Shown one piece after another: positions 1 through 52,589 of a stretch of 52,589 nucleotides of DNA. The stretch is taken from contig JAOPGA020001325.1 in the NCBI GenBank assembly GCA_026419775.2, positions 1 to 52,589 of the forward strand. The letters run 5' to 3'. Origin of the DNA: Acrasis kona (lineage: Eukaryota > Heterolobosea > Eutetramitea > Acrasida > Acrasidae). A program made the translations under genes and the position numbers. The first letter of the stretch is position 1, and each line of letters starts with the position of its first letter. Under the pieces are notes generated by a model that saw only the letters and a list, made by a program, of their open reading frames with translations, searched no databases and had not been told where the DNA came from.

Positions 1-336
1 TCTTACTATATTCTTTCTGAATGATACAAGCAAGTCTTCATTCTCATTGTTGTTGAACAGTATCTTTTTATTTCTTAAATCATTGATAAATCTGGCCATC
101 TGAAAAAACCCCCGTTTAAAGTTCTTTGTTACATAGCATTTACTATCAGGGAATGTGTAATAAAGGATTTCCTTCCACCTATCCTCAGAATCAGCGACTG
201 CTTTGAAATCTTTGCAGACCAAACCTAAAGGTGTGATACTTTGTTGTCCTTATGACTTACTGAGTTTATAATGAAGAAGAGCGTCTGGCGGTAGAAAGTT
301 TATAATATTGACAAGTATCTCGGGTGGTAGCCACAT
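1..336 (-). CDS. F-box protein, 5' part (runs off the left edge)
   Basis: This is the N-terminal part of an F-box protein, the substrate adaptor class of SCF ubiquitin ligases. The start ATG is at 336-334. Exon 1 is 336-261; a 36-nt intron at 260-225 (GTAAGT...TTTAG) is removed; exon 2 runs from 224 to position 1 and stays open. The spliced protein begins MWLPPEILVNIINFLP and continues through LSLVCKDFKAVADSE, which follows the F-box pattern (LPxEIL, then a Leu/Val-Cys-Lys turn, then a Trp near RWKEIL). Only about 75 residues are visible, so the substrate-binding repeats are missing and the target is unknown. The family call rests on the pattern and on the splice joining two F-box halves in frame. 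Confidence 0.75.
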
Positions 337-350
337 CGATGTTTAGGGTT

Positions 351-479
351 CATATGGTTACAATATGCGGGACGACATAATAATGGACATGTATAGACCA
401 CAGGCCTTAATAAGCTCAAACCCGCTTGCAATCGGATAAAATATGTAGAGCTCTTTTGATGTTGATTATTTAAAAAATA
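351..479. other. Short intergenic stretch between F-box gene and tRNA-His
   Basis: No ORF or RNA gene is recognised. An A-run at about 472-477 reads as a T-run on the minus strand just after the tRNA-His 3' end and is a plausible RNA polymerase III terminator. Confidence 0.4.
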
Positions 480-550
480 TGTCGTTCACGAGAATCGAAC
501 TCGTGTCTCAGGTGCCACAAACCTATATTCTACCATTAAACTAGAACGAC
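480..550 (-). tRNA. tRNA-His (GTG anticodon)
   Basis: On the minus strand the acceptor strands GTCGTTC (550-544) and GAACGAC (487-481) pair perfectly. The anticodon loop is TTGTGGC, giving anticodon GTG, closed by TAGGT/ACCTG. The T arm is ACGAG-TTCGATT-CTCGT. The discriminator is A (complement of 480). No intron is present. The loop matches eukaryotic cytosolic tRNA-His. The G at -1 typical of tRNA-His would be added after transcription; the template base there was not interpreted. Confidence 0.93.
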
Positions 551-553
551 GAT

Positions 554-1036
554 ATGAAAAATTGTTGCTCTAAATTAACATTACTAATATATTATATTAG
601 TAATAATTTCATGCGCAAACACACATTAAAATCCATTTCTAGTCTGAATGAAGTCATAAAGAAAATGATTCGGACTAACATGAATATTACTAAATTGGTA
701 GCAAATAGTGCGAAATCGGCGATCAGTTTTCAAACGTCAGTCAGTACCGATTTAAAACTTCAAACAACAACAACACGCATTGACATGGGGCAAAGACTAT
801 CTCGTAAGATGTCTAAAACAATGAACAAATGCCAACCATCAAGAAACCTAACACATATAAAGAAAAACTACCGCAGACGCTCAGAACTTATTGTTGATAA
901 TCTAGCAGAATCTCCAACAGGCGAGAAGTATGGAGCAATTATAAAAGCTCCTAAGAGGATGAATGAGCCTGCACTAAGAAATAAAAACAGGAAACAGATA
1001 AAGGGGGGTGGACATGTATTTCTTCTACATCAATGA
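554..1036 (+). CDS. Hypothetical basic ORF, doubtful
   Basis: A 160-codon open frame rich in Lys, Arg, Asn, Thr and Ser. No domain, signal peptide or membrane segment is recognised. The C-terminal third (around TGEKYGAIIKAPKR) looks more protein-like than the first half, so the true gene could be shorter or spliced. It starts four bases after the tRNA-His gene, which makes the long 5' frame suspicious. It may be chance. Confidence 0.25.
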   Translation: MKNCCSKLTLLIYYISNNFMRKHTLKSISSLNEVIKKMIRTNMNITKLVANSAKSAISFQTSVSTDLKLQTTTTRIDMGQRLSRKMSKTMNKCQPSRNLTHIKKNYRRRSELIVDNLAESPTGEKYGAIIKAPKRMNEPALRNKNRKQIKGGGHVFLLHQ

Positions 1037-1300
1037 TTTTGCCCTAAAGGTGTTCGATGCCTTAGTTTTGAAAATATGTGTCTACCGAAACTTGTTTATT
1101 AAAAATATATTATCTAAACATCTTTCAATTAGTATCGGACTATTGACAATCAATGGATAGATATCATCTGTGATAAAAGAATTATCAAATTATTTGAGCT
1201 TATAATGTGGCTCACACGGGCCAATATATAAAATTTGTTAACAAATTTGTGTTAATTAAAATGTACGGCAACGATTTAGCTGCATCCGATTTAAGTCCTC
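1037..1300. other. AT-rich intergenic, nothing recognised
   Basis: AT-rich sequence with stops in all frames and no RNA-gene signature that could be recognised by eye. Confidence 0.4.
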
Positions 1301-1522
1301 TTAGGCATTTAATTTCACTTTACACACTACTGTAGAATAATCCACTTGTGAATCAACGTCCCAAATCCATTCAGCATCTGATAGAATGTATTTTTGTGTT
1401 GAATTAAGCGACTGTGAGGATATAGTCAAAATATTACCAGGCGCGATGGTCATGTCTTTAAAATCCGAAATGGTCACTCCACTCTTCCGTACGTTGGTTA
1501 AACCATTAAATGATATAGCCAA
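1301..1522 (-). pseudogene. Short orphan coding fragment
   Basis: An open frame of about 75 codons with protein-like composition (segments such as GNILTISSQSL and WIWDVDSQVD). It has no credible ATG: the annotated start is a TTG and an in-frame TAA lies just upstream. It could be the last exon of a gene whose upstream exons are lost or unrecognised, or a relict of a beta-rich secreted or lectin-like protein. No family is recognised. Confidence 0.25.
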
Positions 1523-1887
1523 GGCAGATTAAGTCCGTGCTGCAACATCGTAAAACTGCAATTTAACTCCACTCGCTAAATAATAATGCATCAGAGGGAT
1601 CCTTGGGTTACCAGAGATCTTTCGTTAATCAAAGCCACAAAGCTTCAAATAACTAGTTTGATTAATTACGTTCGATGCTTCTAGATCTGATGACACTATC
1701 GCATTAATCTATAAATTAGTCATATCATCTTCTCTACCCATACGATGTTGTTTTATAAAATTTAATATTACTATTTCATTTCTGCTCCATCCGTGCAGAT
1801 GGCATAAATAAAAATGGGGTAAAAAGAATAGAAGGCTAAAAATACTTCTAAGGAGAAAATAAAATCAAATAAAAATACAAACACAAC
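1523..1887. other. Intergenic region upstream of the SDR gene
   Basis: No coding or RNA gene is recognised. The last 100 bases before 1888 are A-rich, as expected for a 5' leader and promoter of the SDR gene. Confidence 0.4.
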
Positions 1888-2948
1888 ATGAGTTCACTAA
1901 AGCCAATTGCAGAACAAGCTATAGTAGTTTTGGGCGCATCATCTGGAATAGGTAGAGAAACAGCCCTACAACTTGGTAAGCAAGGAGCAAAGTTAATTGT
2001 AGCTGCCAGATCTACAAAAGGAATAGAGACATTAGTTAACGAGATCAAGTCATTTAAGAGAAGTGAAGTAGAAGGAGTTATCTGCGATGTTGCAGATTTT
2101 GACCAGGTGAAGGCTCTTGCAAAGAAGTGCTTCGATAAATTTGGCCGAATTGATACGTGGGTCCAACCAGCTGGTGTAACACTATTCGCCAAATTTGAAG
2201 ACACAACGGAAGAGGAAATGAGGTAATTAACAATCCTACTCCATTTTCTAATCAAATCAGGCGCGTCATGGACGTAAATTTCTTGGGCCAATGTAGAGGT
2301 GCTTGGGCAGCTCTTCCTTACTTGAAGAAAAATTCAAATGGCGGTGCTCTCATCCACGTCGGAAGTGTTGAATCAAAGAGATCAATTCCCAACCAAAGCG
2401 CCTACTCTTCATCAAAACACGCAATGGACGCATTCACAGAGGCGCTCCGTGTGGAATTGGCACAAGAAAAAAGTAACGTTAGCGTCACTCTAGTGATGCC
2501 ATCCAACATTGACACTCCATTCTACGAAAAGTGCAGAACGAAGGTTGATGGCGGAAAGTATGTTTATACAGGTCCCTCACCTACCTACAAAGCCAGTCAC
2601 GTAGCAGGTGCAATCATCCACGCCGCAACCAACAGAGTACGCAGAGTGACTGTTGGTGATGGCGGAGCCTTTTTGAGCCTAGTCCAAGGAGTTGCACCAA
2701 GTACCATAGACATTGCTTTCACATTAGGAGGTGATGCATTAATGCGCACTGGAGAGTTGAAGAGAAAAGATGATAATCTTTACCAAGCCATTGATGAAGT
2801 TGAAATTAATCGTGTAAAGGGTGTTGGAATGTATCCAATGCCATTCAGTCTTTATAATTGGTGGTTCGAGAGACCTATTGCGCAATACGTTACATATGCT
2901 CTATTTGTACTGCTACTTTCATGGGTGTACATGAAACTTTCAAATTAA
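1888..2948 (+). CDS. Short-chain dehydrogenase/reductase with C-terminal membrane anchor
   Basis: An NAD(P)-dependent oxidoreductase of the classical SDR family; substrate unknown. Exon 1 is 1888-2222, the intron is 2223-2260 (38 nt, GTAATT...ATCAG), exon 2 is 2261-2948, giving 340 aa. The splice joins EEEM to RRVMDVNFLG, restoring the SDR core. Visible motifs are the nucleotide-binding GASSGIG near the N-terminus, a Ser in the HVGSVES strand and the catalytic YxxxK in SAYSSSKHAM. The usual NNAG is replaced by QPAG, a mild deviation. The C-terminus ends in a hydrophobic segment (YALFVLLLSWVY) followed by a short tail, so the enzyme is probably tail-anchored to an internal membrane. Lipid or steroid substrates are possible but not shown. 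Confidence 0.9.
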
Positions 2949-3173
2949 AGATTTATGCCTCAACATTTGTTTTGCTTATTGTCCACAGGATGTTTAATAC
3001 ATTGACCCATTTCACAGATTTCTACAGTAATGCAAGACTTACATTTCTCTGGAAATATCTAATGGCGCATGAACAAGACCTTCTTCGGGTAAATATCTGT
3101 TTTATGCGCAACGAACAACCATTGCAACGGAGTTTCGATTCCGCTATAATTGATTGTTAATCAAATACAAAAG

Positions 3174-5144
3174 ATGCAACAAGAGTATGATATCAATAAG
3201 GTGAACCCATTATTGGCACGCGAACGCAAGGGTGTATCCTTTGATGTGTCAAAAATGACGAATTTGTTGGACGGCGGCATTGAAAAAACAAAGGCTAAGC
3301 AGAGGGCCAGCGAAATAGTATATGCTGACGAAGTGTTGCGTGATAGAACAGTACAATATATGCGCCGTGAAGAGAACATGGCACACGAATGGAAGAGGGT
3401 TGCAAGAGCCATTCAAATTTCAAGAAAACACGACCTCACGCCTGAAGAAGAGCATCAGCTCATGTACTACGTTGGGTCCAACAGTGGATTTAGTTCCACC
3501 CACTCCTCCATGTTTGCCCCAACTCTTGCAAACCAAACAAACGATGAACAGCGCAAGAAGTGGCTGCCCCTAGCCCGTGACTATAAGATTATGGGTACTT
3601 ATGCTCAAACAGAAATCGGCCATGGTAGCAACGTCAGAGGTTTAGAAACAATTGCTACCTACGACAAAGAATCTCAAGAATTCATAATAAATAGCCCCAC
3701 AAAGACCAGTATCAAGTGGTGGCCAGGAGGGTTGGGCAAGTTGGCCAATCATGCTGTTGTTTACGCACAACTCGTTATCGCAGAGAAGAATTATGGTGTA
3801 CATGGATTCATAGTACAAATCCGTGATCTAGAGAAACACAAACCTCTACCTGGTGTGACCGTTGGTGACATTGGTCCTAAGCTTGGATTTGCGAGTGTAG
3901 ACAATGGGTATCTGAAGTTAGATAATGTTCGCATTCCACGTGACCAAATGTTAGCTCGTTACTCATCTGTGGATGCTGATGGCACGTACCATAAGCCCAT
4001 CCATGCGAAGATTGGTTACGGAACAATGATGTTCGTGCGCACCCACATTGTTTACAATGCATCAGACTATTTGGCCAGAGGTGTCACTATTGCCATTCGT
4101 TACAGCGCCATCAGAACACAATTCCCTCCGAAAGGACAGCCTCAAAAAACTCATTTGGAAATACCAGTACTAGACTACCAAACACAACAATACAGATTAC
4201 TGCCATTATTGGCCACTGCCTATGCATTCCATTTTGTCGGAGACTACATGATGGGACTCTACAACAAACTACAACAAGGAATCAAAAAGAACGATTTATC
4301 ACTACTACCACTTGCCCACGCAGCAACAGCCGGACTTAAGGCAATCACCACAGAGACCACAGCCAATGGTATTGAAGAGTGCAGGAAATGTTGTGGTGGA
4401 CACGGATACAGTCATTTATCCGGCTTACCCGAACTTTTCGCATCATATGTTCCCAATTGTACCTACGAGGGAGAAAATGTTTTGTTGCTTCTACAAACCG
4501 CCGGCTTCATCATCAAGAAGGTACAGTCCAATAAATTCATGCCAGAAGTGAATCACGAACAATCGGCCGCAAGACTGGATGTGAGTGATTTGGATAGCAT
4601 TACCAATTCATACGCAAGAAGAGCCAAGTTGGATGCATTACACACAGCACAAGGATTGAACAAATTAACCAAAGACACGAACAATGATTACAACAAGGCA
4701 TGGGAAAACTCAACTGTGAATTTGGTCAGAATGTCACGTTCATTCTTAATGTATGTGATTGTTCATCAATTTTCACAAGCCGTGAAGGAAATCAAAGAAG
4801 ACGATTTGAAGAAGGTCATGGACAAATTGTGCAGATTGTACGCATTATATAACATGGACAAGGAATGTGGAGAGTTTGATGGATTGAACATTCACGAAGT
4901 GAGATCTAGTTTACAACAATTATTAAAAGAGTTGAGAAGTGATGCAGTTGGTTTGGTTGACGCATTCAACTTCCCTGACTTTTTGTTGAGAAGTGCTCTC
5001 GGAAGATTTGATGGAAATGCATATGACCACATGATCGACGAGGCCATGAAGCAAGGATTGAATACTAAAGAGGGTGACGAATATATGAGGAACGCCTTTA
5101 GCGAATATGTAAAACCTTTGCAACAATTAAAGAGCAAGTTGTGA
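3174..5144 (+). CDS. Peroxisomal acyl-CoA oxidase
   Basis: Catalyses the first, H2O2-forming step of peroxisomal beta-oxidation (acyl-CoA to trans-2-enoyl-CoA). About 656 aa from ATG 3174; an in-frame ATG at 3150 would add eight residues, but 3174 places the typical NPLLARERKG...LLDGG start correctly. Diagnostic stretches are TYAQTEIGHGSN and IKWWPGGLGK (FAD/substrate region), CGGHGYS, and TYEGEN, which carries the catalytic Glu. Length matches the family (about 660). The protein ends in SKL, a canonical type 1 peroxisomal targeting signal, followed directly by TGA, which also supports TGA as a genuine stop here. Single exon. The neighbouring membrane-bound SDR is convergent in theme (lipid metabolism) but this is not evidence of co-function. 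Confidence 0.96.
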   Translation: MQQEYDINKVNPLLARERKGVSFDVSKMTNLLDGGIEKTKAKQRASEIVYADEVLRDRTVQYMRREENMAHEWKRVARAIQISRKHDLTPEEEHQLMYYVGSNSGFSSTHSSMFAPTLANQTNDEQRKKWLPLARDYKIMGTYAQTEIGHGSNVRGLETIATYDKESQEFIINSPTKTSIKWWPGGLGKLANHAVVYAQLVIAEKNYGVHGFIVQIRDLEKHKPLPGVTVGDIGPKLGFASVDNGYLKLDNVRIPRDQMLARYSSVDADGTYHKPIHAKIGYGTMMFVRTHIVYNASDYLARGVTIAIRYSAIRTQFPPKGQPQKTHLEIPVLDYQTQQYRLLPLLATAYAFHFVGDYMMGLYNKLQQGIKKNDLSLLPLAHAATAGLKAITTETTANGIEECRKCCGGHGYSHLSGLPELFASYVPNCTYEGENVLLLLQTAGFIIKKVQSNKFMPEVNHEQSAARLDVSDLDSITNSYARRAKLDALHTAQGLNKLTKDTNNDYNKAWENSTVNLVRMSRSFLMYVIVHQFSQAVKEIKEDDLKKVMDKLCRLYALYNMDKECGEFDGLNIHEVRSSLQQLLKELRSDAVGLVDAFNFPDFLLRSALGRFDGNAYDHMIDEAMKQGLNTKEGDEYMRNAFSEYVKPLQQLKSKL

Positions 5145-5337
5145 TTTTTATTTGTTACTTTTTGCGGACGAATTTGTTCTTGTTTATTTATTATAATTCT
5201 TCTCTCCAACGTTTGTTTTTTTGATTGAATCCGACGCAACCATAAAACTGTCCGATCAGCGAGTTGGTTTCATCAACTGTTTGGAATAATAACCCCGATC
5301 GTTTGATCTTATATGTACATTGTAAATTAACGGAGCA

Positions 5338-7050
5338 ATGCCTCAATCTACAACGCAGGATCCTGATAAGCTAGAGGAGATAAAGATACAGGTGGAGCAA
5401 GCCCCGCAGCAGCAAGACCTAGCTAAAACAGATTTATCTACCGATGTACACAAAAATGAAACAGAAACAACAACAGCACCACCTCAACCAACGCCGTTAC
5501 CAAAGGGTCAAATGACTGCACTTATCATTATATTCTTTTGTGAAGCGTACAACTTTACGTACATCTTTTCATTTATTGGATACATGATCATAGACTTTGG
5601 TCTCGTACAAGATAAAAAGAAGGCTGGTTACTATGCCGGTATAATAGCTTCGAGTTTTGCAACTTGTCAGTTCTTTTCGGGATTTGTTTACGGTTACATT
5701 TCTGACTTGTACTCCAAGAAGCGAGTCATGATGATTGGTAGTATAGGAACCAGCATTTTTTCGTTAGCTTTTGGGTTTAGTATGAACTTTCCAATGGCAT
5801 TGGTTTTTAGAAGTTTGTGTGGGGCTCTGAATGGTAATGTTTCCACTGCAAAGTCTTATTTGGCAGAAATGACTGACTCTACTAATCAAAGCAAGGCTTT
5901 TTCCTTGCAGCAGCTAGCGTGGAATTTGGGAGCTATACTTGGACCAGCCGTCAGTGGTTTTTTATCACGACCAACCAAACAATATCCAGCTTTGTTTCAA
6001 GATACAATACTCTCCGGAGGCGTGGAAAACTTTATGAACACATTTCCATACTTTATACCTGCGGCTATGAGCAGTTTTCTGATGATTGTGGGACTTTTTG
6101 TGGGTCAAAAATATTTAGTAGCAGACAGCTCACAAATTAAACCCTCATCTGAAAATGAGCAGAAGAACGAGGTTGCTGCACCTCCAGCTAAAGCTGTTAT
6201 GAATCCTTTTAAAAAATTAGCACTTGCATTTGTTACCGTTGTGAATAGAGAATTTATAATGGTCGTGATATGTTATGTGTTTGTCATATGCATTACTGTA
6301 GCATTGGATGAAACATTTCCATTATACAGCATGTTGCCATTATCAGAGGGTGGACTAGGCTTTAACACATCTGACATTGGTATAGTACAAGCAATATGTG
6401 GTGTGGCCTCTGTTTTTATCCAATTGCTAATATATCAACGTTTTGTTGCTCGTTTTGGTAAGCTTGGCACTGCGAGAATAGGAATGTCATTACAATTGTT
6501 TATGGTTGCCATCCCACAACTAAATAGAGTTGCGGCATATGGTAAGGTTCCAATGTGGGCTGCAGTCAGTGTATATGCCATTAATAGAGCGGCATGGGGG
6601 TCGTTTAGCTTTACTTCTCTTTTCATATTGATAGCAAACAGCGCCCCTCCTGGAAAATCCGGTATGGCTAATGGTTTGTCTCATTCTTTTGCGAATATTT
6701 CACGTATCATCACACCAATTGTACTTGGACCTTTGTTTGCTGCTACCGTAGGTAATGGGCTTCCGTTTCCTGTTGATCTACATTTGGTGTTTGTTATTCT
6801 GGGAATGATAACAGTAACTTGTGTGGTTATTACATTGTTTATGCCAAACTCACTTAATGAGAAAAAAGTAGAAGTCATTGTTAGTATGCCCGTTGTTCTG
6901 GAAGATATTAATGTGGAACAAATTGCTGAACCCAGAGTAGAAAAATCACCAGTTCCAGCTGGAATGCCCGAAGATTTTATGCAGAATGCAATTTCTTCAC
7001 CAAATGCACAAGAAACATATGATGTAAATAACAGCTTTGAATGTAAATAA
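5338..7050 (+). CDS. Major facilitator superfamily transporter (ZIFL/Tet-like group)
   Basis: A 570-aa, 12-helix secondary transporter. A polar Gln/Thr-rich N-terminal tail of about 55 residues precedes TM1. The MFS motif A loop is GYISDLYSKKRV. Further family-typical stretches are FRSLCGALNGN and LAEMTDSTNQ followed by LGPAVSGFLS, a signature of the plant/fungal zinc-induced-facilitator-like and drug:H+ antiporter group. A cytosolic loop rich in Glu/Lys separates the two six-helix halves (around residues 262-290), and a hydrophilic tail of about 70 residues ends the protein. The substrate is unknown; metal chelates, organic acids or drugs are all known in this group. Confidence 0.9.
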   Translation: MPQSTTQDPDKLEEIKIQVEQAPQQQDLAKTDLSTDVHKNETETTTAPPQPTPLPKGQMTALIIIFFCEAYNFTYIFSFIGYMIIDFGLVQDKKKAGYYAGIIASSFATCQFFSGFVYGYISDLYSKKRVMMIGSIGTSIFSLAFGFSMNFPMALVFRSLCGALNGNVSTAKSYLAEMTDSTNQSKAFSLQQLAWNLGAILGPAVSGFLSRPTKQYPALFQDTILSGGVENFMNTFPYFIPAAMSSFLMIVGLFVGQKYLVADSSQIKPSSENEQKNEVAAPPAKAVMNPFKKLALAFVTVVNREFIMVVICYVFVICITVALDETFPLYSMLPLSEGGLGFNTSDIGIVQAICGVASVFIQLLIYQRFVARFGKLGTARIGMSLQLFMVAIPQLNRVAAYGKVPMWAAVSVYAINRAAWGSFSFTSLFILIANSAPPGKSGMANGLSHSFANISRIITPIVLGPLFAATVGNGLPFPVDLHLVFVILGMITVTCVVITLFMPNSLNEKKVEVIVSMPVVLEDINVEQIAEPRVEKSPVPAGMPEDFMQNAISSPNAQETYDVNNSFECK

Positions 7051-7245
7051 ATTTAGATAGCTCTAATGTACAATTTGTATGTCAAAATGCTAATCAAAAA
7101 ACAGTTGCATCAGCAAGTTGATCAGTACAAATCAAAATATACTATTATTAATGTCTTCACCCCTGTTGAATCGATCGTTTTTTGAAAATTTACCGCTTAT
7201 TGTTTAAAGATTTTGTAAATAGATAGATTTGTAAAGTTTTCGACC

Positions 7246-8063
7246 ATGCCATCCGAGAAGCCAGTTGGTATGATGAATGATGCTTATTTTGTTGGTAGAA
7301 AGGTTTGATAATTCAAGTCAGATGTATTGATCAAAACAGGATCTGCTAGCATGGGTTAATGGGTTCTTCAAGCTCAATTATGATAAGGTCGAGAATGTTT
7401 GCTCGGGAGCACTGTTTTGTCAAATCATGGATGTTGTTCATCCTGGGAGTGTTCCCTTATCGAAAGTTAATTTCAACGCAAAGCATGATTATGAATACAT
7501 CAAGAATTACAAAATTCTTCAGGAGTGCTTTACTAAAGCTGGTATAGATAAGGCAATTGATGTGAACAAATTAATAAAAGGAAAGTACCAGGATAATCTG
7601 GAGTTTTTGCAGTGGATCAAACGCTATTTTGATTTACATTGGCAGGGAGGAGAATATGATGCCGTAGCCAGAAGATCAGGCTCGACACGTAATCAAGAAC
7701 AAAAGGTAAGTTTATAGCTTCAATTAATTGACCTAGCTTCAGAGAGTGCCTGCTCCTTCTAGCGCGAGTAACAGAGTTGTTGTTGAGAAGAATATAAGAA
7801 GTACAAATGAAAATGCTAACAACAATACTAACATCAATAACATGGCCACCAAGGATGCCATAATATCACTACAAAAACAAATAGCTGAGTTGAGAGATAG
7901 TGAGGAATCTTTGAAGGCAGAACGCGATTATTATTTTGAGAAGTTGAGGAGGGTTGAAATAAAATGTGAAACTTTGGAGAATCAACAAAAGTCTGGAATT
8001 GATGCTTGTGTCTTTGCCAAAGAAATCCAGGAAATATTGTATGCTACGGCCGAAGAAATGTAA
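7246..8063 (+). CDS. EB1-family microtubule plus-end binding protein
   Basis: Binds growing microtubule plus ends and recruits partners. Three exons: 7246-7302, 7340-7705 and 7743-8063, with introns of 37 nt each (7303-7339, 7706-7742); 247 aa. The N-terminal calponin-homology domain (about residues 15-115) includes LLAWVNGFFKLNY and LEFLQWIKRYFDLHW. A Ser/Asn-rich linker follows. The C-terminal EB-homology coiled coil (about 181-235) carries the hallmark ERDYYFEKLR, the surface that binds SxIP partners. The protein ends in AEEM, not the EEY/F tail used by animal EB1 to bind CAP-Gly domains. Both splices preserve frame and domain order, so the model is secure. Confidence 0.95.
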
Positions 8064-8122
8064 AAAATTAAAATCGTACTTACTTTTGTGCACTTTATGT
8101 CATATTCAAACTCATTACAAAT

Positions 8123-8485
8123 ATGTTGAGAACACTCAACCCAGCCATAGTGCTATCCACGAGAGGTTACGCGACAAGGCAGATTTTGGATCAAATAAAT
8201 CCTTCATGGTCACTAATAGATAATAACCATGCGATCAAGAAGCAATATAACTTCAAAGATTTTAAGCAGGCCTTTGCATTTATGACGAAAGTAGCTGATA
8301 AAGCAGAGGAGGTGAGTTCTTATAATGCTCTATTAACCTTATCATAGATGAATCATCACCCAGAGTGGTTTAATGTCTACAACAAAGTTGATGTTCGCCT
8401 GACCACACATGATCACAAAACAATAACACAAAAAGACGTTGATTTGGCTAAATTCATGGATGATTGTGCTAAAAATCTAGAATAA
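8123..8485 (+). CDS. Pterin-4a-carbinolamine dehydratase, probably mitochondrial
   Basis: Dehydrates 4a-hydroxytetrahydrobiopterin to quinonoid dihydrobiopterin, recycling the cofactor of aromatic amino acid hydroxylases; in many organisms the PCD fold also has Moco-linked roles. Exon 1 is 8123-8311 and exon 2 is 8348-8485, separated by a 36-nt intron; 108 aa. The splice creates the family signature [16 protein letters not shown], with the paired His residues of the active site, followed by RLTTHD. The first 20 residues ([20 protein letters not shown]) lack acids and are rich in Arg/Ser/Thr, a typical mitochondrial presequence. It starts only 59 bases after the EB1 stop. Confidence 0.92.
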
Positions 8486-8578
8486 ATGACTAAACTGAAC
8501 CTTATAATAAAACACGTTTATTTATCATCAAAAAAGGATCAATACATTTCAAAGTCCAGTATTCGTCCTGTATGCTTC

Positions 8579-9874
8579 CTACCTTGTGTCTTCAAACATG
8601 TTCTTAAGCTTACGGTTTGTATAATGACGTTCACCAAAGTTCAAAGCATAATAGAATAGTCTTGTGAAAACATTATTGGTCCTTGCTTGCAGTTTCTTGA
8701 AGTAAAGACTACCCGAAACAGCTTCCGTTACAACACTTTTAGATGATTTTTTGTATTTTTCCAAAGACAAGTCAAAATCTCCAGAAGACTCTCCGATACA
8801 TGTGGCCAACCTTTCAGCATCATCAAACCCGATCGTATATTCTTGGAACATGATATCGTCCGTACTACACGCTACTTCTCCGATCGCAACCACCTTTCCC
8901 ACAACATCTTCCTCAACTTGCACAAACCGTTTTTGATGCCAATAAACGTCCAGATTTTCAATGTCTTTACCTTTAGGAGCTTTACTTTGCATTTCTTTAA
9001 ACCTTGCCAACACGACTGATGGGATCTCAATGTCGACCAACTCTCCACCATGTACTTGAACAACAAGGTGAAGCAAGAATTGTTGGGTTGGCACTTTTGA
9101 AAGTAAGTCGATGGACCTCGATATAATTCCTAATTTCTTCTCGCTTATTGGAACTAGGCAGAACCTGTTCCTATTACCGTAATAATCAATCACATTATAG
9201 TCCATGTTGGTTTCGAACTCATCGGGCATATCCATTATGAGATGAACGTCTTGATTGGTGTTGGGAAGCTCTTGCTTAATTTTGAAGAATTTGTCCCTGA
9301 ACTGTGAATCGTAACCATCCGCGCAGACGATTAGATCCGTTTCCATGTTGCGATTGTGTGTGCTTGCAGTTGTGACTATGGAATAATTGTCACTTTTCTT
9401 TGAAACGTCTGTAACTCCGGCATTTATAGTATGGGCCACCACGCTGCTGCTCGGAGTGCTCCTGACTGCCTCTCTTAGGATTTTAATGAGATCAGAATGG
9501 AGGATAGAAGTGGGTTTAAAACTGTCTTGGAAGGAAATGTCTCCGATTTTATAATCGTATCTGCTCATGGCATAGTAATTTTCAACAATGCTGCCCTTTG
9601 CACGTACTTTCTCGAGCAATCCTAAATCATTAAGCGCGGAACACACGCGGGGTGATAGGAGTGCTATTTTATCTTTATTCTTTGTGTCTGTTTTATTGAT
9701 AATATTCACGTTGAGCTTGAAGTCTTTAACTGTGTGTTTCAAGAACAAAGCAGTCGCGTACGCCTCAGGTGTGTTACCGATTATCGAGATTGATTTCGTG
9801 ATTGATTTGGAATACATTAACACATGACTTGTTGTGCACACAAACTTCGACCGAGATAATGTGAATCTCAGCAT
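8579..9874 (-). CDS. Flavin-dependent monooxygenase-like protein (UbiH/Coq6/PHBH fold)
   Basis: A 431-aa single-exon protein resembling class A flavoprotein monooxygenases, which hydroxylate aromatic rings (for example in ubiquinone synthesis). The first 28 residues could be a mitochondrial presequence. The ADP-binding turn is SIIGNTPEAY, so the usual GxGxxG is degenerate. The second FAD motif, ICADGYDSQFR, is well preserved (DG motif). The third (GD) motif reads AIGEVACS, with Glu for Asp, and the following GxNxGxxDA turn is YTIGFDDAERLA. The stop is TAG. The fold assignment is reasonably secure; the substrate and even catalytic competence are uncertain. A COQ6-like mitochondrial role is one possibility. 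Confidence 0.65.
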   Translation of the reverse strand: MLRFTLSRSKFVCTTSHVLMYSKSITKSISIIGNTPEAYATALFLKHTVKDFKLNVNIINKTDTKNKDKIALLSPRVCSALNDLGLLEKVRAKGSIVENYYAMSRYDYKIGDISFQDSFKPTSILHSDLIKILREAVRSTPSSSVVAHTINAGVTDVSKKSDNYSIVTTASTHNRNMETDLIVCADGYDSQFRDKFFKIKQELPNTNQDVHLIMDMPDEFETNMDYNVIDYYGNRNRFCLVPISEKKLGIISRSIDLLSKVPTQQFLLHLVVQVHGGELVDIEIPSVVLARFKEMQSKAPKGKDIENLDVYWHQKRFVQVEEDVVGKVVAIGEVACSTDDIMFQEYTIGFDDAERLATCIGESSGDFDLSLEKYKKSSKSVVTEAVSGSLYFKKLQARTNNVFTRLFYYALNFGERHYTNRKLKNMFEDTR

Positions 9875-9969
9875 CTTCGATTACAATTATTAGGGTTGTC
9901 TCAATGAAATTTTTGAAATCATGTGTGTTGTTATTAGTGAGAAGGTTTATTTAAAAAAATTTTATTGAA

Positions 9970-10809
9970 TTATAGAGAGGCATAGCTAGCACAACGGGTA
10001 GATGAAGCTAATGAATTTCCTAATAAAACCTTCTTCTTGGTATTGCATTTAGCATCAAAGTTCTCTACGTAGACTTTGTAGCCATTATCGGAGATTGACC
10101 ACACCCAAGCGGCTACATCATTTGCAATGTTAAAGTTAAGCAAAACTGGAACAGCACAGTTTGACGGAGCGACTGGGCATCCAGAACCGAGAGTATTATT
10201 CAATTCTACTCCGTTTGATCCACGGAATGGGTCTTGTTGTATTCTGTAGTACTTGTAGTTAGAGCATCCTCTTCCTTGACACGTGGAAGCAACTGCGTGG
10301 ATTCTGTTTTGTACGTAGGGATCTGTTGCAACTTTACCGTTGTTTCCGCCAGCGTTGATGTAGACTCTGGATGTTGGTGAATTACTGTACACACCTTCTT
10401 TAGAAATAAAGTTGTTTCCGTTGTTTGCATTATACTTGTATAAATTGTCTCTTGCAACAATGGCTTGTGATGATAGGGTCAGACTGAATGGGTCTTCGCT
10501 ATATGGAGCAGATCCGCTAGAGGCTGCCACGAAAGACAAATCGGAAGTCTTGACTTGTACTTTGTTATTGTTTGATTGAGAGCCAGCAAATGTCAAGACA
10601 CAATCTCTGATCGTAGCTGGAGCGCATAGGTTTTGGGCAAATGTCTTCTTTTGAACCAGTTTGAGGTCGTGTAGAGAGTACTTATAGAGATCCTTCTGGA
10701 ATGATACATATACATATCTTGAGTCGGTAACACTAGTGGGATAGCAATCATATTCCTGTTGAGCTAGAGCAACTGCAACTAGGGCTAATAAGCAGATTAT
10801 CTTGTACAT
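9970..10809 (-). CDS. Secreted protein of unknown family
   Basis: A 279-aa protein with a clear signal peptide (MYKIICLLALVAVALA, then QQEYDC). The mature part is about 260 residues, rich in Ser, Asn, Tyr and Val, with about eight Cys that could form disulfides, and no membrane segment. It reads like a beta-rich extracellular domain: alternating patterns such as RYVYVSFQKDLYKYSL suggest propeller blades or a sandwich. No known family is recognised. The upstream 420 bases are AT-rich and gene-free and probably hold its promoter. Confidence 0.75.
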   Translation of the reverse strand: MYKIICLLALVAVALAQQEYDCYPTSVTDSRYVYVSFQKDLYKYSLHDLKLVQKKTFAQNLCAPATIRDCVLTFAGSQSNNNKVQVKTSDLSFVAASSGSAPYSEDPFSLTLSSQAIVARDNLYKYNANNGNNFISKEGVYSNSPTSRVYINAGGNNGKVATDPYVQNRIHAVASTCQGRGCSNYKYYRIQQDPFRGSNGVELNNTLGSGCPVAPSNCAVPVLLNFNIANDVAAWVWSISDNGYKVYVENFDAKCNTKKKVLLGNSLASSTRCASYASL

Positions 10810-11231
10810 GTTGCGTTTGTTAGATTATTTGGTGTGTAGCTAGCATAAAAAAAGCTTTTTAAGCATATAGACTTGCTATATAAGGATTGTACTATCTAAA
10901 AATAACTTTCATAACACCATAGAAAGCGCTTATTCCAATAAGATCTATTAATTATTATTATGTTAGAGATACATTGTAATTATTGTTAATATTGGAGTAT
11001 AATATATTACAGGATTTGGACGCTTTGGTACCCAGACCACATAATTATGCAGTCTGCCTTCTATTCAATGAATTGGACTGCTTTGAACTCACCGATCGGC
11101 TCCTCCTAGACTGTAGGGTGTTTCGTATTCTCGTTCGCCCGGAATCATGAGTTGTACGAAAAGTCTTTAAAGCCCATTTCACAAACTGGAATGTAACAAG
11201 AACGTTTCTTGATAGTATAAACGAAAGATTT
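10810..11231. other. Gene-free stretch between secreted protein and aprataxin
   Basis: Bases 10810-11020 are very AT-rich and are the likely promoter of the minus-strand secreted gene. Bases 11020-11200 are less AT-rich; a 64-codon minus-strand frame there (Arg/Ser-rich) has no recognisable domain. A non-coding RNA cannot be excluded, but no family signature was seen. Confidence 0.35.
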
Positions 11232-12584
11232 TTATTCATTACACTTTGAAATGTGGAATTTCAGCTTTGGCATGTTCTGTTGTCTACATGCACATTTGCT
11301 GCACTTCAAATCTGCCTTTAACAACTGCTCTGCTTTATTGTTGTCGATATTAAGCTTTCCATTCTTCAATAATTCATCCATTGCATTCTCAGCATCTATA
11401 AAAAATAACGTATTGTAAGAGTTATAGTGCTTCTTGTTCTTTAAACAGGGCGAATCAAAGTCTTGGGATATTATATGAAGGTGAAGTCGCCGCATAGATG
11501 GAACAGAATGATAACCAATTTTGAACTCACTTTCAGGGAATTGAGTCTTCAAATGGGCAACTATTTTATGTGCAATGTCATGGTTGTGTTGGAGATGTGG
11601 GATGTGTTCAGATGTAATGTACTTTGGACCCACAATGTCTACTTTTGAAATCATTAGTAAGTGTACTTTACTTTTTGGATACGGATCATAAACAACCATA
11701 CTTTGAGAGTCAGAATAAAACGTTCTACGCTTGTTAGAATCAGAGTTTGCATCATTTACAATATTCAACAAGGCACTGTCCCATGAACCGCCAGTGTTCA
11801 CGCAGAAGGCTATTGGAGGTGGGTCATACGCAGGTAAAAAAATATCAGGGGACTCATTAGCAGGTGCTTTAGGTTGCTCCACAACCTCAATATCAGGGTC
11901 CTCATCCTTGTTGTCAATTAACTTGTCGAAAGCATTGAATATATTTTCGTATGTCTCCTGCAACAACTTATCACCCTTTTCATAGTCATTGTTCAAGTCG
12001 TCTTGCTTAGATGGGTTCATGTTAGGACTACAAGTAAATAACACACATCTAACTTTATTTATTTTATACAATTGACTGCTTTGGTCGACCATGATTGGAT
12101 AGACATTTGTCACCGCCGCAGTATTGTATTTTGATTTAACAGAGGGAAATAGAGAGGGGTCCTTTTCGGCAAGGGGTGCATTGTTAGGAGAAAACCTCCA
12201 ATTACATTCGTGAACAATGTATGAAGAATTTTCTTCTAGATTTAGAATGTCATCTTTAATTACTCTAAATCTATCATCTTCTACCTCCAAGAAGTTAAAT
12301 GTGCCGAGGTTTGACGGTATGGTTAAATAAATATGAATGTTTTTCGACACGTTTTTGTGTAGATAGTTGTTTATAGCATTCTTCATGACTGTACGAGCGT
12401 GTTGATGATCGTAGCCATTGCTTCCAACTGATATAGGGTTGAATAGTAAGCTGTGCAAAGGTTCTTTGATAATCTTAACTTTTTTCTTCTCTTGAACTTC
12501 GCTCTCTTCAGAGCTCCTCTTGTTTGTTTTTGACGGGCTTTTGAAAAACGATAGAAGAGTTGGCTGGCCTTTGTTATTTTTCAT
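11232..12584 (-). CDS. Aprataxin-like DNA repair protein (PIP box, macro-like region, HIT, zinc finger)
   Basis: Aprataxin removes 5'-AMP from abortive DNA ligation intermediates. 450 aa, single exon. The N-terminus carries QPTLLSFF at residues 7-14, an exact PCNA-interacting PIP box (QxxLxxFF). Residues about 40-220 resemble the macro-like domain of plant/fungal aprataxins; TCSPNMNPS and NNDYEKGDKLL are typical. The HIT domain contains YHSVPSMRRLHLHII: the canonical HxHxH triad is here R366-x-H368-x-H370, so the first His is Arg while the presumed nucleophile (H368) is kept. SQDFDSPCLKNKKH follows. The C-terminal C2HC zinc finger has C428, C431, H444 and C448 with the family NMPKLK turn. Nuclear location is expected. 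Its start codon lies one base from that of a divergent microprotein gene. Confidence 0.92.
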   Translation of the reverse strand: MKNNKGQPTLLSFFKSPSKTNKRSSEESEVQEKKKVKIIKEPLHSLLFNPISVGSNGYDHQHARTVMKNAINNYLHKNVSKNIHIYLTIPSNLGTFNFLEVEDDRFRVIKDDILNLEENSSYIVHECNWRFSPNNAPLAEKDPSLFPSVKSKYNTAAVTNVYPIMVDQSSQLYKINKVRCVLFTCSPNMNPSKQDDLNNDYEKGDKLLQETYENIFNAFDKLIDNKDEDPDIEVVEQPKAPANESPDIFLPAYDPPPIAFCVNTGGSWDSALLNIVNDANSDSNKRRTFYSDSQSMVVYDPYPKSKVHLLMISKVDIVGPKYITSEHIPHLQHNHDIAHKIVAHLKTQFPESEFKIGYHSVPSMRRLHLHIISQDFDSPCLKNKKHYNSYNTLFFIDAENAMDELLKNGKLNIDNNKAEQLLKADLKCSKCACRQQNMPKLKFHISKCNE

Positions 12585-12585
12585 T

Positions 12586-12744
12586 ATGACTCAACCAAAT
12601 ACGGGTTTTACAATCCTTGCCTTAGACATGTATTAAGATGAATATAAAGAGAGTTTGGAAAAAAGAAGAAAACAACAGGAAGAAAAAGGAGGTTTGGCTC
12701 ATTTATTGGATCAGATGCTCTATCAGTATACTTTGCATTCATAG
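12586..12744 (+). CDS. Spliced microprotein, 41 aa, unknown
   Basis: A small gene too short for routine ORF lists. ATG at 12586; exon 1 is 12586-12604, a 33-nt intron (12605-12637, GTTTTA...TTAAG) follows, and exon 2 is 12638-12744. The product starts MTQPNTDEYKESLEKRRKQQ and ends LLDQMLYQYTLHS; it is a charged helix. The reading frame looks protein-like and the intron matches the genome's intron size. A possible further intron starting at the GTATAC at 12726 would extend it, and this was not resolved. No family is recognised; small mitochondrial assembly factors have comparable size, but that is only a guess. Confidence 0.4.
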
Positions 12745-13068
12745 CCTGTCAACGTTCATCAATGCAGACGAGCAAACGTTTATTATTATTCAAATTGTTT
12801 AGAGTGTTGGACTTGAAGGATATGGATAGAACTCAAACTGGATGAGTGTATGCGCAAAAAAGCCAAATAACATTAATTTGTGAATAAAACCATTATGCAA
12901 TAAATTCCATCCGTGGCAATTCAGTCTGAGCCTTTCCGACTTATCCCTCTTGATAACTTTCTTTGATGTGAATGCAACGGAATTTCCCGATCTGATTATA
13001 GTTAGGAGAGCTTCTTAAGGTTAGTTTCCTCGTTGTAACAGTCTAAAAACTTCCGAAAACACGTCTTT
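12745..13068. other. Intergenic region upstream of the reverse-transcriptase gene
   Basis: No ORF or RNA gene is recognised. It probably contains the 5' leader and promoter of the downstream rvt-like gene. Confidence 0.35.
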
Positions 13069-15678
13069 GTGTGGATGACGTTCCGAGAACTTCAACACTT
13101 CGTTCCGAATACCTATAAAAGAATTCGTGTCAACAGAACCCAACAACAAAAAATGAAAACAATATCACAACAAGTGCTCTCAAAAGCAACAGTTGCAAAG
13201 TTGGAAGAAATTAAAAAACAAAGGGAGTTCTTGGAAAAACATTACGATGACGTGCTGTTAAACGCTGATAAGCAAAGTACCAAAGCAAACGAACTTAGCG
13301 TACTCCACGAAGGAATCAAGAAAGTGAAGGACCACCACAAACACTTTCGTGAAATAGACCACGTTGAGCGTCAAATGAAACTGCCATCCTTTTACGGCGA
13401 TGACGGACTATCCAGATGGACCACAAAGTTAAGAAACGAAATAAAGAATGGTAGAAGAAGACAATTCCAAACAAATTTGTTTTGCAGTGTATTAGAAGAG
13501 TGGTTAAAAAACACAACTGAAGAGAGCTCATGGGTTGACGTATCAAACGACAAAGTTGTCAAGGGAAGCAACTCCAAGTTGACCGAGCTTATTGACGGAG
13601 CATTTGCAAAAGTGAAAAAGAGTTACAAAGAAAGCACCAAAACCGCCATCAACAAAATATTCATCGACTATGAACTACCAACATATCTCAATCCCCCCAC
13701 CGATCTTCTAGGCAAGGTATCCAAACAAGAGACCGAGGCTGCCATCAAGAACATCATCACCAAGGGCCTCATCACCAACGCCGCCACTTCGCAAGAGTTA
13801 AAAACTTTGTGCGACGACGATGTAACCATTGGAGAATTATCAGATCTCTTGAGCATCAAACTCCAAGACATTCACAATTGGGACTGGAAACTAGATGGCG
13901 ACGCCCCACCAACGTTCCATTTCGAAAAATTCTCGAATGGGAAGGTGAGGTCTTTTGTCGATGCCGAGTACATGGATATTTTGTTTTTGCAAATCATTGG
14001 AACTCGTATTGGTGTTAATATAAAAAGGAGCCTGAGCAGTCTCATCAACGTATGCGCGGGAACGAGTCTTTATCGCAGAGCCATCACCGGTAAATTCTTA
14101 ACCCTATTACCAGAAAGTGTTTGCAAGGTCGAAACCGACATGTATCAGAGAACAGAGAGAGAAGAGGAGAGTGCGTCAGAAGAGGCCTCTGAGAACTCTA
14201 ATGATATCGACGTCATGGCAAAGACTGATGTTCTGGAAGGCGTTACTAGTCATTTGGGACATGCTAGAGCAAAGAGTCCCACGGAGGGTATGGTAGTGCT
14301 GTTCACCGACATTCATGACTTTAGTAACAGCTTGCCACACTCCACCATCCTTGCAGTCATGGATGCATTTGGTTATGGTGCTTATCTGAACTTCTTTGAA
14401 AAGTTCTTAAGGGTAAAAATAAAATATAATGGACGCGACGGTGTTGTTACGAAGGGAACGCCCCTACGATACGCACTGAGCGATGTCTTTTGTGAATGCG
14501 TCATGTTTGTTTTAGATTATCAAATGAACAAGTTCTCTAATTCGACAAGCGTGAAGGAAACTAATTCTTTAGAGCTGTTTAGATGTTGTGACGATACTTA
14601 CATGCTATCCAAATCATCTAAAGTTATTTATCAAGCCTTTGAGCTTTACTCATCCACTCTATCTTTGCTCGGGATGAAATTGAATCACAAGAAATCTGGC
14701 TACTGTATAGTAGACTTTCCTCGTCATACGTCAGATGTTTACTTTACCTTGTTCAATAATAGAAGCAAAAAGAACCAACTTCAGGACCCACTTCCAAAAC
14801 CTAATATTAATGATAATGACTTGAGAACATTACCGGACAATGATGTCAATTGGGGATTCTTGAAGTTACACAAAGACGGTTATTTTAGAGTCAATCCAGT
14901 TGTGTTTGATGAGTTTAAAAAGAGCATGATTGAAAAAGTCAAATCTGGATCTTCGTTAATGAAGCAAGTGAATGTTTATAACAGTCAGTTAAAGTTATTG
15001 GACATGTATGTTGGTAAGGGAGCTGGCATTAATGATGCACTCTACAAGCAATCAGTATTGAACGCTTACGAGGACATTCACGCACGCTTTGGCAACGAAA
15101 GTTCTCTAGAGTACTTTATAAGAGTCATCAAGGAAAAATTCTTTGAAAAATCAGAGAAGGTTGATGTGATGGAGGCGTGGGTGTATTGGCCAGTTACTGC
15201 AGGTGGATTGGGACTTACTCATGCGTTGATAGAACCATTTGTTCGCACTCATAACATGGGTCCGGACTATTACTTGATAGTATCATCCGTGCCAAAAGCC
15301 TGGAGCCCCATTCATAAACGCCACATGATTGTTAATGAGATTAAAGCAAAGACTGGAGGGAGCAATGACCAGAATATGATAAAATGGACAGCGGAAGAGG
15401 AGGCGGAAAGGTCTTGGACATATAAGTTCGAATTTCAAGTGGGTACTACAAAACCTGATGTTGAACCTCCTCGTACTGAAGAATTTGATAAATTGGTCGC
15501 CATGTTCTGCAGCAGAGGAAGTGAGATGAGACAGTCCAGACAGAGCAACTTGAGCACGTACTGGAAGTGGATTGTTTTTAATTACTCTGATCAGGTGTTG
15601 AGTACTTTTGGAAGCTTGGAGTTTGCGTCAGCTGGTTCTATTCCGATCAATCTCATTTTGAGCACAAAGAAGGGATAA
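13069..15678 (+). CDS. Cellular reverse-transcriptase-related protein (rvt-like)
   Basis: An 869-aa intact single-exon protein with a polymerase palm. The order of motifs is: N-terminal coiled-coil region (about residues 35-110), fingers, a long acidic Ser/Glu insertion (about 360-390), motif A FTDIHDFS (D414), motif B GVVTKGTPLRYAL (458-470), motif C CCDDTYM (D508, D509) and motif D LGMKLNHKKSG. All three catalytic Asp residues are present. The C-terminal part includes YWPVTAGGLGL. No integrase, endonuclease, protease, RNase H or terminal repeats flank it, so it does not look like a retroelement. This matches the single-copy rvt genes described in fungi, oomycetes, bdelloids and a few others, proteins with RT activity but unclear function. 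The start could also be an internal ATG (13075 or 13153). Telomerase RT was considered and is less likely. Confidence 0.8.
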   Translation: MWMTFRELQHFVPNTYKRIRVNRTQQQKMKTISQQVLSKATVAKLEEIKKQREFLEKHYDDVLLNADKQSTKANELSVLHEGIKKVKDHHKHFREIDHVERQMKLPSFYGDDGLSRWTTKLRNEIKNGRRRQFQTNLFCSVLEEWLKNTTEESSWVDVSNDKVVKGSNSKLTELIDGAFAKVKKSYKESTKTAINKIFIDYELPTYLNPPTDLLGKVSKQETEAAIKNIITKGLITNAATSQELKTLCDDDVTIGELSDLLSIKLQDIHNWDWKLDGDAPPTFHFEKFSNGKVRSFVDAEYMDILFLQIIGTRIGVNIKRSLSSLINVCAGTSLYRRAITGKFLTLLPESVCKVETDMYQRTEREEESASEEASENSNDIDVMAKTDVLEGVTSHLGHARAKSPTEGMVVLFTDIHDFSNSLPHSTILAVMDAFGYGAYLNFFEKFLRVKIKYNGRDGVVTKGTPLRYALSDVFCECVMFVLDYQMNKFSNSTSVKETNSLELFRCCDDTYMLSKSSKVIYQAFELYSSTLSLLGMKLNHKKSGYCIVDFPRHTSDVYFTLFNNRSKKNQLQDPLPKPNINDNDLRTLPDNDVNWGFLKLHKDGYFRVNPVVFDEFKKSMIEKVKSGSSLMKQVNVYNSQLKLLDMYVGKGAGINDALYKQSVLNAYEDIHARFGNESSLEYFIRVIKEKFFEKSEKVDVMEAWVYWPVTAGGLGLTHALIEPFVRTHNMGPDYYLIVSSVPKAWSPIHKRHMIVNEIKAKTGGSNDQNMIKWTAEEEAERSWTYKFEFQVGTTKPDVEPPRTEEFDKLVAMFCSRGSEMRQSRQSNLSTYWKWIVFNYSDQVLSTFGSLEFASAGSIPINLILSTKKG

Positions 15679-15818
15679 ATAAATTGCTTTTATGTTGTAT
15701 TCTCGTGTGTTTTGTTGGTTGGCTTTTATTATAATTCAAGTCATGAACAACCAAAAATTCGTAACCTTGTTGCATAAAGAGCAATTTTGTTCATCTAATG
15801 GTTAGGTATGTAAAACTA

Positions 15819-15903
15819 CGCCCACCGAGGGGCTCGAACCCTCGACCACAAGATTAAGAGTCTTGCGCTCTACCGAATACTCAAAAATCTGAGCTAGACG
15901 GGC
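15819..15903 (-). tRNA. tRNA-Lys (CTT) with a 12-nt D-loop insertion
   Basis: On the minus strand the acceptor strands GCCCGTC and GGTGGGC pair (two G-U pairs). The anticodon arm is CAAGA-CTCTTAA-TCTTG, giving anticodon CTT. The variable loop is TGGTC and the T arm GAGGG-TTCGAGC-CCCTC; the discriminator is G. The D stem GCTC/GAGC is intact, but its loop reads AG-ATTTTTGAGTAT-TCGGTA, 12 nt longer than the usual AGTCGGTA. The extra bases are plus-strand 15877-15888 (boundaries uncertain by a base or two). There is no intron at the canonical 37/38 position. A T-run follows the 3' end on the minus strand. All other elements are canonical, so the gene is probably functional after removal of, or despite, the insert. 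Confidence 0.9.
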
Positions 15904-16140
15904 GGTGTTATCTAAACTTTTTTTACTAAACATTGATATTATATTCCACTTGCTTTCGGATTATTTACACTAAACCAGCAGTTCAACATACTAGTTAATT
16001 GTTATGTTCGTAGAATTCAATGAGGAAAGAATTTACAGACTTGATTTGATTGAAAAGTTGATATTAATATATTATAATAAACCTCCGCGCTTGCGGCGTA
16101 GGGGTATTTACATAAAATTTTCCGGTGCACTTTAACCCGC
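15904..16140. other. AT-rich intergenic, nothing recognised
   Basis: Contains the upstream region of the minus-strand tRNA-Lys and the 3' flank of the next minus-strand gene. No further gene is recognised. Confidence 0.35.
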
Positions 16141-16557
16141 TCACGCTTTGCTTTTGCCCAACACTAACTCATGTTCGTTACCCTTTATCAATGCAGTATG
16201 TGTCCACTTGATTTGATCTCGAAGCAAGTCTGGTTCATTTAATTCATAATCTACAACGTATCTGTCGGGCTCCTGCTCAAGTGGCACATGCTCCACTTTG
16301 CTAATATGTATAATCTTTCTGCCAAAATGCTTCCCTTCTATCAGAGATATGACCCTCTCAATGTCACTTCCCAACTCCTGTCCTGGTCTGCTTAGGGCAT
16401 ATTCTTTCAGAGCTTTGTGGTTATATCTCTTCGTCCTTCTTCTTCGCCTTAAAAGTAGAAGTAGAATTGAGGAAAAAAGAGCAGGTACTGCCAGTGCTAG
16501 GACCTTTAACCATTTGATGATTGTCTCCGCACTGTTCGTGGTATTTGAAATCAACAT
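16141..16557 (-). CDS. Small single-pass membrane protein, unknown
   Basis: A 138-aa protein. A polar N-terminus of about 14 residues is followed by a hydrophobic helix (WLKVLALAVPALFSSILLLLL) and then a strongly basic stop-transfer cluster (RRRRRTKR), which predicts an N-out, C-in orientation. The remaining roughly 95 residues are a soluble alpha/beta-looking domain with no recognised family. Terminates with TGA. Confidence 0.6.
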   Translation of the reverse strand: MLISNTTNSAETIIKWLKVLALAVPALFSSILLLLLRRRRRTKRYNHKALKEYALSRPGQELGSDIERVISLIEGKHFGRKIIHISKVEHVPLEQEPDRYVVDYELNEPDLLRDQIKWTHTALIKGNEHELVLGKSKA

Positions 16558-17308
16558 GTTTTTATCTTTTTATATTTTTGCATCGCCGCAAAATCCCGAT
16601 TTTAAAATAACACATACGGTTCATGTGGAACGAGATATGATTACTTGACCAGTGCCACCAATTTGATACAGTGATCCAAAATATATATTGTTTGACAGTA
16701 GTGATATATACCAACACCTTTACAGTAAATATCGTGGAATATCGAATTCCAATTACGACATTAAAGAGTCCATCTACAGATTTCTTCTAAATTATCGTCA
16801 AATCACAACTTGATAAATGAAGAAAAAAAATTAGCAAATAGAAATTTAATTTATTCATCCTCCATCTCTTTGCTGCATCTTTAACCAAATGATTGCGGCT
16901 GTAACCAGCTACAAAAAAGTAACATCTTCAAGTGCTCTATCATACTTGTGCACGTGATAGATAGTGGTGTGTTTTTGACGTTTAATGCCAATATCAACTC
17001 TGAAAAAGTCCAAGATTCGTACTCATGTTTGCTGCGTTTAGCTGCTTCTTTGTCAGTTTGAGTTACTTTATTACTGAACAATACATGATGATACTAACCA
17101 GCACCCACTCGTTCAAGGTATCGCAGTATGCTTTACGGACGCATCTTCCCTTCTTCGTCAATTTGAACATGATGGAAACCTTCATTCTAATATTTTTTTC
17201 TGTTATTAAAATGATAAAATGTGGTCGCCATTGTCACCAACTGCATCGTGAGAACGCCTCGCTAAACCTCAAGACTGTTTGTAAGAATCAACCAAGTTGT
17301 GAAAATAA
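16558..17308. other. Region with an unresolved minus-strand gene at about 16870-17190
   Basis: The minus strand between about 17190 and 16870 has several protein-like segments in different frames. One begins MKVSIMFKLTKKGRCVRKAY (ATG near 17183); another contains TQTDKEAAKRSKHEYESW; a third contains RVDIGIKRQKHTTIYHVH. They are separated by plausible short introns (GTTAGT, GTATGA donors), but no combination of splice sites gave one clearly correct frame. A small spliced gene is likely, structure unknown. The rest (16558-16860) is AT-rich with no recognised feature. Confidence 0.35.
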
Positions 17309-17692
17309 ATGCTCTCATTCCCAAGTGTGCGTAGCCTATGCAGGCACGCTCATAAGATAATCTCAACGAATCAATCCCTACGAAAACTACATGTCGAACC
17401 ACCACGTATAACGAACAATTCATGGGGGAATTTGCGCTACCCCTCCATAATTCAACCAACACACAATACTGAAGTAACAATGCCCTCAACATCATTATAT
17501 ATTCGCGACGTTTTCGAAAGACCAGAAATATCAATTCCATACCAACCACGTATTACAATTCAAGACAGGATAAAACATGAAGTGTATTGCGATAGCGTAA
17601 AAAGAAAGAGAAAAAAGAAGATGAATAGACATCACTACAGAAAGAGGCTCAAGAAGACAAGATCACTTCGCAGAAAGCTTGGAAAAGCATAA
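17309..17692 (+). CDS. Mitochondrial small ribosomal subunit protein mS38 (AURKAIP1/Cox24 family)
   Basis: A 127-aa protein. The N-terminus (MLSFPSVRSLCRHAHKIIS) is a typical mitochondrial presequence. The C-terminal 35 residues are the basic mS38 motif (KRKRKKKMNRHHYRKRLKK, then TRSLRRKLGK), which in the known family binds the mitoribosomal decoding-site rRNA. The middle is weakly conserved, as in all homologues. The gene ends 108 bases before PA2G4. Confidence 0.88.
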   Translation: MLSFPSVRSLCRHAHKIISTNQSLRKLHVEPPRITNNSWGNLRYPSIIQPTHNTEVTMPSTSLYIRDVFERPEISIPYQPRITIQDRIKHEVYCDSVKRKRKKKMNRHHYRKRLKKTRSLRRKLGKA

Positions 17693-17800
17693 ATATGTAA
17701 TAAAGAAGGGTTCACGAAGTTCATTAAAATTTGTCTAGTTTTTTGTTTTTACAATTTACTGAGTTGACAAAACTTTTTTTCACAAACACAACTGATCAAA

Positions 17801-19020
17801 ATGAGTGATAACAAGGATGTAATGGATGTAGAAGACACTCCAAAGAAGGAGGAAACCAGCACAGAAGATGAAGGTCTAGATAATGAGTCCGTGTTACAAA
17901 AGTACCGTTTGGCTGCTGAGGTTGTTAACGCAGCCATTGCATACTTACAAAAGGAATGCGTACCAGGCAAAAGAGTCGTCGAAATATGCGAACTTGGAGA
18001 TAAATTCATCACCGAAAATGCAAAGAAGTGTTTTGCCAAAAAGAAGGGCATGTTAAAGGGCATTGCATTCCCCACTTGTGTGAACGTGAATCAAATCGTT
18101 TGCCATTATTCACCCTACGAAGACGATCAACTCGCTCTAAAAGAGAATGACGTCGTAAGAATGTATGTGTTTTATTTTTCTCGTGTGGTCTAATCATTAA
18201 AAGTGATCTTGGTGCACACGTTGATGGCTATGCTTCATTCGGAGCACACACCTTCATCCTGACCAACAACCAAATCACAGGTCGCGCTGCCGACGTATTC
18301 GCTGCCGCACAAACAGCACTGCACGTAGCGACGCGCTTGTTGAAGCCAGGCAAAAAAAACTCCGAAATCACCGCCGCCATCAAGAAAATCTCCGAGGAGT
18401 TCGGCGTCAGTCCCGCCGAAGGTGTTTTATCCCATCAAATCAAACGTTTCGTCTTGGACGGTCAAAACACCATCATCTTGAAGGAAACACTCGACCATCA
18501 CGTCGAAGAGGTCACATTCGAAGAAAACACCGTATACGTGTTGGACTTGGTATTCACGACCAGCGGAGAGGGTAGATTGAAGGAGACACAACCAAAGACC
18601 GGAGTATACAGGAGACAAGCGGAGACTTCTTACAACTTGAAGACTCAATCAGCAAGATCCACATTAAATGACATCAACACCAGATTCGGAACGTTCCCAT
18701 TCAGCGTTCGTGCGTTGGACAAGAAGACCGGTCGCATCGGAATCGTCGAATTGTTCCGTCACAATTTGATCGATCCATACCCAGTGCTGTGCGAGAAGGC
18801 AGGAGAGACCGCAGTGCACCTCAAGAGCACCGTTCTACTTTTACCAAGAGAGACTCAAGTGTTGACTGGCACACAGACCATTCAAAGCTATGTGAGCGAG
18901 AAGAAGTTGCAAGATGCAAACTTGTTGGCCGTCCTTGCCACCAACTTGAAGAGCGCCAAGAAGAAGGGAAAGAAGGACAAGAAGGCATCTGATGATACCA
19001 TGGACACTACACAAGAATAA
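17801..19020 (+). CDS. Proliferation-associated protein 2G4 / EBP1 (peptidase M24 fold)
   Basis: A methionine-aminopeptidase-like protein without peptidase activity that binds the ribosome exit tunnel and RNA. Exon 1 is 17801-18162, the intron 18163-18203 (41 nt, GTATGT...AAAAG), exon 2 18204-19020; 392 aa, the family length. The splice restores NDVVRIDLGAHVDGYASF, exactly the family sequence around the former metal site. Other typical segments are GIAFPTCVNVNQIVCHYSP, FILTNNQITGRAADVF and FPFSVRALDKKTGRIGI. The basic C-terminus (AKKKGKKDKK) is the known RNA/ribosome-binding tail. Codon use is G/C-richer at third positions than its neighbours, as expected of a highly expressed gene. Confidence 0.96.
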
Positions 19021-19033
19021 ATAATGACTTTAA

Positions 19034-19840
19034 TTAACTGTGTTTTATTCCTGGTCCGCCTTGATAACTTTCGTCTTGAAAGTAGAATACATCTCTGTAG
19101 TAGGTGCTATCGTAGGAGTCACATCTTGGAAGGTGTTTGCATGGTTCGTACATGAGGATGCCTACGCCAGCGCTCAGCAATTCTGTCATGACTTGTTTTG
19201 AGTACCATAGTTCGGGCGTGATGAATACGTAACCAGTTTCCAAGAAGCGTTTTCCTCCATGGGATGTATAAACATTGTTGTTGGTTACGTGAAAGCTCTT
19301 GTGGTCGAATTGACTGCCGATGGTGGTTCTTGGAATTTTGATGTCCTTTTCAAAAGTTCTGACTAGACCGACTAATTGTTCTTGGGTGGTTATTTCTTTC
19401 AATGTATCGAGCAACTGTGGTTTTGGAGGAACGTGATAATGTATTAGCTCGAAGGGATATAAATCTCTTGTACTCCAAGTGGGAACAGAGTCTTCTTCAT
19501 CGAATAGTGGAATAATAGGAAGTTGGAATACTGAATTGTCTCTTGTGAATCTACCCAAACATCTTTGAAAACTAGAGGCTTTTGCCTCCAGAGAGACCAT
19601 CTCTTCTGGAAGATGGTATATGCTTTCCAAACCTACATATTGCAGCATGTACTGTACTACGTTGTTATCAGTGCTTTCCTGAAGCTTTCGTATTTCTTCC
19701 TCTGCAACATCTTTGCGTTGCTCAATATTACGCTTAGACGATATTTGATTGTTCACTCTTCTAATAACTGCACGACAGTCCTTGTCGAACTGATTAGCTT
19801 CAGGTCCTATTGGGTACATTTGGCGAAGTTCTGTTTCCAA
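19034..19840 (-). CDS. Conserved-looking hypothetical protein, unknown
   Basis: A 268-aa soluble protein, single exon. The N-terminal 70 residues are charged and helical (RKDVAEEEIRKLQE) and may form a coiled coil; the C-terminal two thirds are mixed alpha/beta. It has no signal peptide, membrane span or recognised catalytic motif. The 3' end is tail-to-tail with PA2G4 with only 13 bases between the stop codons, so the two 3' UTRs must overlap. Confidence 0.7.
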   Translation of the reverse strand: METELRQMYPIGPEANQFDKDCRAVIRRVNNQISSKRNIEQRKDVAEEEIRKLQESTDNNVVQYMLQYVGLESIYHLPEEMVSLEAKASSFQRCLGRFTRDNSVFQLPIIPLFDEEDSVPTWSTRDLYPFELIHYHVPPKPQLLDTLKEITTQEQLVGLVRTFEKDIKIPRTTIGSQFDHKSFHVTNNNVYTSHGGKRFLETGYVFITPELWYSKQVMTELLSAGVGILMYEPCKHLPRCDSYDSTYYRDVFYFQDESYQGGPGIKHS

Positions 19841-19991
19841 GTTCAGTTGTTTGGTTGCACTTTGTCATATTTTTACAATGAGCTGTTCGTAATCAAAATA
19901 ACCATAAACGATGTAAATTTTAACGACTTATTTTGGTTGATAGATACTAATAATTACTGTTGTTCAAATTCGAAAGCACGTCAATCATCAC

Positions 19992-20632
19992 ATGAGGACG
20001 ACAAGCAGTGTAATTGCTCATGATCATCAGAGTAACAGAGCTAGATGGGAAGCAGAGACGGATGAGAGGGTGTCAGGAAGTAGTGAGGACGAGATACCAA
20101 CAAAGAGGAGAAGAACCTTTTACGAAACTCCAGACAAATCTGGTGAGCATAAACCATTCTTGATTGATAGCCCCACTATGTTTATAAACGGCCAGCACCA
20201 ACTTCTTGAGGTTGTGCACTCTAGTTATCCTGCAATTCCTCCTACTCAGTATCAAGCGAAGATTCTTTCACTTGATCAGCCTGCAGGCTTAGGAACTAAA
20301 AAAGGCAACGGTGTGCTCATGTACCTTGAAGATATACAACAAGTGAGTACAACTACGACTAAATCTGCAATGAGCAAGAATGGTTGTACAAACTGCCACA
20401 CAGAAAAATCTCCTATTTGGAGAAAAGGCCCAAGCAACTCTAAGCTCTGCAACAAATGGTAAGCGCAAATCACTTTGAAGAGTAACTCATTATTAGTGGG
20501 TTGTACTGGAAGAGGTACAGTAAACAGCGACCAATGGTGTTGCAGAAACAAACAGAAGAGAATTCTCCTAAAGAGCGTTCAGATAACTTGCTAATGCTTA
20601 TCGCTGCCATTCAAAAGATGCAGGAAACTTGA
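19992..20632 (+). CDS. GATA-type zinc-finger protein
   Basis: A probable transcription factor. Exon 1 is 19992-20458, the intron is 20459-20496 (38 nt, GTAAGC...ATTAG), exon 2 20497-20632; 200 aa. The intron splits the last knuckle of the finger: splicing gives CTNC, 17 residues, CNKC, followed by GLYWKRYSKQRP, a class IV-like C-x2-C-x17-C-x2-C GATA finger with the conserved W in SPIWRKGP. The N-terminal part is acidic/basic low complexity with a possible nuclear localisation signal (TKRRRTF). Upstream exons are possible because the ATG is not preceded by an in-frame stop of obvious significance. Confidence 0.88.
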
Positions 20633-20760
20633 TTATAGACGTTGATGCATTGATGTCCTTAATTTGTAACATAGCTATTTTTGTATTTTTTCGTAATGTA
20701 AATAATGATTTCACTAAATTTGGATTTGACAAGTTATTTTGACATAATCGTTTATTATTA

Positions 20761-23700
20761 TTAAAATTGTCCTGATGACAAAACAATAGGATGCCTTGCA
20801 ATTTGTTCTGAACTGGGTCTTAAATGAGGTATCGGGTGCAACATGCATAAACACAATTCCACAAGAGGAGGAGAGTATGCACTCATCTCTGATCTTAATT
20901 CTGTGAAAAAGTCACGACCCGTCGCATGTGCTACTTGCAAGTCCGCAACAATGTCTCTTCTCATCTTGAGGGTCATCATTTGTATCATGATACATCCAAG
21001 AGAGAATACGTCGGCTTTAAAGTCATAATGTTGACCACCTCTCACCTCTGGAGCCATGTAAATTTGAGTTCCTACGGGTCCCTTATCCTTCATCTCACCT
21101 TCAGTCTTGCTCAGTCCAAAATCACCCAAGAACAATTGCAAAGAATCAACGATGGGAGAGTTCAATCTTGCTCTTGGTTGCACGAAAACATTAGCGGGTT
21201 TCAAATCTCTGTGTATAATGTCTCTTTCATGAATAAAAGCGAGTGCGTCTGCAAGTTGACCGAGGCAGTTTACAATAAAATGTTCTGGCCATTTCTGTTT
21301 TTGATTAAAGATGATTCTATCCAAATCACCAAATGAATAATAAGGCATAGCAAAACAAACACACTTTCCGGACGCATCGTCCTCATGAATAAAGAATTTA
21401 TTGACGCTTACAATATTCGGATGTTTCAAAATACTCAACGTGTTACTTTCGGTCAACGCCATTTCAAGTTCCTGATGAGAGTTCACCTTCATTGTTTTCA
21501 AAACACATTGTTGACCATTGGCATCATCTCTACACAAGAAAATACTCGCCTGACCACCTTGTCCCAATTTTTGTAAAATGGTATATCCTTTGTAACGCTC
21601 CATGAGCGATCTGGATCCATCGTTTCTAGAAATTTCAACATTTTTCATAATTTCGGAAATATTGATGGGCGCCAATGCTTTGGAATTTCCGGTGCCTGGT
21701 TGACTGTTGAATCCAGAATGTAACAAATCTTGAATGGGTTGACCAAACTCGATCATGCTATGATTGGCACCACCCGTACTAATCGCCTTTTCTACTTGCT
21801 TACTGGGCATCAAGATATTTTGATTCGAATTTGTAGATTTCAATCTTGCATTCTTGGGCACTTTTGGCGGCAAATCCAACATGTCATCCAAAACACTAAA
21901 TCCAGAATCAGATTTTTGATTCTTGATTTCCAAATCATCAATCAACAATGTGGGTTTTGAATGTGTTGGCGATCTTGGAGATGTCGCTCTGGAAGATGAT
22001 TTTGGAGAATCGCTCAAGATGGTCAACAAATCGTTCAAATCAGAATCCACTCTCTTGACGGATTGTAAATGTTGAGGAACGGGCGGCAATGGTTTTTTTA
22101 ATTGGGGCGATGAAGATGGAGATGACGATCTCGACGATGTAGATTTTAATTGTGAAATGGGCTTCATGGTGGTGAAGAAATCAAAATCTTGATTTGAATC
22201 ATCCGATGACGATGGAGGCGGAGAAATGTTAATGGCATGTGAAAAATCGTCAATGCTGCTGCTGGAATGTAAGGTGCCGCTGTTGCTTCTTATGAAGTGG
22301 TGTGGCGATATGCTTCCGCTTCCTAACGCTGGATAATTTTTGTAATCTAATCCTGCCGCTTCACATTTGCTGCGAATGATTTGACGATCGAATTTCACAT
22401 TTCCGTCCACGATCAAAGTGTCCAATAACTTGTTTAGTAATTTTGGAAACGTCGAAATGTAGTATTGGATGGAGGAATGTAACGTCTCGATTTGATTCAC
22501 GTTACATGTGACCTGTGTGAAAAATGTGTGATCCCATGGATTGATGGGATCGAAATGATTAATCACATTCGTGCAAATGAAATCGCTGGGTATGAATTGT
22601 GATTGGTTACATTTCTTGATGAGATCCCACGATCCCAATTTACAAATGTGAGCCATGAGCCGATCCAAATCGATTCGATCCTTGTTGAATTCCAAATACT
22701 CTGTTAATTGATCCGGATTGAATGTAGAGTACAAGATGGCCAATTGTGTGAAAATGTTGGATGGTGGATTGGATGTTCCTAACGAGTGTTCCAAGATGGG
22801 TATCAATTTGATCGGATCCGATTCGTAACAATTGGAAATGGATTCCAAATCGTCATTCGTGCGTAACATGTGAACGGCAACATTTTGTGCTCTTTCGAAT
22901 TGTGAATCTTTTAAAAGTGGTTGGAAAAGTGCGGTTGGGTCAATGTCTCTTCGTAAAGCATATTTGACTAGATCCGAATTGTGATGGAAAACAAATGCAT
23001 CAATGATCATGCCATCAACGAGCGATGTTTTTCTTACGGTCGCGTATTCGATTAAATCGTCGATTAAATCGTTGTCCATCGCTAGTTTGATAATGTTGGC
23101 GTCATATTCGGTGGAAATGTCGTCTGGTTGACTGCTGGAAGCGAATTGTATGGCTTGTTGAATTTCCATCTTGACCTGGGGTGAGGCCATCTTTCTTTTT
23201 AGATTTAAAGTGTTGACGTCGGGTACGGAGTGTGATTTATCCAACTCGAATTGATTTAATTCCATTCCTCTCGTCGATAATATTTTATAGTATTGGAACG
23301 GGATCGCACCGTCGAATGTTTCTAATGCGTTGAAAGCTCTTTCTGTGCGTAGGATTCCTCTTGGTGATTCGATCACAAGCTTGAGCGCCTCTCCAACTCT
23401 TTTTTTTGTAATTAGCAAATGATCAAAATGACTCCACCAGAGATCATGTGCGTTGGGTAAGTTCATCCTGACGGCCATGCGTAATGCTACCATTGTGTTT
23501 CCTGTCCTCATTGCGTGGCTGATTGTTGTTTTTGGGTTCGTAAGTACTGATTGGACTTGTCCCGCCTTGTTGATGCAAACGATACCATCTAGTAAACCTC
23601 TCTTTTGGACATCATGGAACAGTTGACCACAAAAAATGTTTTCTTGAGTGATGCGATCTGCAAATAAAGTGATCCCTGTTTCAACATCAATCATGTACAG

Positions 23701-24687
23701 GCCTCCGAATTTACTGGCGATATAAAGTACTCCTATGGATTTGATGTGCTCGACGACTACAGGAAAGTCTTCGTTGCTGTATAGAGCGTAATTGTAGGTT
23801 TTGGTTTGGTCCTTGGTCAAGTTTCTGATGCAAAGTTCACCTGTGGTTCCTGACGTATGGTACGCTGTTGCGAGCATTTGTTCCGGTTCGTCATCATCTA
23901 GAGACAAGAATTCAAAAAAGCATGCTGCGTGGGCTGGTACAGTTTCCGTCTTTTCGTTGTGATGGAACTCTGCTAAACCTTTAATGTCGGTGGCATCTCT
24001 TCCCTTGCTTAATGTTACAATAATGTGTGATTGTCTAGATTTGCTGGTATGGTAGTTGACTATGGTGGCAGTGTTGAATGGAGGTTGGTTGGAACGGGTT
24101 GAACATTGAGTCAAGACGCCGTTTGGCTCATCTTCCCCGACCATCCAGTGATGAACGGCCTTGGGTGAAATTACTGCCAAGTGATCGTCGCTTATCCACT
24201 TCCAGAACAAAGGAAAGTCTTTTTTCATGTCCACGCTACTAATTCTCTTTTTACCGCGAAGGTCGAATACTTGTAAGCCTGTTCCGACTATAAAACGTTA
24301 ATAATGAATACCGGAGTAAGCGCTGGCCAACCTTTTAATCCAATCCATTTTCTATTACTTGGATGCACAATGGCAGATTCAGCTTGTGCATTCGTTTTCG
24401 CGAAAACACGATTGCCATTCACGTCTATAAGCACAAGAGTCCTTTTCGCTGGTTGTATTACTGATGGAGGTGGTGAGGAGGGTTTTTGCTCTCCATTTGG
24501 TTTTTGTGTAGAGTCAGACATTTCTACACTCATGCGAATACAAATTACATCTCCACTCTCCATGGTCACAGTATTAAAAACAATCTCTGATGCTGGCACA
24601 CCATGTTGGGTAATCTAAAGTTTTGACATAGTAATGCTAACAAAATACCTTAAAGTGCTCCCTTAGTACTATAGGTGATGCACTCAT
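20761..24687 (-). CDS. Clathrin-heavy-chain-like / Ser-Thr protein kinase fusion
   Basis: Three exons: 24687-24649, 24614-24332 and 24287-20761; introns of 34 nt (24615-24648) and 44 nt (24288-24331); 1282 aa. The N-terminus (SPIVLREHFKI, VFNTVTMESGDVICIR, KKDFPLFWKWISDDHLAVI) tracks the clathrin heavy chain terminal beta-propeller residue by residue; the linker (ALRMAVRMNLPNAHDL, SPRGILRTE) and first helical repeats follow. A later block (FTQLAILYSTFNPDQLTEYL) matches clathrin repeat 7; the intervening leg repeats and the C-terminal trimerisation region are missing. After a Ser-rich linker (about 760-1005) comes a complete kinase domain (about 1009-1282) with GQGGQA, VLK, HRDLKPAN, DFG and APE. 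The last exon alone spans propeller to kinase in one open frame, so the fusion does not depend on splice choices. Likely role: kinase recruited to adaptor/clathrin-box motifs on vesicles. Confidence 0.9.
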
Positions 24688-25014
24688 GCCTCAAAATACA
24701 ATGACTCGTGTGCTATTATTAGGAATTCAAAGTCAATCCGGCCAATTGAAAAATGAACGAGGACCACAGTTGATTGAACAAAATTATCATTACTGTGGTA
24801 ACATGAAAGTGGCGAATACTTGCGATTTGACTATGCGGAGAATTGATATCCGCTCACAAATTCTTTGGCAACATTAGAGCCAGTAGAAGACCTTAAAGAA
24901 TTTGTACTCATTTTCGAGAAGGAATTGACTAAAGATGAGAAGAAAACTACAGAAAAGAAGATAGATGACTACATTCAATTGATTGAGAAGTATTCACCAC
25001 TCATGTTTAAATAA
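24686..25014 (+). CDS. Small protein of unknown function, structure uncertain
   Basis: ATG at 24686 (or 24701), reading MTRVLLLGIQSQSGQL, then RGPQLIEQNYHYC. The C-terminal part is a charged helix (PVEDLKEFVLIFEKEL ... QLIEKYSPLMFK, stop at 25014) in a different frame. A GTAACA...ATTAG intron at 24798-24877 (80 nt) joins the two in frame to give 82 aa; it is longer than other introns here, so a frameshift or another splice pattern is possible. The first ATG overlaps the start codon of the divergent clathrin-kinase gene within a CATG. No family is recognised. Confidence 0.45.
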
Positions 25015-25194
25015 AAAAAAGCAATCAAGGAGACAGACCCCTCCGCACATTAACCCCAATCATACCACTTTCAGGATGGTGTTGATGCAAAACTGCTTAT
25101 TGATGGAATTATATGTTTTTGTCTCCTCCAAAAACTGGCCGATATACAGCCCATAACATTTGTAATATGAACATAAAGTAGATATAAAATCACT

Positions 25195-25731
25195 TTAATT
25201 AATGTGGTCAAAGATCCAATATATCCCTTCATGTAGCCCTTCACCGTTCTTGGCACAGCAAGGTTGAAGATGAATCTTTTTATTAATAACCGACTTTAAA
25301 TCTAAAGCCTCAAATATTTCGGATGTACTTTTTGCATCTCTCCTGTCTTGTTTGTTTGCATATATCAAAAACAAAATGTTTGGGTCAAGAAGTGGGTCGT
25401 TTAGTAGATTGAATATCTCTTGTTTTGCCTCTGACATGCGAGAGTGATCAGCGCTATCTACCACAAAGGCAATGACATTGGTATCTTTATAATAGTGTCT
25501 CCATAGGGGCCTTATTTTATCACCGCCTCCGACATCGAACATTTTGATGGTCGTATTATTGAATTGAATTTCTTCACAATTGAATCCTATTGTTGGGTAC
25601 ACGTCGATCGCTTTGCCCAATTTGAAGTAGTAGAGCATTGTAGTTCTACCAGCACTGTCAAGCCCCACAAATAGGATTTGTAGGTTCTTCTTCCAGAAGA
25701 AGGACATCATATATGAGATGTAACCACCCAT
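25195..25731 (-). CDS. ARF-family small GTPase with altered nucleotide-binding residues
   Basis: A 178-aa ARF/ARL protein. Gly2 (MGGYIS) allows N-myristoylation. It aligns through the whole family: GLDSAGRTT (P-loop), PTIGFNCEEI (switch I), DVGGGDKIRPLWRHYY (switch II), NKQD and CCAKNGEGL. Two key positions differ: the P-loop Lys is Arg (AGA codon) and the switch II catalytic Gln (Q71 of ARF1) is Gly. In known ARFs Q71 substitution blocks GTP hydrolysis and P-loop Lys loss weakens nucleotide binding, so this may be a GTP-locked or non-hydrolysing ARF. The rest is too well preserved for a pseudogene. Confidence 0.9.
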   Translation of the reverse strand: MGGYISYMMSFFWKKNLQILFVGLDSAGRTTMLYYFKLGKAIDVYPTIGFNCEEIQFNNTTIKMFDVGGGDKIRPLWRHYYKDTNVIAFVVDSADHSRMSEAKQEIFNLLNDPLLDPNILFLIYANKQDRRDAKSTSEIFEALDLKSVINKKIHLQPCCAKNGEGLHEGIYWIFDHIN

Positions 25732-25838
25732 TCACTTTTTTACATTGTAAAGTTTTTTAATAGCTTAAGAACAATAACAAACAAATTCCATCCCAGATTT
25801 TACTACAAGTGTTTTTATCAAGAAATGTAGAATGTTTA

Positions 25839-26918
25839 TTACAAGTTATGTGACATGACAGACAATTTGTCCAATGGTGATCTATTCACGACAACGTTAA
25901 CACTTGATGGTCCATTTTCGTTCGGCTTGACTACGCTCAACTTCAAGTGATAAGTGATACCGTTTGTAACTTGGGTGAAGGCCTCCTCTACTCCAAAGAA
26001 GCTTTCGACTGGTGTTCCATTGTTGTGCATGTCTGACAATGAGAACTTGGCAATCTCAAGGATTTCAGCATCAACTGGAACCTTGTTAAAGCCACCATCG
26101 ATAACAACGTTGTCGACTGGTGATACGTGGTTCGAGTGTGCTTGGAATTCATTTGACTTTGGTCTTCCTGCTGTTACACGTCTAGATTCAATTGTTGCGG
26201 TGTTGATTCCTTGAGCAATTTTAAAGTAACCATTGTCACCCCATTCAGTACCCCAAGAGTTGGCAATTAACCAATACTTCTTGCCGCTCTCTTCACCGTA
26301 TCCAACTAATCTGACTGCATGTCCACCGAGAGCAGCACTTGACTTTGCTTCGTAGATTCCTTTTGGTGATTTCTTGAAGAATTCCATAAAGTCTCTGTAG
26401 ACGACGAAGGAGACGGAGAACGGACCGTGATTCACGAGCTCAGTCTTCATGGCTTCGACAGTCTCTTGAATGCTTCCTTTAACAAGAGAGTATGCATCTA
26501 CTCCGTGGAACACTTTAATGGGAGATCCGTTTTTGCATTTCGCAGGGCAGCTGGACTCTGTCTGACCGCTTTCGCCTGAGGTATATGGTGTGCATGAAAG
26601 GAGGTCGATTCCGCTGGACTTGATAAATCCGTAGGCCTTCAAGGTGTCTCCACCTCCGCAACCTCCTTGGTCGTGCTCGCAGTTAAGTAGGTATTGAGGT
26701 GACAAGACTTGGTCAGGAGAAATCTTTGCGTCTGACTCGATACAGAATCTGCTGCTTAGTGCGGTTGTTGCACTGAATGCCCAACAACTTCCACACCTTC
26801 CTTGATTCAGAATGGGGGTCTTGCACTTGGGCCATTTATCGCGTGCATCAAATGATGTTGGTAGTGTGGCAAGGGCAACTGCCAATATTGAGGCTACAAG
26901 TACGAGTGTTGTTTTCAT
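25839..26918 (-). CDS. Secreted papain-family (cathepsin B-like) protease with C-terminal cystatin domain and no propeptide
   Basis: 359 aa from the ATG at 26918 (the open frame extends upstream, but the signal peptide fixes this start). Signal peptide residues 1-18 lead directly into LPTSFDARDKWPKC, the mature N-terminus of cathepsin B-type enzymes; there is no I29 or cathepsin B propeptide. The catalytic residues are Q39, C45 (CGSCWAF), H200 (GGHAV) and N220 (NSWG). The occluding-loop His pair of cathepsin B is not seen. Residues about 274-355 form a cystatin-like domain: GG at 275-276, EIAKFSLSDMHN, resembling the helix signature of cystatins, and QVTNG at 316-320 in place of QxVxG. The inhibitor domain may replace the propeptide. 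Probably lysosomal/phagosomal or secreted. Confidence 0.9.
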   Translation of the reverse strand: MKTTLVLVASILAVALATLPTSFDARDKWPKCKTPILNQGRCGSCWAFSATTALSSRFCIESDAKISPDQVLSPQYLLNCEHDQGGCGGGDTLKAYGFIKSSGIDLLSCTPYTSGESGQTESSCPAKCKNGSPIKVFHGVDAYSLVKGSIQETVEAMKTELVNHGPFSVSFVVYRDFMEFFKKSPKGIYEAKSSAALGGHAVRLVGYGEESGKKYWLIANSWGTEWGDNGYFKIAQGINTATIESRRVTAGRPKSNEFQAHSNHVSPVDNVVIDGGFNKVPVDAEILEIAKFSLSDMHNNGTPVESFFGVEEAFTQVTNGITYHLKLSVVKPNENGPSSVNVVVNRSPLDKLSVMSHNL

Positions 26919-27446
26919 TTTAATGTTTGGAGAGTAATGTTCTAGTTCCAATTTAAAGTGCAGGAGGGAAAACTTTCTCCGAAAAGTGATCAATTTTTTC
27001 AAAACTCCTAGAAATATAGAATTTCCGAACTCCTTCAATTGTCGCCATCTTTCATGTTTGGGAATCAAATTTTACAATTTGGAATTATAAAATATTTTCA
27101 CAGACGCATGAAAAAGATAGTTTTGTTTGAACCTTTTCATGTAATTTGTTTTAGGAACTCTAATGTATGGTTAAGAATGTCATATACGTGCTGTAAGCTA
27201 CGAACTCTTCACAGTACGTGGTTCTCCTCAGTTGTTCTTCAGCAGTGTTCAACAAATATTATTGTTCTTTTGTTCCTTAATCAAACCAACATACATACGT
27301 TGGTGAGGTTCTTATGCACGCCACTTGTGCATCTTGTACCCAACTCCCTATCATCTCTAGCTAGCTAAATGGTTCGATGAGTCTTTTGCTTTTTAACATA
27401 TTTATACTACCTATTCACCTTCGCTTTTTAACATATTTATACTATA
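26919..27446. other. Gene-free stretch with a 22-bp direct repeat
   Basis: Upstream region of the minus-strand protease and no recognisable gene. Bases 27388-27409 and 27423-27444 are an exact 22-bp direct repeat (GCTTTTTAACATATTTATAC plus TA), 35 bp apart. Confidence 0.5.
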
Positions 27447-27587
27447 ATGATTAAAAGTAAAGTTTTATTAATAGCTCGCGCTTTAGAACAAGAGAAGCAG
27501 GTGATCGCCACCAATGGCAGTAGTTCAAATAACTGGTATGATAACGAAAGTTACCAAAAACAGTGTTCGAAGTTATTTATAATCTAA
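27447..27587 (+). CDS. Possible 46-aa microprotein
   Basis: An ATG-to-TAA frame beginning MIKSKVLLIARALEQEKQV, then a Ser/Asn segment and WYDNESYQKQCSKLF. Composition is protein-like, and the frame lies between the direct repeat and the channel gene. No family is recognised. It may be a real small gene, an upstream exon or chance. Confidence 0.25.
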   Translation: MIKSKVLLIARALEQEKQVIATNGSSSNNWYDNESYQKQCSKLFII

Positions 27588-27683
27588 CAATCTTTGACCA
27601 AGAAAGTAATTAGACAGTTTATTTTTAGAAAGTAACTATAAATACTTAAAAAAAACGTATTTCACTTTTATCACATTTTAGAA

Positions 27684-30520
27684 ATGGCAAGCGATGGAGC
27701 ACTTGGTGGTGGAGGAATCCTCTTCACCTTGATATTGAACATAATCATTGCAACAATAATATTTGTACTACTGGGCCTCTCATGCCTTCGTATCACTCCA
27801 TTTGTTGTTAAGAAAAAGAGGAGGTTGTTTGGACAATTCCTAGAAAGAGAAGACATTTATCAAGCAGAAAACAAAGCTATACAAGAAGAAGAGAACAGGG
27901 TACGTTTGAATTTCTACTTAAAACTTAACAATTCATTTAGGACAATTATTTTGCTGAGCTTGAGAACTATAAAAACTTACCTACACAATCAAAGCTAAAG
28001 TGGTACTTTGCAACAAGATTCCTATTCAACTGGGAAATACTAAAATCCTTGTTCTGGCCAACAGCCAACAAACGTGACGCGGACCGTTCCGTTGCTGTAT
28101 ATGGAAGAGACATTGCTTCATACTTTTTCTTCCAAAGGCTCGTAATCTACTCATTCATGGTCATGACATTCATCGGCCTTGCAGTACTTTTACCACTACA
28201 CATCACCGGCACTCTTCCCGAATCATACCAACAATCCGATGCCAACGCAGGTCTCACCTACACTGGTATCGAAATGATTCAAACATCACCCATCAGGACC
28301 ATTGCAACATTAATTCTTGCATTCGTGTTCTTGTTGACCATTACCGGTTTCTGCATCATTTACTTTTGTCTACACCCATTGGTACGCAACTTCAATTACA
28401 AAAACTGCGACCAAGTCACGACATCTCTACCAGGTGTCGAATCCTTCGTTCCATTACAAACACTAAGGGACGAATTAGTACTAAAGAGGGAATCGTTCGG
28501 ATTCATCAACAAACCGCCAGTCATGTGGAGTCCCTACGCATTAGAAATCAGAGGTCTCCCAAGAAACTTCATCTCACAAAATGCATTCGACGCCATGGTA
28601 GAGGAATGCATGGCACGCAATCGCATCGAAGAATCAAACGTCATCATACATTCGGCACTCATCATGGACATGACGAAGAGATTACAATACGAAAAACAAA
28701 GAAAGGACCTGAAAGACTCTTTGGATCAAATCGAATTCGCACATTCATTCAATCCCGAAAAAACACCAATGAAGAGAATTCCATCAAAAAAGTTCAAAAA
28801 AGTGGATGCGATCGAATGGCACAATGACCAAATCAAGAGGATCGAATCGAAAATCAGAAACTATGATTCTCAATTACACACTTTAATGAATCAATGCGGT
28901 CGTTACAAAACAGCTCCCGTTCAATTACAAAACGGAGAAACTCAACCCGACCCCATCGCCGCCTCGCCAGGATCCGAATTCACACAAGTCACCATCAACG
29001 ATACGAATCAAAACACACAAGAAATTACCAACGAAAGAATTTACAAATTCCAATCTTCTGGATTCGGTTACGTCGTGTTCAATTCCTTGGAATCACTTCA
29101 AGTGTTTCAACGAAATTATCGCAAATTTGGACTCAATCTAAAAGATGCCATTTCGAATCAAAAATCAATTCTACAACCAGATTCACTGACCAACGCTCCG
29201 AGTAAATTCAATCCAATTGCCATGAGCAACAACGTGATGGATTTCGTGAGCTTATCGGTCAATACCACCACTTATGAACCCGACGATGTCAATTACGATA
29301 ATTTGTATACCTTAACGAGCATGAGCAGAGCGGTACCATTGTTCAGAAAGATACTCGCCGGCGTCTTGATTACCATACTCATTATATTCTTCTCCACGCC
29401 TGCTGCTTTTGCAAACACCATTCAGAGTTTATTAGAGGGAGGTGTTTTTCCAGGCGTGGACATTCGCAACATAAGCGTGTTAACTACTGGTACGTTGGGC
29501 GCTCTTGTTTTCCAATACTTGCCCACTCTTTTATTGGTGATTGCTTCCATCTTGATTCCCTTCTTGATCAAATTCTTGACAAAGTTCGAAAAGAATTATT
29601 CTAGAGGCGAAGAGGAGCGTTTGATCATGAAGCGCATTTATGTTTACTTGATCATGTCTACTCTGGTGTTACCCATTCTCGTCCAAGCTAGTATGTCTGG
29701 TTTGGTGGCTGGATTTGTAAGTGGCGGAGTGGATTATGCGTTGGTGTTCGGTAATATCTTTTTACCTTTTGGTGGTGCTTTTTTCGTAAACTATGTCTTA
29801 CAAAAAGCAATCATCAGCACCATGATTAGTTTGGTCATGATTGGAGTGGTCATCAAGTTCTTGTTGCTCGATACCATAACCAAACACATCAATCCTGCAA
29901 AGAGATTGAATATTGCTGAACCAGGCGATTTGAACCTGGAAATGAGTTATGCTAACATTGTGGCAATGATGGGCATTGGTATCGTGTTGTGCGTTTTGAC
30001 GCCCGTCGTGATTCCGGCTTGTTTGTTGTTCTTTGTGTTACAATACTTTGTTGAAAGATTTAATACTTCCATGATCTATGGTCAACGAAAACAAGTTTAT
30101 GCTCTTAATGGAGAGCCATATGTCGGCAGTGCAGCATTTGGTATCAGAAATGACTACACTAGACATCGTCGATTGGTACAGACTGTAGTTGAGTTGGTTC
30201 TGGCTAACATGATCATCTTTACTGTTTTCTTGACCTTGTTCTTTGCTGCTAGAATTGCTCTCGATAATCGATTCATTGCACACACCATTGTTTGTGCAGT
30301 TTTTGGTTTGTTCTGCATTGCTGGTGCGGTGTTGGCTAGAATCCTTCCGTTTGCTTTCTTGAATACAAATAGGAGATTAGATGCCATGAATTTATACAAG
30401 CCTGATCAACAGGTTGTTGGTCATGGATATGCTCCACCACCTCCTCATCCTCTTGAAATGAAGGAGAGGTTGGGACATTCTGGAAGTTTGGCAAGAATCG
30501 GGGTGTCAAGAGTAAATTAA
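27684..30520 (+). CDS. CSC1/OSCA/TMEM63 mechanosensitive calcium-permeable channel
   Basis: Exon 1 is 27684-27899, the intron 27900-27940 (41 nt, GTACGT...TTTAG), exon 2 27941-30520; 931 aa. Exon 1 encodes the extracellular N-terminus and TM0 (LILNIIIATIIFVLLGLSCL). The splice joins EEENR to DNYFAELENYKNLP. The cytosolic RRM-like domain follows (LEIRGLPRNF; residues about 220-440) with a long Lys/Asn-rich insertion, then the DUF221/7TM pore region (PLFRKILAGVLITILIIFF, PTLLLVIASILIPF, GFVSGGVDYALVFGNIF). A short tail with Pro/His follows. The family forms osmosensitive or mechanosensitive cation channels in plasma or endosomal membranes. Confidence 0.93.
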
Positions 30521-31158
30521 AATTATGTACATATTTTTGTGAGAATAAAAAAAAGATTGATTTAAATTGTCTTGCATTGTCTGATACTATTTATAGTTGT
30601 CATACCATAATACATCAAATATTAGACAAACTGAAATATATAGCGAGTGATATTTTTTGATTTATTGCCTCACGGCAGAAGGGCCACGTCCGATAGGTAA
30701 ATGAGCGTACTTATTGGTCTGGCTTCTTTTTTAGTTACACGCAGGACGTTTCGAAATTTAGTTCCAAATCTTTAAACTTTATGTCCTCTATCTTCGTAGT
30801 GTTTTCGCGTAGGTCCGTTATTGGCAAAAATTTTGCAGAGATGGTGGATACATCAATATTTCGCTTTTGGACATAATCTCGAGTTTTTATTCTTGTTCAT
30901 ACATAATGATTGTCAAGCATCTTAAAAAGTATATGGGCATAGATACACACTCACAACTATTGGCATGTGTTTGAGGGGCGGAGATGGGTGGAGATGATTG
31001 ATTGTCGTTATCACCCCCCTCATCTTGCTGCTTGTTATTGATGAGCAGTTGGTTTCGGTCGAAGAGGTTGAATAAATTAAATCATGATCTAGGCAGTCTC
31101 TCGTAAAGTCTAAATAGAATTAAAAGAAATCGTCTAGGATGCCACCATAACAATCATA
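30521..31158. other. Intergenic region, nothing secure
   Basis: About 640 bases with no ORF of note. Bases 30660-30735 are less AT-rich and end in a T-run (GGCTTCTTTTTT), which could mark a short RNA polymerase III transcript, but no known RNA family was recognised. Confidence 0.3.
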
Positions 31159-31274
31159 TTAGTATTCTTCGACTCCATTGGCGATATCACCATCATCGCC
31201 TTCTTCTTCTCCATCGCCCTCATCATTGTTATCTTGCTCTTGTTGTTTTTGCTTTTGTAAACCCTTCTCTAAAG
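31159..31274 (-). pseudogene. Acidic C-terminal exon-like fragment ending VEEY
   Basis: A minus-strand frame that starts after a TTTAG acceptor-like sequence and encodes LEKGLQKQKQQEQ, then a Asp/Glu/Gly-rich run, ending DIANGVEEY and TAA. The tail resembles the acidic EEY/F ends of tubulin and of animal EB1. No upstream exon can be placed: the region upstream on this strand is the start of the divergent secreted gene. It may be the last exon of an overlapping gene or a relict. Low confidence. Confidence 0.3.
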
Positions 31275-32621
31275 ATGAAAATAAATTTGTTGTGCACTTT
31301 ATGTCTGACACTTATTATAGTCACGTTTGCTAAAAACATTGAGTGGGAGAAGCCTTTTGTGCAGACGACTGGCAATTGTACAGCACACGGGAGCTTTGTT
31401 GTACCTGCTTTTCACCATGTGACGTGGAGTGTGAACTCGTGTGTGGGGAAAATAAATTCAGTATACCTTAAGGTCGGAGAGCCTCCAAAAAGTGATTATG
31501 ACTGGGACTTGAGCAAAGATCACAAAGTCATCATTTACCCTACGACAACAGATAGAGAAATTTATTTCACATTTACAACTTCAAATTATGGAGCATACAC
31601 ATACGAATACATTACGGGTGGCTTTGGCGACGATAGTAATATAATCAAAATAGAAGAGCATGGGTTGGAAGCATCCATTATTGGTAATACTAACGGATGC
31701 CAATATGCATATACAGATATTAAGGATGGTGATCAATTATCCTTCTACTTTGACTTCAACATTCAGGCTGGTTTGGCTGTTGAAGCAACATATGGTAGAG
31801 GAGAGAAATATCAAATAAATGGGAAGCGTGTCGTGAAAGATGACCCCTTCGACTCAAAGTATGTAGAGGTTATTAAAGGTGCATCTGGTGGCCGTTGGTA
31901 TTTTGCATTCTGCCAACTTGCCAACAAGAATAAATTAGTTATGAACGCTGTTATTAATTCCAGGCAGATAATATCTGATCCTGAAAAAGGATCAATGTTC
32001 TCTATAACAGATTTGTTGTTTTTTAACAGCACAAAACATGTCACCTATTTCTCTATCACTGTGCCTATTAAGTCTTTGTCCACTCTATCGATTTCTAGTA
32101 TCTCTGATAGCTCTATTGTGGGTACTTGTTTGTGCCAGACTTGTGTTAAACAAAAGAAATTTGTTTTTAATTTTGAGAGGATCAGGCAATTTGAGTTTCC
32201 GTTCTCGTATGATACCGTCCACAAATACGAGTGTGCTGTTATAGATCAAGCACGTGATGAGTCCATCCATTTAGAGGAAGTGTCGAGAAAGAGTACAGAT
32301 ATCAATATCGAACGTATTTCTCTTGATAGAGTTTATCGACCTGATAACACCTCTAAAACTCACTATTATACTTTCTCCTCACCCGTGGGTCAAGCTCTTG
32401 TTTTAAGCTACACATATAATTATCATTCTGTTGTGCGTACCTCGTCATTGACTTCAGTATTTATAGATGGTGGTGCACCTTTTTATAGCTCGACTGCCTA
32501 TAACGATACTGTCCTACTGATGAGCTCAGAGGAGAAGTATTACTTATCCTTTGATGCTGGCCCGATTGGTCAAACCACCCTTGAACAATTTTCAATTTCG
32601 ATCAAGAAGTATAAGAAGTAA
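31275..32621 (+). CDS. Large secreted beta-rich protein, unknown
   Basis: A 448-aa single-exon protein with a signal peptide (MKINLLCTLCLTLIIVTFA, then KNIEWEKPF). The mature part is rich in Tyr, Thr, Ser and Ile with alternating hydrophobic patterns, about ten Cys and several N-glycosylation sequons, and no membrane anchor. It looks like several beta-sandwich domains in tandem. A CxxC pair (CLCQTC) sits near residue 285. No known family is recognised. Confidence 0.75.
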   Translation: MKINLLCTLCLTLIIVTFAKNIEWEKPFVQTTGNCTAHGSFVVPAFHHVTWSVNSCVGKINSVYLKVGEPPKSDYDWDLSKDHKVIIYPTTTDREIYFTFTTSNYGAYTYEYITGGFGDDSNIIKIEEHGLEASIIGNTNGCQYAYTDIKDGDQLSFYFDFNIQAGLAVEATYGRGEKYQINGKRVVKDDPFDSKYVEVIKGASGGRWYFAFCQLANKNKLVMNAVINSRQIISDPEKGSMFSITDLLFFNSTKHVTYFSITVPIKSLSTLSISSISDSSIVGTCLCQTCVKQKKFVFNFERIRQFEFPFSYDTVHKYECAVIDQARDESIHLEEVSRKSTDINIERISLDRVYRPDNTSKTHYYTFSSPVGQALVLSYTYNYHSVVRTSSLTSVFIDGGAPFYSSTAYNDTVLLMSSEEKYYLSFDAGPIGQTTLEQFSISIKKYKK

Positions 32622-32695
32622 TTTTCAATAACAAAAACACTCATTTGAGTAATAGTCTTACATTAGTGAACAAGCTATTGAACATTAAATCAAAT

Positions 32696-32767
32696 TCCCC
32701 AATGGCTCAGTCGGTAGAGCGTCAGACTGTTAATCTGCAGGTCCCTGGTTCGAGCCCAGGTTGGGGA
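32696..32767 (+). tRNA. tRNA-Asn (GTT anticodon)
   Basis: The acceptor strands TCCCCAA and TTGGGGA pair perfectly. The D arm is GCTC-AGTCGGTA-GAGC; the anticodon loop CTGTTAA gives GTT; the T arm is CCTGG-TTCGAGC-CCAGG. The outermost anticodon-stem position (T27/C43) is mismatched. The discriminator is G (32768). A T-run (32778-32785) follows as a pol III terminator. The U1-A72 pair and overall sequence are closer to bacterial tRNA-Asn than to the G1-C72 of animals and fungi. Confidence 0.93.
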
Positions 32768-32932
32768 GTTGCTTTTCGCTTTTTTGTTTTCGGTGATCAT
32801 GCTCACCCCATAAATACTCTCATCATTTTGCTTTAATCTCGATCCATGTTTCTACTTTTTGTAATGGTTTCCTTCCAGTTTTTGTTCAAAATGAAGTGAT
32901 GTAGGAAGTTCTCAAAGGAAACATTTAAATAA

Positions 32933-34246
32933 ATGACAGAACATCAAAAAAGTGGAAGTGAAGAAGTCACTGAGAAACCTGCACCAAAAATTAGTAAATA
33001 TAGTGGCAAGATTCAAATGCCAAAAGAAGTATTCAACATTCCTCAACACAATCAAGTGGACTTTGATGCAATAGTTGAGGGAAGCGATGGCGATGGAGAT
33101 CCCATTAGAAAAAAGATACTTGTCCAAGGCAATGGTTGTTTGCCTAACGAAGGTGCTAAAATCAAATGTAAGATTAACATCTTAACGCTCGCTCAACTTT
33201 TAAGATATTCAACAAGGTTTTTTTCTGTGTCCCGTCAATAACGATGCGTCAAAATTCAATCAGCTGGAATCAGATACCAACGCTCTTGGTTTTAATACAC
33301 GAGAATTAGCTTTCAAGAACAACAACAGCCAACACCCGCTCTATGAAAAGTGCCTTATGACCATGAGGGTATGTCGATTGCCATTTGATTGTTAACATGC
33401 AATTAGCAAGGAGAGGAAAGTGTTTTCGAAATACCATCACGTTTCAGAATAGATGGAGATAAGGAAATTTACATGAACGAGTTAAGAGTACCTGCAAACG
33501 TTCCATCTTACTATTGGTTCAGGGCGACCAATGTGGTACGAAATCGTCTTAAACCAGATAGTTTCGAAGAAAGAATGGAGAATGTCAATATCGAAAAACA
33601 AGAAGGGAACGACTTTTACAGGAAGAAGGACTTCAAAAACGCTTCGCACTCATATAACCGTGCAAAAAACTTGGTCACTGATGTTCGGGAAAAACTCAAC
33701 GAACAACAAAGTTCGATCATGAGGAACTTGAAGATTAATATCGTCATGAACCTCGTCAAGTCGTATTATCAAGAAAAAAAGCACGAATCGTGTGTAAAGG
33801 AGGTTAGCGATTTCTTTAAGCAGTTTTGGGTACCAGACCTTGACAAGCCCCGTCTTGTATTATATTTTGCAGAAATGTTGTATATCAGAGGAAAAGTTTT
33901 TCAGTTAGGGGGTATTCTCTTAAAGGAAAGCAAAGAGGATTTGGAACGTGCTATTGAAGTTTTGGACTTGAAAATGACCCTGACTAATGAACTACAGGGC
34001 TTGTCAGATCGGTTGAGGCAGAACGTGCTGAACGATTTACAAACATCGAAAGACAAAATGAAAAGGGAGAAGAGATCGCACGACCTTAGAATGAAGAAGG
34101 CATTTATGAAGGTGATCAACGAAAGTCCTTATGAGGAAGAGATGCAGGAACAGAGACGTGCTCATATTGAACAAGAAGAAAGGTTGGCAGGGCGAAAGGT
34201 TTGGTTTGTGAATGGTACGGAGATTGTAGATGAACTCAAAGAATAA
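32933..34246 (+). CDS. FKBP-type / TPR co-chaperone-like protein
   Basis: Three exons: 32933-33167, 33205-33368 and 33407-34246, with introns of 37 and 38 nt; 412 aa. Residues about 50-170 are an FKBP fold (RKKILVQGNGCLPNEGAKIK, then MRQGEESVFEIPSRF) that is divergent: the aromatic pocket residues, including the Trp of FKBP12, are not preserved, so prolyl isomerase activity is doubtful. The C-terminal half is a TPR domain (KQEGNDFYRKKDFKNA; MNLVKSYYQEKKHESC; RGKVFQLGG) in which several carboxylate-clamp Lys/Asn positions can be found, suggesting Hsp90 or Hsp70 tail binding. The architecture is that of FKBP4/FKBP8/AIP-type co-chaperones in the cytosol. Confidence 0.85.
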
Positions 34247-34313
34247 ACAAAAAAATTGTAGCAAAGTACTTTAATTCATGTGGAGTATGTGTAAGAAGAC
34301 AAGGATAATGATA

Positions 34314-35153
34314 TTATTCAGAAACATATCTAGGGTATGTCTCCTTAGCAGCACGTGCTTCTTGGGTATTGACCCGAATAGTGATAAATGGACTCGAAGG
34401 AGTCGTAATTCCTAATACGTCACCATCAGGAGAGATGATGTATCCTCTTCCGCCAAAAGTCTCTCCAAATCTGTTTGATGATGCAACAAACGCTCCACTC
34501 ACTACAGCAGCAGATTGCCCTGCAAAGACCCATTGATTTAATGAAGTTGGCGCTGTTGCGCGAGGTACAAAAATTAAATCTGTGTTTTGTTGTCCGTATG
34601 CTCTACTGTGGTCAAAGAACCACAACTCGGAACAAAGCAACACACCAGCATTAACATTATTCAAAATTTCAAATGATTGAAAAGAAAACTTTGCAGGAGA
34701 ATACCAAGATTTTTCCCATGTACCTGGCTCTTCTGGTAAATTTCGTTTGTAATGTACTGGTTTGTATGTTTCGTCAGAGAGGACGAATGCTTCATTTAAT
34801 TGAGAGCCATTCACAGTTGTTGGGAACGATGAGATTACCGCTTTGACGGGAAGTATTGAAATCTTTTTTAACCATGATTGATGCAACTTTTCGCTCTCAA
34901 TCCAAATCAATTTTTTTTCTTCCTGACTTGTGGGCTTAGAGGCCATGAACCATTTATTAAAAGGCATTTCTGGAAGTACTAATATATCCGTTGGATGCAT
35001 TTGTAAATGTTTTTCCAACAAATGCCAATCTTCTGCGAACATCGCCGATTCTTCTGTTCTCATTTGTGTTACTGTAATCGTAATAAAATTATCTAAGCAA
35101 AACACAGTATTTACTGCGAACACCAACAAGTAAATAATAGTTCGAGTTTGCAT
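34314..35153 (-). CDS. Secreted carbon-nitrogen hydrolase (nitrilase superfamily)
   Basis: A 279-aa enzyme with a signal peptide (MQTRTIIYLLVFAVNTVFC, then LDNF). The Glu-Lys-Cys catalytic triad of the superfamily is visible: E in LVLPEMPFN, K in VHYKRNLPEE and C in VLLCSELWF. Later landmarks are the SSNRFGETFGG strand and IISPDGDVLG. It acts on amide or nitrile C-N bonds; the exact substrate is unknown. Most family members are cytosolic, so the signal peptide (as in the secreted vanin/biotinidase branch) is notable. Single exon. Confidence 0.85.
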   Translation of the reverse strand: MQTRTIIYLLVFAVNTVFCLDNFITITVTQMRTEESAMFAEDWHLLEKHLQMHPTDILVLPEMPFNKWFMASKPTSQEEKKLIWIESEKLHQSWLKKISILPVKAVISSFPTTVNGSQLNEAFVLSDETYKPVHYKRNLPEEPGTWEKSWYSPAKFSFQSFEILNNVNAGVLLCSELWFFDHSRAYGQQNTDLIFVPRATAPTSLNQWVFAGQSAAVVSGAFVASSNRFGETFGGRGYIISPDGDVLGITTPSSPFITIRVNTQEARAAKETYPRYVSE

Positions 35154-35323
35154 GAGTTGTCACTTTTCTAAAACGCACCATTTCGATGGAGTTGGGTGAC
35201 TGGCGACTCTTTTTGTAACAATATTTCGAATTCAATATTGAATTTCTAACAGTTGAGAACAGTTGATTATGACGTGACAAGTACAGATTTGGTTCTGAAA
35301 AGCGATTAGAAGGAACTTCAAGC

Positions 35324-36723
35324 ATGATGAAGGTGGTAGTCTCCGCTATACTACTCCTGAGTCTTTTATTGGCGACCTCCGCCTCTTCGTCTAAAGCTTC
35401 AAGTCTAACTACCATAATGAGGATTGTTAACGATGTAGTGAACGAACCACAATCAGACATTTTTAAAAGTTTGGGAAACAAAGTCAAAAACGGCGTTCAC
35501 AAAGCTGCGAGAAATACATCAAATGGGGTGAAACAAACCACCAACAGGGTCACAGTTGTAGCAAAAGTAACCACAAACAAGGTAGCCGTGGTGGCAAAAG
35601 AAAGTTCAAGGAAAACAGCGACATTTACAGTCGAAACTGCGAAAAAGGCAAAAGATTTTGCAGAGAAACAAGCAAGGAATTTTATTGGTAACGCAGACTA
35701 TTTCACCTCTGAATCTTAACGCTTTTAGACAATTACATCTTATCGTACAAGAAAATACTTGTGCAAGGTGCAAAGGTCGGCGAACAAGCATCCGATGGAG
35801 GTAAAAAGTTTTCGGGTACCACTAGAGATAGCTTTAGACAATTTGGCGGTGCGGTTGGATCAGGCACCAAAGATTCTGCAAAATTCGTTGGAATGGCTGC
35901 TGTAAATGCGGTAGGCTTCGCAGGAACAGCGAAAAACACAATTGAAGATTTCGTCAAGGCCATTAAAATCAAACCAAAAAAGATTTTGGGATACGTTAAG
36001 AAATTCGTCAAGGACAAAAATGGCGCCATAGCAGACATTAAAAGAGATCTCAAGGAACAATTCGAAGCCTACAAGAAGGTGTTGGAGAAGGCTGCCACTA
36101 AATTCAAAAATCAAGTCAAGAAATTTAAAGATGATTTGAACAGGGCGTCCAAGGCGCTCAGAGAGGGTCTTAATAAAAAATTCGCGAGCGCAAAGAATGC
36201 ACTTCAAAAACTCGGCGAAGGAATTAAAAATGCAGGAAAAGATTTTGTGAAATTGTATGAAGAAGTAGATAAGTTGTTCATGTCTCATCCACTGCTTCAA
36301 ATGATTAAAAGTTTACCCCCCATCGGTCTAATTGATAACATCAAGCTGATGGTCAAATATGGCAAGGATGGTAATTGGGCGCAACTTGTTTTGTGTGTTT
36401 TGGATAGTGTGGGAGATGTTGCACAATTCTTACCTGGTATCGGACCCGCAGTGTCGACTGGTATGAGCGCTGCGACTGGTTTGGCTAGATTTGCTATTGC
36501 AATGAAGGAAGGAGATCATGAAACTGCCGTGAGAAGTTTAGCAGGCATCAAGTTGCCAGGAGGTGGAAAGGTTTTAAAAACAATAAACAGAGCCTCAAAA
36601 ACTGCTGGAAAAGGAATGAATGCCTACGATCAAGTTAAGGAGGTGATGGATAGTGCCGCAGAGCCGGGTGAGGGTCCTGAATCACAGTCTGAAGATCAAG
36701 AACAGGATCAAGAACATGAATAA
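35324..36723 (+). CDS. Secreted Lys-rich helical protein, unknown
   Basis: Exon 1 is 35324-35687, the intron 35688-35728 (41 nt, GTAACG...TTTAG), exon 2 35729-36723; 452 aa (a second ATG follows immediately). A signal peptide (KVVVSAILLLSLLLATSAS) is followed by Lys/Ala/Val-rich amphipathic helices with degenerate short repeats (VAKVTTNKVAVVAKESSRK), then Lys-rich coiled coil, a hydrophobic Gly-rich segment (about 330-400) resembling a membrane-active or lipid-binding helix hairpin, and a Glu/Gln-rich tail. The pattern recalls apolipoprotein- or perilipin-like proteins, but no family is recognised. Confidence 0.7.
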
Positions 36724-36934
36724 ATGGACATTTTTAATTGATTAATAGAATTTATAAAGTAATACTAACTTCCTTTTACTTGTTTGTCATCAATTTTTAC
36801 TTTTTTGAACGAGCAACAGCTTGTCTGCGCGTTCTTTTGACTAATCTAAACATTTGTGAAGACATTTACGAGAATAAAAATGATCATTTCTGATTAATTT
36901 TGTGAATTTTAATACATTTGCGAATGTGCTATGG
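36724..36934. other. Short intergenic stretch
   Basis: AT-rich. A 22-codon minus-strand frame (MSSQMFRLVKRTRRQAVARS, then KK) is present near 36800-36863; it is basic but too short to support. Confidence 0.3.
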
Positions 36935-37501
36935 TCAAGAGTCTGAACCGTCGTCATATTTGTATAGAAATAATATTGGTACTTGACCTTGTGATGTTTG
37001 GATGTATTTTACACTTTTGACCATAATTAGGGAGATCATACCATAGGCAAGCGTCGGTATCCCAAGGTTTATGAATTTGATTATTCTGTACATTTGCTCC
37101 TCCCAACCAATTTCTGTTTGTTGTTTGTTTGTTCGGACGCAGTAGTATTTGATGAATGGAAAACATCCTGTTCGGTATATATTGTAGTAGAACAAATCTG
37201 AACTATGTTTGTTTTTGTTGTCTCCATCTGTTTGATCTAATAATATGTTGGGTTTATTGGGTATAAACTCGCATCCTAATTCAGCATCCGAGGTATTTTG
37301 ATGATTTGTTCTGGGCCTCACAACCCAATACATGTGAGAACGACCAAAATGTTCATTGCAACTTGCGAAGTATGGGATATAAAAACTTGTATATCCCATT
37401 CCATGCGATAGTTGATGATTAACAATCTCCATGGCCTTAGTTCGGTTTGGTCGTCCAATATGACTCCACACTGTTTCGAGCACGATGCCTGCCAACTTCA
37501 T
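36935..37501 (-). CDS. Hypothetical protein with one hydrophobic segment
   Basis: A 188-aa protein, single exon. The N-terminal 140 residues are soluble-looking with several His, Tyr and Cys (FYIPYFASCNEHFG; DLFYYNIYRTGC); a moderately hydrophobic stretch follows (FINLGIPTLAYGMISLIMV). No signal peptide and no recognised family. Confidence 0.55.
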   Translation of the reverse strand: MKLAGIVLETVWSHIGRPNRTKAMEIVNHQLSHGMGYTSFYIPYFASCNEHFGRSHMYWVVRPRTNHQNTSDAELGCEFIPNKPNILLDQTDGDNKNKHSSDLFYYNIYRTGCFPFIKYYCVRTNKQQTEIGWEEQMYRIIKFINLGIPTLAYGMISLIMVKSVKYIQTSQGQVPILFLYKYDDGSDS

Positions 37502-37694
37502 TTTGTATGCTTACAATTTGAGTGACGGACGTTGGGACGATGAACCCAAGTCTATCGGGTTAGTATTAAACACACCAATCACCATATGACGCTACAATGT
37601 AGACATTCATAACGTTATTTACAAACAATAAGAATAAAAATTCAGTAAAACAAAACTATACTTTTATTATATACAAATACTAACACATTAACGC

Positions 37695-38738
37695 TTATCT
37701 AATCATGTGGAGCTCGTGAAGTGGCTCGATGTTCAACAAGTCGTCAACGGCGTCGCGAGCACATTTACCGTGATACAAAACTTGGTACACTTCGTCAATA
37801 ATGGGGGAATATACCTTGAGTTTGCGGCACAATTGATGAGCGGATTTTGTTGTTGCGACTCCTTCTGCCACACTTCCCAAATTCTTTGTAATTTCTTCAA
37901 GTGACATACCTTGTGCAAGGCGTAGTCCCACTGTAAAATTCCGGCTCTTCTCGCTTGTACACGTCAAGAATAAGTCTCCAACACCACTAAGTCCGCACAT
38001 GGTTAGTGGGTCACATCCCAACTTTACACCCATTCTGGTCATCTCCGATAATCCTCTTGTTAACAATGCGGCACGGGTGTTGCTTTGGTAGCCAAGACCA
38101 GTACTAATTCCGCTTGCAATAGCCAAAACGTTTTTTATGGAACCAGCAAGTTCGACTCCAATGATGTCTGATGATAGGTATACTCTAAAGTGAGAGCAGT
38201 GGAATACTTTTTGGGCCCATGCAGACCTCTCTGCGTTCTTACTGGCGACAGTGACACAGGTGGGTTCTCTGACGACAAGTTCGGCAGCGAATGAAGGTCC
38301 TGAGAGATACACAGTGTTGTGGGCAATCTGCTCTCCTAAACATCCCTCTACGATTGAACATGGTAATTCTAGTGTGCTGTTCTCGATACCCTTGTTCGCC
38401 ATAATCAACAAGTGGCTTCTACGGATGAATGGTTTGATTTTGGTAAGGATATGCCTCAAATGTTGCGTTGGAATGCTCATAAGGACAACGTCTGCTGTCT
38501 TGAACATTTCTTTGGTGAAGTCTGGACCTACTGCGCTCAAATTATCGGGCAATGTGACGTGAGTGAGGTACTTGATGTTCTTGTGGTTGCTGTTGATTCC
38601 TTCAACTACTTTAGTGTCCCTGGACCACATTCTTACGGAGTCATTCAAACTTGCTAGGTGGAATGCGAGTGCAGTTCCAAAGTTTCCGGATCCAATGACC
38701 AGAACATTGCTAGCAGGGTTCATCATGTAGTCAGTCAT
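37695..38738 (-). CDS. NAD(P)-dependent glycerol-3-phosphate dehydrogenase
   Basis: Interconverts dihydroxyacetone phosphate and sn-glycerol-3-phosphate, linking glycolysis, redox balance and phospholipid synthesis. 347 aa, single exon, family length. The NAD-binding motif is VIGSGNFGTALAFHLA. Catalytic Lys residues lie in MANKGIE and GSIKNVLAIASG. The substrate-binding region is TRGLSEMTRMG ... GDLFLTCTSEKSRNF, very close to bacterial GpsA. There is no targeting signal, so it is probably cytosolic. The bacterial-like sequence is common for protist homologues and does not prove recent transfer. Confidence 0.95.
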   Translation of the reverse strand: MTDYMMNPASNVLVIGSGNFGTALAFHLASLNDSVRMWSRDTKVVEGINSNHKNIKYLTHVTLPDNLSAVGPDFTKEMFKTADVVLMSIPTQHLRHILTKIKPFIRRSHLLIMANKGIENSTLELPCSIVEGCLGEQIAHNTVYLSGPSFAAELVVREPTCVTVASKNAERSAWAQKVFHCSHFRVYLSSDIIGVELAGSIKNVLAIASGISTGLGYQSNTRAALLTRGLSEMTRMGVKLGCDPLTMCGLSGVGDLFLTCTSEKSRNFTVGLRLAQGMSLEEITKNLGSVAEGVATTKSAHQLCRKLKVYSPIIDEVYQVLYHGKCARDAVDDLLNIEPLHELHMIR

Positions 38739-39259
38739 CTTCTTTGAGTATTTGTACTTGTTTTTATGTTTTGTGTTGTGTGGATTGATGTCCAGTCCCT
38801 GAATTTATACTTTAGATGATTCTAAAAGTAGATCTAAATCTCCTAAAGAATCAGACTGATTAATCATCGGACTTAATACCGATGGCCGGGTTATCTCTCG
38901 TCCAACAAGATTTTTTGTAACGTGGAGATGCGGGGGAAAATAAATGGAGATGTGGATATATATATTATTAACCGCAGGGTTTGAGAAGGGCAATATTTGT
39001 TACAAAGAAAAATTTCATTCAAACGTCAAATGTTAATGCTTCTTAAAAATTGTTTCTTTTTAACATAATATCTGATACTATAAGGAGTTGTCGTTCGAAA
39101 TAAATTGATCCTTTATGCAGCATCTCTTTTCCACTACTCCATAAGAGGTTAGTGAAGGCATTTATCTGATATTTAGAAGTCTGGCGGATCCATCCACTCT
39201 GGCCTTGTTAAGTAGAATTGTGTCGTTGGTCGTGATTAACACTTACAACCATTACAATC
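38739..39259. other. Divergent intergenic region
   Basis: Some 520 bases between the divergently transcribed GPDH and P450 genes. AT-rich, no ORF or RNA gene recognised; presumably both promoters. Confidence 0.4.
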
Positions 39260-40387
39260 ATGCTCTCCATCATTCTTTCGTGCTTGGTGGTAATATGTTT
39301 CATTTCGATTTATGCATACATCTATCGTTCAGAGAATAGACGTCGCAAAATACCTTCCCCACCAACAGGTGTTTCAAGGGATCATGTTAAACAAATTGAA
39401 ATGGATGGTGGTCTTAAAAACTTTGTGGAGAAGATACATGAAGTATATGGGGCTGTGGTACAATTTTCAACGGATAAAGCACAACCTCCAATAATATCAA
39501 TAAATGATCCAGCACTTTTGAAGCACAGCCTAATGCTGCAGACTCGGGCAAGTCAACTATCCACACTCATAGAGCCAATGGTTGGAAAACACAACACACA
39601 AACACTTGAATCTGAAAAAGCAAAAATAATCCGCAGCACCTTGGAAAAAGTCGAACACACGGATAAATCACTACGAAGCGTTATTAAACATACGCAACAC
39701 TTTATCAAGGATTTAACAACGAAAAAAGATCAGATCATGCAAACTCAGAAAGAACTACTTAAATTATCAAAGACTGTCATTAGTGAAGTAATAAGCGGCA
39801 AAGAATTCGCCAACATGAGCGCAAGCAATTTTCGACATCACTACGAAACAACCGCTATTGCCATCTCACGGACATTGTTCATGTTGACACAGCAATCAAC
39901 CATACAAGTCAAATGTCAGGCAGAAGCAGACAAAATACAAACCAACGAAAACACAATCCTACAAAATCTTGACAGCGCCGAATACATTACAAATGTTGTG
40001 AAGGAAACCATGAGGTTGTACCCACCCACTCCTTTCGCTGCAAGGTTAGTGCAAGAAACCGCAATTGTTGGCGGTTATGAATTACCAAAAAATAGTACGC
40101 TGCTTTATCCAATTTTCTCCATACATCAAAATAAAAAATATTGGGAGAATTCTTGTGAATTTATTCCTGAAAGATTTTCTAAACAAACAATTTATCCTCT
40201 CTCTTATTGTCCGTTTGGGCTAGGCGAAAGAGTATGTCCTGGATCTCATTTGGCATGGGTTGAAATTAAAATCATTCTCATCTTGCTGTTGAAAAATTTC
40301 ACATTTACTCTATCTACTCCCATAAGTGAAAGTTTTATATGGACCAAAGATGATATTCTATTAAAGATTAGAAAGAGAACCTTCTGA
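39260..40387 (+). CDS. Short, divergent cytochrome P450
   Basis: A 375-aa, single-exon haem-thiolate protein; normal microsomal P450s are about 450-520 aa. The N-terminal membrane anchor (MLSIILSCLVVICFISIYAYIY) is followed by a basic/Pro hinge (RRRKIPSPPTG). I-helix-like sequence is HHYETTAIAIS, with the usual Ala/Gly-Gly replaced. The ExxR motif is KETMRLYPPTP, PERF is present, and the haem loop is PFGLGERVCPG with C326. The missing roughly 100 residues map between the B/C region and the I helix, where substrate-recognition helices normally lie. The reading frame is intact. Function unknown; ER membrane location expected. Confidence 0.85.
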   Translation: MLSIILSCLVVICFISIYAYIYRSENRRRKIPSPPTGVSRDHVKQIEMDGGLKNFVEKIHEVYGAVVQFSTDKAQPPIISINDPALLKHSLMLQTRASQLSTLIEPMVGKHNTQTLESEKAKIIRSTLEKVEHTDKSLRSVIKHTQHFIKDLTTKKDQIMQTQKELLKLSKTVISEVISGKEFANMSASNFRHHYETTAIAISRTLFMLTQQSTIQVKCQAEADKIQTNENTILQNLDSAEYITNVVKETMRLYPPTPFAARLVQETAIVGGYELPKNSTLLYPIFSIHQNKKYWENSCEFIPERFSKQTIYPLSYCPFGLGERVCPGSHLAWVEIKIILILLLKNFTFTLSTPISESFIWTKDDILLKIRKRTF

Positions 40388-40482
40388 TTCTGAGCGTGAT
40401 ACAACACGGTGAATCTTCTAATAAAAATGTTGACTATTTTTTTGTAAGTGCCGCTGTCACTGTCAAACTATTTCAAACGGCA

Positions 40483-41091
40483 ATGTCTGGCGATTATGGC
40501 GATGCAGGGCCTTTTCTCAAGTATCTATTAAGGTGAGGTGATGTTTAATACTTTTTTAATTTTATTAGAGTTAATGCAACCACGATTATAGGCTTTTTAT
40601 TTGTTGGAATGTGCATGACAGTTTATCAACTATCTATCTACGCTACCCTAAATGATAGCGCTTTCGACACCAATAATGCTGATGGAAAGTGTCTCGAAAA
40701 GACAGTGATGAACATTCTTCTGGCAAATTCAATGATTGACCTTGTAGCATGTATTGTGTCAACCCTCGGTTTTGGTTTTGCTATATTTTTCGCAATGCCA
40801 GGTGACCCGCCTGGTTACCAATCACTAGAGCTCAGACTTGTTAACATTTGTAACTGGGTAATCCGTATTACTTTTCTTTTGGTGAACATTGGTCTTTTGG
40901 GCGCCATGAGCGCTTACGTTTGGGGTTCTAATTGCAAGACGTTAGGAAGAAATGGATTTTTCGGATACATGCAAACCTTGTTGATCATAGTGTGGGTATC
41001 ACCAACCTTTGTTATCCTATCATCAATAATATTCGTGGGAATCTTTGAGCTGTTACTGCTCATTAAGAGGTTCATAGACAGCAGAAAGTAA
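40483..41091 (+). CDS. Four-TM membrane protein, unknown
   Basis: Exon 1 is 40483-40532, the intron 40533-40568 (36 nt, GTGAGG...ATTAG), exon 2 40569-41091; 190 aa. The splice joins FLKYLLR to VNATTIIGFLF. Four hydrophobic helices are visible (TIIGFLFVGMCMTVY; IDLVACIVSTLGFGFAIFF; WVIRITFLLVNIGLLGAM; TLLIIVWVSPTFVILSSII). The topology recalls tetraspan families, but no signature such as CCG is present. Confidence 0.65.
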
Positions 41092-41127
41092 TAAAACTCC
41101 TAAATTCTGTTCTATTAATATCTGTTC

Positions 41128-42166
41128 ATGTTTAAAAAAAGTGTCATTTTTATGTTCAGGCAGGCAAGTATTGAAGTGCCAAAGCATCTACATCGATATA
41201 TTATAGGGAGTAAGGGATCAATTATCTCAAAAATTCAAGAAGAAAGTGGGGATGACACAAAAATTACTATAAAACCAGGAGAAGACACCATCATCATCAG
41301 CAGTCAATCCGACCTTGGTATCAGTAACGCCACAAAGTTTATAAACGATATACACAGTCGGCACAAACATCAAGTGGATTCGAGTTCAATGTCGTTAAAA
41401 TCCAGAACAGTGGTAATTCCGTCGAGTTTACACAAATACATAATAGGTAAAGGAGGAGAGAATATCAATAACATTCAAAGGCAAACATCTTGCAAGATTG
41501 ACTTGAGAGGAGGGTCTGTCACGATTTCATGTTCTGTGGAACCGGTCGACGAGAATCTTGAGCGTTGTTATCAAATGATTATTGAGCTATTAGAATCTTT
41601 TGTAAGGTTATGAAACAATTGAACTCTAACCTCTTCAGAATTGGCACTATAACCAAAGAAAAGGTATTTTCGAAGAAACTTTAAAGTATGGTAAGGATTC
41701 TTTTTACTTTTCAACTAACGCGTGCGAAGATAATGTGTACCATGCGACCCAGTCCAAAGTTGAAGAACAAGCAAAGTTAATGCAATCATGCTTCGAAGCT
41801 GCAAAAAAAGCATACGAATCAGGAGACAAGAAGAAGGCCAAGCAACTATCCGAACAAGGCAAACTACATCAACTAGAAATGCAAAAATTGAAATTGGAGG
41901 CGTCGAAGAGTGTGTTTGAAGTGATAAATTCTGGTAGAGATGAATCAACAATAGATTTGCACGGTCAACAACTCGAAGAAGCAATTGTACTTTTGAAACA
42001 AAGAATCAAACAAATCAAAGTTGGTACGCTAACCATTATCACCGGACAAGGCAATCACAGTGACAAAAGCGGACCAAGGATAAAACCAGGAGTAAAAGCA
42101 TTTTTAAATCAAAACAAGATTGATTTTGTGGAAGATGGAGGAAAAATTCAATGTAAGCTTGTTTAG
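41128..42166 (+). CDS. KH-KH-DUF1771-Smr domain protein
   Basis: Exon 1 is 41128-41601, the intron 41602-41638 (37 nt, GTAAGG...TTCAG), exon 2 41639-42166; 333 aa (ATG 41152 would give 325). Two KH RNA-binding domains carry the GxxG loops IIGSKGSIISKI and IIGKGGENINNI. After the splice comes DUF1771 (YHATQSKVEEQAKLMQ ... AKQLSEQGKLHQ) and then an Smr domain with IDLHGQ and TGQGNHS. Smr domains of the Cue2/NONU-1/N4BP2 group cleave stalled mRNAs in no-go decay. An RNA endonuclease or quality-control factor is therefore likely. The two halves read as separate ORFs until spliced. Confidence 0.85.
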
Positions 42167-42427
42167 TGGCCTTTGTAAATATCCTAATAAAACAATTAAT
42201 TTCAAAAGGTGGAACTTTCTTATTTTCTGTGTGGCAGATCAATGGGAAAACCATGCTCCAAATCACGAAGGTATAATGCAATGTTTACTGTTGAATGACA
42301 ACTTCACATCTAATTTGATTTAGAAAAACATTGTATAGTTGTCTATTCAGTAAACTACAAAGTCTTCTACTATGCAGCTTACCGTTGTAAGGGAGTTCAA
42401 TTAACAAACTCAACTAACACTTGTTAA

Positions 42428-42886
42428 ATGGTACAGGGTAATCACAAAAAGAAGTTTGAAGACAAAAAGGCAAAGTCTAGACCGCAAGCCGGGGTAGTAA
42501 AACAAAATAAAACAGAAAACAAAAAGAAGAAGACATTAACAAAAGAGCAGAAAAAACAACAAAAAAGCTCGTTCGAAACAGTCCCGAAGAACAAACCAAT
42601 TTCAAATTTCTCGAAAACAAAAAGACCGAAAAAAGATGATGTAAAATCAGCATTGTTAAATGTGGCGAAAGATGCTTTTGAGAACGTCAAACAAACAAAG
42701 ACAGATAGTATTAGAAAGATGAGGAAGATGGCAAGAGAAGCAAAAATAAAACAAGCCAAAAAGCAGGACCGGAAAGAAATCCAAGAGGAGAAAAGGAAGA
42801 AGGCACTCGAGGAGGGATTAATGAAGAAGAAAAAGGAGTCCATATTGTTAAAGAAGATGCAAGAGTTTCAAGAAAAGAATAAATAA
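42428..42886 (+). CDS. Lys-rich coiled-coil protein, probably nuclear/nucleolar
   Basis: A 152-aa, extremely basic protein (MVQGNHKKKFEDKKAKS ...), with KKTLTKEQKKQQK and a C-terminal charged coiled coil. Composition is that of nucleolar or ribosome-biogenesis accessory proteins. No domain is recognised. Single exon. Confidence 0.65.
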   Translation: MVQGNHKKKFEDKKAKSRPQAGVVKQNKTENKKKKTLTKEQKKQQKSSFETVPKNKPISNFSKTKRPKKDDVKSALLNVAKDAFENVKQTKTDSIRKMRKMAREAKIKQAKKQDRKEIQEEKRKKALEEGLMKKKKESILLKKMQEFQEKNK

Positions 42887-42984
42887 TCGTTCCAAAGTGG
42901 TTTGTTCGTTGGTTGACCTTGACAAAGTCTTTTTTTGGCTGCATTCTACAATTTGAATCTACAACCAACTGCTCTTACGTTACG

Positions 42985-44814
<1,830 letters not shown>

Positions 44815-45498
44815 GAATGAATTATATAATAAGCAGTATTTTTGGATTAAATGTAATATTTATTTTATTGAGATTGAGCTATTCGACTTGTGAATTCAAT
44901 AAATAACACATTTTTATGTGAACATAATTTGGCAGAGATATACATTTGCACTTGTGAGTGAGTTGGAACTCTACAAATAGTAATTTACGCTGGTATCAAC
45001 CAATCCTTATGTCTTTTGGTTTGCTTGAGTTTACAAAAACCAACAATTTATAAGGATGAACATGAACTACAACATCCAACTTTAAAAATTAAAATCTTGA
45101 CTGAGTGTTTATCTGTACAACATGGAATACTTTGGTTTAGTATCTGTATGAAAGTGTGCTATCTGTGAGTGTTACAAGCATTCTGCGAATAAGAATTGCA
45201 AATCGTATTCGACATGTGCCGACAAGCCACCTGTGAAACTAGGAAAAGAACCAAAAGCAATAATGCCAAGTTTTAAAGCGGTCATTTCAGATACGAACAG
45301 AAAACACCTCTGTAGACCGGGAAGAAATTGAATAATCGAAAATGTACGCTTTAGATCTGATTCAAGAAAGAAGAGGATACATTATGACTAGGGACTTTGT
45401 CGAGATTTTCAAAAAGAGCTGATGACTACTCAAGATCGCCTTTGTGCATCCGCGATCATGTAATTTAAAACTACAGTTCAATAAACTTGCAAGCATGG
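44815..45498. other. Gene-poor region with a Cys-rich coding relict
   Basis: Bases 45122-45331 encode MEYFGLVSV, an in-frame TGA, then KCAICECYKHSANKNC and further to CRPGRN before a second TGA. The Cys/His spacing looks like a zinc ribbon. Its frame is otherwise open, so it may be a decayed gene. The remaining sequence holds nothing recognisable. Confidence 0.35.
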
Positions 45499-45702
45499 AT
45501 GGTTCCAAGTGTTCCATCTTCCACTTTCGACAAGATTTCCTTTACTCTTGTCTATTTCGTTTATGCAGTTCCGATCAAGTCAACATCGAAGCAGCCGATG
45601 CAGGAATTGGTAGCACCCACTTCAATTGAAGACATTTTGGTTAACGATTACAAAATTGAAGCCAATAAAAGCCCGGTTGAACTAACTTTCACAAACAACT
45701 GA
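45499..45702 (+). CDS. Possible 67-aa ORF directly upstream of eEF1B-gamma
   Basis: ATG at 45499 (MVPSVPSSTFDKISF ...), ending VELTFTNN six bases before the next start codon. No family is recognised. It could be the last exon of another gene, an upstream ORF of the eEF1B-gamma transcript or chance. Confidence 0.3.
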   Translation: MVPSVPSSTFDKISFTLVYFVYAVPIKSTSKQPMQELVAPTSIEDILVNDYKIEANKSPVELTFTNN

Positions 45703-45708
45703 AAAAAA

Positions 45709-46334
45709 ATGGCCGAAGAACAAACCACCGCCCCACAAGAGACACAAGTTGAGAAGTTCAACCTTGACGCATTCAAACGCCACTACTCCAACGACGAGAC
45801 CGTCGATGCCATCAAGTAAGGAATACTTATGTTGTTTGTGTGAAATTAACATTTTTAAGGTGGTTATGGGAACACTTCGATGCCACTGAATACAGCTTCT
45901 ACGATGCCGTCTTCCAAGACAACGCTGACTTGAAGGGAAACGCCGTCGTAAGTTTACCACAACAACTTTTATATTTAAAAACTAGTTCATGTCATGCAAC
46001 TTGATCGGAGGTTTCTTCCGTCCATTGGAGAACTTGCACAAGAGTGCCTTCGCCTCAGCTGTCGTCTTAGGTGAGACCTCTGACCAAGAGATCCACATGC
46101 TGTATGTTTACCTACATTATTCTTTATACTGAATTTAATAGATGGTTATTCAAGGGAACCGAACTACCAAAGGACATCACCACCCAAGATCTTGGTATCC
46201 CAATGGCTGAAAGATTCACCTTCACCAAATTGGACGTCTCCAACGAGGAAAACAAGAAGTTGATCAATGACTACTTACTATGGAGCGACCCAATCAAGGG
46301 CAAGAAGTTCCAAGACGGAAAGATCTTCAAGTAA
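45709..46334 (+). CDS. Translation elongation factor eEF1B-gamma, C-terminal domain only
   Basis: Four exons: 45709-45815, 45860-45947, 45986-46101 and 46142-46334, with introns of 44, 38 and 40 nt; 167 aa. After a 16-residue acidic leader (MAEEQTTAPQETQVEK), the whole protein is the conserved eEF1-gamma C-terminal domain: FKRHYSNDETVDAIKWLW, FMSCNLIGGFF, LHKSAFASAVVLGE, LWLFKGTELP and a terminal YLLWSDPIKGKKF. The N-terminal glutathione-S-transferase-like domain (about 210 residues) and linker of other eukaryotes are absent. Codon use is biased towards C-ending codons, consistent with high expression. Confidence 0.9.
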
Positions 46335-46365
46335 ACATTGCTTGTTCAATAAATATTTATTTACA

Positions 46366-46833
46366 TTAAATTGTATCTTGTGCTTTTGGAACTTCGGTGT
46401 TTGCACCGCTCTCAATGACTTCTAGTTCAAATGTTTGCTGCCTCTGTTGTTTAATTGCTTCATCCTCATCCAATTTGCTTTGTAGATCCTGCCACTGACG
46501 TTCAACAAGTTCATCCTGGAAATGGTCTCCATCCACACCAATAAACCAGGCCACCCAACTACCCAAGTATTCCCCAACATTGAACGATTTTTGAAGAAAC
46601 CCCTGAAACCCTGTCTTTGGTACTGGAACTGGATCTTTTTGTACGAGGGCGTCGTTAGGAAGAGCTGGGCTACCAGGACTGGTTGGCGACATCGGGCTAG
46701 GGATGAGTCTATATTGAGAAAATTGTTCACTGGGGGACGCTGGACTTTGTTCTATAGTCACATCATTTTGACTAGTCATCATCCTCTTGATCCCTGAAAA
46801 ATATTGTATTTGACTATTATTACTACCCGCCAA
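46366..46833 (-). CDS. FAM177-like protein
   Basis: 155 aa. Residues 1-70 are Ser/Pro-rich and disordered with several SP sites (PSPMSPTSPGSPAL). Residues about 78-130 (FLQKSFNVGEYLGSWVAWFIGVDG, split here as two overlapping motifs; QDELVERQWQDLQ) follow the FAM177 pattern of an amphipathic GEYLG...FLGI helix and charged tail. A FAM177-type YFSxG motif is near the N-terminus. An acceptor-like TTTTTCAG inside that motif means the very 5' end could be spliced. FAM177 proteins are poorly characterised Golgi/cytoplasmic proteins. The divergent neighbour starts 67 bases away. Confidence 0.6.
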   Translation of the reverse strand: MAGSNNSQIQYFSGIKRMMTSQNDVTIEQSPASPSEQFSQYRLIPSPMSPTSPGSPALPNDALVQKDPVPVPKTGFQGFLQKSFNVGEYLGSWVAWFIGVDGDHFQDELVERQWQDLQSKLDEDEAIKQQRQQTFELEVIESGANTEVPKAQDTI

Positions 46834-46900
46834 TTCTTATTATTTTTTGGCGCAACATCTAACGGTTTGGGTTTTTAATTTATCAACAAAAAAATTGAAA

Positions 46901-48856
46901 ATGTCCTCGAACAAGAGAGAGTTCGATGCCGAAGACGCATTGAGCGACATCATCAACAGAACCCCTAAAAGAGCGAAAACTACCCATGAACCAACAATGG
47001 ACGAAACATCGCAAGTCCAGAGCACTCCAAGGAATACAAAGTTGAATTTTCAACATAGTACTCCAAAAACCACCGTGTTACCAACACCAAGAAGCACAAG
47101 GAAGAGCCTTTCCGCAAACAAAGAAAACATTGGGAATGAACAATTGCCCACTCAATCTGAACAGAATACCTTGCCTACATCTGAAGTTGCCCAAACACCA
47201 AAGAAAATAGGTCTGCCCCCACGCACTCCAGGCAGTACAAGAAGAAAAACACTCAGTCAAAGCATCTTTAGCATTGATTTGGCACAAGACAACATTATCC
47301 AACCCCAATCCGTGGACATTCCCCAAGATGTTAAAATCAATTGGGTTTCACAAGCGTCTCCAAGAAAAAGAATAAGCCTCGGACCAAGAGACCCTACCGT
47401 AACTTTAATCAATATTGAGGAGGCCGTTCCCGCAATTGAAGAAGAAAAATCAGTAGAGCCACAACCACAAGTTGTTTGGGTCACCGCTGACACACCAAGG
47501 AGAAGAGTCAGCATCGCTCCAAGAAGCACCTTTACTCATTTCGAAGCACCTACCATTGAAGATCAAGGAGTAGAGGTGGATGGCGCCGTTCCCGCAATTG
47601 AAGAAGAAAAATCAGTAGAGCCACAACCACAAGTTGTTTGGGTCACCGCTGACACACCTAGAAGAAGAGTCAGCATCGCGCCAAGAAGCACCTTCACCTA
47701 CATGTCCAGTGCTGATGCTCAAGTTGAAGACGAGCCACAAAGCGTCGAAGACCTGCAAACAATTAATTTGTCTGAACCTAAAGTGGTGAAGGATTTGCAA
47801 CCGAAATTAGTTTGGGCCACCTCTGCAGATACACCAAGGAGAAGAATTAGTCTAGGTCCAAGAGAACACAATACTCAAGTCCCATTAGAAGATGCAAGCA
47901 ATGATGACGAAGCAAACAATGATGGAAACGTACCTGTTATCGAAGAAGAAAAACGAGTTGAATCACAAGAAAAATCAGTAGAGCCACAACCACAAGTTGT
48001 TTGGGTCACCGCTGACACACCAAGGAGAAGAGTCAGCATCGCTCCAAGAAGCACCTTTACTCATTTCGAAGCGCCCACCAATGAGGATCAAGAAGACGAT
48101 GTACTGCAAGTCCCAACAGTGTCCACACCACGTCAACAAACAGCAACGTTGGAAATTCAACAATCACCCATGATCGTCGCAATCACACCAGCAGCAGCGG
48201 AACAGTCCACAAAAAAGAAGACCTCACAAGCAGTCGTTACAAAGACATTTAAAGTACACACCGGAAGCACCGATCTGGACAACACGATGAAACTTGCACG
48301 CGAAGCAGTTGCAGGATCGAGTCCATTTAAGAAGGGAGTGGCCGAAAAAGTAAAAGAATTCAACAACGCTGTTCCCAGCCGATTCAAGTTCAAACCAGAT
48401 CCCATTGTAAATAGCAAGAAGTATTCCACAAAGAAGCCCACCATTCCCATCACTCCATCATTTGAAAGTCGTGTCAAATCATTATCCAAATCTTCCTCCT
48501 CCAGTGCGGCATCCTCCAACACATCTAAACCATTTAAAGCACTCACGGTGAATAAAAGCATTTTGGAGAAGGGATCGTCCAATGGTATCTTGAGAAATAC
48601 CAAGAGACAACCCACGGTACCTGTTGAGTTCAAGTTCGGTTCCACTTCAAAGAGCAGAAGGTTGAACGAGCAGTCAAATGCTGTGCAAAAGGCGGTGACC
48701 AGCACAAAGCAAAAGACGAATTTGGCGGCAATCAAGAAACTATCCTCAAATGTTTTATCGGATTTGACAAACAGCGAGAGGTCATCAGTGACTGTCAAGA
48801 GCATTAAGTTGGCTCCCTCTACAATCAAGATGAACTCTACGAGGATTACAAAATAA
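46901..48856 (+). CDS. Disordered repeat protein with five W-V-x-TPRRRVSIAPR repeats
   Basis: About 651 aa from ATG 46901 (the frame opens at 46847). Almost entirely disordered and basic, rich in Ser/Thr-Pro sites. Five copies of a 17-20-residue motif occur: INWVSQASPRKRISLGPR (from 47336), VVWVTADTPRRRVSIAPR (47471, 47633, 47996) and LVWATSADTPRRRISLGPR (47807). Three copies are near-identical also in DNA, with EEEKSVEPQPQ just upstream. Each unit combines a CDK-type S/T-P site with an RRxS basophilic kinase site. The C-terminus is rich in KxxxK/Ser. The pattern suggests a cell-cycle-regulated chromatin, kinetochore or spindle scaffold, but no family is recognised. Confidence 0.75.
   Translation: MSSNKREFDAEDALSDIINRTPKRAKTTHEPTMDETSQVQSTPRNTKLNFQHSTPKTTVLPTPRSTRKSLSANKENIGNEQLPTQSEQNTLPTSEVAQTPKKIGLPPRTPGSTRRKTLSQSIFSIDLAQDNIIQPQSVDIPQDVKINWVSQASPRKRISLGPRDPTVTLINIEEAVPAIEEEKSVEPQPQVVWVTADTPRRRVSIAPRSTFTHFEAPTIEDQGVEVDGAVPAIEEEKSVEPQPQVVWVTADTPRRRVSIAPRSTFTYMSSADAQVEDEPQSVEDLQTINLSEPKVVKDLQPKLVWATSADTPRRRISLGPREHNTQVPLEDASNDDEANNDGNVPVIEEEKRVESQEKSVEPQPQVVWVTADTPRRRVSIAPRSTFTHFEAPTNEDQEDDVLQVPTVSTPRQQTATLEIQQSPMIVAITPAAAEQSTKKKTSQAVVTKTFKVHTGSTDLDNTMKLAREAVAGSSPFKKGVAEKVKEFNNAVPSRFKFKPDPIVNSKKYSTKKPTIPITPSFESRVKSLSKSSSSSAASSNTSKPFKALTVNKSILEKGSSNGILRNTKRQPTVPVEFKFGSTSKSRRLNEQSNAVQKAVTSTKQKTNLAAIKKLSSNVLSDLTNSERSSVTVKSIKLAPSTIKMNSTRITK
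47425..48076 (+). repeat. Imperfect long direct repeats inside the repeat protein gene
   Basis: Units beginning near 47425, 47586 and 47967 share long nearly identical blocks (GAAGAAGAAAAATCAGTAGA ... GTTGTTTGGGTCACCGCTGA). The first two units also share the preceding GCCGTTCCCGCAATTG. The first and third units share the following TTTACTCATTTCGAAGC. They are recent internal duplications or have been homogenised by conversion. Confidence 0.9.
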
Positions 48857-49214
48857 ATTTTTTATTTCTTCTCACAACTAAACGAATTTATTACACTTTG
48901 AACTGAAAGAATACAATTGTTTTTATCCCACACAGCACCATTGCTCTTTCTAGATCTAGATCCTTTGCTGCAATCAAGTCCAACAATTTTCACAAGTAAC
49001 TTAAGGCGTTTCGTAATTAAAGATTCTAGGCCCAATTTTTTGTCAAAAGGCCAAAAAATGAACAACAAAAATGAAAATCTGTTGGAGACCACAAAATTTG
49101 TCTGGAAGGCTAGAATTTTGTGCGATTTAGCGGAAATTGAACTTTATTTTTACTATTGTAAATGTATGGGTGTACAGGCATAATGAACATGTTCACTAGC
49201 CCGGCAGATACTGT
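48857..49214. other. AT-rich flank of the mobile-element island
   Basis: Two overlapping short open frames exist (plus 48917-49183, minus 48862-49092). The minus one contains CSKGSRSRKSNGAVWDK, which looks coding and follows an acceptor-like TTGCAG, but no family can be named. Treated as unresolved. Confidence 0.3.
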
Positions 49215-50064
49215 CTATATCCTGTGATGTTCCTCTTGCACTTTCATAATGTCATCTTCATAAGATCTGTATATGTATCTACAAACCTTCCATTTCTTCA
49301 TGTGCATAATGGCATTTTCAACAACAATACAAATGTTTTTGAACTAACTATTGAATTTCTTCTCTTTCTCAGTAAGTTGGACTTTGTTGTCTGGATAAGG
49401 AAACGCAGTTCGCGGAAAATCATTCTGCATCCCTCTATAACCTAAATTAACTGCAATCCACTCTTTACTTGTAAGCTTTGAATGTACTTTGTTCTCATCA
49501 AGGTCAATCACATTTTTATCATTCATTGATCCATTATAAGAAAGACTTATGTAGTAAATGTAACCTATAGGAGAGCATACAACAAGTAATGTGAACGTGT
49601 GCTTAGCCTTCTTTCCTTATGCTAATAATAAATATAATGTTGCAATAAACGTACCCGAAAAGAGTGACTGCTTGGTAGCTTGGTGACGCGGCTTATTTAC
49701 CCCCTGCTCAGTTCCATCAAGTACAAATATGATTAAGCATGCATTTAATTTGCTTACTGATCTGCTTTTTGGCTTTGTATAGGATCTCTTGGTAACCAGG
49801 TCTATTCAATAGTGACCCAATCTCCACAACATCATCCTCAACACTTGTCTTGTTGTTATTTTTTGGTTTTTTTTGAACTTTTTGAGTTTGGTCACCATCC
49901 TCATCACAAGCTTGTTTTGTATAAAATTGGTGTTTTATAGAGTAGACACCAAGTTTGAAGGTATGAATGCAATGTTTAATGTCAGGATATACATACAGCT
50001 CATTTACATAAGAGTTGCAAAATGGACACTTCTTCCTACTATAGAGTATTGGCATAATCTGCAA
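49215..50064 (-). pseudogene. DDE-superfamily transposase (DDE_Tnp_4-like), interrupted
   Basis: Catalytic core readable on the minus strand: LDGTEQGVNKPRH (first D), after a 39-nt intron (49616-49654) SGKKAKHTFTLLVVCSP, then SYNGSMNDKNV (second D), NLGYRGMQND, LTEKEKKFNS, an in-frame TAG (49344-49346), and FKNICIVVENAIMHMKKWKV (E in VEN). The order and spacing match eukaryotic IS5/harbinger-type DDE_4 transposases, and the TAG replaces an ordinary residue. Upstream, 50064-49717 encodes a Cys/His-rich N-terminal segment (KKCPFCNSYV ... KHCIHTF) in another frame, so a frameshift or an unplaced intron separates it from the core. Confidence 0.75.
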
Positions 50065-50401
50065 GCTGAATATATTGCATTGCTGATGTCATATATTTCC
50101 CTTGACAGATCATTTTTCTCTTATGTCATTGTTATTGATCTTAATCATTTCAAAATACCTATTTATATGCGTTCCATGTTCAAGTTCCCTAAGAATATGC
50201 GGAAAAGGTATATTCTCATCCAATTGCTTCAACTTCATTCAATTTTGTAGAATTTAATTGCAATGTGCAGAATTAATTGAAGAAAAATTACAAACAAGAA
50301 TAATTGACTGGAGGCTCAAATATTTAATTACAAAACGCTTTAACTTCACCACAGAAATTAGGGCAGTCTTTACTAAGATTTAGTTAAGAGTGCCTTTAGA
50401 C

Positions 50402-51330
50402 TTAGTGTGTTACTTTAACTTTGGGATCAATTGCAGAAGATGTTATCAATTCAATGATTTTGTATTTATTGTCTTGAGCAGAAAAAGTTCTTGAAATTGT
50501 CTTGAACATGGTATTTGTCAAGTCTTGTATCTTCCCAAGTGCAGTGAACATAGCTTATAAGTTGTCATACTCAACTTTACTAATTAATACATTATTATCA
50601 TTTTTGTATTGGGCCAGTTCTGTTTGTACAACTTTGAGGTTTTGAGCAAGTTGTGTAATTGTAAATTGAAGGGCGGTAACTGTTTGAGGATCATTGACAA
50701 CTGCTGGTGTAGAAGGTAGTTGTGGACTTTGCATTTCACTCAAAATTGGTGCAGCTTGAGCAAGAGTAGTTTGCGTGACTAAAATTAGACTCTTTCATTC
50801 AAGATTGGCTAGCTACTAATAAAAGTATCCTCTTTTAGTTGACTTTGAATATAATTAAATCTAAGCTGTTTTGTAAGGAAAAGCCATAAACTCTTGATGT
50901 AGGTTACAGAATGGACTGACTAAAATAATCTGGGTCTTCAAACTCTTGATTTGGGTTTTGAGGGGGAATGTTGCTTTGAGTAGATGTTATTCTACTAGCT
51001 TCTGCATCCATTACATCTGGTCCTGTATCCATAAGGGTGCTTGAAGATGTGATTGAATGCTTAAACACCTTTCTTTGTAGATTTTCAATCGCCATTTTAA
51101 CATCATCTTTGTGATCAAAAATCTGCTGAGCCAGTTCATCCTTGTTCCCTGTTAATTTGATACTGGATGCATTTTGGCATTGTGTTGCTTTTGCATGTTT
51201 TAAGACGGGGTGTCTTAATTTCCTCTTTGCAGAGCAATGGGGTGTCTCAAAGAAGAATGGAAGATAATTGAACCAACAAAGGCCACCGCACCAAAGCGAG
51301 AGATATCAAAAATATCAAACAGATAAAAAA
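50402..51330 (-). pseudogene. SAP-like / coiled-coil ORF of a mobile element, interrupted
   Basis: The minus-strand frame from about 51330 reads KRKLRHPVLKHAKATQCQNA and SSIKLTGNKDELAQQIFDHK, a SAP-like DNA-binding motif, then a Ser/Pro/Gln-rich region to a stop at 50904. A second segment (50787-50555) is Gln-rich and coiled coil (LAQNLKVVQTELAQYKNDN), hits TAA at 50555-50557 and then continues open in the same frame (AMFTALGKIQDLTNTMFK ... VKVTH) to 50402. The two segments may be joined by an unresolved intron. It may be an accessory or DNA-binding protein of the recombinase element. Confidence 0.5.
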
Positions 51331-51499
51331 AACAATTTCAGAAAACATGTTCAGTAATATGGCTATTTGAGTATTGTCAGCTCATCTGAACAATCCAGAG
51401 CAACTAAAAAACATGACCCTTCATGCTGATGGTGGTTACACATTGTTTATTGATAAGTTGATCAACTTATTGAGGAACAAGAGCCTCAGGATTGATTAA
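51314..51499 (+). pseudogene. Plus-strand coding relict with in-frame TGA
   Basis: The plus strand encodes KTISENMFSNMAI, TGA (51368-51370), then VLSAHLNNPEQLKNMTLHAD and GGYTLFIDKLINLLRNK before TAA at 51497. Protein-like composition, no family recognised. Confidence 0.3.
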
Positions 51500-51749
51500 G
51501 AGATATAATCAATTATTTGAAAAAACATACACAAGCTTGCATTCCCAGTAATTCCCAAATCAAATGCACACATTTATCATCTTTAATTAAACTTTTGTGC
51601 AAAACACATTTGTTGTTTATTTATTACTCTAATATTAGAGTTTTTTAATTTTGTAAAAATGATCAATACTCCTACTATAGTTATTCAACAGCATGGTGCT
51701 TACAATTAGACAAGTGTGTATGTTTGCTTACATATCAACATCTCTAACA
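51500..51749. other. AT-rich spacer with a 16-bp palindrome
   Basis: Bases 51626-51641 are a perfect palindrome (ACTCTAATATTAGAGT) followed by a T-run. It resembles a stem-loop terminator, or may be an element boundary. No gene seen. Confidence 0.5.
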
Positions 51750-52589
51750 TCAAATTTTGTCCTCATCAAAATTGATATTAAGGTAATCATCTTTTGAAGA
51801 TGATGCTACCGCTTTTGGTACAACTCGGTCTTTGAATAGGTTCTCATTCTGCAGTGCTGATACCACTTTCCTTGCAATCTTTGGACAAATATTCTTCTCA
51901 GAATCAATGTATACTTGCGACATAGATGTGTTTTTATGCAGAAGCATGGCTCGAATTTCCACAGCTGTAAAACCTGCAGATGCCATAAATGTTGCAAGAG
52001 AATGGCATCCTGAGTGGCTTATATAAGGTTCCAAACCTGTTTTTGCTATCGCAGCATTGGCTCCAAGTTTCAATCTTCTTGCTTAGCAAATTTTCCCTAT
52101 TTTAATCTCTTCTTGTACATTGTCTGGCAAAAATTTTGCATAATGCATTATGATGTCCTTGAAAATATTGCGTATAGAGTTGATACCAATCTGAGAAGTA
52201 CCCTCCATTCTTTGTTGACACAAAATATCTCTACATTCTTCCTGTGAGTTGCTTGTTATCAACACCTTCAGCACATACGTCTCAATAACCTAAGAAAAGT
52301 TGATATAGACAGATATTGTAAAATTTGAATTTCCTATCAACAACTCCTTCAACACCAAGTTCCTGTTCAACATTAGATTCGCTGACCACATCTCCATCTG
52401 AATCCAATGCTGTAATATATAATTGAGTGGGGCCGGTTTTGGAAGCTCTCAATTCTATTTGTACAAATTTGCTCTTGTAACCAAAGTGAACTTTATCCCA
52501 AGTAAGCATTGATATCTCTTTGCATCTAGTAGCTGCAATGACAAAAACTGAGTAAATTGTCTTCCTCACTAAATTGCTTCCATTCTCTG
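51750..52589 (-). pseudogene. Tyrosine recombinase, 5' end beyond the window, interrupted
   Basis: A minus-strand catalytic domain of a eukaryotic-type tyrosine recombinase. Box I Arg is in AATRCKEISMLTW; the Lys is in ASKTGPTQLYI. A 55-nt intron (52290-52344) joins LGVEG to VIETYVLKVL. An in-frame TAA (52083-52085) follows KIGKIC, and the frame continues ARRLKLGANAAIAKTGLEPY. Box II reads HSGCHSLATFMASAG, where the catalytic Arg of the usual HSGRR is Cys. LLHKNTS and the nucleophile Tyr in QVYID follow. With a stop and a lost Arg the protein should be inactive. Elements of this type include Cryptons and DIRS/Ngaro retroelements; the class cannot be settled here. Confidence 0.75.

Follow-up and report, generated by a model that had tools for sequence, protein, structure and literature searches.

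In the heterolobosean Acrasis kona, and in at least one environmental relative, a single gene places the head of a clathrin heavy chain (CHC) in front of a protein kinase, an arrangement which suggests, as read from sequence, a kinase with a built-in address to clathrin coats. The spliced product of the A. kona gene is 1282 amino acids long and runs from a propeller through an alpha-solenoid and a linker into the kinase. The gene lies within the stretch of DNA that was analysed (contig JAOPGA020001325.1, positions 1 to 52,589; hereafter the window), and all of its features are on the minus strand. The coordinates given in an earlier note, made from the letters alone, proved exact, and the observation of a three-exon clathrin-kinase gene with GT-AG introns is confirmed. 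Exon 1 (24649..24687) supplies the start codon and the first 13 residues of a clathrin-like N-terminus and is followed by intron 1 (24615..24648), of 34 nt with GT...AG borders; exon 2 (24332..24614) encodes the first part of the propeller, as placed by aligning the spliced protein to clathrin in the PDB, and precedes intron 2 (24288..24331; 44 nt, phase 1, GT-AG); and exon 3 (20761..24287) carries the remaining propeller, the solenoid, the linker, the kinase and the stop codon TAA. With a slash marking the join, the splice junctions read MSASPIVLREHFK/ITQHGV... and ...IGLK/VGTGLQVFD, and the alignment to CHC starts at residue 6. It had been claimed that the 5' exons complete the clathrin N-terminus, and the alignment of the spliced protein agrees: the exon 1 splice (...LREHFK/ITQHGV) aligns to CHC residues 6-44, with the first 43 residues on their own giving a weak match of 13.4 bits. 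The claimed continuity of the reading frame from propeller to kinase also holds, as exon 3 is open from 24287 to 20761 and ends in its single stop, TAA. Elsewhere in the window an 879-aa frame on the plus strand (13039-15675) matches reverse transcriptase weakly (RVT_1, 26.8 bits, below the cut-off).

The clathrin part begins with a terminal-domain propeller of clathrin type. In the PDB sequence search the start of exon 3 matches CHC 85-433, and the portion of the propeller encoded there (23542..24287) was delimited by that search, by groove residues and by an AlphaFold model with structure alignment, in which the predicted fold resembles the clathrin terminal domain far more than it does other propellers. 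Behind it, the alpha-solenoid (22339..23535, exon-3 residues 252-650 from the AlphaFold helices) comprises an H-link, a middle stretch that could not be placed and a proximal-leg repeat. Clathrin_H_link scores 27.4 bits by Pfam against a cut-off of 27.8, and 28.4 bits for the same stretch in the genome scan. The proximal-leg repeat (22414..22905) matches CHC 1264-1426 in the PDB search and, by profile comparison, aligns to residues 1267-1457 of the organism's own CHC with E 4.5e-18; the Pfam Clathrin repeat (PF00637) scores 14.8 bits in the fusion, under its cut-off of 29.6, and 38.5 bits, over it, in the relative P0003. This stretch matches the sixth clathrin repeat, whose bounds PMC5742812, quoting a Pfam table, gives as 1274-1419. 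The seven leg repeats (PF00637) were not found in the fusion, one repeat being recovered by PDB search and profile comparison, and the trimerisation hub is absent, since the profile match stops at residue 1457 of the 1713 in the own CHC and gives way to linker and kinase. The earlier view that the distal and proximal leg and the trimerisation domain are missing therefore stands for the hub and most of the leg and needs correction for the one proximal repeat that is kept (CHC 1264-1426), and a fusion lacking the leg entirely was ruled out by the same two comparisons. The view of the protein as a clathrin paralogue without a hub was upheld. As clathrin without a hub should not form a triskelion, assembly as a triskelion arm is not to be expected of this protein, judging from its predicted sequence.

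The point at which the leg was shortened can be placed only tentatively, because the placements of the middle stretch are weak or in conflict. Residues of about 460-560 have weak profile matches to both CHC 930-1001 and CHC 485-558, a BLAST stretch of 28% identity is colinear as far as residue 701 of the fusion and residue 662 of the own CHC and overlaps the proximal-leg stretch (570-732/1277-1440), and one structural row lays the fusion model 1-660 on CHC 84-721 with an rmsd of 29.9.

Relatives of the gene were sought in a protein database with query residues 1-760. Eight proteins were found, among them A. kona's own (P0001), P0002 and P0003, which share 47-48% identity with the query over 83% of its residues at about 650 bits, and five that are CHC-like, at up to 193 bits; a search with the three-row alignment returned 29 proteins, namely the same three fusions and 26 CHC-like proteins at no more than 234 bits. 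As this search requires shared five-letter words, it may have passed over fusions of greater divergence. Viral and GTDB contigs, each scanned with two peptide patterns, gave 37 and 20 matched stretches respectively, none of them a relative. The architecture that the earlier note had proposed looking for in other protists is found in P0003, an environmental sequence (jgi, contig of 3739 bases) that continues from the propeller through the linker to KNVEISRNDGSRS...QELEMAL in the kinase N-lobe; in the pre-kinase segment and N-lobe it is identical to the A. kona fusion at 55 of the 73 columns aligned, and propeller and solenoid are 48% identical. P0002 (lgn, contig of 5304 bases) ends at ...MLK/VCFSTN, immediately before the pre-kinase segment, and its protein letters point to a probable intron at this end. 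The kinase C-lobe is seen in one species, A. kona, as P0003 reaches the N-lobe and P0002 shows no kinase.

An assembly misjoin, or a pair of neighbouring genes read as one, is scarcely credible and was rejected, since P0003, at 48% identity and in an independent contig, runs from the propeller through a linker into the same kinase N-lobe, the frame across the linker is open in both, and the linkers have motifs in common; the sequences thus argue for one gene. The fusion shares 48% identity with its relatives and the own CHC shares 69-83% with P0009 and P0010, and so the fusion gene seems to evolve faster than CHC if P0009 and P0010 come from the relatives' species, which is a guess.

The kinase domain (20785..21585) matches Pkinase with E 1.5e-44 (Pfam), and its motifs are all present in protein numbering: a GQGGQA Gly-loop at 1016, Lys 1038, Glu 1054, HRDLKPAN at 1133, DFG at 1163 and APE at 1186. 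This full set of catalytic motifs agrees with the earlier description of an active-looking kinase. The AlphaFold model of the region is poor. The best solved relative in the PDB sequence search is NEK2 (93 bits), and a database search with the kinase gave 296 matches among 8000 scored candidates, the top one at 118 bits and 32% identity, with many named NEK2. Because only candidates of about 165-525 aa were considered, a full-length fusion could not have appeared; among the 120 matches listed of the 296 there was no detached exon of a relative's kinase within that size range. In a tree of 22 rows (16 of the 120 listed matches, the fusion kinase and five loci of its own genome) the fusion kinase joins the own-genome kinases C137, C263 and C394 (99/93), apart from the NEK2 rows, a placement that is provisional because the rows were chosen by hand. 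On membership of the NEK family the comparisons diverge: the PDB and database matches favour it, but the tree puts the kinase with those of its own genome. Among 48 PDB sequences at E 1e-18 no name of the NAK/AAK1 or SCY1-like kind occurs, and the tree held no such row. The three own-genome kinases (L007 on C137, L004 on C263, L005 on C394) form a family with a GAQA glycine loop, and the C263 kinase ends in a cysteine-rich stretch that by eye resembles a RING finger. Another kinase, L008 on C95, has a long low-complexity N-terminal part with LLSLDDF, close to the LLSFDDF of an ANTH protein (L031); its single clathrin box, against 0.20 expected, is not significant.

Whether the head could still read adaptors was judged from the clathrin-box groove. 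The key residues of this site are I80, T87, Q89, F91, K96 and K98 (PMC8805674), and at these positions the fusion has I, G, Q, F, K and R, the own CHC L, T, Q, F, R and K, and a stand-alone propeller encoded on contig C213 L, G, Q, F, G and S. The fusion is therefore identical to vertebrate CHC at four of six positions, with K98R in addition and T87 replaced by G, and the basic residues K96 and K98, lost in C213, are largely kept. Over the terminal domain, identity to vertebrate CHC is 29% for the fusion, 54.5% for the own CHC and 28% for C213. Retention of four of six residues against a background of 29% is suggestive of a groove that has been mostly kept, and the earlier description of the propeller as adaptor-binding fits the retained Q89, F91 and K96 together with K98R. 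The head can probably read clathrin boxes, which makes a kinase with a clathrin-type address the simplest role for the protein. At other sites, the arrestin-site Gln 192 is retained by the own CHC and replaced by Glu in each of the three fusion proteins, and the W-box Gln 152 is Thr in both the fusion and the own CHC. The clathrin-box site of a fusion protein is seen in one species, as the P0002 and P0003 records start after it.

The linker (21604..22320), a Ser/Pro-rich disordered stretch of about 240 aa delimited by alignment with the relatives and by the AlphaFold model, was searched for strict clathrin boxes, defined as L-phi-x-phi-[DE] after the motif as it appears in PMC11543927, and significance was taken from 5000 shuffles, the boxes of P0002 and P0003 having been spotted by eye before the test. 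The P0002 linker holds five (LISLE, LLTLD, LLRLD, LLPID, LIEFD; 0.26 expected, p 0.0002) and the P0003 linker four (LLDMD, LLTLD, LLFID, LIEFE; 0.22 expected, p 0.0002), and beyond the linker there is one box in P0002, none in P0003 and one in the A. kona fusion. Strict boxes in the A. kona linker itself had to be given up as a feature, as none occurs and the relaxed count is at chance (3 against 2.37 expected); the near-boxes LLTIL (no acidic end) and MIEFG (M for L, no acidic end) sit about where the relatives' boxes align. Boxes in a disordered region, such as AAK1-like clathrin tethering would call for, are present in P0002 and P0003 and absent from the A. kona linker. Common to all three linkers are a PPxP stretch (PPVP in A. 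kona) and an SGTLH block. DLL occurs twice in the A. kona linker against 0.15 expected (p 0.0098, uncorrected) and was the only standout of 11 patterns tried.

The genome scanned comprises 37.35 Mb in 1021 contigs, and the profile scan places Clathrin_H_link matches at three sites: the fusion gene, C508 and C213. The earlier note had raised the question of a separate full-length CHC, and one is present on C508, in a single frame that codes for 1713 aa counted from the ATG and has seven repeats above the cut-off; the idea that the fusion might be the organism's sole clathrin was rejected on this ground. The C213 gene (L021 8027-6613, minus strand) is a terminal domain standing alone, 457 aa in two exons with no leg, and among the 39 places scored in a scan of the genome, no kinase match falls on this contig. 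In a midpoint-rooted tree of 19 rows (three fusion proteins, C213, the own CHC and 14 of 31 CHC-like proteins) the three fusion proteins group (98/99) and join C213 (100/100), separate from the 15 CHC rows; C213 is flagged there as a long branch, which means that its position may be spurious. The kinship agrees with an independent sign, namely that the phase-1 position of intron 2 is common to the fusion and C213; C508 has no intron there. We infer that one CHC duplicate gave rise to both.

Possible partners occur in the same genome. ENTH matches were found at 11 places, and in the four of these loci that were examined there is no strict clathrin box; the ANTH protein carries the box LLSFD (one, against 0.23 expected). 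A search for clathrin light chain gave no match in this genome and none in the control genomes either. ENTH matches with identical scores lie on the contig pairs C600/C738, C728/C742 and C219/C908, perhaps uncollapsed haplotypes or duplications.

The reading that we set foremost, and hold with about even confidence, is that the fusion is a non-cage clathrin paralogue which carries a kinase to clathrin and adaptor sites and tunes coats by phosphorylation. The earlier note had drawn much the same inference, which is supported in part. A CHC duplicate would have lost most of its leg and the trimerisation hub and would have acquired, behind a disordered linker, a kinase with kin in its own genome. 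At coated sites the product, as a monomer, would dock on clathrin adaptors, clathrin boxes in the linkers of the relatives might additionally bind the heads of real clathrin, and the tethered kinase would phosphorylate adaptors or coat proteins, so that coat assembly or cargo binding is tuned, as AAK1-type kinases do by other means. For the fusion protein itself we infer docking, kinase activity, substrates and oligomeric state. The docking reading draws on the single-frame fusion, the conserved N-lobe, the groove residues, the relatives' boxes, the kinase motifs and the propeller fold, and on a genome that holds a full-length CHC, ENTH matches and an ANTH protein with a box. Against it stand the boxless A. 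kona linker, T87G, Q192E, a groove region that lies outside the P0002 and P0003 records, the absence of the kinase C-lobe from those records, the poor kinase model and the lack of a strict box in the four ENTH frames examined.

The co-occurrence of a box-reading groove and box-bearing linkers in one polypeptide family also admits an adaptor-sensing switch, in which the linker boxes would occupy the protein's own propeller groove and hold the kinase off until adaptor boxes compete. The terminal-domain structures listed in the PDB hold clathrin-box and AAK1L C-terminal peptides, so the domain takes such peptides; but the two halves are seen in different sequences, A. kona having the groove without strict boxes and the relatives the boxes without the groove region, and we consider the switch unlikely. 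A single-chain coat sensor, with a kinase switched on only where clathrin adaptors crowd, is to be doubted to the same degree. Equally improbable, to our mind, is that the clathrin part is now a mere scaffold and the kinase works in a pathway unrelated to clathrin coats. The low identity of the propeller to vertebrate CHC (29%, against 54.5% for the own CHC) and the apparently faster evolution of the fusion than of CHC (48% against 69-83%, with the species origin of P0009 and P0010 guessed) would suit a scaffold, but the groove residues were kept in the fusion while the stand-alone C213 lost K96 and K98, and the P0002 and P0003 linkers contain clathrin boxes. Finally, a head with no hub could act as a competitor, masking the boxes of adaptors and so restraining coat assembly, the kinase being its regulator; the fusion does have the head and lack the hub, and the genome has a stand-alone head gene besides, but competition by itself leaves the strongly conserved N-lobe of the kinase unexplained, and this scenario appears very unlikely.

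The docking reading can be set beside known systems. The fusion resembles CLTC in its terminal-domain propeller, H-link and one proximal-leg repeat, and differs in that it lacks the hub and most leg repeats and ends in a linker and kinase. AAK1 (in its long form), GAK and SCYL2/CVAK104 are clathrin-associated kinases, and to our knowledge none carries a clathrin propeller. By analogy, the fusion would resemble them in that its kinase sits on a flexible chain and meets clathrin, with boxes in the relatives' linkers; unlike them, its kinase groups with those of its own genome in a tree without NAK or SCY1 rows. The PDB lists the clathrin terminal domain bound to the AAK1L C-terminus, so a clathrin-tethered kinase has precedent. 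A likeness in kind is CLTC-ALK, described in PMC5742812 and PMC6721376 as human somatic tumour fusions with the clathrin heavy chain N-terminal to the kinase; the CLTC partner in CLTC-ALK (C31;A20) has seven clathrin repeats in the table of PMC5742812. CLTC-ALK is somatic and carries a tyrosine kinase; the A. kona gene is germline, its kinase looks like a Ser/Thr kinase, its leg is short and the hub is missing.

Limited literature searches turned up no account of a natural gene in which a clathrin heavy chain is fused to a kinase. The statement that the design is not known from other lineages fits these and the sequence searches, which were likewise limited; a human somatic fusion similar in kind, CLTC-ALK, has been published. 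The components are familiar, and so is the probable function; what is new within the searches made is the arrangement, a clathrin head on a kinase. CHC is commonly regarded as a structural protein with a head that serves only to recruit adaptors, and a conserved natural head-kinase gene would show that the clathrin head can be used as an address tag for an enzyme. Phosphorylation is brought to coats by AAK1/GAK-type motifs and SCYL2-type binding, to which the fusion would add a further route, and the gene would be a natural counterpart of the tumour fusion CLTC-ALK. A minor observation from the genome scan concerns contig C966, where a stretch (L035 586-693 by match, further by eye) resembles SSU rRNA, at 83% to a conserved 18S piece; it looks degenerate and adjoins sequence with open frames.
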